A DNA stretch of 64,000 nucleotides, taken from NCBI RefSeq assembly GCF_022808325.1, contig NZ_JALGCL010000002.1:1-64000 (forward strand). Reading direction: 5' to 3'. The DNA comes from Cognatiluteimonas sedimenti (GTDB lineage Bacteria > Pseudomonadota > Gammaproteobacteria > Xanthomonadales > Xanthomonadaceae). The notes below the pieces were generated by a model. It was given only the letters and a program-made list of their open reading frames with translations, was not told the origin of the DNA and did not search any database. A program made the translations under genes and the position numbers. Of this stretch, positions 1-64,000 are shown one piece after another. How positions within the stretch are numbered: position 1 is the stretch's first letter; each line of letters begins with the position of its first letter.

Positions 1-319
1 CTTAAGAAGAGCGTTGCTCTGCTGTCTCTTGTGAGTCACTCCGCAACTCGCAACGCGGGATGCGGTCGCCTTTGGGTGCGAAATAAAGGAGGAGGCCGCA
101 GGCCGGGGGACATTCGCACCCAAAGGCGTCCGCATCCGGCGCCCGACGGATATCCGCATCCGGCGCCCTGATCAGTCCGTACCCGGCGCCCCATGTCCGA
201 CGCCAACAAGCCTTCGCACCGGCCCCGACCAACCTGCGAACCTCGGCGCAGCCCCGCAGCCCGTTGCGCCATGGGAGCTTCGGACGCGGAGGCAATCCCG
301 GCGCGCCAGCGCGCGTTGC
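1..319. repeat. Gene-free repeat element E1 (long hairpin with conserved loop, then short degenerate repeats)
   Basis: No gene is supported here. Arms at 67-82 and 113-128 are perfectly complementary over 16 bp and enclose a 30-nt loop (83-112). The loop contains AAAGGAGG, the complement of the usual 3' end of 16S rRNA, and a small internal GGCC-GCA-GGCC hairpin. The same loop occurs at 36705-36734 on a different stem. Downstream, about 127-215, are short degenerate repeats containing CCGGCGCCC. Positions 28-69 match 36588-36629 in inverted orientation. The element lies just beyond the 3' end of the minus-strand RDD gene. Confidence 0.6.
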
Positions 320-796
320 CTACGCGTTGCCGGGTGCCTTTCCTGGCGCGCGCAGCAGTCTTGTTGCGCTGGCGCGGTCGTGCCAGGTCAAGCGGTCGCG
401 ATCGATCCATGCCCACCAGAACCCCGCGCCGACCAGCAGCAACGACGCAGTGCCGACGGCATAACGCTCGAGCAAGGCCCGCCACGAGGCATTGCCGCCA
501 CCGGCGGCCACCACCCGCAGCCGCCACGGGCGCATGCCCAGCGTCTGCCCGCCGCGATGCCAGCTCAGCACCGCGTAGGCGCCGGTCAGCAGCCAGCACA
601 GCAGCCACAGCGCCAACTGCAGCGCACTGAACGGCGCGATGTTCTCGCGCACCGCATGTCCCGTCTCGTAGTAGCCGAAGGTGAAGGCGGCCGACGCCAG
701 CATCCATAGCGCCAGCGCCGGGAACAGGTCGTACACCAGCGCCAGCAGGCGCCAGCCCAGCAGCGCGGCGGGTTCGGGACTCGATGCGGATTCCAT
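320..796 (-). CDS. RDD family integral membrane protein
   Basis: A 158-residue protein with an N-terminal cytoplasmic stretch of about 12 residues and then several hydrophobic segments (around residues 13-33, 50-70 and 110-125). The RDD-family pattern is visible in the Arg at the start of segment one (GWRLLALVYDLFP) and in the QTLGMRPWRLRVV motif after segment two. RDD proteins are small multi-pass membrane proteins, mostly of unknown or transport-related function. The start at 796 is the only Met that precedes the first membrane segment closely. A TATGCT hexamer (808-803, minus) ends six bases before it, so the transcript may be almost leaderless. The gene is divergent from xerD. The family call is good and the function is unknown. 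Confidence 0.8.
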   Translation of the reverse strand: MESASSPEPAALLGWRLLALVYDLFPALALWMLASAAFTFGYYETGHAVRENIAPFSALQLALWLLCWLLTGAYAVLSWHRGGQTLGMRPWRLRVVAAGGGNASWRALLERYAVGTASLLLVGAGFWWAWIDRDRLTWHDRASATRLLRAPGKAPGNA

Positions 797-852
797 CCGG
801 CCAGCATACCGGCGTGCGCCCGGCCGTGGCCCGCGAACGCTAAGCTCGCCGC
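797..852. promoter_or_regulatory. Divergent promoter region, RDD gene / xerD
   Basis: The 56-bp gap carries a -10-like TAAGCT at 841-846 for xerD (ATG at 853) and TATGCT at 808-803 on the minus strand for the RDD gene (ATG at 796). In each case only six bases separate the hexamer from the start codon, which would give leaderless or near-leaderless mRNAs. Neither gene has a Shine-Dalgarno sequence. No convincing -35 box was seen. Confidence 0.4.
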
Positions 853-1806
853 ATGCCATCGACCACGCCCGCCGAACGCCGCCAGCGCGCCACCGCGTTG
901 CCGCCGTTGCGCGACGCCGATGCGATCGCGATCGAGGCCTTCCTGGATGCCAGCTGGGCCGAAGCGGGATTGTCGCGGCAGACGCTGGCCAGCTACCGCC
1001 GCGACCTGGAGGGCTTCGCGCGCTGGCGCGACGGCGCCGGCGGCGGTTTGCCCGCGGCCGACCGCGGCGCCCTGTTCGACTACCTTGCCTGGCGCACGCG
1101 CGACAACTACTCGCCGCGCAGCAACGCACGCCTGCTGTCGGCGCTGCGCGCCTTCTTCGCCCACGCGTTGCGCCGCGGCGCGCGCACGGACGACCCGACC
1201 GCGATGCTGGAGCCGCCGAAGCTGCCGCGCGCGCTGCCCAAGGCGCTGGCCGAGAGCCAGGTCGACGCGCTGCTCGCCGCTCCGGACATCACCACGCCCG
1301 CCGGCCTGCGCGACCGCGCGATGCTGGAACTGATGTACGCCGCCGGCCTGCGCGTCAGCGAACTGGTGCAACTGCCCGCGACCGCGCTGAACCTGCGCCA
1401 GGGCGTTCTGCGGGTGACCGGCAAGGGTGGCAAGGAACGGCTGGTGCCGCTGGGGGAAGAAGCCCAGCACTGGCTGCAACGCTACCTCGACGAGGCCCGC
1501 CCGCAACTGGCAGGCAAGCGCGCACTGGCGACGCTGTTCATCAACGCCAGCGGCGCCGCGCCGACCCGGCAACAGTTCTGGCAGCTCGTGAAGCGCCATG
1601 CCGCCGGCGCCGGCATCGACCCGGGCAAGGTCAGCCCGCATGGCCTGCGCCACAGCTTTGCCACCCACCTGCTCAACCACGGCGCCGACCTGCGCGCGCT
1701 GCAGATGCTGCTCGGCCACGCCTCGTTGTCCACGACCCAGATCTACACCCTGGTGGCGCGTGAACAACTCAAGCGCCTGCACGAGAAGCACCATCCGCGG
1801 GGGTGA
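853..1806 (+). CDS. xerD: Site-specific tyrosine recombinase XerD
   Basis: Tyrosine recombinase of 317 residues, slightly longer than the usual 300 or so because of about 20 extra N-terminal residues. The N-terminal SAM-like core-binding domain spans about 25-110 ([15 protein letters not shown]) and the catalytic domain about 130-310. The catalytic set is complete: R167 (AAGLRVSEL), K191 ([10 protein letters not shown]), H263 and R266 ([12 protein letters not shown]), H289 ([14 protein letters not shown]) and Y298. With XerC it resolves chromosome dimers at dif, activated by FtsK. It is called XerD rather than XerC from overall resemblance and from having dsbC as downstream neighbour, as in related genomes; this is an inference. 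The start is ATG 853 next to a TAAGCT hexamer. Confidence 0.93.
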
Positions 1807-2106
1807 GGAAGGCCGCTTGCGCGGCACTGCCGCGCGTCCTGCCGAACGCCCGGCCATGGATGGCCGGGCCGGGGTATCCGGAGCCGAAACCCTGCGCCAG
1901 GGACGGCATCGTCGGACTCCGCCACGCGCCGCGCTCGCGCGCAGCAGGCAGCGCGCCTGCGAGCACCGCAGGGCAACCGCCCCCGGGCCGCGCGGCCGAT
2001 CGGGCCAGATCAACGGCCCGGCTCCTGCCGTCGCGCATGCGACAATCCCCGGAACCCCATGATCGGCACGCGGTCGAAGGCCGTCCGTGCAAGCACCAGG
2101 ATCCCG
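1807..2106. other. xerD-dsbC intergenic region with a near-perfect palindrome
   Basis: About 300 bases without a supported gene. A 9-bp stem at 1849-1857/1860-1868 (CCCGGCCAT / ATGGCCGGG) separated by two bases forms a compact palindrome that could end xerD transcription, although no T-run follows. A GACAAT hexamer at 2041-2046 is a possible -10 for dsbC. Nothing else is recognisable. Confidence 0.35.
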
Positions 2107-2949
2107 ATGAAGACTTCCCTGTTCATCCTGCTCGGCGCAATGAGCCTGTCCGCCTGCGCCCAGGACAGCGCGCCGGCCGCGCCGCCGGTTGCCGCCAAGC
2201 CCGGCGCGACTGCCAGCAAGGCCGACCTGGCGCTGGCCGCGATCGTCCCCGGCAGCCCCGCCGCGCGGGTCCGCGATGTCCTGCACGAGATCAATCCCGG
2301 CGCGCAGATCGAGCAGATCGACCCGGCGCCGCTGGCGGGATTCCAGCAGGCGATCGTCGGCGGCCAGGTGGTCTATGTCAGCAACGACGGCAAGTACCTG
2401 ATGCAGGGCGCGCTGTACGACGTCGCCGCGAGGAAGGACCTCGGCGAGGCGGCGATGGCGAAGATGCGGGTCAAGCTGCTGCGCAGCATCCCGCTCAGCG
2501 ACCGCATCGTGTTCGCCCCGGCGAACCCGAAGTACACGGTCACGGTGTTCACCGACGTCGAGTGCGCCTATTGCCGCAAGCTGCACAGCGAGATCGCCGA
2601 TTACAACAGGCAGGGGATCGCGGTGCAGTACGTCGCGTTCCCGCGCATGGGCCTGGGCAGCGACGACTTCAAGGAAATGGTCGCGGTGTGGTGCGCGCCC
2701 GACCAGAAGAAGGCCCTGACCGATGCCAAGAACGACCGCCCGGTGCCGTACCGCAACTGCAACAACCCGGTGACGATGCAGTTCAACCTCGGCCAGCGCA
2801 TGGGCCTGACCGGCACCCCGATGATCCTGGCCGCCGACGGCACCCAGCTCGGCGGCTACGTGCCCCCGGAGCAGCTGCGCGCAGCACTCGACAAGCTGGC
2901 CGCCGACGGCACCAGGCCCGCGGCCAGCACTGCCACCGGCGGCACCTGA
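2107..2949 (+). CDS. dsbC: Thiol:disulfide interchange protein DsbC (periplasmic disulfide isomerase)
   Basis: Protein of 280 residues. The N-terminal signal sequence (residues 1-17) ends in LSAC, a plausible lipobox with Cys17, so the protein may be lipid-anchored. A low-complexity Ala/Pro linker follows, then the DsbC dimerisation domain (about 38-105, including [17 protein letters not shown]) and a thioredoxin-fold domain (about 140-265). The active site is C153-A-Y-C156 and the cis-Pro loop is TGTPMI. DsbC isomerises wrongly paired disulfides in the periplasm and is kept reduced by DsbD. I chose ATG 2107 because the hydrophobic signal starts directly after it; an ATG at 2059 would add 16 polar residues before the signal. 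DsbG is a less likely alternative. Confidence 0.9.
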
Positions 2950-2964
2950 GTCGATCGGGGCCCC

Positions 2965-2987
2965 GGAGCCGGCCCAGCGCCGGCTCC
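2965..2987 (+). terminator. Hairpin between dsbC and purL
   Basis: A perfect 9-bp stem (GGAGCCGGC / GCCGGCTCC, 2965-2973 and 2979-2987) with a five-base loop lies 16 bases after the dsbC stop. There is no T-run; the purL -10 hexamer follows at once. It could be a weak or Rho-assisted terminator. Confidence 0.4.
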
Positions 2988-2989
2988 GT

Positions 2990-2995
2990 TACAAT
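2990..2995 (+). promoter_or_regulatory. Putative -10 element for purL
   Basis: TACAAT, 30 bases before the purL ATG at 3026. No good -35 match is visible because the expected position falls in the preceding hairpin. Similar TACAAT hexamers precede secA and the minus-strand oxidase gene in this window. Confidence 0.45.
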
Positions 2996-3025
2996 GGCGG
3001 GCCGTTTCCCTCGGTTCCGCCGGAC

Positions 3026-7084
<4,059 letters not shown>

Positions 7085-7154
7085 TGGCCCGCGGCGGCGG
7101 CGGCGCGCATTGCCCGACCTGCTAGAGTCGGCGCTTCGCCGCGGAGGGCGGGTC

Positions 7155-8894
<1,740 letters not shown>

Positions 8895-8898
8895 GCGC

Positions 8899-10116
8899 AT
8901 GCCGCTGTATCGCTACAAGGCGCTGAACACCCGCGGCGAAATGCTCGATGGCCAGATGGAGGCCGCGAACGACGCCGAGGTGGTGCTGCGGCTGCAGGAG
9001 CAGGGCCACCTGCCGGTCGAGGCGCGACTGGCGTCCGAAGGCGGCGGCGACGGCGCGTGGCGCGCGCTGTTCAAGCCCAGGCCGTTCGCCGGGCAGCGGC
9101 TGGTGCAGTTCACGCAACAGCTGTCGACCCTGCTCGGCGCGGGGCAGCCGCTGGACCGCGCGCTGACGATCCTGCTGGAACTGCCCGAAGATGAAGCCGC
9201 CAAGCGCACGATCGCCGACATCCGCGACGCGGTCCGCGGCGGCACCGCGCTGTCGACCGCGCTGGAGCGCCAGCACGGCGCCTTCGGCAAGCTCTACGTC
9301 AACATGGTCCGCGCCGGCGAGGCCGGCGGCAGCCTGCACGAGACCCTGGCGCGGCTGGCCGACTACCTGGAGCGCAGCCGCGCGATGAAGGGGCGCGTGG
9401 TCAACGCGATGATCTATCCGGCGATCCTGTTGCTGATGGTCGGGTTGTCGCTGCTGTTCCTGCTTGGCTTCGTGGTGCCGCAGTTCGCGGCGATGTACGA
9501 CAGCCTCGACGCGCCGCTGCCGTGGTTCTCGCAACTGGTGCTCGGCGTCGGCATGTTCGTGCGCGACTGGTGGATCGTGCTCCTGGTGGTCCCGGCGCTG
9601 GCGTTGTGGTGGGGCGAGCGCCGCCTGCGTGACCCGGTCGTGCGCGCCGGCTTCGACGAATGGATCCTGCGGCAGAAGTTCGCCGGCCCGCTGGTCGCCA
9701 AGCTCGAGACCGCGCGCCTGGCGCGCACCCTGGGCACCCTGCTGAAGAACGGCGTGCCGCTGCTGACCGCGCTGGGCATCGGCCGCAACGTGCTCGGAAA
9801 CCGCGCCCTCGCCACCGACGTCGAGGCCGCCGCCGACGAAGTGAAGAACGGCGTCGGCCTGTCGAGCGCGCTGGCGCGCGGCAAGCGCTTCCCGCGGCTG
9901 GCGCTGCAGATGATCCAGGTCGGCGAGGAGTCCGGCGCCCTGGACACGATGCTGCTCAAGACCGCGGACACCTTCGAGCAGGAAACCTCGCTGGCGCTGG
10001 ACCGGATGCTGGCCGCGCTGGTGCCGGTGGTGACGATGCTGATGGCGGGCATCGTCGGCATCGTGATCCTTGCCGTGCTGACCCCGATCTACGACCTCAC
10101 GAACGTGATCGGCTAG
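8899..10116 (+). CDS. gspF: Type II secretion inner-membrane platform protein GspF
   Basis: Protein of 405 residues starting MPLYRYKALNTRGE, the typical GspF N-terminus. Two homologous cytoplasmic T2SSF domains (about 70-195 and 270-395) are each followed by hydrophobic segments: about 170-190, 220-235 (beside the RDWW motif) and 375-400. GspF is the polytopic platform protein that couples the GspE ATPase to the pseudopilus. It starts five bases after the gspE stop. A paralogue, PilC, lies at 62622-63872 in this same window. Confidence 0.95.
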   Translation: MPLYRYKALNTRGEMLDGQMEAANDAEVVLRLQEQGHLPVEARLASEGGGDGAWRALFKPRPFAGQRLVQFTQQLSTLLGAGQPLDRALTILLELPEDEAAKRTIADIRDAVRGGTALSTALERQHGAFGKLYVNMVRAGEAGGSLHETLARLADYLERSRAMKGRVVNAMIYPAILLLMVGLSLLFLLGFVVPQFAAMYDSLDAPLPWFSQLVLGVGMFVRDWWIVLLVVPALALWWGERRLRDPVVRAGFDEWILRQKFAGPLVAKLETARLARTLGTLLKNGVPLLTALGIGRNVLGNRALATDVEAAADEVKNGVGLSSALARGKRFPRLALQMIQVGEESGALDTMLLKTADTFEQETSLALDRMLAALVPVVTMLMAGIVGIVILAVLTPIYDLTNVIG

Positions 10117-10169
10117 GCGCGTGCATGACGCATCGACCAAGACGGATCGACTATGGAGAGGATGAACTG

Positions 10170-10769
10170 ATGGGCAATCGACGGTTCCAGGCCCGACGCA
10201 TGGTTCGCGTGTCGCCAAACGCTGGCAGCCACGCCATGTGCGGCGCGCAGAACAGCCGCAGGCGAACGAGTGACGCACGCCGTGCCGACGGCATGTACAA
10301 CGCGGACATGAGCCGCAGGCGCATGGAGGGCGCACGCCGTGGCGACGGCTTGCGTCACGTCGCGGCGTACGGATCCGCCATGCGCGGCTTCAGCCTGATC
10401 GAGATCATCCTGGTGGTGGTGCTGATCGGCGGCATCGTCGCCTTCGCCGCCAGCCGCATCCTCGGCGGCGGCGACCGCGCCAAGGCCAACCTCGCCAAGG
10501 CGCAGGTACAGACGCTGGCCGAGAAGGTGCAGCAGTACGAAATGGACACCGGCACCTTGCCCGGATCGCTCGACGCGCTGGTCGACAATCCGGGTAATGC
10601 CACCGGCTGGCTGGGCCCGTACGCCAAGGCAGCCGAACTCAAGGATCCGTGGAACCACGCCTACGAATACCGCGTGCCCGGCGATGGCCAGCCGTTCGAC
10701 CTGATCAGCCTGGGCAAGGACGGCCAGCCGGGCGGCGAAAGCGTCGACGGCGACGTGAAGTACCAGTAG
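10170..10769 (+). CDS. gspG: Major pseudopilin GspG with an unusually long, Arg-rich leader
   Basis: The processed protein is a classic GspG. The PilD site is MRG/FSLIEIILVVVLIGG, with Phe1 and Glu5 of the mature form, followed by an amphipathic helix and the C-terminal region with GWLGPY, DPWNHAYEYR and the calcium-site loop (GQPGGESVDGD). The Met of MRGF at 10380 has no ribosome site. The in-frame ATG at 10170 has a strong one (GGAGAGGA, 10155-10162, seven bases away). That start gives 199 residues with a leader of about 73, against the usual 5-25. The extra leader is Arg-rich and contains sequence repeated in the gspI leader. If translation began at 10380, the product would be 129 residues with a three-residue leader. 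Confidence 0.85.
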   Translation: MGNRRFQARRMVRVSPNAGSHAMCGAQNSRRRTSDARRADGMYNADMSRRRMEGARRGDGLRHVAAYGSAMRGFSLIEIILVVVLIGGIVAFAASRILGGGDRAKANLAKAQVQTLAEKVQQYEMDTGTLPGSLDALVDNPGNATGWLGPYAKAAELKDPWNHAYEYRVPGDGQPFDLISLGKDGQPGGESVDGDVKYQ

Positions 10770-10797
10770 CCGCGCGTTACGGGCCGGGGTCGGGAAT

Positions 10798-11415
10798 GTG
10801 GTGAGCCGAAGCGCCCCGCTGACGGGTCCTGCGAGCCGTGGCGGCGGTGACGCGGGGCAGGGCCGTGGGCTTGCGGGTGGGACAAGCCACGGCGACGGCT
10901 TGGCGACGCCGGCACGGCGTTCAGGCTTGCGCGGCGATGGCTTGCGCAACGCGGTAGCGGGTGCATCGACCATGCGCGGTTTCTCGCTGCTCGAGATCGT
11001 GCTGGTGATCGCGATCATCGCGCTCGCCAGCCTGCTCGCGGCGGCCGCGCTCGGCGGTGGCATTGACGGGCTGCGCCTGCGCTCGGCGGCGAAGGAAGTC
11101 GCCGCGCAGTTGCGCTACACCCGCGCCCAGGCGCTGGCGACGGGCGAGCCCCAGCGCTTCACGATCGATCCCCATGCCCACACCTGGAGCGCGCCGAAGC
11201 AGCGGCATGGCACCCTGCCGGAACAGCTCGGCATCGTGTTCACCGGCGCGCGCGAAGTCCAGCCCTCGCGCGGCGAAGGTGCGATCGTGTTCTTCGCCGA
11301 CGGCGCCTCCACCGGCGGGCGCGTGCAACTGCAGGTGGACGACGCGGCGTGGAAGGTGGATGTCGCCTGGCTGACCGGGCAGGTGCGGCTGGCGCGCACG
11401 GAGGCGGTGCGGTGA
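10798..11415 (+). CDS. gspH: Minor pseudopilin GspH with expanded leader
   Basis: The PilD site MRG/FSLLEIVLVIAIIAL, with Glu5, is at codon ATG 10972. The mature part (about 145 residues) has the GspH features: RSAAKEVAAQLRYTRAQALATG after the hydrophobic helix and a beta-rich C-terminal half. The frame is open upstream to GTG codons at 10798 and 10801, which would give 205 residues and a 61-residue leader. I report the long form because neighbouring gspG and gspI have good ribosome sites at the matching upstream positions. Here the upstream site is weak and the start is uncertain. The leader part contains NAVAGASTMRGF, close to the gspI leader. GspH is a minor tip or shaft pseudopilin of the secretion pseudopilus. 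Confidence 0.8.
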   Translation: MVSRSAPLTGPASRGGGDAGQGRGLAGGTSHGDGLATPARRSGLRGDGLRNAVAGASTMRGFSLLEIVLVIAIIALASLLAAAALGGGIDGLRLRSAAKEVAAQLRYTRAQALATGEPQRFTIDPHAHTWSAPKQRHGTLPEQLGIVFTGAREVQPSRGEGAIVFFADGASTGGRVQLQVDDAAWKVDVAWLTGQVRLARTEAVR

Positions 11416-12044
11416 GCGGTGTCTGCGACGTGCTGGTGGCCTCCAAGGCGAAAGCCAGGATGCCGGTTTTCAGGGCCCCCGACGGTTTGGAGGGTCCGAC
11501 GGCGCCTGCAGGCGCCTTGCGCGGCCGCGGCGGCAGTCCGGACAACATGAGGAACCGCCGCGGGCGAGCGGGTAACGCGGGCCGTGCCGACGGCATATGC
11601 AATGCGGTAGCGGGTCCATCCACCATGCGCGGCTACACCCTGATCGAGGTGATCATCGCCTTCGCGATCCTCGCGCTGGCGCTGACCTTGCTGCTGGGGA
11701 CGTTGTCGGGCGCGGCGCGGCAGGTGCGATGGGCCGAAGAAGCCGGGCGCGCGGCGCTGCACGCGCAGTCGCTGCTCGACCAGGTCGGCGTCGGCGAAGT
11801 GCTGCAACCCGGCCACAGCGAAGGCGATTTCGAGCACGGTCGCTATCGCTGGACGCTCGACGTGGCGCCGTACCAGGATCCGCTGCTGCCGCCGACCATC
11901 GCCCGCGACTTGTCGGCGCCGCAGTTGCTGCAGCTGTCGCTGGCGGTGCAATGGGGCGACGGCGACGATCCACGCCGCCGGCTGCAACTGCAATCGCTGC
12001 GCCTGGTGACGCCGGCAGCGGTGGCCGCGGAGCCGCCGTTGTGA
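11412..12044 (+). CDS. gspI: Minor pseudopilin GspI with expanded leader
   Basis: The PilD site MRG/YTLIEVIIAFAILALAL lies at ATG 11625. The mature protein of about 137 residues matches GspI, with VRWAEEAGRAALHAQSLLDQVG after the helix. A GTG at 11412 overlaps the gspH stop (GTGA) and has GGAGG (11400-11404) seven bases upstream, the best start in the frame. It gives 210 residues and a leader of 74. An intermediate ATG at 11547 would give a 29-residue Arg-rich leader. The end of the leader (NAVAGPSTMRG) repeats the gspH leader, and about 11553-11607 matches the gspG leader at about 10254-10308. GspI is part of the pseudopilus tip complex with GspJ and GspK. Confidence 0.82.
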   Translation: MSGVCDVLVASKAKARMPVFRAPDGLEGPTAPAGALRGRGGSPDNMRNRRGRAGNAGRADGICNAVAGPSTMRGYTLIEVIIAFAILALALTLLLGTLSGAARQVRWAEEAGRAALHAQSLLDQVGVGEVLQPGHSEGDFEHGRYRWTLDVAPYQDPLLPPTIARDLSAPQLLQLSLAVQWGDGDDPRRRLQLQSLRLVTPAAVAAEPPL

Positions 12045-12697
12045 GGGCGGGGCGATCAACCATGCGCGGATTCACCCTGATCGAGGTGCTGCTGGCGACC
12101 GCGCTGCTCGCCGCGGGGCTGGCGCTGGCGTTCGCGACGCTGCGCGCCGCCACCGCCACCGCCAACCGCGGCGAGGCGATCGCCGCGCGCAGCGAACGCA
12201 TGCGCGCGGTCGAGGGCTTCCTGCGCGCGCGACTGGTCGCGACCCGGCCGGTGGCCTTCGCGATCGAGGCCGACAGTGGCCTGGCGCAGCGCTTCGTCGG
12301 CGAGCCCGGGCGCATGCGCTTCGTCGCCGACCTGCCAGATTACCTGGGCCATGGCGGCCCGTACCTGCACGAGTTCGCGGTCGAGCGCGACGGCGGCGAC
12401 ACGCTGCGCCTGACCGTGGCGCTGTCGGTGGTGCAGGGCGGGGAAGTGGTCCAGGAGCGCGAACCGCGCGCGCCGGAACTGCTCGCCGAAGGACTGCGCG
12501 CGGTGCGCTTCCGTTATCGGGCGATGGATGCCGATAATCGCCTGGGCCAGTGGCAGGAACAGTGGCGCACCCCGGAGGCCTTGCCCTTGCAGGTGGAGAT
12601 CGACCTGCAGGACGCCGATGGCCGCGACTGGCCGCCGCTGGTGGTGGCCTTGCCGCTGGCCGGCAGCTACGCCGCCGCGCCGGGGAACATGCAATGA
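12041..12697 (+). CDS. gspJ: Minor pseudopilin GspJ
   Basis: Protein of 218 residues, starting at GTG 12041 that overlaps the gspI stop in a GTGA. The leader ([10 protein letters not shown]) is of normal length, unlike those of gspG, H and I, and PilD would cut before [16 protein letters not shown]. The C-terminal part is beta-rich with the pattern [14 protein letters not shown] and [15 protein letters not shown]. The typical GspJ tip-complex protein binds GspI and GspK. Its short leader is a useful internal reference for how the neighbouring leaders probably looked before expansion. Confidence 0.9.
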
Positions 12698-13602
12698 CGC
12701 CGGTGCGCCGGCGCCGCCGCGCGCAATCCGGCAAGAGCGGCGGCGCCGCGCTGCTGCTGGTGCTGTGGCTGGTGGCATTGCTGACCGCGCTGGTCGGCGC
12801 GTTCGCGCTGGCCGCGCGCACCGAGCACCTGCAGGGCCAGGTGCTCAGTCGCGGCGTGGTCGCGCAGCAGGCCGCGCGTGCCGGCATCGAATACGCGATC
12901 ACCCGCGTCGGCCAGCAGGACCCGCGCTGGCGCTGGCTCGCCGATGGCCGCGAATACCGCTGGACTTTCGCCGATGCGCAGGTCGAGATCCGGATCGTCG
13001 ACGAACAGGGCAAGGTCGACCTCAACATGGCCGATGCCGGCCTGCTGGCATCGCTGTTGCAGGCAGTCGGCAGCGATCCGCGCGAGGCCGGGCAAGTGGC
13101 GGTGGCGATCCTGGACTGGCGCGACGCCGATTCGTTGACGCAGCCGGCCGGCGGCGCCGAGGACGCCGACTATGCCGCCGCCGGTCGCGCCTACGGCGCC
13201 GCCGACGCGCCGCTTGAGAGCGTTGCCGAAGTCGAGCAGGTGCTGGGCATGACGCCGGCGCTGTACGCGCGGCTGGCACCCCACGTCACCGTGTACAGCG
13301 GCCGCGAACGCCCGGATCCCGCGTTCGCTTCGGCGCAGGTGCTGGCGGCGATGGGGCTGGACGCGCCGCGGCTGCTGGCGCAGCGGCAGGCATGGACGCC
13401 GGCTTCGGGCAATCCACCGCCGCAGTTGCCGGACGGGCAGCCGCTCGTGGGCGCCGATAGCGGCACGTATAGTATCGACAGCCGTGCGCGGCTCCGCGGC
13501 CGCACCGCGGTGTTGCGGGTGGTGGTGCGCAGCGGCGGGAACGGCTTGCCGGGGTCGGCATGGACCGCACTGCGATGGGAGGAGGGAGCATCGCCACGAT
13601 GA
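12694..13602 (+). CDS. gspK: Minor pseudopilin GspK
   Basis: Protein of 302 residues; the ATG at 12694 overlaps the gspJ stop (ATGA). It has an Arg-rich leader ([16 protein letters not shown]) followed by [20 protein letters not shown]. As usual for GspK, the mature chain lacks Glu5. Two helix-hairpin-like alpha-domain segments are present ([19 protein letters not shown] and [13 protein letters not shown]), together with the conserved [20 protein letters not shown]. GspK caps the pseudopilus and is thought to contact secreted substrate or the secretin. Confidence 0.92.
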
Positions 13603-14747
13603 CGTCGCTGCGCGACCGCATGGGCCGCCAGCTTGCCCGCTGGACCGGCACGGGCGGCTTTTTCGCCTGGTGGGGCCACTCGCTGGCGGCCTGGTTGCCG
13701 CGTCGCTGGCGCCTGGCGCTGGGCCTGGATCGTGGCCGCCTGCTGTTGCAGGCCGATGGCGATGCCGTGCAGTTGCGGTTGCAGGACGGCGACGGCATGC
13801 GCGACCTCGCGCGCGTCCCTGACCTGGCCGCGGCGGGCGCTGACGTGCTGGCCACGCTGTTGTCGCCAGAGCTGGCCGAGTTGCCGCGCTGGCTGCTGCT
13901 GCCCGCCGCCAGCGGCCTGCGCCGCAGGTTGCTGCTGCCGGCAGCCGCGGCCGAGCGCCTGCGCGACGTGGTCGCCTTCGAGATCGACAGGCAGACGCCA
14001 TTCGCCGCCGACGCCGTGGCCTTCGATGCGCGCCTGCTCGGGCGCCGCGGCAGCGATGGCCAGCTCGACGCCGAACTGGTGGTGGTGCCGCGCGAGGCCT
14101 TGTCCGCGCAACTGGACGCGCTGGGCCCCCTGGCCGGCCAGTTGGCCGGCATCGATGTCGCCGGCGGCAGCGGCACGCCGCTGGGCGTCAACCTGCTGCC
14201 GCAGGCGCAGCGCCGGCAGCAGCTGGATCCGTGGCGCGCGTGGAACTGGGTGTTCGGCGCGCTGGCGCTGCTCGCCCTTGCGATGATGCTGTGGCAAGTG
14301 CTCGATAACCGCGACCGCGCCGCCCAGGCGCTGCAGGCGCGTGCCGACCGCGAGGCGCGCGCCGCGCGCGCAGTCGCGCTGCAGCGCCAGCAACTGGTCG
14401 ACCTGGTCGAGGGCCGCGCGTTCCTCGACCGCCTGCGCAACGCGCGCCCGACCGCGATCGAGGTGCTCGATGCACTGGCGCGACGGCTGCCGGACAACAC
14501 CTACCTGGAGAAGCTGGCGATCGAGAACGACCGCCTGCTGCTGATCGGGCTGAGCAGCGAGGCCTCGGCGCTGGTGGGGCGGCTGGAAGGCGCCCGGCCG
14601 TGGCGTTCGCCGGCGCTCACCGGCGCGCTGCAACCCGATCCGCGCAGCGGCCGCGACCGGTTCACCCTGACCGCCGACCTCGCGATCGCGCCCGCCGCCG
14701 CGCCCGCGCCCGCTGCCCCGGAGCCCGCCGATGCCGGCCACGACTGA
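13599..14747 (+). CDS. gspL: Type II secretion inner-membrane protein GspL
   Basis: Protein of 382 residues; ATG 13599 overlaps the gspK stop and has a purine-rich site (GGGAGGAGGGAG) upstream. The cytoplasmic actin-like domain (about 20-210) is followed by one membrane span ([18 protein letters not shown], about 213-230) and a periplasmic ferredoxin-like domain with a preceding coiled stretch ([19 protein letters not shown]). GspL recruits the GspE ATPase to the membrane and pairs with GspM. Confidence 0.9.
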
Positions 14748-15363
14748 CCGCGACCGCTGGCTGGCGCTGGGCTTGCTGCTGGCCGCGCTGGCGCTTGCCT
14801 ACCTGTTGCTCGTGCACCCCTGGTGGACCGTGCCGATGCAGGAAACCGGCGCGCGCATCGCCACCCTGCAGCAACGCGAATTGCGCGCGCGCATGCAACT
14901 GCAGCAGGCGCCGGACATCGGCAGGCGGCTGGCGGTCGCGCAACAGCAGGATGCCGCCGCGCCCGCGTTCCTGCCCGAGGCCACCACCGAACTCGCCACC
15001 GCCGGGCTGGTGCAGCGGCTGGAGACCGTGGTGGCACAGGCCAGCCCCGGCAATCGCGGCTGCGCCATCAGCAACCGTTCGCCCATGGACGGCAACGGCG
15101 GGCAAACCGAGCGATTCGCGCGGGTGACGGTGCAGGTGCGCCTGCGCTGCGGCAACGCCGAACTCGCCGCGGTGCTGCACGCACTGGAAAGCGGCTCGCC
15201 CCGGCTGTTCGTCGACAACCTCAACGTGCTGGCGCAGCGCTACTTCTTCCTGCCCGGGCAGAACCGGGCCCAGGATGCCGGCCTGGACGTCAGCTTCGAC
15301 CTGTACGGCTACCTGCGGCCGCGGCCGGGCCAGGCCGTGGTGGAGGTGCCGCGTGCGCGTTGA
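14731..15363 (+). CDS. gspM: Type II secretion inner-membrane protein GspM
   Basis: Protein of 210 residues beginning 17 bases inside gspL. A short cytoplasmic N-terminus is followed by a single membrane span (WLALGLLLAALALAYLLLV, about 10-28), a periplasmic coiled-coil part and a small ferredoxin-like domain (VQVRLRCGNAELAAVLHALE). GspM binds GspL. The size and layout fit the XpsM-type protein. The start is set by the membrane span directly after the Met. Confidence 0.88.
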   Translation: MPATTDRDRWLALGLLLAALALAYLLLVHPWWTVPMQETGARIATLQQRELRARMQLQQAPDIGRRLAVAQQQDAAAPAFLPEATTELATAGLVQRLETVVAQASPGNRGCAISNRSPMDGNGGQTERFARVTVQVRLRCGNAELAAVLHALESGSPRLFVDNLNVLAQRYFFLPGQNRAQDAGLDVSFDLYGYLRPRPGQAVVEVPRAR

Positions 15364-16123
15364 CGGCGCCGGCCCGCGCACCTGGTTGCTGGCGACGGTG
15401 GCCGGCTGGGCGCTGCTGGCCTGGGTGCTGGCGCTGGCCGGCATGGGCGGGCGCGCGGCGCTGCTGGCCGACGACCCCGGCCTGCTGCAGCCGTTGCCGC
15501 AGCCGCGGCCTTCGCCGCCGGAGCGGCTCGGGCCGCTGGCGCAGTACGCCGAGATCGGCGCCCGCCCGCTGTTCGCCGAGGACCGCCGCCCGCATCCGTT
15601 CTCGCTGCAATCGGGCGATGGCGAGGAGGCGGAGGTCGATGCCTTCGACTACGTGTTGACCAGCGTGCTGATCACGCCGCAACTGCACATGGCGATCGTG
15701 CAGCCCAGCCAGGGCGGGGATTCGGTGCGGATCAAGCTCGGCGAAGCCGCCGAGGACATCCCGGCGTGGCGGCTGGTGGAACTGAACGCCCGCAGCGCGG
15801 TGTTCGAGGGGCCGGAAGGGCGCAAGGCGCTCGACCTGCGCACCTTCGACGGCGTCGGCGGGGCGTCGCCGACCGAGGTGCGCGAACCCGGTGACCGCGC
15901 CGATGCCGGCGATGCGAACGCACCCGGGCGGCGGCCGTCGCCGCCAGTGGCCGCGGCCGAGGCCGATGACGCCACGGAGGCGTCGCCGGCGCCGGCGGCG
16001 AACACGCCCGAGCCCACCGCCACCGAAAAGCAGATGGATGCGATCCGCAAGCGCATCGAAGCGCGCCGCGCGCAGTTGCGGCAGGAAGCGCTGCAAAAGA
16101 CAGCGCCGGCCAGGAAACCGTAG
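15353..16123 (+). CDS. gspN: Type II secretion protein N (GspN/XpsN-like)
   Basis: Protein of 256 residues. The GTG start at 15353 lies 11 bases inside gspM and has GGAGGT (15342-15347) in front. A single N-terminal membrane span (about 10-30, WLLATVAGWALLAWVLALAG) precedes a periplasmic domain with GPLAQYAEIGARPLFAEDRRP, which resembles the homology region of GspC. The tail is a low-complexity Ala/Pro/Asp linker with a final basic helix (RKRIEARRAQLRQEALQK). In Xanthomonas, XpsN links the L-M platform to the secretin XpsD. No separate gspC gene is present in this operon, so this protein probably fills that role; that is inference. Confidence 0.82.
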   Translation: MRVDGAGPRTWLLATVAGWALLAWVLALAGMGGRAALLADDPGLLQPLPQPRPSPPERLGPLAQYAEIGARPLFAEDRRPHPFSLQSGDGEEAEVDAFDYVLTSVLITPQLHMAIVQPSQGGDSVRIKLGEAAEDIPAWRLVELNARSAVFEGPEGRKALDLRTFDGVGGASPTEVREPGDRADAGDANAPGRRPSPPVAAAEADDATEASPAPAANTPEPTATEKQMDAIRKRIEARRAQLRQEALQKTAPARKP

Positions 16124-16135
16124 AGTGCCCGACCA

Positions 16136-18355
16136 ATGAACCTTCGTCCCCAGCTCAAAGCGGTGCTCGCCGCGACCCTCGCCAGCCTGCTGGCCGCTTG
16201 CGCCAGCATGTCGTCGCCGGTGGTGCAGCGCAGCCAGGCGCGGGCGCCCGCCGTGCAGCCATCGGCGGATGCGGCCAGCCCCACGGGCAACGACGTGCGC
16301 AGCCAGGTGCTGCCCGCGGAGGACGCCGGTCCGCAGCCGATCATCCGCCGCGGCACCGGCCAGGTGATCAACCGCGGCGCCGCGGCCGCGCCGCTGCCCA
16401 ACCTGGTCGGCACCACCGGCGCGGCCACCTTCAACTTCGAGGGCGAGTCGCTGCAGGCGGTGGTCAAGGCGATCCTGGGCGACATGCTCGGCCAGAACTA
16501 CGTGATCGCGCCCGGCGTGCAGGGCACGGTGACGCTGGCCACCCCGCACCCGGTGAGCCCGGCCGAGGCGCGCAGCCTGCTGGAGATGGTGCTGGGCTGG
16601 AACAACGCGCGCATGGTCTACAGCGACGGCCGCTACAACATCGTGCCGTCCGACCAGGCGCTGGCGGGCACCGTCGCCCCGCGCACCGGCTCGGCGGCGA
16701 GCGCGCGCGGCTTCGAGTCGCGGGTGGTGCCGCTGCGCTACATCTCGGCGGCGGAAATGGAGAAGGTGCTGAAGCCCTACGCGCGGCCCAACGCCATCGT
16801 CAACGTCGATTCCGGCCGCAACCTGATCACCCTGGCCGGGACCCGCGCGGAACTGGAGAACTACCTGCGCACGGTCGAGATCTTCGACGTCGACTGGATG
16901 TCCTCGATGTCGGTCGGGGTGTTCCCGCTGCAGTCGGGCAAGGCGACCAAGGTGGTCGCCGACCTGGAAAAGGTGTTCGGCGAGCAGAGCAAGTCGCCGG
17001 TGGCCGGCATGTTCCGCTTCATGCCGCTGGAAGGCGCCAACGCGGTGCTGGTGATCACGCCGCAAGCCGATTACCTCGACGACATCCAGCAGTGGCTGCA
17101 ACGCATCGACAGCGCCGGCGAAGGCGTGCAGCTGTTCTCCTACGAGCTCAAGTACGTCAAGGCCAAGGATCTCGCCGACCGGCTCGCCGAGGTCTTCGGT
17201 GGTGGTGGCGGGCGCTCCGACAACGGCGGCGCGCCGAGCCTGATGCCCGGCCTGCAATCGACGCAGATCAAGGACGGCGGCATCGACGACACAGCCAGCA
17301 GCGCGCAGGTCGGCGGCGACAGCGGTGGTGGCGGCCTCGGCGACGGCTCGCTGTCGCTGGATCCGCGCCAGTCCGGCAACGGCGCGGTGATGCTGGAAGT
17401 GGACGGCGACAAGGTCGGCGTGTCCGCGGTCGACGAGACCAACACCCTGCTGGTGCGTGCCACCGGACAGGCCTGGCGTTCGATCCGCGACGTAATCGAG
17501 CGCCTGGACGTGATGCCGCTGCAGGTGCACATCGAGGCGCAGGTGGCCGAGGTCAAGCTCAGCGGTGCGCTGCAGTACGGCGTCAACTGGTACTTCGAGC
17601 AGGCAGTCAACGCGACGCCGGCCAATGGCGGCGCCGGGCTGCCGAGCGCGGCCGGCCGCACCATCTGGGGCGACCTGGCCGGCAGCATCCGTCCCGCCGG
17701 CGGCGTCAACCCGGGCCTGGCCTGGACCTTCCTCGGCCGCAACGCCGCCGCGGTGATCAACGCGCTCGACGAGGTCACCGACGTGCGCCTGCTGCAGACG
17801 CCGTCGGTGGTGGTGCGCAACAACGCCGAGGCGGTGTTCAACGTCGGCAGCCGGATCCCGATCTCCTCGGTGACCTTCAACCCGAACAGCGGCAGCGACG
17901 GCAATACCTTCAGCCAGGTGCAGTACCTGGATACCGGCACCATCCTCAAGGTGCGTCCGCGCATCACCCGCGATGGCACCGTGTTCCTGGACCTGGTGCA
18001 GGAAATCAGCACGCCGGGTTCCCTGTCCAGCGCCGACCCGAACGGCAACGTGCGCATCGACACGCGCCGGCTCAAGACCGAGGCTGCGATCCAGAGCGGC
18101 GACACCATCATGCTGGCCGGCCTGATCAGCGACGGCGTCGACCGGGGCTCATCCGGCGTCCCCGGCCTCAGCCGGATCCCGGTGATCGGCGGCCTGTTCG
18201 GCACCCAGCGCTCGGGCACCAGCCGCGAGGAAGTGATCGTGCTGCTGACCGCGACGGTGCTGCGCAATCCGCTGGAAGCACGCGACCTGACCGACGAATA
18301 CGGCCGTCGCTTCCGCGCCATGGAACCGCTGTACAGGACCCCGAAGCAGCGGTGA
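16136..18355 (+). CDS. gspD: Type II secretion outer-membrane secretin GspD
   Basis: Secretin of 739 residues. A lipoprotein signal ends with LLAACAS (Cys around residue 22), as in lipid-anchored XpsD. The N0 domain is at about 95-165 and N1-N3 domains at about 180-440. A Gly/Ser-rich loop (about 355-410) is inserted before N3. The C-terminal secretin core (about 480-720) has VPGLSRIPVIGGLFG. It forms the outer-membrane channel. It starts 12 bases after gspN; a TAGAGT hexamer at the gspN stop could serve as an internal promoter. It is the last secretion gene of the operon. Confidence 0.95.
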   Translation: MNLRPQLKAVLAATLASLLAACASMSSPVVQRSQARAPAVQPSADAASPTGNDVRSQVLPAEDAGPQPIIRRGTGQVINRGAAAAPLPNLVGTTGAATFNFEGESLQAVVKAILGDMLGQNYVIAPGVQGTVTLATPHPVSPAEARSLLEMVLGWNNARMVYSDGRYNIVPSDQALAGTVAPRTGSAASARGFESRVVPLRYISAAEMEKVLKPYARPNAIVNVDSGRNLITLAGTRAELENYLRTVEIFDVDWMSSMSVGVFPLQSGKATKVVADLEKVFGEQSKSPVAGMFRFMPLEGANAVLVITPQADYLDDIQQWLQRIDSAGEGVQLFSYELKYVKAKDLADRLAEVFGGGGGRSDNGGAPSLMPGLQSTQIKDGGIDDTASSAQVGGDSGGGGLGDGSLSLDPRQSGNGAVMLEVDGDKVGVSAVDETNTLLVRATGQAWRSIRDVIERLDVMPLQVHIEAQVAEVKLSGALQYGVNWYFEQAVNATPANGGAGLPSAAGRTIWGDLAGSIRPAGGVNPGLAWTFLGRNAAAVINALDEVTDVRLLQTPSVVVRNNAEAVFNVGSRIPISSVTFNPNSGSDGNTFSQVQYLDTGTILKVRPRITRDGTVFLDLVQEISTPGSLSSADPNGNVRIDTRRLKTEAAIQSGDTIMLAGLISDGVDRGSSGVPGLSRIPVIGGLFGTQRSGTSREEVIVLLTATVLRNPLEARDLTDEYGRRFRAMEPLYRTPKQR

Positions 18356-19272
18356 CGACGGCAGCCACGGCGGGCGACGCGGCGACGACGGCCGGGCAGG
18401 GATTGCCGATCGTGCTGTTGCCGGTCGGCAGCGACGACACCGCGCTCGACGCCTGCCTGGCCGCACTCGACGCCGCGACCCCCGCCGGCACCCGGGTGTG
18501 GCTGGTCGACGACGCCCAGGCCGGGCCGCGCGGGCTGTCGATCATCGAGCGCTGGCTGCGGCACACGCCACTGGCGGCCGACTACAGCCGCCGCCAGCGC
18601 CATGCCGGCGAAGTCGCGCACCTGGACGAGGCGCTGCAGGCCTGCGGCGATGCCGACGTGGTGGTGCTCGCGGCCGACGCGGTTCCCGCACCCGGCTGGC
18701 TGGCGCAACTGGCCGCCTGCCTGGCGCGCGATGCCGCGATCGCCACCGCCACGCCCTGGTGCAACGCCGGCGAAACCGCGGCCTGGCCGCGCTGCGGCGA
18801 AGTCGCGCTGGTTCCCGAAGATCTCCCGCGCCTGGCCCAGGCCTGCGCGGCGATGCCGCCGCGGCACGCGGAACTGCCGGCGGCGGTGGCGCACGCGGTC
18901 GCCCTGCGCGGCAGCGCGCGCCGTCGCGCCGGCGGCCTGGACGGCGCCAGTTACGGTTCCTGGTATGCGGCGCTGGTGGACCTGTCGCTGCGCCTGTCCG
19001 GACTGGGCTGGCGCAACGCGCTGTGCGAGACCGCGTTCGTCGCCCGCGGCGGCGAGGGCACGCCCGGCGACGGCGACCTCGACGCGCTGGCCGCGCGCTG
19101 GCCGGGGTGGCATGCGCGGCTGGCGAACTTCCTGATGGACGATCCCTTGCGCGACATCCGCCGGCAACTGCAGCAACGCCATGACGCCATCGACGCGGCG
19201 CACCCGCAGGCGGACCTGTTCCCGCGCGTCGCGCCCGGGGCGGCGGCCGACGACGGCACCCAGGCGCCATGA
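18352..19272 (+). CDS. GT2-like glycosyltransferase family protein
   Basis: Protein of 306 residues whose GTG start overlaps the gspD stop (GTGA), so it is coupled to the secretion operon. The N-terminal part has a GT-A-like fold pattern (LPIVLLPVGSDDTALDACL, then VWLVDDAQAG and DADVVVLAADAVPAPGWL). The last two resemble the nucleotide-binding and DxD-like positions of family 2 glycosyltransferases, but a clear DxD is missing. The first 15 or so residues are Ala/Thr/Gly low complexity. The catalytic role is uncertain. It overlaps the next, more typical GT2 gene by four bases, so the two may act on the same surface polysaccharide or protein. Confidence 0.65.
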   Translation: MTTAATAGDAATTAGQGLPIVLLPVGSDDTALDACLAALDAATPAGTRVWLVDDAQAGPRGLSIIERWLRHTPLAADYSRRQRHAGEVAHLDEALQACGDADVVVLAADAVPAPGWLAQLAACLARDAAIATATPWCNAGETAAWPRCGEVALVPEDLPRLAQACAAMPPRHAELPAAVAHAVALRGSARRRAGGLDGASYGSWYAALVDLSLRLSGLGWRNALCETAFVARGGEGTPGDGDLDALAARWPGWHARLANFLMDDPLRDIRRQLQQRHDAIDAAHPQADLFPRVAPGAAADDGTQAP

Positions 19273-20135
19273 ACGCGCCCGACATCGCCGCCATCGTGGT
19301 CACCCACCAGAGCGCCTCGACGATCGACGACTGCCTGTCGCGCCTGCGCGCGGCCGACGGCGTGGTCGCGATCCGGGTCGTCGACAACGCCTCCAGCGAC
19401 GACACCGTCGCGGTCGTGCAGCGCCACGCCGCAAGCGACGCGCGCCTGCGTTTCGTCGCCAATCCCGACAACCCGGGCTTCGCCGTCGCCTGCAACCAGG
19501 GCGCGGCGGCACTCGGGGACGTCGCCGACGCCACGTGGCTGGCCTTCGTCAATCCCGATTGCCTGGTCGAGGCGGACACGCTGGCGCGCCTGCGCGCGCA
19601 CGGCCGCCAGCTCGACGGCAACGCGCTGCTCGGTGCCGACCTGGTCGGCGAGGACGGCCTGCGCGACGCGGCCGCGCGCCGGCGCGACCCGGATTTCGCC
19701 GGGATGCTCGCGGCGATGCTGCGCTCGCCAGCGGCGGCCCGGCTCGGGGTTCCGTTCGACCCGCAACGCTCGCTGCAGCGCGTCGATGCCGTATCCGGCG
19801 CGCTGATGCTGCTGCCGCGGATCCTGTTCGCGCGGGTCGGCGGCTTCGACGCGGGTTACCGGCTGCACGCCGAGGACCTCGACCTGTGCCGGCGCGTGCG
19901 CGCTGCCGGCGCCGTGGTCGCGGTCGCCAACGACGTGCGCGTGGTGCACGTGCGCGGGGTGTCGTCGCGGGCGCGGCCGTTGTTCGTGGAGTGGCACAAG
20001 CACCGCGGGTTCTGGCGCTACTTCCGCAAGTTCGAGGCGCCGCATCGCGGCGCGATGGCGCGGGCCGCGGTGCTGGCGATGATCTGGGGCCGGTTCCCGG
20101 TCGCGGCGCTGCGCGCGCTGCTGCGTCGCGACTGA
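19269..20135 (+). CDS. Glycosyltransferase family 2 (rhamnosyltransferase-like)
   Basis: Protein of 288 residues; ATG 19269 overlaps the preceding stop (ATGA). GT2 hallmarks are IAAIVVTHQSASTIDDCL at the N-terminus, VVDNASSDDT, NPGFAVACNQG and FVNPDC as the metal-binding DxD-equivalent. YRLHAEDLDLCRRVRAAG supplies the ED base motif seen in WbbL-type rhamnosyltransferases. The C-terminus is basic and hydrophobic (KHRGFWRYFRKFEAPHRG), typical of membrane-associated enzymes that build O-antigen or capsule. The acceptor cannot be told from sequence. Confidence 0.85.
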   Translation: MNAPDIAAIVVTHQSASTIDDCLSRLRAADGVVAIRVVDNASSDDTVAVVQRHAASDARLRFVANPDNPGFAVACNQGAAALGDVADATWLAFVNPDCLVEADTLARLRAHGRQLDGNALLGADLVGEDGLRDAAARRRDPDFAGMLAAMLRSPAAARLGVPFDPQRSLQRVDAVSGALMLLPRILFARVGGFDAGYRLHAEDLDLCRRVRAAGAVVAVANDVRVVHVRGVSSRARPLFVEWHKHRGFWRYFRKFEAPHRGAMARAAVLAMIWGRFPVAALRALLRRD

Positions 20136-20180
20136 GTTGCCCGCTGCCGGCGGCGATGCGGCTCGCGCCCGGGGCTGGAG

Positions 20181-21008
20181 TCAGCGATAGCGGTCGATTT
20201 CGTCGCGCAGGCTGCGCGCGGCCGCGGCTGCCGCCTCGGCGTAATCCGCCCCGCGCGATGCGTACAGGATGCCGCGCGAGGAATTCACCATCAGTCCGGT
20301 GCCGTCGGCGGCCTTGCCGTTGCGCACCGTTGCTTCGACATCGCCGCCCTGCGCGCCGATGCCGGGCACCAGCAGCGGCAGGTCGCCGACCAGGTCGCGG
20401 ATGGCCTGCAGCTCTTCCGGGAAGGTCGCCCCGACCACCAGCGCGCAATTGCCGTTGCCGTTCCAGTCGCGGGCGATGGTCGCCGCCACGTGCTGGTACA
20501 GCGGCCGGCACGCGCCGCCGTCGGCGGCGACGACGAGTTCCTGGAAGTCGCCCGCGCCGGGATTGGAGGTATGGCACAGGAACACGCAACCGCGGTCGCC
20601 GCGGTCCAGGAACGGCTGCGCGGAATCCCGGCCCATGTAGGGGTTGAGCGTGACCGCGTCGGCCGCGTAGCGATCGAACGCCTCGCCCGCGTAGTGCGCG
20701 GCGGTGCTGCCGATGTCGCCGCGCTTGGCGTCGAGGATCACCGGGATGCCGGGGTGCGCGGCGTGGATGTGCGCGACCAGTCGCTGCAGCGCATCCTCGG
20801 CGGCGAGCGCGGCGAAATGCGCGATCTGCGGCTTGAAGCAGCAGGCGTACTGCGCGGTGGCATCGGCGATGTCGCGGCAGAAGGCGAACACGGCATCGGG
20901 GTCGCCCGCGAACCGCGCGGGGAACTTCGCCGGCTCCGGGTCGAGGCCGACGCAGACGAGGGAATCGGCAGCGTTCCAGCGATCGCGCAATGCCTGCATG
21001 AAACCCAT
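20181..21008 (-). CDS. pyrF: Orotidine 5'-phosphate decarboxylase (type 2 subfamily)
   Basis: Protein of 275 residues. It belongs to the longer PyrF subfamily, with VCVGLDPEPAKFP at the N-terminus, the catalytic DAKRGDIGSTA, and the NPYMGRDSAQPFL loop. It converts OMP to UMP, the last step of pyrimidine synthesis. The start at 21008 is preceded by a strong GAGGAGGGG ribosome site on the minus strand; a longer frame to 21074 runs into a REP hairpin and is not used. It lies downstream of ettA on the same strand and is convergent with the glycosyltransferases. Confidence 0.95.
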   Translation of the reverse strand: MGFMQALRDRWNAADSLVCVGLDPEPAKFPARFAGDPDAVFAFCRDIADATAQYACCFKPQIAHFAALAAEDALQRLVAHIHAAHPGIPVILDAKRGDIGSTAAHYAGEAFDRYAADAVTLNPYMGRDSAQPFLDRGDRGCVFLCHTSNPGAGDFQELVVAADGGACRPLYQHVAATIARDWNGNGNCALVVGATFPEELQAIRDLVGDLPLLVPGIGAQGGDVEATVRNGKAADGTGLMVNSSRGILYASRGADYAEAAAAAARSLRDEIDRYR

Positions 21009-21033
21009 GTTTCCCCTCCTCAGCCTGCTCTTT

Positions 21034-21107
21034 GTGGGAGCGGCTTCAGCCGCGAGCTCTGTCGGTGTCCGCATTCTTCAATAGCTCGCGGCTGAAGCCG
21101 CTCCCAC
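21034..21107. repeat. Paired REP-like palindromes (BIME-type hairpin)
   Basis: Two perfectly complementary 25-bp arms (21034-21058 and 21083-21107) around the core GGAGCGGCTTCAGCCGCG, separated by 24 bases. This is the same core as the REP-like sequences near 60592 and 60879. The hairpin sits between ettA and pyrF (both minus strand) and could stabilise the ettA 3' end or limit read-through into pyrF. Confidence 0.8.
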
Positions 21108-21138
21108 GGGACGCGTCCGCCGATTGGCGGGCACTGCC

Positions 21139-22803
<1,665 letters not shown>

Positions 22804-22882
22804 CGGGGGCTCCGCAGGCGGGCGGCGGCGAGCTGCGAAGGCAGGGCCGCGGGAAAGGGTTCCGGATGGGCGGGATTATCCC

Positions 22883-22897
22883 GGAACAGGCTGTTCC
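22883..22897. promoter_or_regulatory. 15-bp palindrome between divergent ettA and glyA
   Basis: GGAACA-GGC-TGTTCC is a perfect interrupted palindrome, typical in form of a dimeric repressor site, 80 bases upstream of ettA and 75 upstream of glyA. A -10-like TACACT for glyA is at 22933-22938. Which protein binds is unknown. Confidence 0.4.
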
Positions 22898-22971
22898 ACG
22901 CCAGTTGAATGGCCGTAAACCCCCGCTGCGGCTACACTTTGCGCCTCCCCGACCCCCGCCCGGAGCGATCC

Positions 22972-24258
22972 ATGTTCCCCCGCGATGCCCGCATCGAAGG
23001 CTACGATCCCGAACTCGCCCAGGCCATCGCGGACGAGCGCCAGCGCCAGGAAGACCACGTCGAACTGATCGCCAGCGAGAACTACGCCAGCCCGCGGGTG
23101 ATGGAGGCGCAGGGCAGCGTGCTGACCAACAAGTACGCGGAAGGCTACCCGGGCAAGCGCTACTACGGCGGCTGCGAATACGTCGACGTCGCCGAACGGC
23201 TGGCGATCGAGCGCTGCAAGCAGTTGTTCGGTGCCGGCTCCACGGAAGGGATGTACGCCAACGTGCAGCCGCATTCGGGCTCGCAGGCCAACCAGGCCGT
23301 GTATTTGGCACTGCTGCAGCCGGGCGACACGATCCTGGGCATGTCGCTGGCGCATGGCGGCCACCTCACCCACGGCGCCAAGGTCAACATCAGCGGCAAG
23401 CTGTTCCATGCCGTGCAGTACGGGGTCAACGACCGGGGCCTGATCGACTATGACGAAGTCGAGCGCCTCGCCGTCGAGCACAAGCCGAAGATGGTGGTCG
23501 CCGGATTCTCGGCCTATTCGCAAGTGGTCGACTGGGCGCGCTTCCGCGCCATCGCCGACAAGATCGGTGCGTACCTGTTCGTGGACATGGCGCACGTGGC
23601 CGGGCTGGTCGCCGCCGGCGCCTACCCGAACCCGGTGCCGCATGCCCACGTGGTCACCTCGACCACGCACAAGACGCTGCGCGGCCCGCGCGGCGGCATC
23701 ATCGTCGCCAGCCGCGCCGCGATGGGCGACGCCGCTGACGAGATCGAGAAGAAGCTGCAGTCGATCGTGTTCCCCGGCATCCAGGGCGGCCCCCTGATGC
23801 ACGTGATCGCGGCCAAGGCGGTCGCGTTCAAGGAAGCGCTGGAGCCCGAATTCACCGCCTACCAGCAGCAGGTGGTGAAGAACGCGCAGGCGATGGCCGA
23901 AACCATGGTCAAGCGCGGCTACAAGATCGTCTCCGGCGGTACCCGCAACCACCTGATGCTGGTCGACATGATCGGCAAGAACATCACCGGCAAGGATGCG
24001 GAAGCCGCGCTCGGCCGCGCCCACATCACCGTCAACAAGAACGCGGTGCCCAACGACCCGCAGAAGCCGTTCGTCACCTCCGGCCTGCGCATCGGCACGC
24101 CCGCCGTCACCACGCGTGGCTACAGGGAGCCGGACTGCGTCGCGCTGGCCAACTGGATCTGCGACGTACTCGACAACCCGAACGACGGCAACGTCATCGC
24201 CGGCGTGCGCGAGAACGTGACGAAACAGTGCCGGCAGTTCCCGGTGTACGGCGGCTGA
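22972..24258 (+). CDS. glyA: Serine hydroxymethyltransferase
   Basis: PLP enzyme of 428 residues that interconverts serine and glycine and supplies methylene-tetrahydrofolate. Visible features are [46 protein letters not shown], and the PLP-lysine motif [14 protein letters not shown]. The start at ATG 22972 has GGAG nine bases upstream. A longer frame to 22909 crosses the likely -10 hexamer (22933-22938). It is followed after 16 bases by nrdR, the same order as in many proteobacteria. Confidence 0.97.
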
Positions 24259-24274
24259 GCCGGAAGGTCGCGCC

Positions 24275-24874
24275 TTGCACTGCCCCTTCTGCCAGCATGT
24301 CGACACCCGCGTGATCGACTCGCGCGTCTCCGACGACGGCGCCACGATCCGCCGCCGGCGCGAGTGCGAGGCCTGCGGCGAACGGTTCTCGACGCTGGAG
24401 ACGGTGGAGTTGAAGCTGCCGGTGATCATCAAGTCCGATGGCCGCCGCGAGAACTTCGACGCGCGCAAGCTGCGCGTGGGCTTCGACCGCGCACTGCAGA
24501 AGCGGCCGGTCGCCGAGGAACAGATCGAGGCCGCGGTGCGCGCGGTGGTGCACCAGCTGCGGATGACCACCGAGCGCGAGATCGGTTCGCGCCGGGTCGG
24601 CGAGTTCGTGATGGCGGAACTGCGCAAGCTCGACCATGTCGCATACGTACGCTTCGCCTCGGTCTACCGTTCGTTCGAGGACGTGGCCGACTTCCGCGAC
24701 GAGCTCGACCGGCTGGAACGCGACCTGCCCGGCGAGGGCCAGTTGCCCCTGCTCAGCGCCGAGGTCGTGCCGATCGACAAGCACGCCGAACGCCACGCCG
24801 ACAAGAAGAAAAAGGGGTCGGAGTCATTTTTCGATCCTGCGCCGCGCCGTCCGACCGGGCCAAGGGAAAAATGA
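24275..24874 (+). CDS. nrdR: Transcriptional repressor NrdR with a repeat-derived C-terminal tail
   Basis: Protein of 199 residues starting at a TTG codon (24275) with GGAAGGT upstream; usual NrdR proteins are about 150-175 residues. The zinc ribbon has CPFC and CEAC, followed by the [27 protein letters not shown] signature, and the ATP-cone domain covers about 50-140. NrdR senses dNTP levels and represses ribonucleotide reductase genes. The last 20 or so residues (from [10 protein letters not shown] onward) are encoded by an inverted repeat at 24808-24890 and are not part of the family fold. The stop overlaps the ribD start in an ATGA. Confidence 0.93.
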
Positions 24875-24890
24875 CTCTGACCCCTTTTTC
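24808..24890. repeat. Inverted repeat inserted across the nrdR-ribD junction
   Basis: 25-base arms at 24808-24832 and 24866-24890 are complementary at 24 of 25 positions; the exception would be a G-U pair in RNA. The arms carry AAAAAGGGGTC and GACTCTGACCCCTTTTT. Thirty-three bases separate them. The left arm and spacer encode the tail of NrdR, and the right arm provides the ribD start codon and its first codons. It differs sharply in base composition from its surroundings. Confidence 0.8.
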
Positions 24891-26013
24891 TTCCATCGAC
24901 CACGCGATGATGGCGCGCGCCTTGCGCCTGGCCGAGCGCGGTGCGTTCACCACCAAGCCCAACCCGATGGTCGGCTGCGTGCTGGCAAGGGACGGCGAAG
25001 TCGTGGGCGAAGGTTTCCACGAGCGTGCCGGGGGCCCGCACGCGGAAGTGTTCGCGCTGGAAGGCGCACGCGAGCGCGCCAGGGGCGCGACCGCCTACGT
25101 CACCCTGGAGCCCTGCTCGCACATCGGCAGGACCGGGCCGTGCGCGGAGGCACTGGTCGCCGCCGGCGTCGCGCGCGTGGTCGGGGCGATGCGCGATCCC
25201 AATCCCAGGGTCGATGGCAACGGCTACGAAACCCTGCGCGCCGCCGGCATCCAGGTCGACAGCGGGCTGATGGAAGCCCAGGCGCGTGCGCTGAACCAGG
25301 GTTTCCTGTCGCGGATCGAGCGCGGCCGTCCCTGGCTGCGGGTCAAGCTCGCGTCCAGCCTGGATGGTCGCAGCGCGCTGGCTTCGGGCGACTCCAAGTG
25401 GATCAGCGGCGAACCCGCGCGGCGCGACGTGCAGCGCTGGCGCGCGCGTGCCGGCGCGCTGCTCACCGGTGCCGGCACCGTGCTGCTGGATGATCCGCAC
25501 CTGACCGTGCGCCTGGACGACGGCGTCCCCTTCGTCCCGCCGTTGCGGGTGGTGCTGGACCCGGGCCTGGCCACGGTCGCGCGCGGCCACATCCGCGAAG
25601 GCGACGCACCCACCCTTTACCTGCACGCGCCCGACGCGCGCATGCCGCGCGGCGTCGACGCCCAGCACATGCACGTGCCGGTGAGGGCCGGCTTGTTCGA
25701 CCTGCACGCGGTGCTGAAGCTGCTGGCCGAGCGTGGCGTCAACGAGGTCCAGGTCGAGGCCGGCGCCACCCTGGCCGGCGCCTTCCTCGCCGCGGGCCTG
25801 GTCGACGAGCTGCTGCTGTACGTGGCGCCGGTGATGCTGGGCGAGCGCGCACGGCCGCTGTTCGAGGGCCTGCACATCGATGCGATGACCCAGCGCCTGA
25901 ACATGCGCATCGTCGAGACCCGGCGCATCGGCGAGGACGTGCGCGTGCTGCTGCACCCGGAAGCGGTTCCGGTGTCGACCGCCGCCGCACCGCCGCCGCC
26001 GCCGGCGGACTAG
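24871..26013 (+). CDS. ribD: Bifunctional pyrimidine deaminase/reductase RibD
   Basis: Protein of 380 residues catalysing steps two and three of riboflavin synthesis. The N-terminal deaminase domain has the zinc site H57-A-E59 (GPHAEVF), C82 ([11 protein letters not shown]) and C91. The C-terminal reductase domain (about 150-365) has [29 protein letters not shown] and [16 protein letters not shown]. The ATG at 24871 overlaps the nrdR stop, and the first seven or so residues come from the inverted repeat. A fallback ATG at 24907 lies inside the normal N-terminus. It heads the rib gene run. Confidence 0.95.
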
Positions 26014-26020
26014 TCGCAGC

Positions 26021-26785
26021 ATGGCGTCCGCGGTCGCTCCCTTCGCCGATCATTTCTCCGCGGTCGCCGCCGACTATGCCGGCGCGCGCCCGGAATACCC
26101 GGACGCCCTGTTCGCGTGGATCGCCTCGGCTGCCCCGGCGACGGCGCTGGCATGGGAAGCGGGCTGCGGCAGCGGGCAGGCCACGCGCGGGCTGGCGCGG
26201 CAGTTCGCCCGCGTCCACGCCACCGATCCCAGCGCGGCCCAGGTCGCGCAGGCCCGCGGGCCGGCGAACGTCGCGTTCTTGGTCGAGCCCGGCGAGCGCT
26301 GCAGCCTGCCCGACGCCAGCGCCGATGCGGTGTGCGTGGCGCAGGCGCTGCACTGGTTCGACCTGCCCGCGTTCTTCGGCGAATGCGCGCGCGTGCTCAA
26401 GCCCGGTGGCGTGCTGGTCGCCTGGGGCTACCAGGACATCGAGGTGCCCGCCGCGCTCGCGGCCGTGAACGACACGCTGCAGGCCGCGATCCGTCCGTGC
26501 TGGCCAGCGCAGCGCACGCTGGTCGACCAGGCGTATGCGGGCTTCGACTGGCCATTCCCGGCGATCCGCGCGCCGGGGTTCGAACTGCGCGCGCAGTGGA
26601 CGCTGCCGCGACTGCTCGGCTATTTCTCCAGCTACTCGGCGACGCAGCGTTACCGGGACGTGCGCGGCGGCGAGGATCCGGTAGCTGCGTTGGCGCCGGC
26701 GTTCGCCGATGCCTGGGGCGATCCGGGCACGCTCCGCGACGTGCGCTGGCCGATGTTCGTGCACGCGCGCAGGAAGCCCGCCTGA
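26021..26785 (+). CDS. Class I SAM-dependent methyltransferase
   Basis: Protein of 254 residues with a Rossmann-type methyltransferase fold of the Methyltransf_11 type. Motif I is WEAGCGSGQATRGLA, followed by VHATDPSAAQVAQA (acidic end of strand 2) and CVAQALHWFDLPAFFGECARVLKPGGVLVAWGY (motifs IV-V and post-motif). The HWF and CARVLKPGG patterns are shared with YcgJ/SmtA-like and trans-aconitate methyltransferase-like enzymes; the substrate is unknown. It lies seven bases after ribD and its stop overlaps the ribE start (TGATG), so it is co-translated with the riboflavin genes. Confidence 0.85.
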   Translation: MASAVAPFADHFSAVAADYAGARPEYPDALFAWIASAAPATALAWEAGCGSGQATRGLARQFARVHATDPSAAQVAQARGPANVAFLVEPGERCSLPDASADAVCVAQALHWFDLPAFFGECARVLKPGGVLVAWGYQDIEVPAALAAVNDTLQAAIRPCWPAQRTLVDQAYAGFDWPFPAIRAPGFELRAQWTLPRLLGYFSSYSATQRYRDVRGGEDPVAALAPAFADAWGDPGTLRDVRWPMFVHARRKPA

Positions 26786-27387
26786 TGTTCACCGGATTGA
26801 TCGCGGGCGTCGGCCGCCTTGCCGCGCGTGAATCGCGCGGCGGCGACGCGCGCCTGCGGATCGCCGTCGGCACGCTGCCGTTCGCCGACGTGGCGCTCGG
26901 CGAGAGCATCGCGGTCAACGGCGTGTGCCTGACCGTGGTGGCGTTCGACGGCGACGGCTTCGAAGCCGACGCCTCCAGCGAGACCCTTGGCCTGACCACG
27001 CTCGGTGCGCTCCCCGTCGGCGCCGCGCTCAACCTGGAGCGGGCGCTGCGCGCAGGCGACCGCCTCGGCGGGCACCTGGTCAGCGGCCACGTCGATGGCG
27101 TCGGCCGCGTGCTGCGGATCGCGCAGGATGCGCGCGCGCAGCGCTGGGCGTTCGCCGCGCCGGCGCCGCTGCTGCGCTACATCGCGCTGAAGGGCTCGGT
27201 CTGCGTCGATGGCGTCAGCCTCACCGTCAACGCCGTGGACGACGCCGGTTTCGAGGTGGCGCTGGTGCCGCATACGGTGGCGCACACCGCCTTCGCCGGC
27301 ACCGCCGTCGGCGACGCCGTCAACCTGGAAGTGGACCTGGTCGCGCGCTATGTCGAGCGACTGCTGACGACACGGGAACAAGCATGA
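26785..27387 (+). CDS. ribE: Riboflavin synthase, alpha chain
   Basis: Protein of 200 residues starting MFTGLI, the invariant start of riboflavin synthase. Two tandem lumazine-binding barrels follow: about 1-95, with NGVCLTVVAFDG, and about 98-190, with GHLVSGHVDGVGRV and DGVSLTVNAVDDAGFEVALVPHT. It converts two molecules of 6,7-dimethyl-8-ribityllumazine into riboflavin. The start overlaps the methyltransferase stop by one base, and the stop overlaps the ribBA start in an ATGA. Confidence 0.95.
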   Translation: MFTGLIAGVGRLAARESRGGDARLRIAVGTLPFADVALGESIAVNGVCLTVVAFDGDGFEADASSETLGLTTLGALPVGAALNLERALRAGDRLGGHLVSGHVDGVGRVLRIAQDARAQRWAFAAPAPLLRYIALKGSVCVDGVSLTVNAVDDAGFEVALVPHTVAHTAFAGTAVGDAVNLEVDLVARYVERLLTTREQA

Positions 27388-28505
27388 GTTTCGCACCGAT
27401 CCCCGAGCTGCTCGAGGAAATCCGCGCCGGCCGCATGGTCGTCATCGTCGACGACGAGGACCGCGAGAACGAAGGCGACCTGATCATGGCCGCCGAGCTG
27501 GTGCGGCCGCAGGACATCAACTTCATGGTCACGCACGCGCGCGGCCTGGTGTGCCTGTCGCTGACCCGCGAGCGCTGCCGCCAGCTCGGGCTGCCGCCGA
27601 TGGTGCGCGACAACACCTCGCCGCACGGCACCAACTTCACGGTCTCGATCGAGGCCGCCGAAGGCGTCACCACCGGCATCAGCGCCTACGACCGCGCGCA
27701 TACCGTGCGCACCGCGGTGCGCCCGGACGCCAGTGCGGCCGACCTGTCGCAGCCGGGCCATATCTTCCCCCTGCAGGCGCAGCCCGGCGGCGTGCTCAAC
27801 CGCGCCGGGCATACCGAGGCGGCCAGCGACCTGGCCCTGCTGGCGGGGCTGGAACCGGCCGGGGTGCTGGTCGAAATCCTCAATCCCGACGGCTCGATGG
27901 CGCGACGCCCGCAACTGGAGGCGTTCGCCCGCGAGCACGGGCTGAAGATCGGTTCGATCGAGGACCTGATCCGCTACCGCCTGGAAACCGAGCACACGGT
28001 CGAACGCATCGATGCGCGCGACATCGACACCGAGCACGGTCCGTTCCGGCTGCACACGTATCGCGACCGGCTCGGCCACGCGCTGCACTTCGCCCTGCTG
28101 CGCGGCGAGCCCGACGCCGCGGCGCCGACTTTGGTGCGGGTGCACATGCTGAATCCGCTGGCCGACGCGCTGCACTGGCGCCGCGCCGATTTCGGCCCGG
28201 CGGTCGGCGACGTGCTGGCGCGCATCGCGCGCGAAGGCCGCGGCGCGCTGGTGCTGCTCGGGGAGGCCCAGGACAGCGACGCGCTGCTGGCGCGGATCCG
28301 CGAACCGCACGACGAGGCCAAGCCGGAAGCGGCGCCCGTGCGCGGCGGCGCGCTGGCCGAATGGCGCCGCAATGGCGCCGGTGCGCAGATCCTCGCCGAC
28401 CTCGGCCTGGGCAAGCTGCGCGTGCTGGGCACGCCGCGGCGGCAGGTGGGGCTGGCCGGCTACGGGCTCGAGGTCGTGGCCTACCTCGACCCGGCGCAGC
28501 GCTAG
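27384..28505 (+). CDS. ribB: 3,4-dihydroxy-2-butanone-4-phosphate synthase with degenerate GTP cyclohydrolase II domain (RibBX type)
   Basis: Protein of 373 residues. The N-terminal DHBP synthase domain is intact: DDEDRENEGDLI, MVTHARGLVCLSL, PHGTNFTVSIEA and RAGHTEAASDLALLAG are all present. It makes the four-carbon precursor from ribulose 5-phosphate. The C-terminal half keeps the GTP cyclohydrolase II outline (HTYRDRLGHALHFALLRG and GAGAQILADLGLGKLRVLG). However, it lacks the three zinc cysteines and the ECLTGDVFGSLRCDC-type segment; there is no cysteine after the N-terminal domain. GTP cyclohydrolase II activity should therefore come from another gene. Confidence 0.9.
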   Translation: MSFAPIPELLEEIRAGRMVVIVDDEDRENEGDLIMAAELVRPQDINFMVTHARGLVCLSLTRERCRQLGLPPMVRDNTSPHGTNFTVSIEAAEGVTTGISAYDRAHTVRTAVRPDASAADLSQPGHIFPLQAQPGGVLNRAGHTEAASDLALLAGLEPAGVLVEILNPDGSMARRPQLEAFAREHGLKIGSIEDLIRYRLETEHTVERIDARDIDTEHGPFRLHTYRDRLGHALHFALLRGEPDAAAPTLVRVHMLNPLADALHWRRADFGPAVGDVLARIAREGRGALVLLGEAQDSDALLARIREPHDEAKPEAAPVRGGALAEWRRNGAGAQILADLGLGKLRVLGTPRRQVGLAGYGLEVVAYLDPAQR

Positions 28506-28533
28506 GGCGGCGGCCAGCCGCACCGGCAGGCGC

Positions 28534-28539
28534 TAAACT
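28534..28539 (+). promoter_or_regulatory. Putative -10 element for ribH
   Basis: TAAACT, 26 bases before the ribH ATG in the 60-base gap after ribB. No clear -35 was found. No FMN riboswitch-like sequence is present before ribD or ribH. Confidence 0.35.
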
Positions 28540-28565
28540 GGCGCACCCCCGCAACGATTCCGACC

Positions 28566-29093
28566 ATGCCGCATTACGAAGGCGACCTGCGCGCTGCCCC
28601 GGCTGTCGACGGGCGTGCCGCCCGCTTCGCCATCATCGCCAGCCGCTGGAACCCGCGCATCACCGACGCGCTCGTGGCCGGCGCGCGCAAGTCGTTCGCC
28701 GACCATGGCGTGGCCGCCGAGGCGCTCGACGTGGTGCGCGTCCCGGGCGCCTGGGAGCTGCCGCTGGCCGCCGCGCGCATCGCCGCCGCCGGGACCCATG
28801 TCGCGGTGGTGGCGCTGGGCTGCGTGGTGCGCGGCGATACCCGCCACTACGAGCAGGTCGCCGACGGTTGCGCCGAAGGCCTGATGCGGGTGGCGCTGGA
28901 TTACGGCGTCCCGGTATGCAACGGCGTGCTGGCGGTCGAGGACCATGCCGATGCCCAGAACCGCGCCGGCGGCAGCCACGGCAACAAGGGCGAGGAAGCG
29001 GCGCTGGTCGCGATCGAGATGGCGCAGCTGCTCGGCCAGTTGCCGTCTGCCCGCGAACGTACCGCCGCAGCCACTCGGGTGGGGCAGCCATGA
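28566..29093 (+). CDS. ribH: 6,7-dimethyl-8-ribityllumazine synthase
   Basis: Protein of 175 residues, slightly longer than the usual 155 through a C-terminal tail ([15 protein letters not shown]). Substrate-binding motifs are [15 protein letters not shown] and [11 protein letters not shown]. The catalytic region is [14 protein letters not shown] with its His, and [17 protein letters not shown] binds phosphate. It joins the RibD and RibB products to give the lumazine used by RibE. The stop overlaps the nusB start (ATGA), an order common in proteobacteria. Confidence 0.95.
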
Positions 29094-29554
29094 GCCGGCC
29101 ACGGCGCGGGGACGGGATCGATCCGGTGGCGCGCTCGCGCGCGCGCCGGCGCGCGTTGCAGGCGGTCTACGCCTGGCAGGTGTCCGGCGGCAGCGCGCCG
29201 CAGGTGATCGCCCAGTTCGCGCACGAGCAGGCGCACGAAGTCGCCGACCTGGAGTACTTCGAGGATCTGGTGCGCGGCGTGGTCAAGCACGTGGGCGAAC
29301 TCGATGCCGCGCTGGCGGCCTTTATCGACCGCGAGGTCGAGCAGGTCGACCAGATCGAGCGCGCCGCGCTGCGGATCGCCGCCTACGAGCTGCTGCACCG
29401 CCCGGACGTGCCGTACCGGGTGGTGATCAACGAAGCGATCGACACCACCAAGCGCTTCGGCTCCGAACACGGCCATACCTATGTCAACGGCGTGCTCGAC
29501 CATGCCGCGGCGGCCTGGCGCGCCCCGGAGTTCGCGGCCGCGCGCGGGAAATAG
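29090..29554 (+). CDS. nusB: Transcription antitermination factor NusB
   Basis: Protein of 154 residues, all helical. Motifs are [19 protein letters not shown] at the N-terminus, [51 protein letters not shown], and [14 protein letters not shown]. With NusE (S10) it binds boxA RNA and allows antitermination on rRNA operons. It is translationally coupled to ribH and followed by thiL after 106 bases. Confidence 0.95.
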
Positions 29555-29660
29555 CCGCGCGCCCTTTGCGCTGCCCGCCGTGGGCAGGGCGCCCCGGGGA
29601 TCGCGCGGCGGTGCCCACGATGCGGCCATCGCCGTGTCCCGGACGGAAGGCTGGACCCGC

Positions 29661-30617
29661 ATGCCCGAATTCGAACTCATCGCCCGCATCCAGGCGCGCG
29701 CCGCGACGCGGGACGACGTGGTGCTCGGCATCGGCGACGATGCGGCGCTGCTGCGGGTGCCGCCGGGACACTGGCTGGCGGTCGCGACCGATACGCTCAA
29801 TGCCGACGTGCATTTTCCCGCGGGCACCGCCGCCGCGGACATCGGCTGGAAGGCGCTGGCGGTGAACCTGTCCGACCTCGCCGCGATGGGCGCGCGCCCG
29901 GCCTGGGCGACGCTGTCCCTGTCGCTGCCGCATGCGGACGGCGACTGGCTCGAGGGTTTCCTCGATGGCTTCCTCGCGCTCGCCGAACGCCATGGTGTCG
30001 CGCTGGTCGGGGGCGACACCACGCGCGGTCCACTGTCGATCTGCGCCACCGTGCACGGGTTGGTCGCCGTGGACCAGGCCCTGCGCCGCGACGGCGCGCG
30101 CGCGGGCGACGACATCTGGGTCAGCGGCACCCTCGGCGATGCGGCCGCGGCGCTGGCGCAGTGGCGCGCCGGCGGCGCCGCCGAACCCGCGCTGCGCGCG
30201 CGCCTGGACCGGCCCACGCCGCGGATCGAACTGGGGCTGGCGCTGCCGGGTATTGCCCACGCCGCCATCGACCTGTCCGACGGCCTGCTCGCCGACCTCG
30301 GCCATGTCTGCGTCGCCAGCCGGGTGGGCGCGGAGATCGAACTGCAGGCGCTACCGGCTTCGCCCGCGCTCGCCGCCCGCTTCGACGCGTCGGCGCGCGC
30401 AGGCTTGCAGGCCTGCGGCGGCGACGACTACGAGCTGTGCTTCACCGCGCCGGCATCGCGGCGCGACGCGATCGCGTCGCTTGCGCGCGCGCAGCCACAG
30501 GCGCTGGCGCGCATCGGCCGCGTCGTCGATGGCGATGGCGTGCGCGCCCTGCACCCGGACGGCAGCCAGTGGCTGCCGGCGCGCGCTGGCTACGCCCACT
30601 TCGACCCGACCGGCTGA
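29661..30617 (+). CDS. thiL: Thiamine-monophosphate kinase
   Basis: Protein of 318 residues with the PurM-like ATP-binding fold. The start MPEFELIARIQ is followed by VVLGIGDDAALL, ATDTLNADVHFP (metal-binding Asp), GWKALAVNLSDLAAMGARP, LVGGDTTRGPLSICATVHG and the C-terminal GGDDYELCFTA. It phosphorylates thiamine monophosphate to the diphosphate cofactor. The ATG at 29661 was chosen by alignment to the family N-terminus; a longer open frame to 29481 lies inside nusB. It is convergent with the esterase gene, with seven bases between the stops. Confidence 0.95.
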   Translation: MPEFELIARIQARAATRDDVVLGIGDDAALLRVPPGHWLAVATDTLNADVHFPAGTAAADIGWKALAVNLSDLAAMGARPAWATLSLSLPHADGDWLEGFLDGFLALAERHGVALVGGDTTRGPLSICATVHGLVAVDQALRRDGARAGDDIWVSGTLGDAAAALAQWRAGGAAEPALRARLDRPTPRIELGLALPGIAHAAIDLSDGLLADLGHVCVASRVGAEIELQALPASPALAARFDASARAGLQACGGDDYELCFTAPASRRDAIASLARAQPQALARIGRVVDGDGVRALHPDGSQWLPARAGYAHFDPTG

Positions 30618-30624
30618 ACGTGCC

Positions 30625-31515
30625 TCAGCCGCCGGCGGCGCGCGCGTACAGCGGCGCCAGCGCCTCCGCCTTGAGCAGCACCTTGCTGCCATCGCCAGCC
30701 AGTTGCGGCTGGGTCTCGATCGGCGTGTCCGGATGGGTCAGCGCGGCCGGCGGCAGCATCGGGAAATCGATCAGCAGGTCCTGCGCCACCGGCGCGCGGC
30801 CGGTGACCGCTGAATAGAGTTGCGCGGCCATCACCAGCGAGGAGGCGATGCTGGGATGCATGTCGTCGCTGAAGGGATGCGGGTCGGCGGCGCCCTGTTT
30901 CGGCGCCAGCAGCACCGACGCGGCCGCAACCACCTCGACCCGCGCGCCGTCGCCACCCAGGCGGCTGGCGAGTTGCGAATACGCCTCCGAGTAGACCTCG
31001 CGCATGCGGCGGCGCAGGTCGTTGTCGCCGAGGTCGCTCGCACGCAGCGGCGGCCATGTCGCCAGCAACAGCACCCGGGCGCCGGCGCCGGTGGCCAGCC
31101 GGGTGAAGTCGCGATGCGCGCGCTCGCTGCGCCGGCACTCCGGCTCGCGGCGGTTGTTGGCCATGCAGCGGACGAGGCCGCCGCGCTCCTGCAACACCAG
31201 CGCGTCCCACGGCCCCGCACGCAAGGCGTCTGCGGCCTTGCTGTCGTCCCACAGCGTGTCCAGTTCGGCGCCCGGGATGACATAGGTGGCGGTTTCGATC
31301 GCCGGGCCGCCCGGCTGGGAAGCGGCGACCGCGCGCAACAGGCGCGGCAGGTTGTTGCTGTAGGTGAGGCTGTTGCCGACCAGCATGACCCGCAACGGCC
31401 GCGCCTGGCCCGCTGCCTGGTCGGTGGCTGGCGCGCCGGCGGGTGCCTGCGCGGATGCGGCAAAGGCGATGGCGACCAGCGCCAGCGTCGACAGCATGCG
31501 AGCGATCGCGTTCAT
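30625..31515 (-). CDS. Secreted SGNH/GDSL-type hydrolase
   Basis: Protein of 296 residues with a Sec signal (about 1-22, ending ASAQA). The catalytic Ser is in MLVGNSLTYSNNLPRL (block I; GNS replaces the usual GDS). Block III Asn may be in MANNRR, and the C-terminal DDMHPS carries the Asp/His pair of block V. The role is probably as an extracellular or periplasmic esterase acting on lipid or carbohydrate esters; the substrate is unknown. It has its own region and no operon partner. Confidence 0.75.
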   Translation of the reverse strand: MNAIARMLSTLALVAIAFAASAQAPAGAPATDQAAGQARPLRVMLVGNSLTYSNNLPRLLRAVAASQPGGPAIETATYVIPGAELDTLWDDSKAADALRAGPWDALVLQERGGLVRCMANNRREPECRRSERAHRDFTRLATGAGARVLLLATWPPLRASDLGDNDLRRRMREVYSEAYSQLASRLGGDGARVEVVAAASVLLAPKQGAADPHPFSDDMHPSIASSLVMAAQLYSAVTGRAPVAQDLLIDFPMLPPAALTHPDTPIETQPQLAGDGSKVLLKAEALAPLYARAAGG

Positions 31516-31620
31516 GGCGACTCCCGGGCGGGTGATGACGCGGAAATTACCACTCCGCGGCCGAAGGCGGTATTCGGCGTCGGCGCCCGAAAACCGCCCC
31601 CGATCACAGCCGGGTGCCGC

Positions 31621-31797
31621 TCACCCCGGCAGGGCGTGCACGCGCTCCCGCAGCACCGGCAGTTGCTCGCGTTCGAACCAGGGGTTGGCCCCGAAACAGC
31701 CGACGTTGCGCGGGCCGGGATGCGGCAGCGGCAGGTGCGCCTCGCGGGTGCGGCAGGCGCGGATCCGCCGCGGCAGGTCAATGAACGCGATGCTCAC
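31621..31797 (-). pseudogene. C-terminal remnant of a uracil-DNA glycosylase family protein
   Basis: A 58-codon frame whose GTG overlaps the oxidase stop (GTGA). Its translation contains LPLPHPGPRNVGCFGANPWF followed by a short helix (EREQLPVLRERVHALPG). The HPGPRN..NPWFE pattern matches my recollection of the last 45 or so residues of the small bacterial uracil-DNA glycosylase-like family (H-P-S-x-R-N, then NPWFE). The N-terminal two thirds, including the GxxPG uracil-pocket motif, are absent: the oxidase gene occupies that position. It is most likely a deletion remnant. It could still be translated by coupling to the oxidase gene, and a functional micro-protein cannot be excluded. Confidence 0.55.
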
Positions 31798-33188
31798 GGC
31801 GGCAGCAGCTTGCCCGGATTGAGGATGCCGTCAGGGTCGAATACGGACTTGAGTTGCCGCATCAGGTCCAGCGTCGGTGCAGTGATCGCCCGCGGCATGG
31901 AATCGCGCTTGGCCAGGCCGATGCCGTGTTCGCCCGACAGGGTGCCGCCGAGCGACAGCGCAAGGGCGAACACGCGCGCCATCGCGGCGGAGGCGCGCCG
32001 GGACTGTCCGGCGTCGGCGGGGTCGAACAGCAGGTTGACGTGCAGGTTGCCGTTGCCGGCATGGCCGAAGGTCACGATCGGCAGCGCGTATTCGCGCGCC
32101 AGCGCCTGTACGCCGGCCACCAGTTCCGGGATCCGCGACACCGGTACCACCACGTCCTCGTTGATCTTGCCGGGCGCCAGCGTGCGCAGCGCCGGCGACA
32201 GCGCCTTGCGCGCGGCCCAGAGCCTGGCGCGCTCGCCATCGTCCACGGCTTCGTCGAGTGCGACCAGGCCTTCGCCCGTGGCTGCCTGCCGCAGGGCGCG
32301 GATCGCGTGCGGCAGCGTGTCGGGGTCGCCGTCGGCTTCGACCAGCAGCAGCGCGCCGGCATCGGCGGGCAGGTCGCCGCCGCCGTTGGCCTGCATGTGT
32401 CCGCGCGCCAGGCGCACGCAGTCGCCATCCATGAATTCCAGCATCGACGGTGTCACCGGCTGCGCCATCAGCCGCGCGACCGCCGCCGCGGCGCTGGCGA
32501 CGTCGCGGTACAGCGCGCGCAGAACGCGCCGGGCCGGGGGCAGCGGCGCCAGTTTCAGCGTCGCCTCCACGATCAGCGCGAGCGTGCCTTCGCTGCCGAC
32601 CAGCAGGCGCTGCAGGTCGTAGCCGGTCGCGCCCTTGGTGGTGGCGCTGCCGCAGTGGATCAGTTCGCCGGCGCCGGTGACCGCGGTCAGCGCCAGCACG
32701 TTGTCGCGGCTGGCGCCGTACTTCACGGCGCGCGGGCCGCCGGCGTTGCAGGCGAGGTTGCCGCCGATGCTCGAGAAGTCGGCGCTGGTGGGATCCGGCG
32801 GCCAGAACAGCCCGTGCGCCGCGAGCGCGCGCTGCAGGTCGCCATTGAGCACGCCGGGCTCGACCACCGCGCAGCGGTCGCCCGGGCGGATGTCCATGAT
32901 CGCATCCATGCGCTCGAACGACGCCACCACGCCACCGGCCACCGGCACCGTGGCGCCGGTGGTGTTGGTGCCGCGGCCGCGCGCCACCAGCGGCAGCGCG
33001 TGCGCGCGGCAGGCGCGGACCAGCGCCTGCACCTGTTCGCGCGTGGTCGGCAGCGCAACCGCATCGGGCACGGCCAGCTTGCGCGAATTGTCGTAGGCAT
33101 AGGCCAGGCAGTCGCTCTCGTCGCGCAACCAGGCGTCGCCGAGCAACGCGCGCAGTTCGCGATCCAGTGCCTGGGGAATGGCGGCCAT
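31794..33188 (-). CDS. FAD-linked oxidase (GlcD / D-2-hydroxyacid dehydrogenase type)
   Basis: Protein of 464 residues. The N-terminal FAD_binding_4 (PCMH-type) domain has PLVARGRGTNTTGATVPVAGG, then FSSIGGNLACNAGGPRAVKYG and VGSEGTLALIVEATLKL. The C-terminal FAD-oxidase domain has TFGHAGNGNLHVNLLFDP (metal-binding His) and ends LSGEHGIGLAKRDSM. This family includes glycolate oxidase GlcD, D-lactate and D-2-hydroxyglutarate dehydrogenases; sequence alone does not choose between them. A TACAAT hexamer ends five bases before the start codon at 33188, suggesting a leaderless mRNA. Confidence 0.88.
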   Translation of the reverse strand: MAAIPQALDRELRALLGDAWLRDESDCLAYAYDNSRKLAVPDAVALPTTREQVQALVRACRAHALPLVARGRGTNTTGATVPVAGGVVASFERMDAIMDIRPGDRCAVVEPGVLNGDLQRALAAHGLFWPPDPTSADFSSIGGNLACNAGGPRAVKYGASRDNVLALTAVTGAGELIHCGSATTKGATGYDLQRLLVGSEGTLALIVEATLKLAPLPPARRVLRALYRDVASAAAAVARLMAQPVTPSMLEFMDGDCVRLARGHMQANGGGDLPADAGALLLVEADGDPDTLPHAIRALRQAATGEGLVALDEAVDDGERARLWAARKALSPALRTLAPGKINEDVVVPVSRIPELVAGVQALAREYALPIVTFGHAGNGNLHVNLLFDPADAGQSRRASAAMARVFALALSLGGTLSGEHGIGLAKRDSMPRAITAPTLDLMRQLKSVFDPDGILNPGKLLPP

Positions 33189-33193
33189 GCCGC

Positions 33194-33232
33194 ATTGTAG
33201 GTGCCGCAGGCAGTCGAAAGCGGCTGCCTGCG
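33194..33232 (-). promoter_or_regulatory. Promoter of the FAD-linked oxidase and preceding hairpin
   Basis: TACAAT on the minus strand (33199-33194) is followed by only five bases before the ATG at 33188. Just upstream, a perfect 9-bp stem (33205-33213 with 33224-33232; CGCAGGCAG / CTGCCTGCG) follows the yraN stop at 33246 and may end the lpoA-yraN transcript. Confidence 0.45.
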
Positions 33233-33245
33233 CGATCGCGCTTGC

Positions 33246-33659
33246 CTACACGTCATCCGCCCGGAAGGCATCCCGCAACCAGCTCAGGCGTGGCGCCGCC
33301 GGGTCGCCGTCGGCTTCGACCACGTCGAAGCGGCAGGGCGCCTCGCGCAGGGTGCGATGCAAGGCGAGGAAGCGCCGTGCCGCGTGCACCAGCTTGCGGC
33401 GCTTGCGCCAGTCCACCGACGCCGCGCCGCCGCCGTAACCGGCGTGGCTGCGATAGCGCACCTCGACGAACACCACCACGGTGCCATCGCGATGGTGGTC
33501 GTCGAGCATCACCAGGTCGAGTTCGCCGCCGCGGTAGCTGGCGTTGGCCGCGAGTTCGCGCAGGCCCGCATCGACCAGGTACCGCCGGGCGGCGGCCTCC
33601 ACCAGCGCGCCGCGGGCACGTCGGTCGACGCGCGGGTCGCCGGCATCAGCCGCCGGCAT
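33246..33659 (-). CDS. yraN: UPF0102 family protein YraN (endonuclease-like fold)
   Basis: Protein of 137 residues. The UPF0102 signature is visible: [19 protein letters not shown], then [32 protein letters not shown] and [18 protein letters not shown]. The E-x-D and E-V-R/K pattern is that of the restriction-endonuclease-like core, but no activity is firmly established for the family. It overlaps the lpoA end by 14 bases, the usual neighbour order (rsmI, lpoA, yraN). Confidence 0.9.
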
Positions 33660-35079
33660 TGCCCAGCGGCACCGCGGTCGCGCCGCTGTAGGTCGACCAT
33701 GCCGGCGTGCGCACGACGTTGCCGAAGCCGTCGATGCGCAGGGTGCCGGTGGCGCCTTCGACCTTGCCGTTGGCGTCGTTGGCCAGGCGCTCCAGGTACG
33801 CGGTCAGCAGCCACGCGTCGTAGCCGAACGCGAACAGCTTGGCCGCGCCACCGCGCGCGTTCGGCAGCTGCGATGCGGCGCTTGCCGCCGAAGGCAGGCC
33901 GGTCACGTTGCGCACCGCCCAGGCTTCGCTGGGGAAGGCGATGCCATCCAGTGCGTGGTCCTTGGTGAGCTCGCTGCTTGCCGACGCCAGTTGCGAGGTC
34001 GCCACGCGCAGCTTGCCACCGAGCCCGGCCAGCACCAGCTGCGGCGCCAGCGCGCGCGCCTGCGCGGGCTTCAGCGCCAGGAATACCGCATCGACGCCGC
34101 CATCCTTCTGCACGGCAGTGGCGAGTGCCGGCGCCAGGTCGCCCGGCTCGCTGGTGATGCCGATCTCGGCAACGACCGTGCCGCCGCGCGCCTGCAGCTG
34201 TTCGCGGAACGCGGCCACCGCGCGGCGCGTGCCGTCGTCGCCATCGGCCAGGACCAGCACCCGCGGCGCCTTGCGCGCGATCAGGTATTCGGCGGCGGCG
34301 CTGCCGTCGTCCTCCGGCGCCAGCGAGAAGCTGGCGCTGCCAGGCGGCGGCGGCATGTTGCCGCGGTTGAGCGCCAGCACCGGCACGGTCAGCCTGCCGC
34401 TGCGGAACAGGGTGTCGACCTCGTCGCGGCCGAGCGGACCGAGCACATAGTCGGCGCCGGCGGCGACGGCCTTGTCGTAGGCGGCGAGGGTGCCGCCCGC
34501 GGTGTCGGCGGTGTCGTAGAAGGCGATGTCGGGGCGGCGGCGCTGCTCGGCGTAATAGCCGGCGAGCAGGCCGTCGCGCACCGGGCCGGCGGCGGTGGAC
34601 AGGCTGCCCGAAAGCGGCAGCAGCACGCCCAGCTGCATCGGCGGGCGATAGCCGTCGCTGTCGGCCGGTGGGCGGTTGCCCGCGTCGAAGCGCCAGTTGC
34701 CGCCGCGATCGAACGGACGCGGCAACGGCAGCCCGCGGTTGAGCAGCGCGCGACCGACGAAGTCGTAGAGCGGGTCGCCCGCGGGCAGGGCCGCCGCATC
34801 GCGCGCGAGGGTGGCGTCGTCGATCCCGGCAAGCAGGCGTTCGATGCGGATGCCGTTGTCCACTCGTGCCTGGCCGGCCAGCGCGGCGTGGTTGCGGGCA
34901 AGCGCGGCGGCCTCGGCGAACGCGGGCGCCAGCCGCGGCGCAGCCGACGGCCTTGTCACCACCTGCGTCGTGGCGCAGCCGGCGGCCGACAGCGCCAGCA
35001 GCAGCGCCAGCAGGAGCCTGGCCCAGCCCGCATCCTTTCGATTCCAGCTCATCTGCATCCGCCGCGCGAGGCGCTCCAT
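33646..35079 (-). CDS. lpoA: Outer-membrane lipoprotein LpoA (activator of PBP1a)
   Basis: Up to 477 residues. The lipoprotein signal is about residues 20-35 with the lipobox LSAAGC. A periplasmic-binding-protein-like bilobed fold occupies most of the rest ([83 protein letters not shown]), as in YraM/LpoA. It is shorter than enterobacterial LpoA because the N-terminal TPR part is reduced. In E. coli LpoA stimulates the transpeptidase of PBP1a from the outer membrane. The start may instead be one of the Met codons eight and ten residues further in, closer to the signal. Confidence 0.85.
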
Positions 35080-35087
35080 GGGGAACC

Positions 35088-35103
35088 GGGTAGGATTCTA
35101 CCC
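35088..35103. promoter_or_regulatory. Palindromic bidirectional promoter, lpoA / rsmI
   Basis: GGGTAG-GATT-CTACCC gives a -10-like TAGGAT on the plus strand (35091-35096, for rsmI) and TAGAAT on the minus strand (35100-35095, for lpoA), overlapping on opposite strands. The lpoA start is 15 bases away and the rsmI start 40. The two genes would compete for polymerase. Confidence 0.4.
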
Positions 35104-35136
35104 GCGCGCGGAAACCGCGCGGTGAGGGGAGCAGCG

Positions 35137-36003
35137 ATGGCAGCGGCCAGCAATCCACCCGGTGGCACGCTTCACGTCGTCGCCACCCCGATCGGCAACC
35201 TCGGCGACCTCTCGCCCCGCGCGCTGGACACGCTCAAGACGGCGTCCGCGATCTGCGCCGAGGACACCCGCCATACCCGGCAGTTGCTTGCGCACTACGG
35301 CATCGAACGGCCGCTGCTGGCGTTGCACGAACACAACGAGGACGCCATCGCCGACCGGCTGGTCGCGCGGCTGCTGGCGGGCGAATCGCTGGCGCTGGTC
35401 TCCGACGCCGGCACGCCGCTGGTCAGCGACCCGGGATATCGCGTCGTGCGCGCGGCACGCGCCGCGGGCATCCGGGTCAGCCCGGTGCCTGGACCCTGCG
35501 CCTTCATCGCGGCGCTGAGCGCCGCGGGATTGCCGAGCGACCGCTTCGTGTTCGAGGGCTTCCTGCCGGCGAAGGCGGGCACGCGGCGCGAACGCTTGGC
35601 GCGGCTGGCGGGCGAACCGCGCACGCTGGCGTTCCACGAATCCGCGCACCGGATCGAGGACACGCTCGCGGACATGGCCGCGGCCTTCGGCGCCGATCGC
35701 CCGGCGGTGCTGGCGCGCGAGCTGACCAAGTTGTTCGAAACCCTGCTGGACGGGACCCTCGGCGAGTTGCAGGCGCGCGTCGCCGCCGATCCCAACCAGC
35801 GCAGGGGCGAATTCGTGGTGCTGGTGCAGGGCGCGGGCGAGGATGCCGATGCCCGCATCGCCGAAGGCCGGCGCCTGTACGCCAAGCTCTCCGGGCACCT
35901 GCCGCCCTCGACCGCGGCCAAGCTGGCGTCCGAGCTCAGCGGCGCGCCGCGCAAGGCCCTGTACGGCAGGGGCACCGACGAGGACGCGGTCGCCGCGCCC
36001 TGA
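35137..36003 (+). CDS. rsmI: 16S rRNA (cytidine(1402)-2'-O)-methyltransferase RsmI
   Basis: Protein of 288 residues, tetrapyrrole-methylase fold. Motifs are LHVVATPIGNLGDLSPRALDTLK, ICAEDTRHTRQLLAHYGI, LALVSDAGTPLVSDPGYRVV, VSPVPGPCAFIAALSAAGLPSDRFVFEGFLPAK, and LARELTKLFETLLDGTLGEL. It modifies C1402 in the decoding centre with RsmH, whose gene lies 1.8 kb downstream. The ATG at 35137 follows GAGGGGAGC and fits the family start. It is divergent from lpoA. Confidence 0.95.
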   Translation: MAAASNPPGGTLHVVATPIGNLGDLSPRALDTLKTASAICAEDTRHTRQLLAHYGIERPLLALHEHNEDAIADRLVARLLAGESLALVSDAGTPLVSDPGYRVVRAARAAGIRVSPVPGPCAFIAALSAAGLPSDRFVFEGFLPAKAGTRRERLARLAGEPRTLAFHESAHRIEDTLADMAAAFGADRPAVLARELTKLFETLLDGTLGELQARVAADPNQRRGEFVVLVQGAGEDADARIAEGRRLYAKLSGHLPPSTAAKLASELSGAPRKALYGRGTDEDAVAAP

Positions 36004-36106
36004 GCCAGGGGCGATTCGCACCGCAGGCGCCAATGGGGGCGTGGAAGCGCGGGGTGGGCCCCAGGGATTGCGCAGCAGACTCTGGGGTATTGGACGGCGA
36101 TAGCCG

Positions 36107-36112
36107 TAGAAT
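36107..36112 (+). promoter_or_regulatory. Putative -10 element for the RNase P RNA gene
   Basis: TAGAAT lies seven bases before the predicted 5' end of the RNA at 36120. I could not find a convincing -35 at the usual spacing. Confidence 0.4.
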
Positions 36113-36119
36113 GCGCGAC

Positions 36120-36501
36120 GGCGGAGTCGGCCAGGCAGTCGCGTCATCCCGTCCATTTCGGTGGGCGCGGATGCCGAGGAAAGTCCGGGCTCCACAGGGC
36201 ACGGTGCCAGGTAACGCCTGGGCGGCGCGAGCCGACGGAAAGTGCAACAGAAAGATACCGCCGAACGGTCCGGCTGCTGAAAGGCATCCGGACGCGTGGC
36301 AAGGGTGAAATGGTGCGGTAAGAGCGCACCGCGAGCCTGGCAACAGGCCGGCACGGCAAACCCCACCGGGAGCAAGGCCAAATAGGGACCTCATGACGTT
36401 GCCCGCGTCGGGTCCGGGTAGGCTGCTCGAGCGTAACGGTGACGTTGCGCCTAGAGGAATGACTGCTCCAGACAGAACCCGGCTTATCGGCCGGCTCCGC
36501 C
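36120..36501 (+). ncRNA. rnpB: RNase P catalytic RNA (class A)
   Basis: The ends pair as helix P1 (GGCGGAG-TCGGCC at the 5' end with GGCCGGCTCCGCC at the 3' end). Conserved core sequences are in order: GAGGAAAGTCCGGGCTCC, GGTGCCAGGTAACGCCTGGG, GACGGAAAGTGCAACAGAAAG, GGTAAGAGCGCACCG, and AGAGGAATGACTGC with ACAGAACCCGGCTTATCGG near the 3' end. The length of about 382 bases suits class A. The RNA cleaves 5' leaders from tRNA precursors together with RnpA. Ends are set from the P1 helix and may be off by a few bases. Placement after rsmI is common in proteobacteria. Confidence 0.97.
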
Positions 36502-36736
36502 ACTGTTTCCTGGTCCGTCGCCCGAGTCCGAAAAAAAACGGCATCGGGCGGCCTTCTCGTGGCCTTGCCGTCCAGCGGGGCGCTGCTGCATCCGCATCCG
36601 GCGTTGCGAGTTGCGCAGTCACTCACAAGTGCAAAGCAGGGCACGGCGCTTTGGCAAGCCTGCAATCCGACGTCCCGGCGTGGCCGCCAGCCCTTCGGGT
36701 CGAAATAAAGGAGGAGGCCGCAGGCCGGGGGACATT
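36502..36736. repeat. Gene-free region with repeat element E2 (hairpin with the same loop as E1)
   Basis: Arms 36684-36699 and 36740-36755 are perfectly complementary over 16 bp, continued by CGAA/TTCG (36701-36704 and 36735-36738), and enclose the same 30-nt loop as E1 (36705-36734, containing AAAGGAGGAGG). The right arm is the first part of the 78-bp tandem repeat that follows. Positions 36588-36629 are an inverted, slightly diverged copy of 28-69. Just after rnpB, an A-rich hairpin (CGCCCGA ... TCGGGCG around a run of eight A) would read as a terminator only on the minus strand. No gene is supported. Confidence 0.6.
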
Positions 36737-37010
36737 CGCCCCGAAGGGCTGGCGGTCACGCCGGGGCCCGTCAGGTCACGACGAGGCCTGCCGGCCACGC
36801 CCGGACTGTCAGGTCGCCCCGAAGGGCTGGTGGCCACGCCGGGGCCCGTCAGGTCACGACGAGGCCTGCCGGCCACGCCGGACCTGTCAGGTCGCCCCGA
36901 AGGGCTGGCAGCCACGCCGGGGCCCGTCAGGTCACGACGAGGCCTGCCGGCCACGCCGGGCCTGTCAGGTCGCCCCGAAGGGCTGGCAGTCACGCCGGGG
37001 CCCGTCAAGT
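36737..37010 (+). repeat. 78-bp tandem repeat, about 3.5 copies
   Basis: Units begin with CGCCCCGAAGGGCTGG at 36737, 36815, 36893 and 36971, with near-identical sequence. The last unit is cut after about 40 bases. Each unit holds two related halves, each ending in a GTCAGGTC-like segment. The period is a multiple of three, so one frame stays open and would encode a Pro/Gly/Arg-rich 26-residue repeat, but there is no start codon with a ribosome site. It lacks spacers and so is not a CRISPR array. Confidence 0.85.
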
Positions 37011-37190
37011 CGCGCGGGCGCCGGCGATTGAACCATCGGGCAAGAGCCCTTGGGGTAATCCGGAGCGTGGACGGATCGAGGTTGTTGCGACGCAACAGCC
37101 CTCCGACGGGCCGATGTGACGATCTCGTGAGAGTCGCGTGAGGATCGTCAGATCCGACGAATTCTCAAAATTTGAGACGAAACAGCGGCT

Positions 37191-37199
37191 TGTGGATAA
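37191..37199 (-). promoter_or_regulatory. Perfect DnaA-box consensus
   Basis: The minus strand reads TTATCCACA, the consensus DnaA site, about 70 bases upstream of the mraZ -35. Nine specific bases are expected by chance only rarely in DNA this GC-rich. Binding by DnaA is inferred, not shown. Confidence 0.5.
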
Positions 37200-37307
37200 A
37201 GCTTGAACAAGTCTCTGAAGTTTGACGCAAGTCATTGACCTGCCTAGCGAAAATCGCCTCGGAAAGTTGTTGACAACCCTCCGGGGCACTCCTAAGGTGG
37301 CGACTCG

Positions 37308-37341
37308 TGGGGAAACCGGGAAATTCGTGGTTTTCTTGGGT
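37308..37341 (+). promoter_or_regulatory. Probable MraZ operator (repeated TGGG-type boxes)
   Basis: TGGGG, CGGGA, TGGTT and TGGGT occur at roughly 10-base spacing directly after the mraZ -10. MraZ proteins are known to bind direct TGGGN repeats on one face of the helix in front of their own gene. The spacing is slightly irregular (9-11 bases). Confidence 0.55.
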
Positions 37342-37376
37342 CGTAAACCCGCCTTAGACGGGGGCACCAGGCAGGC

Positions 37377-37823
37377 ATGTTCCAGGGCGAGACCGCCATC
37401 ACCATCGACGACAAGGGCCGGCTGGCGATTCCGACCAGTTACCGGGACCTGGTCGCGGGCGCCTGCGGCAACCGCTTGGTCATCACCTACAACCCCTTCG
37501 ACGCCGGCTGCCTCTACCTGTATCCGCACGCGGTCTGGGAAAAGGTCCGCGACCAGGTCAATGCCCTGCCGCGCACCCGCAGCATCAGCCGACAGATGCA
37601 GCTGAAGCTGGTCGGCGCGGCCAGCTTCGTCGAACCCGATGGCAGCGGCCGCATCGGCATCCCCGCCAGCCATCGCAGCGCGTGCGGGATCGAGAAACGG
37701 GCCGTGCTGCTGGGCATGGGCGACAAGTTCGAATTGTGGAGCGAGCAGGCGCACCACGCGCAGATCCGGCAGACGCTCAGCGATGCCGACCTGGGCGACG
37801 GGCTGCTCGACCTGCAATTGTGA
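37377..37823 (+). CDS. mraZ: Transcriptional regulator MraZ
   Basis: Protein of 148 residues with two AbrB-like swapped-hairpin domains: [23 protein letters not shown], and [20 protein letters not shown]. The DxxGR motif in each is the DNA-contact loop. It forms dodecameric rings and represses the dcw promoter by binding TGGG repeats; such repeats lie at 37308-37341. It is the first gene of the cell-division/wall cluster, and its stop overlaps the rsmH GTG. Confidence 0.95.
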
Positions 37824-38776
37824 CGCGGGGTGGCGCGGAGATCCGCTCCGCCCACCTTCCGGTGATGTTCGCGCAGGTCATGGAAGGGCTGCAGGTGAAA
37901 GCGGATGGAACGTACCTGGATGGCACGTTCGGACGCGGCGGACATGCGCGCGGCGTGTTGCAACGGCTCGGCCCCGGAGGGCGACTGCTGCTGATGGACA
38001 AGGATCCCGAGGCGATCGCGGTGGCCGGACGTGAATTCGGCGGCGACCCGCGCGTGGCGATCTTCCGCGGCAGCTTCGCCGACCTTGCACGCTGGGACGC
38101 CACGGCCGCCGGCCTGGACGGCGTGTTGCTCGACCTGGGCGTGTCTTCGCCCCAGCTGGACGTGGCCGAACGCGGTTTCAGCTTCGGCAAGGATGGCCCG
38201 CTGGACATGCGCATGGATCCCGATAGCGGCGAAAGCGCGGCGCAATGGCTGGCGCGCGCCGACGAGCAGGCCATCGCCGACGTGCTGTGGACCTACGGCG
38301 AGGAGCGCATGTCGCGGCGGATCGCGCGCGCGATCGTCGCGGCGCGCGCGCAGCAGCCGATCCTGCGCACCGCGCAGCTGGCCGGGCTGATCGCCTCGGT
38401 GATGCCGCGCGGCGAGCACAAGATCCATCCGGCCACGCGCAGCTTCCAGGCGATCCGCATCTTCATCAACCGCGAACTGGCCGACCTCGAAACCGGCCTC
38501 GATGCCGCGCTGGCGCGCCTGCACACCGGCGGCCGGCTGGCGGTGATCAGCTTCCATTCGCTGGAAGACCGCATCGTCAAGCGCTTCATCGCCGGCCACG
38601 CCAAGGCGCCGCCGGCCAACCGGCGGATGCCGGAGCTGAACGCGTTCGTGCCCACGCTGCGGACGCTGGGCAACGCGCAGAAGGCCGATGCGGCTGAAAC
38701 CGCGGCCAACCCGCGCGCCCGCAGCGCGGTGCTGCGCGTGGCCGAAAAGCTGGCCGCGCAGGGGGCGGCGCCATGA
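37820..38776 (+). CDS. rsmH: 16S rRNA (cytosine(1402)-N4)-methyltransferase RsmH (MraW)
   Basis: Protein of 318 residues starting at a GTG that overlaps the mraZ stop (GTGA). Motifs are [30 protein letters not shown] (SAM motif I), [61 protein letters not shown] and [15 protein letters not shown]. It methylates N4 of C1402 in 16S rRNA; RsmI adds the 2'-O-methyl to the same nucleotide. The ftsL ATG overlaps its stop. Confidence 0.95.
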
Positions 38777-39039
38777 GCCTGCGCGTGCTGCTGATGCTGC
38801 TGGTCGCCGCCAACGTGCTGTCGGCGATCGCGGTGGTGTTCGCGCGCCACGAGCACCGGCAGTCGTTCATCGCCCTGACCCGGCTGGAGCGCGCGCGCGA
38901 CGAGCTCAACATCGAATTCGGCCGGCTGCAGCTGGAGCAGGCCACCTGGGCCGAGAGCAACCGCATCGACCAGGTCGCCCGCACCAAGCTGGGGATGAAG
39001 TTCCCCGAGAGCAGCGACATCGTCGTGGTGCAGCCATGA
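38773..39039 (+). CDS. ftsL: Cell division protein FtsL
   Basis: Bitopic protein of 88 residues: a very short cytoplasmic N-terminus, one membrane span ([22 protein letters not shown], about 2-23), then a periplasmic leucine-zipper-like coiled coil ([30 protein letters not shown]). With FtsB and FtsQ it activates FtsWI in the divisome. It overlaps rsmH by four bases. Its stop is part of an ATGA that also begins the repeated reading frame at 39036. Confidence 0.93.
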
Positions 39040-39355
39040 GCCGCCGGTCGCTGACGCCTGCAACCTGCACCACGGCGGCGCTGCCATGCGCCGCGCTTGA
39101 AACGGGCAGTGCAGCCATGAGCCGCCGGTCGCCGACGCCTGCAACCTGCACCACGGCGGCGCTGCCATGCGCCGCGCTTGAAACGGGCAGTGCAGCCATG
39201 AGCCGCCGGTCGCCGACGCCTGCAACCTGCACCACGGCGGCGCTGCCATGCGCCGCGCTTGAAACGGGCAGTGCAGCCATGAGCCGCCGGTCGCTGACGC
39301 CTGCAACCTGCACCACGGCGGCGCATGCGCCGCGCTTCAACCGGCAGGTGCAGCC
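39036..39355 (+). repeat. 81-bp tandem repeat, four copies, between ftsL and ftsI
   Basis: Units start at ATGAGCCGCC at 39036, 39117, 39198 and 39279; the fourth is shortened to 77 bases and runs to the ftsI ATG at 39356. Copies two and three appear identical; copies one and four differ from them by a C/T change, and copy four also in its 3' part. Each unit ends with GTGCAGCC, the same sequence that precedes the ftsL stop and the ftsI start. Confidence 0.95.
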
Positions 39356-39359
39356 ATGA
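39036..39359 (+). CDS. Possible repeat-encoded small protein between ftsL and ftsI
   Basis: An open frame of 107 codons made of four tandem 27-residue units, each starting MSRRS and continuing TPATCTTAALPCAALETG. The last unit is altered to end [13 protein letters not shown]. Its ATG overlaps the ftsL stop (ATGA, 39036-39039) and its TGA overlaps the ftsI start (ATGA, 39356-39359). It could thus serve as a translational bridge from ftsL to ftsI. There is no ribosome site of its own and no recognisable domain; Cys, Thr and Ala dominate. It may equally be non-functional repeat DNA that is merely open by chance. Confidence 0.35.
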   Translation: MSRRSLTPATCTTAALPCAALETGSAAMSRRSPTPATCTTAALPCAALETGSAAMSRRSPTPATCTTAALPCAALETGSAAMSRRSLTPATCTTAAHAPRFNRQVQP

Positions 39360-41194
39360 TCGGTCGCGCCACCCCCAAGGCGAGCAAGTCCGGCAAGCCG
39401 CCGCGCGGCCGCGCGCGGTTCAACCTGCGCGGGCGGCTGGGGCTGGTGGTCGGCACCCTGGGCCTGTGTTCGCTGGCGCTGGTCGGGCGTGCGGTCGACC
39501 TGCAGCTGATCGACAACGACTTCTACCGCCAGCAGGGCGATGCGCGCTTCCTGCGCGAGATCCCGATCCCGACCTCGCGCGGCATGATCACCGACCGCAA
39601 TGGCGAGCCGCTGGCGGTGTCCTCGCCGGTGGAATCGATCTGGGGCAATCCGCAGGAACTGCTGAAGCATCCGGGCCGGCTTCCGGAACTGGCCAAGGCG
39701 CTCGGCATCCCGGCCGACCAGCTCACCCGCAAGCTCGGCCAGCGCAGCGACAAGGAATTCGTCTACCTCAAGCGCCGCATCAATCCCGACGAAGCGAAGG
39801 CGATCCTCGCCCGCGACATCCCGGGCGTGGCTTCGCAGCGCGAGTTCCGCCGCTTCTACCCGCAGGGCGAGGCGCTGGCGCACGTGCTCGGCTTCACCAA
39901 CATCGACGACCGCGGCCAGGAGGGCGTGGAGCTGGCGTTCGACGACTGGCTGCGTGGCAAGCCCGGCGCCAAGAAGGTGATCCGCGACCGCCGCGGCCGC
40001 ATTGTCGAGAACGTCGACCTGGTGCGCGCCGCCGAACCGGGGCGCGACCTCACCCTGTCGATCGACCGCCGCATCCAGTACCTGACCTATCGCGAGCTCA
40101 AGCGCGCGCTGCTGGAAACCGGCGCCAGCAGCGCCTCGGCGGTGGTGCTCGACATCGCCACCGGCGAAGTGCTGGCGATGGCCAACCTGCCTTCGTACAA
40201 CCCCAACGCGGTCGACGGCAGCCATCGTGACGCGCACCGCAATCGCGCGATCACCGACGTGGTCGAGCCGGGTTCGACGATGAAGCCGGTCACCATCGCC
40301 GCGGGCCTCGCTGCCGGCGTGGTCACGCCCGACACCCTGATCAACACCAATCCCGGCTGGATGCCCAACGGGCGCTACCGCACCACCGACACCAGCAACC
40401 ATGGCGTGCTGACCGTGACCGGGGTGATCACCAAGAGCTCCAACGTCGGTGCCGCGAAGATCGCCAACATGGTGCCCGACCGGCAGTTCTACGACTTCGT
40501 GCACCGCTTCGGCTATGGCAGCGCCCCGGGCAGCGGCTTCCCCGGGGAGTCGGCCGGCGTGCTGCCGCCACCGGACGGCTGGTACGGCACCACCAAGCAG
40601 ACCATGGCCTACGGCTACGGCCTGTCGGCGACGCCGCTGCAGATCGCCGAGGTCTACGCCACGCTCGCCGACAACGGTCGCATGCGCGCGCCGACCTTCG
40701 TCAAGGGCCAGCGCAACGAGCCGCGGCAGGTGCTGGACCCGGCGATCGCGCACGAAGTGATGAAGATGATGCAGACGGTGACCGAGCCCGGCGGCACCGC
40801 CACCACGGCCGCGATCCTGGGCTACCACGTCGCCGGCAAGACCGGCACCGCGCGCATGGCCAGCGGCGGCAGTTACTCGCGTCGTTACGTGTCGCTGTTC
40901 GCCGGCGTGGTGCCGGTGGACAACCCGCGCTTCTCGATGGCGGTGGTGGTCAGCGAACCCGATCCCAGCCGCCGCGGCTACTACGGCGGTTCGGTCTCCG
41001 GCCCGGTGTTCCACAACGTGATGCAGGGCGCGCTGCGGCTGATGGACGTGCCGCCGGACGACATCGAGACCTGGCTCGCGGCGCAGGCGAAGGAAGAGGC
41101 CAGGCGCAAGCCGCCGGTCGCCATCGCGCAAGCGCAGGCACCGGCGCAGGCGCAGGCAGCGCTGCCGGCAGCGGCGCAGGGGGCGGTGCGATGA
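39356..41194 (+). CDS. ftsI: Peptidoglycan DD-transpeptidase FtsI (PBP3)
   Basis: Protein of 612 residues. A basic cytoplasmic N-terminus and one membrane span (about 27-45, [17 protein letters not shown]) precede the pedestal domain with [22 protein letters not shown]. The transpeptidase domain has S307-T-M-K310, S361-S-N363 and K495-T-G497. It is the septal cross-linking enzyme and partner of FtsW. The C-terminus has an Ala/Gln-rich tail ([19 protein letters not shown]). It is the target of beta-lactams such as aztreonam. Its start is separated from ftsL by the 81-bp repeats, and its stop overlaps the murE ATG. Confidence 0.96.
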
Positions 41195-42684
41195 CCCGCG
41201 CGATGCTGCTCGCCGAGCTGCTGCCCGACGTGCCGGTACCGCCGGAACTGGCCGTCACCGGGCTGGTGCTGGACAGCCGCGACGTGCAACCGGGCGACGC
41301 CTTCGTTGCCATTGCCGGCTTCGGCGCGCACGGCCTGCTGTTCGTCGAGCAGGCGCGGGCTGCCGGTGCCGGCGCGATCCTGTTCGAGCCGCCCGCCCCC
41401 GCGGACATCCCGGCGCCGGCCGACGCCATCGCCGTGCCCGGCCTGCGGGCCCGCATGGGCGCGATGGCCGACCAGTTCCACGGCGCACCATCGCGGGCGA
41501 TGACGATGGTCGGCGTCACCGGCACCAGCGGCAAGACCTCGACCGTGCAGCTGCTGGCGCAGGCGTGGACGCTGCTGGGCACCCGCAGCGGCACCATCGG
41601 CACGCTCGGCGCCGGCCCCTACGGCGCGGCGGTCGCGACCGGCTTCACCACCCCGCTGGTGCTGCAGATGCATGCATTGCTGGCGCAGCTGCGCGACGCG
41701 GGCACGCAGGCGGTGGCGATGGAAGTGAGTTCGCACGCGCTCGACCAGGGCCGCGTGGACGCCGTGCATTACGACGTCGCGGTGTTCAGCAACCTCACCC
41801 GCGACCACCTCGACTACCACGGCGACATGGCCAGCTATGGCGCCGCCAAGGCCAGGTTGTTCTCGCGCCCGGGCCTGCGCGCGGCGGTCATCAACCTCGA
41901 CGACGGCTTTGGCCGCGAGCTGCTGGCCGCGTTGCCGGAGGGCGTGCGCGCCATCGGCACGAGCTCGCAGGGCGCGCAGGCGGACGTACGCGCGGAGAAC
42001 GTGGCGCTGGCCGCCGACGGCCTGGCCTTCGACCTGGTGGTCGGCGACGAGCGCCGCGCGCTGCGCTCGCCGCTGCTGGGCCGCTTCAACATCGACAACC
42101 TGGTCGCGGTCGCCGGCGTGCTGCATGCGCTGGGCGAACCCGTGGACGCGATCGCCGGCGTGCTGGCGCGGCTGCAGCCGATCCCGGGGCGCATGAACCG
42201 GCTCGGCGGCGACGGCGTGCTGCCGCTGGTGGTGGTGGACTACTCGCACAAGCCCGACGCGCTGCAACAGGCGCTGTCGTCGCTGCGCGGCCACCTGCGC
42301 GGGCGCCTGACCTGCGTGTTCGGTTGCGGCGGCGAACGCGACCGCGGCAAGCGCCCGCAGATGGCGGCGATCTCCGAGGCCGGCGCCGAATCGGTGATCG
42401 TCACCGACGACAACCCGCGCGGCGAGGATGGCGACGCCATCGTCGCCGAGATCATGGCCGGCTTCGCCGAGCCGGCGAAGGCGATCGTGGAACGCGACCG
42501 CCGCAAGGCGATCGAACGCGCCATCGGCGCGGCAGGTGCGCAGGACATCGTGCTGGTCGCGGGCAAGGGCCACGAGGCCTACCAGGAAATCGCCGGCGTC
42601 AAGCATCCCTTCGACGACAGCGAAGTCGCGCGCGATGCGCTTGCGCGGCACGCGGGCGCGCAGCACGCCGGAGGCATGGCATGA
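41191..42684 (+). CDS. murE: UDP-MurNAc-L-Ala-D-Glu:meso-diaminopimelate ligase MurE
   Basis: Mur ligase of 497 residues: N-terminal UDP-binding domain ([17 protein letters not shown]), central ATPase domain with P-loop GTSGKTS at 111-117, and C-terminal domain. The DNPR motif at 407-410 (DDNPRGED) is the known determinant for meso-diaminopimelate over lysine, so the wall should be the DAP type. KGHEAYQEI lies near the C-terminus. It is translationally coupled to ftsI and murF by ATGA overlaps. Confidence 0.96.
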
Positions 42685-44153
42685 AGCCGCTGCCGCTGTC
42701 GCGGATCGCGCAATGGACCGGCGGCCGCCTGCACGGCGCCGACGTCCTGATCGACGCGGTCGCCAGCGATACCCGCACCCTCGACGCCAGCGATGGCCGC
42801 GCGGCGCTGTACGTGGCGCTGAAGGGCGAGCGCTTCGACGGCCACGACCATGTCGCCGCGGCGCAGCAGGCCGGCGCGCGCGCGGCGCTGGTGGCGCGCG
42901 AGGTCGACAGCCCGCTGCCGCAGGTGGTGGTCGCCGACACCGAGCGCGCGCTGGGCGCGTTCGCGGCCGCCCTGCAGCGCACCCGCGCCACGAAGGTCGC
43001 CGCGATCACCGGCAGCAACGGCAAGACCAGCGTCAAGACGCTGCTGCTGCCGATCCTGCAGCGCGCCACGGTCCTGGGCGCAGACGGCGCCTACGCCAAC
43101 CCGGGCAACCGCAACAACGAGATCGGCCTGCCGCTGGCGGTGCTGGACGCGCCGGAGCACGCGCAGTTCGCGATCTACGAGATGGGCGCCGGCAAGCCCG
43201 GCGACATCGCCTACCTGACCGCGATCGCGCGTCCGCACGCCGCCCTGGTCAACAACATCGCGCCGGCGCACCTGGAGCGCATGGGCAGCCTGCTCGGGGT
43301 TGCCGACACCAAGGCCGCGATCTACGACGCGCTGCCGCCCGACGGGGTTGCGGTCATCAATGCCGACGACGCCTTCGCGCCCTATTTCGCCGAGCGCGCG
43401 CACGGCCGCCGCCTGATCCGCTTCGGGCTGGAGGCCAGCGCCGATGTCGGTGCGCGCGACATCAGCGTCGACGCCGCCGGTTCGCGCTTCGTGCTGACCA
43501 CCCCGCAAGGCGACATCGACATCGTGCTGGCGCTGGCCGGGCGCCACAACGTGCGCAATGCGCTGGCCGCGGCCTCGCTGGCCCTGGGCCTGGGCGCGAC
43601 GCTGGAGGCGATCCGCGACGGACTGGCCGCCGCGCGCCCTGTCGCTGGCCGCCTGGTGAACCATCGCCTCGCCAGTGGCGCGTTGCTGATCGACGACAGC
43701 TACAACGCCAACCCCGGTTCCATGAACGCCGCGGTGGAGCTGCTCGCCGCGGATACCGCAGGCCACGCAGGCGCAGAGGCCTGGCTGGTGCTTGGCGACA
43801 TGCGCGAACTCGGCGCCGACGCGCAGGCCCTGCACGCCGAAGCCGGGCGCCGGGCGAAGGCCGCGGGCGTGGCGCGGCTATATGCGCTCGGGCCGTTGAG
43901 CGCCGCCGCGGTCGAGGCATTCGGCGGGGGCGCACGCCATTTCGATGGCCACGCGGCGCTGGCCGATGCGCTGCGCCGTGACCTCGCGGCCTTCATGGGT
44001 GCGGCTCCGCCCGCGCGTACGACGCGTGGCGACGCGGCGACGGTCGAAGCCACCCGGCAAAGCCTGCGGGTGCTGGTCAAGGGTTCGCGCGGCAGCGCCA
44101 TGGAGCAGGTCGTCAAGGCCTTGCTCGAGGGGGAGGACACCGATGCTGCTTGA
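42681..44153 (+). CDS. murF: UDP-MurNAc-tripeptide:D-Ala-D-Ala ligase MurF, with a C-terminal insertion
   Basis: Protein of 490 residues, longer than the usual 450-460. The P-loop is GSNGKTS at about 111; other motifs are [43 protein letters not shown], and [12 protein letters not shown]. It adds D-Ala-D-Ala to complete the pentapeptide. A block of about 25 residues (439-463, with [18 protein letters not shown]) interrupts the C-terminal domain just before the conserved [15 protein letters not shown]. It appears to be an in-frame insertion of repeat-like GC-rich DNA. It overlaps mraY by 11 bases. Confidence 0.95.
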
Positions 44154-45228
44154 ACTGACGCGCTGGCTGGAACAACTGCAGAGCCTGTTCGGGCTGTTCG
44201 GCTACCTCACCTTCCGCGGCATCCTCAGCGCGCTGACCGCGCTGGCGCTGTCGCTGTGGTGGGGGCCGGCGATGATCCGCAAGCTGGCGCAGTTCAAGGG
44301 CGGGCAGCCGATCCGCAGCGACGGCCCGCAGACCCACTTCTCCAAGGCCGGGACGCCGACCATGGGCGGCGCGCTGATCCTGGTCACGGTACTCGCCTCG
44401 GTGCTGCTGTGGGGCGACCTGCGCAACCGCTACGTGTGGGTGGTGCTGGCGGTGATGCTCGCGTTCGGGGCGATCGGCTGGTACGACGACTGGTTGAAGA
44501 TCGTCAAGCGCGATCCCAACGGCATGAAGTCGCGCTGGAAGTACCTGGCGCAATCGTTGTTCGGCCTCGCCGCGGGCCTGTACCTGTACTACACCGCCGA
44601 CGTGCAGGCGGCCACCACCTTCTACATCCCGATGTTCAAGGCGGTGGCGTTGCCGCTGGTAAGCGTGAGCTTCGTGTTCATCGCCTACCTGTGGATCGTC
44701 GGCTTCTCCAACGCGGTCAACCTCACCGACGGCCTCGACGGGCTCGCGATCATGCCGACGGTGCTGGTGGCCTGCGCGCTGGGCGTGTTCGCCTATGCGT
44801 CCGGGCATGCGCAGTTCGCCAGCTACCTGCAGATCCCGCGAATCCCCGGCGCCGGCGAGCTGGTGATCATCTGCGCGGCGATCGCCGGCGCGGGCCTGGG
44901 CTTCCTCTGGTTCAACACCTACCCGGCGATGGTGTTCATGGGCGACATCGGCGCGCTGGCGCTGGGCGCGGTGCTCGGCGCGATTGCCGTGATCGTGCGC
45001 CAGGAGCTGGTGCTGGTGGTGATGGGCGGCGTGTTCGTGATCGAGACGCTGTCGGTGATGATCCAGGTGGCGTCGTTCAAGCTCACCGGCAAGCGCGTGT
45101 TCCGGATGGCGCCGATCCACCACCACTTCGAGCTCAAGGGCTGGCCGGAGCCGCGGGTGATCGTGCGCTTCTGGATCATCTCGGTGGTGCTGGTGCTGGT
45201 CGGCCTTGCGACCTTGAAGGTGCGCTGA
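44143..45228 (+). CDS. mraY: Phospho-MurNAc-pentapeptide transferase MraY
   Basis: Polytopic membrane enzyme of 361 residues with about ten spans. Signature motifs are [26 protein letters not shown] (catalytic DD), [37 protein letters not shown], and [17 protein letters not shown]. It forms lipid I from UDP-MurNAc-pentapeptide and undecaprenyl phosphate. The start at 44143 has GGGGGAGG upstream. The stop overlaps the ftsW start (TGATG), leaving no place for the murD gene found here in most dcw clusters. Confidence 0.97.
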
Positions 45229-46607
45229 TGAATGCCACGGCTTCCGCCTCGCACGCGCCCTGGACGGGCGCGGCCTCCAGCCAGGCCACCCGGCTCGAGG
45301 CCATCGGTGGCCGCTACGACCCCTGGCTGCTCGGGGTGTCGATCGCGCTGGCGTGCTTCGGCGTGGTGATGGTCGCTTCCAGTTCGATCGCGATCGGCGA
45401 AGGACTGGGCGTCGGCCCGTTCTATTTCCTCGAGCGGCACGTGCTGTTCCTGGCCGGCGGGGTCGCGCTGGCGGCGTGGGCGATGCGCACCGAGCTGAAG
45501 CTGGTCGAGCAGTACGGGCAGTGGTTGCTGCTGGCCTGCTTCGTGCTGTTGCTGCTGGTGTTCGTGCCCGGCATCGGCGTCAGCGTCAACGGCGCGCGGC
45601 GCTGGCTCAACCTCGGGCTGGCGAACTTCCAGGCGGTCGAGGCGGTGAAGCTGCTGTACATCGTGTGGCTGGCCAGCTACCTCAAGCGCTACAGCGAGGA
45701 CGTGACCGCGACCTGGTCGGCGATGCTCAAGCCGCTGGGCGTGGCGGTGCTGCTGGTGGCGTTGCTGGTGTTGCAGCCGGACTTCGGCTCGCTGTCGCTG
45801 ATCCTGGCGATCACGGCCGGCATGCTGGTGCTGGGCGGCGTCAACATGCCGCGCATGTTCGGGCCGGTGCTGGTCGGGCTGCCGCTGCTGGCGATGATCG
45901 CGATCGCCGAGCCCTATCGCATGCGCCGCTTCACCTCGTTCATGGATCCGTGGGCGGACCCGTTCGACAGCGGCTACCAGCTGACCAACGCGCTGATGGC
46001 GGTCGGCCGCGGCGAATGGTTCGGGGTCGGCCTTGGCGCTTCGGTGCAGAAGCTGGCCTACCTGCCGGAAGCGCACACCGACTTCATCCTGGCGGTGATC
46101 GCCGAGGAGCTGGGGTTCGTCGGCGTGTGCGCGGTGATCGCCGCGTACGCGCTGCTGACCGGGCGCGCGTTCTGGATCGGGCTCAAGTGCGTGGAGATGC
46201 GCCGCCACTTCGCCGGCTATTGCGCGTTCGGCATCGCGTTGTGGATGGCGCTGCAGAGCTTCGTCTCGATCGGGGTCAACCTCGGCCTGCTGCCGACCAA
46301 GGGGTTGACGCTGCCGCTGATCTCCTCCGGTGGTTCCAGCGTGCTGATGAGCTGCGCCGCGCTGGGCCTGCTGCTGCGGGTCTCCTACGAACTCGATCGC
46401 GCGCAGCGCCAGGTCGCGCGGCTGCGCGGCGAAGCGGTGCCGGCCGCCGCTGGCGCAGGCAGCCCGCCGCCGCCGACGGCGCACCCGCTGCCGGCCGCCG
46501 GCAAGCCCGCGCGCGGTAGTGCGCGCTTGCGTCCGCGCACCGAGCCTGTCGCCGGGCAATCGCCACCGGTTGCGTCGTCGTCGCTCGGCCTGAGGAAGCG
46601 CACGTGA
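45228..46607 (+). CDS. ftsW: Septal peptidoglycan polymerase FtsW (SEDS family)
   Basis: Protein of 459 residues with ten or so membrane spans. SEDS motifs include [49 protein letters not shown] (catalytic Asp), [61 protein letters not shown] and [19 protein letters not shown]. It polymerises lipid II at the septum with FtsI. The N-terminus has about 30 polar residues, and the C-terminus a long Pro/Ala/Arg-rich cytoplasmic tail of about 70 residues. The murG GTG overlaps its stop. Confidence 0.96.
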
Positions 46608-47704
46608 ACGCGCCGCGACCCAATGACAGGCCGGTGATGATTCTGGCCGGCGGCACCGGCGGCCACATCTTCCCCGGGCTGGCGGTGGCCGCGGCACTGC
46701 GCGCGCGCGGCGTGCAGGTGTCGTGGCTGGGCGCCGATGGCGGCATGGAAACGCGGCTGGTGCCGCAGCACGGGATCGCGATCGACACGATCGCGGTCAA
46801 GGGCCTGCGCGGCAAGGGCGTGGCGGCACTGCTGGGTGCGCCGTGGCGCGTGCTGCAGGCGATCCGCGCGGCGTCCCGGGTCATGCGCGCGCGGCTGCCG
46901 GTGGCGGTCGTCAGCTTCGGCGGCTACGCCGCGGGGCCCGGCGGCATCGCCGCGAAGCTGCGCGGCGTCCCGCTGGTCGTGCACGAGCAGAATCGCGCGC
47001 CGGGGATGACCAACCGCGTGCTTGCGCGATTCGCGCGCCGGGTGCTGACCGGCTTCCCGCAGACCTTCAAGGGCATCGCCGAGGACGTGGTCGGCAATCC
47101 GGTGCGCGGCGCGATCGCGGCGCTGCCGCCGCCAGCGCAACGCTTCGCCACCCGCAGCGGCGCATTGCGCCTGCTGGTGCTGGGCGGCAGCCAAGGCGCG
47201 CGCGCGCTCAACGAAGCGCTGCCGCGCGCGCTGGCCACGCTCAGCGGCAGCGTGCAGGTCCGCCACCAGTGCGGCGAGAAGCTGCGCGAGGACGCCGAGC
47301 GCGCCTACGCACAGGCCGGCGTCGCCGCCAGCGTGGAGCCCTTCATCGCCGACATGGCCGCGGCCTATGCCGACGCCGACCTGGTGGTGTGCCGCGCGGG
47401 CGCGCTGACCCTGGCCGAACTGTGCGCCGCCGGCATTGGCAGCGTGCTGGTGCCGTTCCCGCAGGCGGTCGACGACCACCAGACGAAGAACGCCGAATAC
47501 CTGGTCGAGCGCGGCGCGGCGCTGCTGCTGCCGCAGGGCGAACGCCTGGCAGAGGAACTGCGCGCCGCCCTGGCCGCGCTTGCGCCGGACCCGGTGCGGC
47601 GCCTGGCGATGGCCGAAGCCGCGCGCGCGCTGTCCCGCCCGGATGCCGCCGAGCGCGTCGCCGACGCGGTGCTCGCCGCCAGCGCATGGAAGGAAGCCGC
47701 ATGA
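46604..47704 (+). CDS. murG: UDP-GlcNAc:lipid I GlcNAc transferase MurG
   Basis: GT28 enzyme of 366 residues starting at GTG within a GTGA overlap. G-loops are [18 protein letters not shown] (residues about 9-26) and [16 protein letters not shown]; the C-terminal half has [16 protein letters not shown] and [37 protein letters not shown] for UDP-GlcNAc binding. It makes lipid II on the inner face of the membrane. The stop overlaps the murC start (ATGA). Confidence 0.97.
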
Positions 47705-49164
47705 GCGCCGTCCGCCGCCTGCTCGGCAGCCGCGACATCGCCCGTACCCGGCTCGATGGCGCCGCCACGCGCGTCCACTTCGTCGGCATCGGCGGCGTCG
47801 GCATGAGCGGCATCGCCGAAGTCCTGTGCACGCTGGGCTGCACCGTGTCGGGCTCGGACAATGCCGACAACGCGGTGACCCGGCGGCTGGCCTCGCTGGG
47901 CGCGACCATCCACCGCGGCCATGCCGCCAGCCACGTGCACGGCGCCGACTGCGTGGTCGCCTCCAGCGCGATCCAGGCCGACAACCCCGAACTGGCCGAG
48001 GCGCGCGCGCGCCGCATCCCGGTGGTGCCGCGCGCGGAAATGCTGGCCGAGCTGATGCGCTTCCGCCGCGGCATCGCGGTCGCCGGCACCCACGGCAAGA
48101 CCACCACCACCTCGTTGCTGGCCAGCGTGCTCGGCGAGGGCGGGCTCGACCCCACGTTCGTCATCGGCGGCAAGCTGCTGGCGGCCGGCGCCAATGCGCG
48201 CCTCGGCGGCGGCGACTGGCTGGTGGCCGAGGCCGACGAAAGCGACGGCAGCTTCCTGCGCCTCAACCCGCTGGTCGCCATCGTCACCAACATCGACGCC
48301 GACCATCTGGAGAACTACGGCGGCGACTTCGCCAACGTGCAGGCCGCGTTCGCCGAGTTCCTGCACCGGCTGCCGTTCTATGGCCTGGCGGTGCTGTGCA
48401 TCGACGACCCGGAGGTCGCCACGCTCGCCGCCGGCACGCCGCGCCACGTGATGACCTACGGCTTCGCCGACGAGGCCGACGTGCGTGCCGAGGACGTCCG
48501 CCAGGACGGCGCCTGCATGCGCTTCGTGCTGTGCCTGCCCGATGGCGCGCGCACGCCGGTCGAACTGGCGCTGCCCGGCCGCCACAACGTGCTCAACGCG
48601 CTGGCCGCGGCCGCGGTCGGCTGGCAACTGGGGATCGCCGCCGATGCCATTGCGCGGGCGCTGCAGAAATTCGCCGGCATCGGCCGCCGCTTCAACCTGC
48701 TGGCCAGGCTCACCACCGCCAGGGGCGCGACGGTCCAGCTGGTCGACGACTACGGCCACCATCCCAAGGAACTGGAAGCGGTGTTCGCCGCCGCGCGTGG
48801 CGGCTGGCCGGACCAGCGCCTGGTGGTCGCGTTCCAGCCGCACCGCTACAGCCGCACGCGGGACCTGTTCGACGAGTTCGCGGCGGTGCTCTCCGGCGTC
48901 GATGCGCTGGTGCTGACCGAGGTCTACCCGGCCGGCGAACAGCCGATCGCCGGCGCCGACGCCAAGGCGCTGGCACGCGCGATCCGCGCCCGCGGCCGTA
49001 TCGATCCGGTGGTCGTCGGCAGCGCCGGCGAGCTGGCCACGGTGTTGCCCGACATCCTGCATGACGGCGACCTGCTGCTGCTGATGGGCGCCGGCGACAT
49101 CGGCCAGGCCGCGCAGCAGCTGGCGGCGAACGGGTTCGGCGCGGGCGAGGGCGCGCAGGCATGA
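47701..49164 (+). CDS. murC: UDP-N-acetylmuramate:L-alanine ligase MurC
   Basis: Protein of 487 residues: the N-terminal Rossmann part has [18 protein letters not shown], the ATPase domain has [22 protein letters not shown] and [10 protein letters not shown], and the C-terminal domain has [20 protein letters not shown] and [10 protein letters not shown]. It begins the Mur ligase series by adding L-Ala. It overlaps murG and ddlB by four bases each. Confidence 0.97.
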
Positions 49165-50144
49165 CCGCGATGCTTTCGCCGCCGCGCATCACCGATCCGG
49201 CGCTGTTCGGGCACGTCGCCGTGCTGATGGGCGGCACCAGTTCCGAGCGTGACGTGTCGCTGGATTCCGGCCGCAACGTGCTGGCGGCGCTGCGTGCGCG
49301 CGGGATCAAGGCCGACGCTGTCGACGGCATTCCCAACCTGGTGCGCGAACTGCAGTCCGGGCACTTCGACCGCGTGTTCAACATCCTCCACGGCAACAAG
49401 GGCGGTGGCGAGGACGGCGTGCTGCAGGGGCTGCTGGAAGCGCTCGGCATGCCGTACACCGGCTCGGGCGTGCTGGGCAGCGCGCTGTCGATGGACAAGA
49501 TCCGCAGCAAGCAGGTGTGGCTGGCGCTCGGCTTGCCGACGCCGCGCTACGTGCGGCTCGAGCGGGGCGCGGACGTGCATGCCGCCGCGCGCGAACTGGG
49601 CCTGCCGCTGATCGTCAAGCCGGCGTGCGAGGGCTCCAGCGTCGGCGTCAGCCGCGTCCACGGGGATGCCGACCTCGACGCCGCGGTCGAGCTGGCCGCG
49701 CGCTATCCCGGCGAGTTGCTGGTCGAGCAGCTGATCGAATCCGACCGCGGCGCCGCCGGCGAGTACACCATCGGCGTGCTCGACGGCCGCGCGTTGGCCA
49801 GCATCCACATCGTGCCCAGAGGTGGCTGGTACGACTACAACGCGAAGTACGTCGCCGAGGACACGCAATACATCTGCCCGGGGCTCGACGAAGCCGGCGA
49901 AGCGCAGGCGCGGGCGATGGCCGAGCGCGCGTTCGCCGCGCTCGGGCTGCATGGATGGGCGCGGATCGACTTCATGCGCGACCGCGACGGCCGCAACTGG
50001 CTGCTGGAGGCCAACACCGCGCCGGGCATGACCAGCCATTCGCTGATGCCCAAGTCGGCGGCGGCGTTCGGCATTGCCTTCGAGGAGTTGTGCTGGCGGA
50101 TCCTCGAAACCAGCCTGCCGGCGACGGAGGTCGCGCCCGCATGA
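49161..50144 (+). CDS. ddlB: D-alanine:D-alanine ligase
   Basis: ATP-grasp enzyme of 327 residues. N-terminal domain [23 protein letters not shown]; then [74 protein letters not shown] and [18 protein letters not shown]. It provides D-Ala-D-Ala for MurF. ATGA overlaps join it to murC and ftsQ. Confidence 0.97.
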
Positions 50145-50911
50145 ACGCGATCCTGCGCATCCTCGCCTGGACGCTGGCCGTGGTGCTGGTAGCGCTGCCG
50201 GTGGTGGCGGTCGTCAACGGCTGGATCGGCGCCGAGCGCTGGCCGCTGCGCACGCTGCGGGTGCAGGGCGAACTGCAGCGCGTGGATGGCGCCACCCTGC
50301 AGAAGACGCTGCTGCCGTACGCGCATCGCGGTTTCTTCGCGGTACGGCTCGAGGACGCGCGCGCAGCGGTGGCGAGGCTGCCGTGGGTCGAGCACGCCGA
50401 AGTGCGCAAGCGCTGGCCGGACGTGCTGGAAGTGCGGATCGTCGAGCACAAGCCGTTCGCGCAATGGGGCCGGGACCGCCTGCTGTCGGAGGAAGGGCAG
50501 TTGTTCCCGGCGGCCGGGATCGCGGTCCCCAAGGGCCTGCCGCGGCTGGATGGCCCGGATACGCGGGTCGCCGCCGTGGTCGCGCTCTACAACGAATCGC
50601 GCGCGCTGTTCGCGCCCAGCGGGATCGGCGTGCGCGGCGTGGCGCTGGACCGCCGCGGCAGCTGGACGCTGGTGCTTTCCGGCGGCACCGACGTGGTCGT
50701 CGGCAGCAGCGAGGCACGCCTGCGCCTCGGGCGCTTCGCACGGCTGCTGCCGCAGCTGCTGTCGCAGAAGCAGCTGCCGCTGGCGCGCGCGGACCTGCGC
50801 TACACCAACGGCTTCGCCCTGACCTGGGCTGGGGCGACGGCGCCCCAACACAGCGCGACCACTCCCCCACCCGCCACCGCCGGCGGGCGCAGCACGGAAG
50901 GAAGTACATGA
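50141..50911 (+). CDS. ftsQ: Cell division protein FtsQ
   Basis: Protein of 256 residues: short cytoplasmic N-terminus, one membrane span (about 3-26, [22 protein letters not shown]), then the POTRA domain ([42 protein letters not shown]) and the FtsQ beta domain ([28 protein letters not shown]). It links the early and late divisome with FtsB and FtsL. The tail is low complexity ([13 protein letters not shown]). The stop overlaps the ftsA start. Confidence 0.94.
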
Positions 50912-52143
50912 ACCGCAAAGGCGACAAGGCACTGATCGTCGGGCTCGACATCGGCACCTCCAAGGTGGTGGCGCTGGTGGGCGAGTATTCGCCCGGCAAC
51001 CCGATCGAGGTGATCGGCATCGGCTCGCACGAGTCGCGCGGGCTCAAGCGCGGCGTGGTGGTGGACATCGAATCCACGGTGCAGTCGATCCAGCGCGCGG
51101 TCGAGGAGGCCGAGCTGATGGCCGGCTGCGAGATCCGCAGCGTGTACGCGTCGATCTCCGGCAACCACGTGCAGTGCCGCAACTCGCCCGGGATCGTCCC
51201 GATCCGCGACGGCGAGGTGACCTGGGGCGACCTCGACCGCGTGCTCGAGGCGGCCAAGGCAGTGGCGATCCCGGCCGACCAGAAGATCCTGCACGCGATC
51301 CCGCGCGAGTACGTGCTGGACGATTCCCAGGAAGGCATCCGCAACCCGGTCGGCATGACCGGCGTGCGCCTGGAAGTGCACGCGCACCTGGTGGTGTGCG
51401 CGCAGTCGGCCGCCGCCAACATCAGCAAGTGCGTGCAGCGCTGCGGCCTGCAGGTCGACGACCTGATCCTGTCGTCGCTGGCCTCGGCCACCGCGGTGCT
51501 GACCAGCGACGAGCGCGAGCTCGGCGTGGTGCTGGTCGACATCGGCGCCGGCACCACGGACCTGGCGGTATTCGTGCTGGGCGCGATCAGCCATACCGCG
51601 TCGTTGCCGATCGCAGGCGACCACGTCACCAACGACATCGCGCACATGCTGCGCACGCCCACGCCCGAGGCCGAGCAGATCAAGGTCCGCTACGCCTGCG
51701 CGCTGGCGCAGCTGGCGACGGCGGAGGAGTCGATCCAGGTGCCCAGCGTCGGCGACCGCCCGCCGCGGCGCCTGCCGCGGCATTCGCTGGCGCAGGCGGT
51801 GCAGGGGCGCTACGAGGAAATCTTCGAGATGGTGCAGGCCGAACTGCGCCGCAGCGGCTTCGAGGAACTGGTGCGCGCCGGCATGGTGCTCACCGGCGGC
51901 GCCTCGAAGATGGAAGGCGTGGTGGAACTGGCCGAGGAAATGCTGCAGATGCCGGTGCGCGTGGGCATCCCGCAGCACGTGACCGGCCTGGGCGAAGTGG
52001 TCAACAACCCGGTCCACGCCACCGGCGTCGGCCTGCTGCTGATGGGCAGCCAGATCGAGCATCCGCGGCGGCCGGTGATCCCGACCGGGCGCGCGGGCAG
52101 CTTCTTCAACAAATTGAAGGACTGGTACCGCGGCGAGTTCTGA
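50908..52143 (+). CDS. ftsA: Cell division protein FtsA
   Basis: Actin-like protein of 411 residues. ATP-binding motifs are [17 protein letters not shown] and [16 protein letters not shown]; the SHS2 domain is at about 85-165 ([20 protein letters not shown]), and [19 protein letters not shown] lies towards the end. The C-terminal amphipathic membrane helix is visible ([14 protein letters not shown]). It tethers FtsZ to the membrane and recruits the divisome. It has a strong ribosome site (GGAAGGAA) and is followed by a 122-base gap before ftsZ. Confidence 0.97.
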
Positions 52144-52265
52144 GGCCGCGGCGCGGGACAACACCGGCGCGACGGCGCGCCGGCGGCAGGGCAGGCAAGG
52201 CGATTGCGGTACTTGGCAACACGACCCGATTCCATAACGAGCAACACAGAACAGAGGACACGGAC
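52144..52265 (+). promoter_or_regulatory. ftsA-ftsZ gap with a possible ftsZ promoter
   Basis: Almost all other genes in this cluster overlap, so this gap is the likeliest place for separate ftsZ control. TTGGCA (52213-52218) is followed after 16 bases by TAACGA (52235-52240), a weak -10. GAGGA lies before the ftsZ ATG. The 3' half of the gap is AT-richer than the surroundings. Confidence 0.35.
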
Positions 52266-53516
52266 ATGGCGCATTTCGAACTGGTTGAAAAGATGGCCCC
52301 GAATGCGGTCATCAAGGTAGTAGGCGTGGGCGGCGGCGGCGGCAACGCGGTCGCGCACATGGTCAACGGCAGCGTCGACGGGGTGGAGTTCATCACCGCC
52401 AACACCGACGCACAGGCGATCAAGAACTGCGGCGCCAAGCTGCAGCTGCAGCTGGGCAGCAACGTCACCAAGGGCCTGGGCGCCGGCGCGAACCCGGAAG
52501 TCGGCCGCCAGGCGGCGCTCGAGGATCGCGAACGCATCATGGACGCGCTGCAGGGCGCCGACATGGTGTTCATCACCGCCGGCATGGGCGGCGGCACCGG
52601 CACCGGCGCGGCGCCGGTGGTCGCGCAGCTGGCCAAGGAGATGGGCATCCTGACCGTGGCGGTCGTCACCAAGCCGTTCCCGTTCGAGGGCCGCCGGCGC
52701 ATGCAGGTCGCGCTCAAGGGCATCGACGAACTGAGCCAGCACTGCGACTCGCTGATCACGATCCCGAACGAGAAGCTGATCACCGTGCTGGGCCGCAACG
52801 CCACCATGATCCAGGCCTTCCGCGCGGCCAACGACGTGCTGCTGGGCGCGGTGCAGGGCATCGCCGACCTGATCGTGCGCCCGGGCCTGATCAACGTCGA
52901 CTTCGCCGACGTCCGCACCGTGATGAGCGAGATGGGCCTGGCGATGATGGGTACCGGCCACGCCCGCGGCGACGACCGCGCGTCTGCCGCGGCCGAGGCC
53001 GCGATCCAGAACCCGCTGCTCGACGACGTCAACCTGTCCGGCGCCAACGGCATCCTGGTCAACATCACCGCCGGCCCGGACTTCACCATGGCCGAGTTCG
53101 ACGAGGTCGGTCGCACGGTGGAAGGTTTCGCCAGCGAGGACGCGACGGTCGTCATCGGCACCGTGCTCGACCCGGACATGCAGGACGAGGTCCGCGTCAC
53201 CGTGGTCGCCACCGGCCTCAACCGTGCCGTCTCGCGGCAGTCGGTGCGCGGCGAGCGTGCGGACTTCAGCTCCGAGCCGAACCGCAAGCCGCACGTCCAG
53301 CTGATCAATACCCAGAACGGCATGGGCAAGCGCGACGGCACCACCGGCATGCTGATCGACGCGGTCGCCGATCCGTTCAATCCCGGCCAGGGCATCGCCG
53401 CCAACCTGCGCGGGCGCAGCAGCGGCAGCGAGGCGCCGGCGCCGGCGGTGGCCGATTTCGGCGGCGACAGCAGCTACCTGGACATCCCGGCGTTCCTCCG
53501 GCGCCAGGCCGACTGA
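52266..53516 (+). CDS. ftsZ: Cell division GTPase FtsZ
   Basis: Tubulin homologue of 416 residues. Motifs are [16 protein letters not shown], the GTP signature [34 protein letters not shown], and the conserved C-terminal peptide [13 protein letters not shown] that binds FtsA and ZipA. A variable linker (about 330-400) lies between core and tip. It forms the Z ring. A strong terminator follows. Confidence 0.98.
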
Positions 53517-53554
53517 GCGGTCGCCGCCCCGGCGGCAGCCGTGTCCTGCTCCAA

Positions 53555-53592
53555 CCCGCCTGGCCTGCGCCGGCCAGGCGGGGCTGTCTTTC
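53555..53592 (+). terminator. Rho-independent terminator after ftsZ
   Basis: A perfect 11-bp stem (CCCGCCTGGCC at 53555-53565 with GGCCAGGCGGG at 53572-53582), six-base loop, then GCTGTCTTT. It separates the division genes from lpxC. Confidence 0.75.
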
Positions 53593-53815
53593 GGTCGGTC
53601 GGCCCGTGTGGCCGGCCGGCCCGCTTCGCCACCGTCCGCGGATGCCGCGCCACCGCAGCGGTGCCCGGATGGCCCGACCGGTGCAGCTTGCCCATGGCGG
53701 CTGCTTCCGTTCATGTTCAGCGGGGTGCATGCTAGGCTTTGCGCCCTCCCGCGGCCCTGACGCCGTCCTTCGCGACGCCCCGTCCGCACCCACGCCCGCG
53801 ACAGCCCGAGCCTGC
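53593..53815 (+). promoter_or_regulatory. Region upstream of lpxC
   Basis: No gene supported. TAGGCT at 53733-53738 with TTCATG at 53710-53715 (17-base spacing) is a weak candidate promoter, leaving a leader of about 75 bases before the lpxC ATG. Confidence 0.3.
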
Positions 53816-54724
53816 ATGCTGCAGCAACGCACCCTCAAGAACGTGATCCGCGCCACCGGCGTCGGCCTGCACAGTGGCGAGAAGGTCTATCTCACCCTGC
53901 GCCCGGCCGCGGTGGACACCGGCATCGTGTTCCGGCGCGTGGACCTGGACCCGGTGGTGGAAATCCCCGCCAGTGCCGACCTGGTCACCGAAACGATGCT
54001 CTGCACCGGCCTGTCGCAGGGCCTGGGCAAGGTGATGACGGTCGAGCACCTGATGTCGGCCTTCGCCGGCCTCGGCATCGACAACGCCTACGTCGATCTG
54101 TCGGCGGCGGAAGTGCCGATCATGGACGGCTCGGCCGGGCCGTTCGTGTTCCTGCTGCAGTCGGCCGGGCTGGTCGATCAGGCCGCGGCCAAGCGCTTCA
54201 TCCGCATCCGGCGTCCGATCGAGGTGCGCGACGGCGACAAGCGCGCCGGCTTCACCCCCTACGACGGCTTCCGGCTCGACTTCACCGTCGAGTTCAACCA
54301 CCCCGCCATCCCCGCCGCGCAGTCGCGCGCGCAGGTCGAGTTCTCCAGCGAAGCCTACGTGCGCGAGGTCAGCCGCGCCCGCACCTTCGGCTTCATGCGC
54401 GACCTGGAATTCATGCGCGAGCGCAATCTCGGCCTCGGTGGCTCGATGGACAACGCGATCGTGCTCGACGAGTTCCGCGTGCTCAACGACGACGGCCTGC
54501 GCTACGCCGACGAGTTCGTGCGCCACAAGATCCTCGACGCGGTCGGCGACCTGTACCTGGCGGGGCGCCCGATCATCGGTGCGTTCGAGGGCTTCAAGTC
54601 CGGCCATGCGCTCAACAACAAGCTGGTGCGCGCGCTGCTGGCCGAGCGCTCGGCCTGGGAAGAAGTCAGCTTCCCCGACGCCGCCGCCGCCCCGGCCGCC
54701 TACGGCCTGCCGCTGCCGGCCTGA
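53816..54724 (+). CDS. lpxC: UDP-3-O-acyl-N-acetylglucosamine deacetylase LpxC
   Basis: Zinc enzyme of 302 residues, the committed step of lipid A synthesis. The start [24 protein letters not shown] is the family N-terminus. The zinc ligands are in [19 protein letters not shown] (His) and [15 protein letters not shown] (His and Asp); the Glu is in [15 protein letters not shown] is also present, and [13 protein letters not shown] carries the catalytic His. It is separated from ftsZ by a terminator, as in related genomes. Confidence 0.97.
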
Positions 54725-54813
54725 GCCCTCCGGGCCACTGCCCGGGGGCTTCCCGGGCCATCGTCATGCCGCTGAACCCTGCTCAGACAAGTGAGTGGGT
54801 TGTGAGTGTTTAA

Positions 54814-54844
54814 CGGAAAATTAACGGGAATTTTCCGGTTTTCT
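54814..54844. terminator. Terminator hairpin between convergent lpxC and dciA
   Basis: CGGAAAATT (54814-54822) pairs with AATTTTCCG (54829-54837) over nine bases around AACGGG, followed by GTTTTCT on the plus strand and TTAAAC on the minus strand, so it may work in both directions. The 54790-54860 stretch is strikingly AT-rich for this genome. Confidence 0.6.
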
Positions 54845-54934
54845 AGCGCTTTGTTAACGCTTCTGCCGGTTTCGGCCGGTAGCATGCCCCCTTCGCTGCG
54901 GCCCGTAACGTCAAACCGGCCCGCCAGCGGACAC

Positions 54935-55396
54935 TCAGGAGTCGTTCTTTTTCGTCCCGTCGGGGACATCCTTCGGTGCCAGTGCGGCCTGCAACGCTTC
55001 GCGTGCGGCGGCCGGGATCGGCAGGGGACGGCGCGGTGCCGGGGGATCCGGCGACAGCGGCACAGTCGTGGTCTTGACGACGACCTCGCCGCATTCCAGC
55101 CCGACGGATCGGGCGGCGTCGAGGAGTGCGGGGGCCGCGAGCCGCAAGCGCGCGTGCCAGACCGGCGAATCGACGACGAAAACGAGCTTGGCGCCATCCA
55201 CGTTCGCAAACCTCGCGTGCGCGGCAAGTGAAGGCGGCAGGTGGGGACGCAGTCGCTGTTCCAGTGCATCGAGCCACAAGGCGCGGCGCAACGGATCGGC
55301 GGCACCGCCCGCGAACAGCGCATCCAGCGCGTTGCGCGGCGGCGCCGGGGCCCTGGGGCCGGGCGGCTTCGACGAACCAGATCGGGAACCAGACAT
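54935..55396 (-). CDS. dciA: DUF721 protein, DciA-type replicative helicase loader
   Basis: Protein of 153 residues. The DUF721 core is at about 20-115: LDALFAGGAADPLRRALWLDALEQRLRPHLPPSLAAHARF, then VDGAKLVFVVDSPVWHARLRLAAPALL. This matches the KH-like fold of DciA, the ancestral loader of DnaB. The termini are Pro/Ser-rich and look disordered. Its start codon (55396) lies only three bases from the divergent start of the M23 peptidase gene. Confidence 0.8.
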   Translation of the reverse strand: MSGSRSGSSKPPGPRAPAPPRNALDALFAGGAADPLRRALWLDALEQRLRPHLPPSLAAHARFANVDGAKLVFVVDSPVWHARLRLAAPALLDAARSVGLECGEVVVKTTTVPLSPDPPAPRRPLPIPAAAREALQAALAPKDVPDGTKKNDS

Positions 55397-55399
55397 CGC

Positions 55400-56326
55400 A
55401 TGACTTTACACAGCATCCTCGACAACCTGCGCGGCCGCCTTGGGCGGGCCGCCGAGCACGCCGGCCAGTGCGCCTCACGGCAGCCGGCAGTGACGACCGT
55501 GGTGCTGCTGGCCGCGGGCATCGCCTTCGGCGCCGGCGCCCGCACCGGGGTCGGATTCGCCGAGGTCTCGCTGCTGCAGCAGCGCGTGGTGCAACAGCAA
55601 CTGCAACTGGACAGCACCCGCGACCAGGCCCAGCGCGAGGTCAATGCACTGGCCGCGCGCCTGGGCGAGCTGCAGGCCGAGGCCAACCGCCTCAACGCCC
55701 TCGGCGAGCGCCTGACCCAGGTCGGCCAGCTCGGCGACGGCGAGTTCGATTTCGACGCCCCGGTCGGCATCGGTGGTTCCGGCCCGGTGCGCGACATGCC
55801 GGCGGCCGAGCTCCGCGCCGGCCTTGGCCAGCTCGACACCCAGTTCAAGGCCTCCGGCGCGCAGCTGTCGGTGCTGGAGTCGCTGCTGTTCAACCGCAAG
55901 CTGGACCAGGACGCGACCCCGTCGCGGATGCCGATCGCCAACACCTACATCACCTCCGGCTTCGGCGGCCGCGCCGATCCGTTCGGCGGTGGCCGTGGCT
56001 ACCACAAGGGCATGGACTTCCACGCCCGCACCGGCGATCCGGTGATGGCGGTGGCCGACGGCGTGGTCAGCTACGCCGGGGTGCGTTCGGGCTACGGTAA
56101 CGTGGTCGAGATCGACCATGGCAACGGTTACGTCACCCGCTACGCCCACAACTCGCGGCTGCTGGTGCGGGTGGGCGACCTGGTGCGCAGCGGCCAGCAG
56201 GTCGCCAAGGCCGGCTCGACCGGGCGCTCGACCGGCGCCCACGTCCACTTCGAGGTCTGGGACAACGGCCGCGTGGTCAATCCGCGCAAGTTCCTGGGCC
56301 AGGCGCAGGTCGCCAGCCGCGGCTGA
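55400..56326 (+). CDS. M23 family metallopeptidase (LytM/LasA-type)
   Basis: Protein of 308 residues: a membrane anchor or uncleaved signal (about 32-48, TTVVLLAAGIAFGAGA), then a coiled coil (about 55-110, LLQQRVVQQQLQLDSTRDQAQREVNALAARLGEL). The C-terminal M23 domain has zinc ligands in YHKGMDFHA (HxxxD) and AHVHFEVWDNG (HxH), with RGRADPFGG just before. It probably cleaves peptidoglycan cross-links or acts as an activator of amidases in the periplasm. Its position before secA is common in Xanthomonadaceae. Confidence 0.88.
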   Translation: MTLHSILDNLRGRLGRAAEHAGQCASRQPAVTTVVLLAAGIAFGAGARTGVGFAEVSLLQQRVVQQQLQLDSTRDQAQREVNALAARLGELQAEANRLNALGERLTQVGQLGDGEFDFDAPVGIGGSGPVRDMPAAELRAGLGQLDTQFKASGAQLSVLESLLFNRKLDQDATPSRMPIANTYITSGFGGRADPFGGGRGYHKGMDFHARTGDPVMAVADGVVSYAGVRSGYGNVVEIDHGNGYVTRYAHNSRLLVRVGDLVRSGQQVAKAGSTGRSTGAHVHFEVWDNGRVVNPRKFLGQAQVASRG

Positions 56327-56631
56327 GGCCGCCGCGCCCACGCGCTCCCGACCCGGGCGGCGGACGCCGGGGCGGATGGCGGGAAAGGGCCGCCGCAGCG
56401 GGGTGTCGTCGCGCGCGGCGGCGCGTTGCGGCGGCATCGCGGGCAGCGATCAACCTTGCCCCGCTTGATTCCGCGGCCCGCGCCTCCACGCTACAATCCG
56501 GTTTGCCGTGAAAAGGGCGCCCCGCGCCCTTTTTCGTTTTCGGGCCGTTCCCCCAGGGGAACGCCGGGGAATTCCGCGCACCCGCGCTGGTCTGCTTTCC
56601 CCGGCCACCGACTCCTCCTACCGGATCCAGA
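56327..56631 (+). promoter_or_regulatory. secA leader region with promoter and intrinsic-terminator hairpin
   Basis: A -10-like TACAAT at 56492-56497 has TTGATT at 56465-56470, but the 21-base spacing is too long. Fourteen bases later comes a perfect 10-bp stem (AAAAGGGCGC at 56511-56520 with GCGCCCTTTT at 56524-56533, loop CCC) followed by TCGTTTTC, a textbook intrinsic terminator form, ending about 95 bases before the secA ATG. It either ends the M23 transcript or attenuates secA. At 56411-56451 is a GC-rich repeat also found at 62540-62580. Confidence 0.5.
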
Positions 56632-59364
<2,733 letters not shown>

Positions 59365-59639
59365 GACATCGCCACGGCGCCCTGCCGCGCCACGCACCCC
59401 TCACCCTGCTTCGCTGCGCGAAGTTGTCCCGCACTCCGTGCCCCGGCCCTTGCGCATGGCGCAAGGGCGTTCGGTCGTGCGCGAGCCAGTGGCTCGCAAG
59501 CCGCACGCCCCCACCCCCGCAGGCGGGGCGAGGGTGATGCCGGGCAGCCCCTGCTGTTCCTTCTCCCTGCCTGCGGGGAGAAGGTGCCGAAGGCGGATGA
59601 GGGGCGGGCAGGACGACGCGAATTCGCGCTGCGACGCAC
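59365..59639. repeat. Gene-free region with two intergenic palindromes
   Basis: CCCTTGCGC / GCGCAAGGG (about 59451-59470) forms a hairpin after secA. Around 59568-59612 lies a TTCTCCCTGCCTGCGGGGAGAAGG palindrome (arms TTCTCCC / GGGAGAA) followed by a GCCGAAGGCGGATGAGGGG-type segment. A related CTTCTCCCCGCAAGCGGGGAG palindrome occurs at about 63966-63986. These are dispersed intergenic repeats. Confidence 0.6.
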
Positions 59640-60593
59640 ATGCCTGAGCCCATCGTCGATGTCGTCGCCGGCGCCATCGCCGACGCCCGCGGCCGCATCC
59701 TGCTCGCGCGCCGCACCGAAGGCCGCGACCTCGCCGGGCTGTGGGAATTCCCCGGCGGCAAGCGCGAGCGCGGCGAAACCCCGGAAGCCGCGCTCGCGCG
59801 CGAGCTGCACGAGGAACTCGGCATCACCATCGAGATCGGCGCGCCGCTGATCGCGGTGCCGCAGCAGTACCCGCACAAGCGCCTGCGCCTGGACGTGCGC
59901 CGGATCGACGCCTGGCGCGGCACGCCCAAAGGCCTGGACGGCCAGGCGCTGGCCTGGGTGCCGGCGCACAAGCTGGCCAGCTACGCGATGCCGCCGGCCG
60001 ACCGGCCGGTGGTTGCGGCACTGCTGCAGCCGGACCGCTACCTGGTCACCCCCGCGCCCGGCAGCGACGCGGGCCGCTGGCTTCAGGCGCTGGAAGTCGC
60101 CCTGGCCCAAGGCGTGCGTCGCGTGCAGTTGCGCCCGGGCGAGGGCACCGAGCCTGCGCGCTGGCGCGCGCTGGCGGCACGGGCGGCCGCGTGCTGCCGC
60201 AGCGCCGATGCCGAGGTCCTGGTCAACGGCGACCTGGCGCTGGCGCGCGACCTCGAGGTCGGCGTCCACCTGCGCGCCGCGCAACTGCAACAGCTTGAGC
60301 AACGCCCGCTGCCTGCGGGCCTGGTGGTGGCCGCATCGGCCCATGACGCCGACGACCTGCGCCATGCCGAAAGACTGGGCTGCGACTTCGCCGTGCTCGG
60401 TCCGCTCAAACCCACCCCCACGCACCCGCGCGCCAAGGGCCTGGGCTGGCGCGCGTTCGCGGCCCTGCGCGAACAGGTATCGCTGCCGCTGTACGCGATC
60501 GGCGGCCTGGCGGCCGACGACATCGCCGACGCCCGTGCCCACGGCGCCCAGGGCATCGCCGCCATCCGCGCACTGTGGCCCGCGCACGCGTAG
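59640..60593 (+). CDS. Nudix hydrolase (MutT-like) fused to a ThiE-like thiamine phosphate synthase domain
   Basis: Protein of 317 residues. The N-terminal Nudix domain (about 1-130) has a complete box (GGKRERGETPEAALARELHEELGI, which fits GX5EX7REUXEEXGU) and VVAGAIADARGRILLARR as in MutT, suggesting sanitation of 8-oxo-dGTP. The C-terminal domain (about 140-315) has the TIM-barrel pattern of TenI/ThiE (GVRRVQLRPGEG, GVHLRAAQLQQ, CDFAVLGPLKPTPTHP, PLYAIGGLAADDIADARAHGAQGIAAI). It lacks the TK of the GPxxxTxTK motif, so real thiamine phosphate synthase activity is doubtful. Such fusions are known in gammaproteobacteria. Confidence 0.88.
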   Translation: MPEPIVDVVAGAIADARGRILLARRTEGRDLAGLWEFPGGKRERGETPEAALARELHEELGITIEIGAPLIAVPQQYPHKRLRLDVRRIDAWRGTPKGLDGQALAWVPAHKLASYAMPPADRPVVAALLQPDRYLVTPAPGSDAGRWLQALEVALAQGVRRVQLRPGEGTEPARWRALAARAAACCRSADAEVLVNGDLALARDLEVGVHLRAAQLQQLEQRPLPAGLVVAASAHDADDLRHAERLGCDFAVLGPLKPTPTHPRAKGLGWRAFAALREQVSLPLYAIGGLAADDIADARAHGAQGIAAIRALWPAHA

Positions 60594-60895
60594 GAGCGGC
60601 TTCAGCCGCGACCGTGGGTTGCGCGCATCTCTCCTGGCACGGGCACCGTAAGCCGTCCTTGTGCGGCGGATCGCCGCTTACCCCGCAGTGCCCAGGGCAT
60701 CGCCGCCCTCGGCGCGCTGTGGCCCGCGTACGTGCAGGGCTTCAGCCGCGAGCGTTGGTTGCGTGCAGCCCACTTCTCAGGAGCGCAGTAAGCCGTGATG
60801 CGCTTGTGCGGCGGATCGCACCTCGAGTTGCTGCCACGGAATGGCAAGCGGGGCGGTGCGCGGGCAACCGGCTTGTCGCGGCTGAAGCCGCTCCT
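60546..60895. repeat. Duplicated gene end with REP-like sequences
   Basis: 60546-60673 (last 15 codons of the Nudix-ThiE gene plus 80 bases) is repeated, diverged, at 60690-60818. The second copy still reads AQGIAALGALWPA in the matching frame. REP cores lie at 60592-60611 (plus), about 60739-60750 (plus, partial) and about 60877-60895 (minus), so the outer two are inverted around 300 bases. No gene is supported between 60594 and 60964. Confidence 0.75.
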
Positions 60896-60964
60896 ACACG
60901 TGCGGGCGATCCCGGCGTGCCGGCGCCGCCGCGCCGCCGCATCGATGAAGCCGCTTCGGACCGT

Positions 60965-61576
60965 CTAGCCAGCCGCCAGCCGCCGGTACAGCGCATCCAG
61001 CGCCGCCACGTGCGCGTCCAGCGCGTCCAGCGTGCCGTTGTTCACGATCACGTCGTCGGCGATCGCCAGCCGCTGCGCGCGCGTGGCCTGCGCGGCAAGC
61101 ATGCGCTCGGCCAGGGGCTGGTCGATGCCGTCGCGTTGCCGCAGGCGCGCCATCTGCACCTGCTCCGGCACGTCCACGACCAGTATCCGGGCCAGCCACG
61201 GATAGGCCTCGCGGCCGCCGCCTTCGGCCAGCAGCGGGATCGCGGCGATGGCATACGGCCCGGCGGCCGCCGCGCATTGCGCGTGCAGCGTCGCGCGCAC
61301 GCGCGGATGCACGATCGCCTCCAACGCACGGCGTGCCGCGTCGTCGGCAAAGACCCGCCGCCGCATCGCGGCCCGGTCCAGCGCCCCGGATGCGTCCAGC
61401 ACGCCCGCGCCGAAAGCCGCCACCACGTCCGCCAACCCTTCGGACCCGGGTTCCACCGCCGCGCGCGCGGCGGCATCGGCATCGGCCACCGCGACCCCGA
61501 GCGCCTCGAACCGGCGCTGCACCTCGCTCTTGCCCGAGGCGACGCCGCCGGTGAGGCCGATGATGTAGTGGCTCAT
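60965..61576 (-). CDS. coaE: Dephospho-CoA kinase
   Basis: Protein of 203 residues. P-loop GLTGGVASGKSEV at residues 8-20; then DADAAARAAVEPGSEGL, a CoA-binding HPRVRATL, and IPLLAEGGGREAYPWLARILVVDVPEQVQMARLRQRDGIDQPLAERMLAAQ. It phosphorylates dephospho-CoA in the last step of coenzyme A synthesis. The gene order pilC-pilD-coaE is the standard one in Xanthomonadaceae and Pseudomonas. Confidence 0.95.
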   Translation of the reverse strand: MSHYIIGLTGGVASGKSEVQRRFEALGVAVADADAAARAAVEPGSEGLADVVAAFGAGVLDASGALDRAAMRRRVFADDAARRALEAIVHPRVRATLHAQCAAAAGPYAIAAIPLLAEGGGREAYPWLARILVVDVPEQVQMARLRQRDGIDQPLAERMLAAQATRAQRLAIADDVIVNNGTLDALDAHVAALDALYRRLAAG

Positions 61577-61611
61577 GCGTGGATCATGCGGCGCGGAGCG
61601 GATCGCCGAGG

Positions 61612-62475
61612 TTACCGCAGCCCGGAAAACCGCAGATACGCGTCGACCATCCAGTCGCCCCAGAAGAACACGATCCAGCCGGCGACGGCCAGGTAGGGGC
61701 CGAACGGGATCGGGGTGGCGCGATCGCGGCCCCTGGCCGCCAGCCAGATCGAGCCGACGATGGCGCCGACCAGCGACGACAGCAGGATCGTCGGCAGGAT
61801 GCCCTGCAGGCCCACCCAGGCGCCCAGCGCGGCCAGCAGCTTGAAGTCGCCGTGGCCCATGCCTTCCTTGCCGGTGAGCTGCTTGAACAGCCACCACACC
61901 GACCACAGGCTCAGGTAGCCGATGACCGCGCCGACCACCGCCGGCTTGCTCGGCAGGTACAGCGCATCGATGCTGGCGATCAATCCCAGCCACAACAACG
62001 GCAGGGTCAGCTGGTCGGGCAGCAGCTGCGTGCGCAGGTCGATGCCCGACAGCGCGACCAGGAAACAGGTCAGTACGATCGCGCCGAAGCCCTGCCAGCC
62101 GAAACCGAAGCGCCACACGCAGCACAGCACCAGCAGCATGGTCAGCAGTTCAACCAGCGGGTACTGGATCGAGATCGGCGCATGGCAGTGGCGGCAGCGC
62201 CCGCGCAGCGCCACCCAGCTCAGCACCGGGATGTTCTCGTACCACGACAGCTGCGCCTTGCAGTGCGGGCAGTGCGAGCGCTCGACCACGATCCCCGGCG
62301 GTGGCGGATCGTAGATCTCCGGCTCGCCCAGCACTTCCAGGCTGTCGCGCTTCCACTGCCATTCCAGCCGCCTGGGCAGGCGCAGGATCACGACGTTGAG
62401 GAAGCTGCCCAGCAGCAGCCCGAGGCCGGCCGCGACCGGGAAGCCGAGGCCGGGGTTCTGGTCCAGAAAAGACAT
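61612..62475 (-). CDS. pilD: Prepilin peptidase / N-methyltransferase PilD
   Basis: Polytopic protein of 287 residues. The cytoplasmic loop has the zinc cysteines C69, C72, C94 and C97 (two CxxC pairs) found in bifunctional enzymes. Catalytic Asp residues are D146 (LSGIDLRTQLLPD) and D210 (GMGHGDFKLLAALGAW). It cuts and N-methylates type IV pilins and should also process GspG-K at 10170-13602, where the sites are MRG/F or MRG/Y. It is downstream of pilC. Confidence 0.96.
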   Translation of the reverse strand: MSFLDQNPGLGFPVAAGLGLLLGSFLNVVILRLPRRLEWQWKRDSLEVLGEPEIYDPPPPGIVVERSHCPHCKAQLSWYENIPVLSWVALRGRCRHCHAPISIQYPLVELLTMLLVLCCVWRFGFGWQGFGAIVLTCFLVALSGIDLRTQLLPDQLTLPLLWLGLIASIDALYLPSKPAVVGAVIGYLSLWSVWWLFKQLTGKEGMGHGDFKLLAALGAWVGLQGILPTILLSSLVGAIVGSIWLAARGRDRATPIPFGPYLAVAGWIVFFWGDWMVDAYLRFSGLR

Positions 62476-62539
62476 TCAATCTCCCCGGGATTTCATCGGC
62501 ATCGGATTCCGTGCCGAAAACTCGGAAGCGTGTAGCGCA

Positions 62540-62580
62540 GCGCGCGGCGGCGCGTTGGAGCGGCGTCGCTGGCAGCGATC
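62540..62580. repeat. GC-rich dispersed repeat in the pilC-pilD gap
   Basis: GCGCGCGGCGGCGCGTTG followed by a GGCAGCGATC end; about 85-90% identical by eye to 56411-56451 upstream of secA, in the same orientation. It lies within the 146-base gap between pilC and pilD. Confidence 0.5.
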
Positions 62581-62621
62581 GCCGCGGCGCGGTCAAGGAA
62601 GGACATGCAGCGAGGGCAGCG

Positions 62622-63872
62622 TCACATTGCCGCGGCAAGCTTGAAGATCGGCAGGTACATGCCGATCACCATGCAGCCGACGATACCGCCGATGAACAAC
62701 ATGATCATCGGCTCCAGCAGGCTCGACAACGCATCGACCGCGTTGTTGACCTCTTCCTCGTAGAACTCGGCGACCTTGAACAGCATCGCGTCCAGCGCGC
62801 CGGCCTCTTCGCCGATGGCGGTCATCTGCACCACCATGTGCGGGAACAGGTTGACCTGCTTCATCGCCATGTTCATCTGGTAGCCGACGGCGACGTCGTT
62901 CTTGATCCGGTGCACGGCCTCGGTATAGACCTTGTTGCCGGTGGCGCCGGCGACGATGTCCAGCGCCTCGACCAGGGGGACGCCGGCCCTGAAGGTGGTC
63001 GCCAGGGTACGCGCGAAGCGCGCGACCGCGGCGTCGTGCAGGATCTTCCCGACCACCGGGATCTTCAGCATCATCCGGTCGACCAGGTGCTGCAGCTGTT
63101 CGGAGCGCTTGTAGAAGTACAGGAAGGTAAAGACCGCGCCGACAATGATCAGCAATATCAGCCACCACCACTTGATCATGAAATCGCTGGCGGCGAGGAT
63201 CATCACGGTGAACGCGGGCAGGTCGGCACCGAAGCTCTGGAACACCTGCCGGAACTGCGGCACCACGAACACCAGCAGGATTGCGCTGACGATGATCGCC
63301 ACCGCGATGACGGTGGCGGGGTAGAACAGCGCCTTCTTGATCTTGCCCTTCAGGCTCTCGGTGTTTTCCTTGTAAGTGGCGATGGTGTCGAGCACCGTCT
63401 CCAGCACGCCCGCGGTCTCGCCGGCCTTGACCAGGTTGCGGTAAAGCTCGTCGAACTGCACCGGGTGCTTGAGCATGGCCTCGTACATCGACGAACCGCC
63501 GGCGATGTCCTCGCGCAGGGTGTCGATCAGCAACTTGGCCTTGGGGTTCTTCTGGCCGCCGGCAATGATCTCCAGGCCCTGCACGATCGGGACGCCGGAC
63601 TTCATCATCGTCGCCAGCTGGCGGCTGAACACGGCGATGTCCTTGGCCGTGACCCGCTTGCCGGCGCTGCCGAACAGCGGCTTGGGCTTGGCCTTGACCA
63701 TGGTCGGGTTGATGCCCTGGCGGCGCAGGTCGGCGCGGACGAAATTCTCGCTCTTGGCCGCGGCCTCGCCCTTCATCTTGGTGCCGCGCTTGTCGGTGCC
63801 TTCCCAGACGAAGGCCTTCAGCGGCTCCAGCTGGCGGGTAGCGGTCTTGGCTGCAGTACGGGTCACGGCCAT
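62622..63872 (-). CDS. pilC: Type IV pilus inner-membrane platform protein PilC
   Basis: Protein of 416 residues, homologous to GspF (8899-10116). Two T2SSF domains are present (DIAVFSRQLATMMKSGVPIVQGLEIIAGG and FARTLATTFRAGVPLVEALDIVAGATGN), with membrane segments near 185-205, 230-250 and 385-405. The N-terminal FVWEGTDKRGTKMKGE is typical of PilC. It is the platform for the pilus motors PilB and PilT. The partners pilB and pilA are not in the window; the expected place for pilA is beyond 63873. Confidence 0.95.
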   Translation of the reverse strand: MAVTRTAAKTATRQLEPLKAFVWEGTDKRGTKMKGEAAAKSENFVRADLRRQGINPTMVKAKPKPLFGSAGKRVTAKDIAVFSRQLATMMKSGVPIVQGLEIIAGGQKNPKAKLLIDTLREDIAGGSSMYEAMLKHPVQFDELYRNLVKAGETAGVLETVLDTIATYKENTESLKGKIKKALFYPATVIAVAIIVSAILLVFVVPQFRQVFQSFGADLPAFTVMILAASDFMIKWWWLILLIIVGAVFTFLYFYKRSEQLQHLVDRMMLKIPVVGKILHDAAVARFARTLATTFRAGVPLVEALDIVAGATGNKVYTEAVHRIKNDVAVGYQMNMAMKQVNLFPHMVVQMTAIGEEAGALDAMLFKVAEFYEEEVNNAVDALSSLLEPMIMLFIGGIVGCMVIGMYLPIFKLAAAM

Positions 63873-64000
63873 GGGTCAGTTCCTGTGCCAGATGCAAGAG
63901 CGGGAGGGGCCGGCCGTTGCCGACCGTTCCGGGATTCCAATGAGCGGGATTGCGGGGGTTCTTCCTTCTCCCCGCAAGCGGGGAGGCGACGAAAGCGGCG
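63873..64000. other. Upstream region of pilC at the window edge
   Basis: No gene supported. It contains the CTTCTCCCCGCAAGCGGGGAG palindrome (about 63966-63986), related to the one at about 59568-59590. Confidence 0.4.

Follow-up and report, generated by a model that had tools for sequence, protein, structure and literature searches.

The pseudopilins GspG and GspI of Cognatiluteimonas sedimenti are probably translated from upstream start codons and carry leader peptides of several-fold the usual length; the same would probably hold for GspH. These leaders, presumably removed by the prepilin peptidase PilD, appear to have grown in frame, partly through copies of a small palindrome-cored DNA unit that ends at the cleavage site. 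We base this reading on sequence, namely on the frame and the openness of the leaders, the overlap of starts with preceding stops, the fixed spacing and the recurrence of the unit, and the lack of amino-acid constraint. Judged by these features, the occurrence of long leaders in this group of Lysobacteraceae is well supported, and their growth through a defined unit is supported in part.

Probable long pseudopilin leaders in the window

The window, i.e. the whole stretch of 64,000 nucleotides that was analysed, holds genes for type II secretion. GspG, GspH, GspI and GspJ alone were compared with Pfam, and the neighbours gspE, gspF, gspK and onward were named by reading their translations. The mature proteins are encoded on the forward strand, as are all features below unless indicated: GspG at 10389..10769 (Pfam T2SSG, E 1.9e-27), GspH at 10981..11415 (Pfam GspH, E 5.3e-10), GspI at 11634..12044 (Pfam N_methyl and operon order) and GspJ at 12071..12697. 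The first three passed the Pfam cut-offs; GspJ passed that of N_methyl, its T2SSJ match (E 4e-5) being below cut-off. All four show Gly at position -1, Glu at +5 and a hydrophobic stretch. A Peptidase_A24 domain, assigned to PilD, lies on the reverse strand of the window (61753..62079, E 1.0e-28) and is the sole match in the genome.

By direct reading, open frames lead up to the MRG codons at 10380 in gspG (70 codons from ATG 10170), at 10972 in gspH (58 codons from GTG 10798) and at 11625 in gspI (71 codons from GTG 11412). The first-pass annotation had described such open frames of 58-71 codons before each MRG site, and every position it gave agrees with the sequence. Counted up to the cleavage Gly codon, the putative leaders comprise 73 codons in GspG (10170..10388, from ATG to GGC), 74 in GspI (11412..11633, from a GTG that overlaps the gspH stop as GTGA) and possibly 61 in GspH (10798..10980), where the frame is open from a GTG of uncertain use. 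By contrast, gspJ starts at GTG 12041, likewise in a GTGA overlap and with a gap of 23 nt to the previous stop; its leader of ten codons (12041..12070) is without the unit and was correctly noted before as being of normal length.

These proteins share features with type IV filament subunits that have class III (prepilin) signal peptides: the leader is rich in Arg, its final Gly precedes F/Y-(S/T)-L-(I/L)-E, and there is a hydrophobic stretch. In the available part of a review, class III leaders are given as 6-26 residues long, and as ~15-30 for type IVb (PMC4471445). In contrast to these, the GspG and GspI leaders have 73 and 74 codons from the best-supported starts, and leaders in relatives have up to 115, which exceeds the reviewed range (6-26, to ~30 residues). 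This range is a convention of length and not a functional requirement. Leader length is variable, and some pilins of Streptococcus sanguinis have "very long" leaders according to the accessible portion of another article (PMC10191384). Of the six non-T2SS prepilins of the C. sedimenti genome, the four that were read have leaders of 7 to ~33 residues at most, counted from putative starts, and these are without the unit.

Shine-Dalgarno-like sequences precede the upstream starts of gspG (GGAGAGG, 10155..10161, 8 bases 5' of ATG 10170) and gspI (GGAGG, 11400..11404, 7 bases 5' of GTG 11412), as the first-pass annotation had claimed. This holds by reading of the sequence; a simple ribosome-site score, applied to gspG and gspH only, gave 4-letter matches at both ATG 10170 (GGAG) and ATG 10380 (GATC), so that the score alone cannot separate the two gspG starts. 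Translation could alternatively begin at the MRG codons, giving three-residue leaders; the upstream DNA would then be a spacer that is not translated and owes its open frame to chance in GC-rich DNA. In line with this, an ATG is present at the cut in gspG, gspH and gspI, long open frames are common in the window DNA, and in gspH the score found a 4-letter match (GGTG) at the cut ATG 10972 and none at GTG 10798 or 10795. We nevertheless consider such short leaders very unlikely, given the strong-looking sites before the upstream gspG and gspI starts and the comparisons that follow.

The nearest named relatives are C. weifangensis (recorded as Luteimonas) and C. telluris (recorded as Lysobacter), with GspG identities of 91% and 85%, respectively. 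C. weifangensis gspG (L068) has the same ribosome site and the same first ten residues, MGNRRFQARR, with a leader of 57 instead of 73 codons; the difference in length amounts to 2 nt in the spacer before the start and to 48 nt in the leader. MGNRRF is also kept in G035 (L011), where the leader has 30 codons. This common upstream start argues against initiation at the MRG codon. So does the GspI leader of C. weifangensis, which ends in SAARG and has no Met at the cut, although a GTG occurs 8 codons upstream of the cut, as does another 3 codons before the cut of its GspJ leader, which has 115 codons as compared to the normal one in the window. For gspH, the congeners G004, G007 and G008 have leaders of 29-30 residues that contain the unit and start with (M/V)A. 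Given these three congeners and their similar start, 58 codons for gspH in the window may be too many. The proposal of an in-frame expansion between upstream start and PilD site thus stands for gspG and gspI, while the far start of gspH is unproven.

The leaders differ from mature GspG in how they diverge. Between the window and C. weifangensis, differences by codon position are 6/4/27 in mature GspG (128 codons), compared to 17/18/18 in the gspG leader (56 aligned codons) and 25/22/28 in the gspI leader (56 codons). The GC content at third positions of the window leaders is 0.81 (gspG), 0.73 (gspH) and 0.78 (gspI) as compared to 0.88-0.91 in the mature parts; the third-position bias is weak in these leaders and absent in that of gspH. 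The leader peptide thus appears hardly constrained in its amino acids, apart from the frame and the cut. Flat substitutions and a weak GC bias are equally expected of untranslated DNA, and this weak coding signature is in favour of initiation at the MRG codons; the frame, the openness and the start argue otherwise.

Reading phase and openness across Lysobacteraceae

The starts of gspI and gspJ normally overlap the stop of the preceding gene. If leaders grow while being translated, the distance from this stop to the cleavage codon must therefore hold a single phase. We compared gspG-J in 60 Lysobacteraceae genomes, hand-picked with weight on close relatives from the 211 of 247 family genomes that have a GspG match. 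One locus (L160), with gspI not recognised and a gspJ gap that contains stops and departs from the phase, was dropped before the junctions were counted; 23 loci with only three recognised genes, L160 included, contributed no gspI junction. The cleavage codon was in frame with the stop-overlapping start in all of the 98 scorable junctions (38 of gspI and 60 of gspJ, from 60 loci including the window), counts that are not independent since the junctions are related by kinship. With L160 set aside, the out-of-frame upstream sequence in relatives that would have spoken against the first-pass annotation was thus sought and not seen at any gspI or gspJ junction. The single phase is not trivial, because gspH, which has no fixed start-stop overlap and served as a control, shows mixed phases (12/11/15, n=38).

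Gaps exceed 60 nt in 24 of the 98 junctions (68-338 nt). Each of these long gaps has an overlapping start, ATG in 15 and GTG in 9 cases, and their 1237 in-frame codons contain no stop, compared to 44 stops in 2426 codons of the other two frames. The maintenance of phase and openness over these 24 gaps is difficult to reconcile with an untranslated spacer. Moreover, 16 of the 24 leaders have no ATG, GTG or TTG within 20 codons of the cut, and hence a short leader is no option for them; gspI of the window is outside this group because of the ATG at its cut. Long leaders are not confined to the strain of the window: leaders of 40-115 codons occur in gspI or gspJ of 9 out of 60 loci. These 14 leaders belong to two genera (g1, g28), and 8 of them have no start within 20 codons of the cut. 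The remaining 10 of the 24 have only 25-34 codons.

In other genera, the gspJ leaders of L155, L164, L169, L186 and L195 are of a different type of ~30 residues that lacks the unit and has common features, one of which, GFNPALGHSPRAFSR, is found in two of the five. G001, a genome of the same genus as the window that is 99% complete, gave no GspG match, which may reflect loss of the secretion system.

A unit next to the cleavage site

Related sequence among the leaders had been pointed out by the first-pass annotation, and all of it is present: GCCGTGCCGACGGCAT occurs in gspG (10279-10294) and in gspI (11581-11596), and NAVAGASTMRG of the GspH leader has its counterpart in NAVAGPSTMRG of the GspI leader. 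A degenerate block pattern, which was written from these leader copies, has six matches with at most two mismatches in the window versus 0.09 expected; four leader copies match it without mismatch, two in gspG and one each in gspH and gspI. Throughout the C. sedimenti genome, the pattern has 10 matches versus 2 in a reversed control, and only the four leader copies are mismatch-free. Units of 17 codons reach up to the cut in gspG (10338..10388, core CGTGGCGACGGC at 10338-10349, identified by pattern match and fixed spacing), gspH (10930..10980, core CGCGGCGATGGC at 10930-10941) and gspI (11583..11633, core CGTGCCGACGGC at 11583-11594). A repeat search further revealed an in-frame tandem period of 57 nt in the gspG leader, the two copies of which (10250..10305 and 10307..10362) are 70% alike; the model R1 matches within the first (10255-10305, E 4.6e-8). 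The idea that repeat DNA was inserted three times is therefore to be modified: copies of the unit explain part of the growth, but there are four clear units, two of them in gspG, and much of each leader consists of other sequence.

The spacing of the unit is strikingly constant. A pattern made up of the core, 24-54 free bases (a 30-nt range) and a prepilin site, when run against the 247 family genomes, gave 16 matches in 11 genomes and none in the reversed control. In 15 of the 16, the palindromic core CGTGSCGACGGC is followed by exactly 36 bases and starts exactly 17 codons before the cleavage Gly. These 15 fall in three genera (g1, g7, g28), and the lone match with another spacing (G189) looks like chance. 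By amino-acid pattern and spacing, we counted 22 units in 15 of 61 loci, a number that includes those of L184, L185 and L194, which fit the pattern and look like chance. The core Arg codon is CGT in 16 of the 22. Among the Arg codons of mature GspG-J in nine loci, the share of CGT is 8.7%, and it is 16.3% for the long gspI and gspJ leaders, units included. The second codon of the unit varies between Gly, Ala and Val, its third base being invariant. The nucleotides are thus conserved as well as the peptide, since the core uses an otherwise rare Arg codon and the third base of the second codon is fixed.

The unit was found in gspG, gspH, gspI and gspJ in one genome or another. The gspI leader of G007 (L151) contains three tandem copies with a 51-nt period that encode RGDG-VAG-SS repeats. 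A second prepilin operon of G126 (L212, G126:C42:161500-165500) has the unit before the cut in three prepilins, one of these leaders having an altered core and a distance to the cut that is five codons longer. An alignment of 25 out of 33 units, from which four further core matches had been excluded beforehand as likely chance, shows a strongly conserved core, GCCGTGGCGACGGC, that is able to form a 5-bp hairpin. Structure prediction on this alignment gave the 5-bp stem and a 4-nt loop only, and the unit is not palindromic over most of its length. No covariation is visible, as four of the five pairs never vary and no pair has changed on both sides. A comparison of six unit-bearing loci with Rfam gave no family at gathering score, all four matches at E up to 1 being below it.

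These properties might reflect selection, with the unit acting on translation, membrane targeting or processing as an RNA hairpin (GCCGU-N4-ACGGC) or as a peptide. The exact 17-codon spacing, the core that keeps its rare codon while the flanks diverge, and the presence in all four genes of various genomes and in the second operon of G126 are consistent with such a role. We regard it as unlikely, considering that the strict pattern is found in only 11 of 247 genomes, one of them probably by chance, that the invariance of four pairs leaves no covariation to be seen, and that copies also occur after parE, outside prepilins.

Our preferred reading is that of translated and discarded leaders that grow by this and other sequence. 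Translation would start at the upstream codons, with gspI (and gspJ) coupled to the preceding gene by the start-stop overlap, and the genome's single prepilin peptidase would remove the long leaders at the usual Gly/Phe or Gly/Tyr site; for the window, we infer both the use of these starts and the cleavage. The GspH leader would likewise be long, from an uncertain start. Being discarded, the leader sequence would be nearly free to change and could thus collect in-frame insertions and tandem duplications, in particular of the palindrome-cored unit of ~51-75 nt. Because the downstream end of the unit coincides with the Arg-Gly codons of the cleavage site, every new copy would spare the site. We further infer that the unit may be mobile and without function, and that the frame would have persisted since any event that shifted it would cost the cell a needed pseudopilin.

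How the unit came to be shared is a separate question. Gene conversion or unequal exchange via the shared FTLIE region might have spread a single ancestral extended leader among the genes, with no mobile element involved. Leader ends that are common within a genome, such as NAVAG-STMRG in H and I or the ATCNACCATGCGCGG that precedes the cut in H, I and J, would fit such an exchange; we find it doubtful as an explanation, as it accounts neither for the parE-linked copies nor for additional stretches of repeat-like character in the G231 leader regions. Tentatively, the unit could instead be an element without match to the searched families, the 3' end of which supplies the cleavage Arg-Gly and which repeatedly inserts or duplicates at this position, giving rise to leaders as long as 115 residues. 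The compared genomes yielded no prepilin with a base-exact empty site. If this element reading is true, cleaved leaders would shelter mobile DNA within genes that are needed. If the preferred reading is true, the prepilin peptidase would tolerate leaders much longer than the 6-30 residues stated in the accessible part of a review (PMC4471445), and the unit, with its fixed place beside the cleavage codon, would exemplify DNA that builds up within a needed gene while the mature protein bears no visible cost. Such leaders would also provide a natural test of the required leader content, and a warning that the start annotation of prepilins may err in either direction.

Copies outside prepilins and known small elements

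A genome-wide dispersed repeat as source of the leader sequence was ruled out in C. sedimenti. A blastn search with the gspI block yielded no convincing copy outside the operon in this genome, the block pattern gave no further mismatch-free copy, and the bare core is not enriched (11 matches versus 16 in the reversed control). We then applied a profile of the unit to 25 genomes, scoring 150 first-look candidates per genome. It gave at least 30 matches at E<=1e-6, most of them training sequences; among the matches listed, 24 are in prepilin leaders and six elsewhere, and five of these six had likewise been used for training. The six non-prepilin copies are located after parE in C. sedimenti (two, both diverged) and in G231 (one), in G255 (one) and in G013 (two).

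At parE of C. sedimenti (G000) and G231, the stop codon is followed by the unit and then by a second copy of the 3' end of the gene. In C. sedimenti this forms a 124-nt tandem repeat of 2.2 copies (L208 1487-1757; G000:C1 ~920986-921256) that joins the unit core with the parE 3'-end copy, and in G231 (L215) the 3'-end copy has 27 nt with one mismatch. The arrangement is similar but degenerate in G035, and G188 has a unit-like stretch without the duplication; neither unit nor duplication was seen in the 197 bases read at parE of G007, G008 and G151. On this thin evidence, the parE arrangement could point to a small element that either inserts itself or triggers duplication.

Several known elements invite comparison. 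The unit sits in frame within coding sequence, as do the Rickettsia palindromic elements, small palindromic DNA found in frame within protein-coding genes. In the available part of their description, these are ~150 bp long and occur in unrelated genes (PMC10969869), whereas the unit has few copies, mostly in one type of gene and at one position, within the discarded part of the protein. The enterobacterial small mobile sequences RU-1 to RU-3 are set apart by what we could consult of their description, which gives other hosts and larger units (103-168 bp) and contains no repeated association with one class of proteins. A short palindrome is also a feature of REP elements; these are high-copy and extragenic as far as the accessible text states (PMC3733652), unlike the unit, the core of which is not enriched in the C. 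sedimenti genome. Among the matches listed by a text search of the literature, neither leaders of this kind nor the unit had been described.

Further repeat-like stretches are present in the gspH and gspJ leader regions of G231 (VIPAKAGIH; PHPNPPPQAGEG), which we take to be translations of common dispersed repeats. In G013 (L226, G013:C1:4046678-4046932), the two unit-like copies are ~180 nt apart, and each is followed by a similar GGTCAGCCGGCGGGGTTACC stretch. The unit-like copy of G255 outside prepilins (L222, G255:C1:1785400-1787400) is flanked by the similar sequences ATCGTAGAAAAGAAAGCT and ATCGTGGAAGAGAAGGCT, and intergenic stretches resembling those of G255 are found in G243 and G203 (L257, L258).
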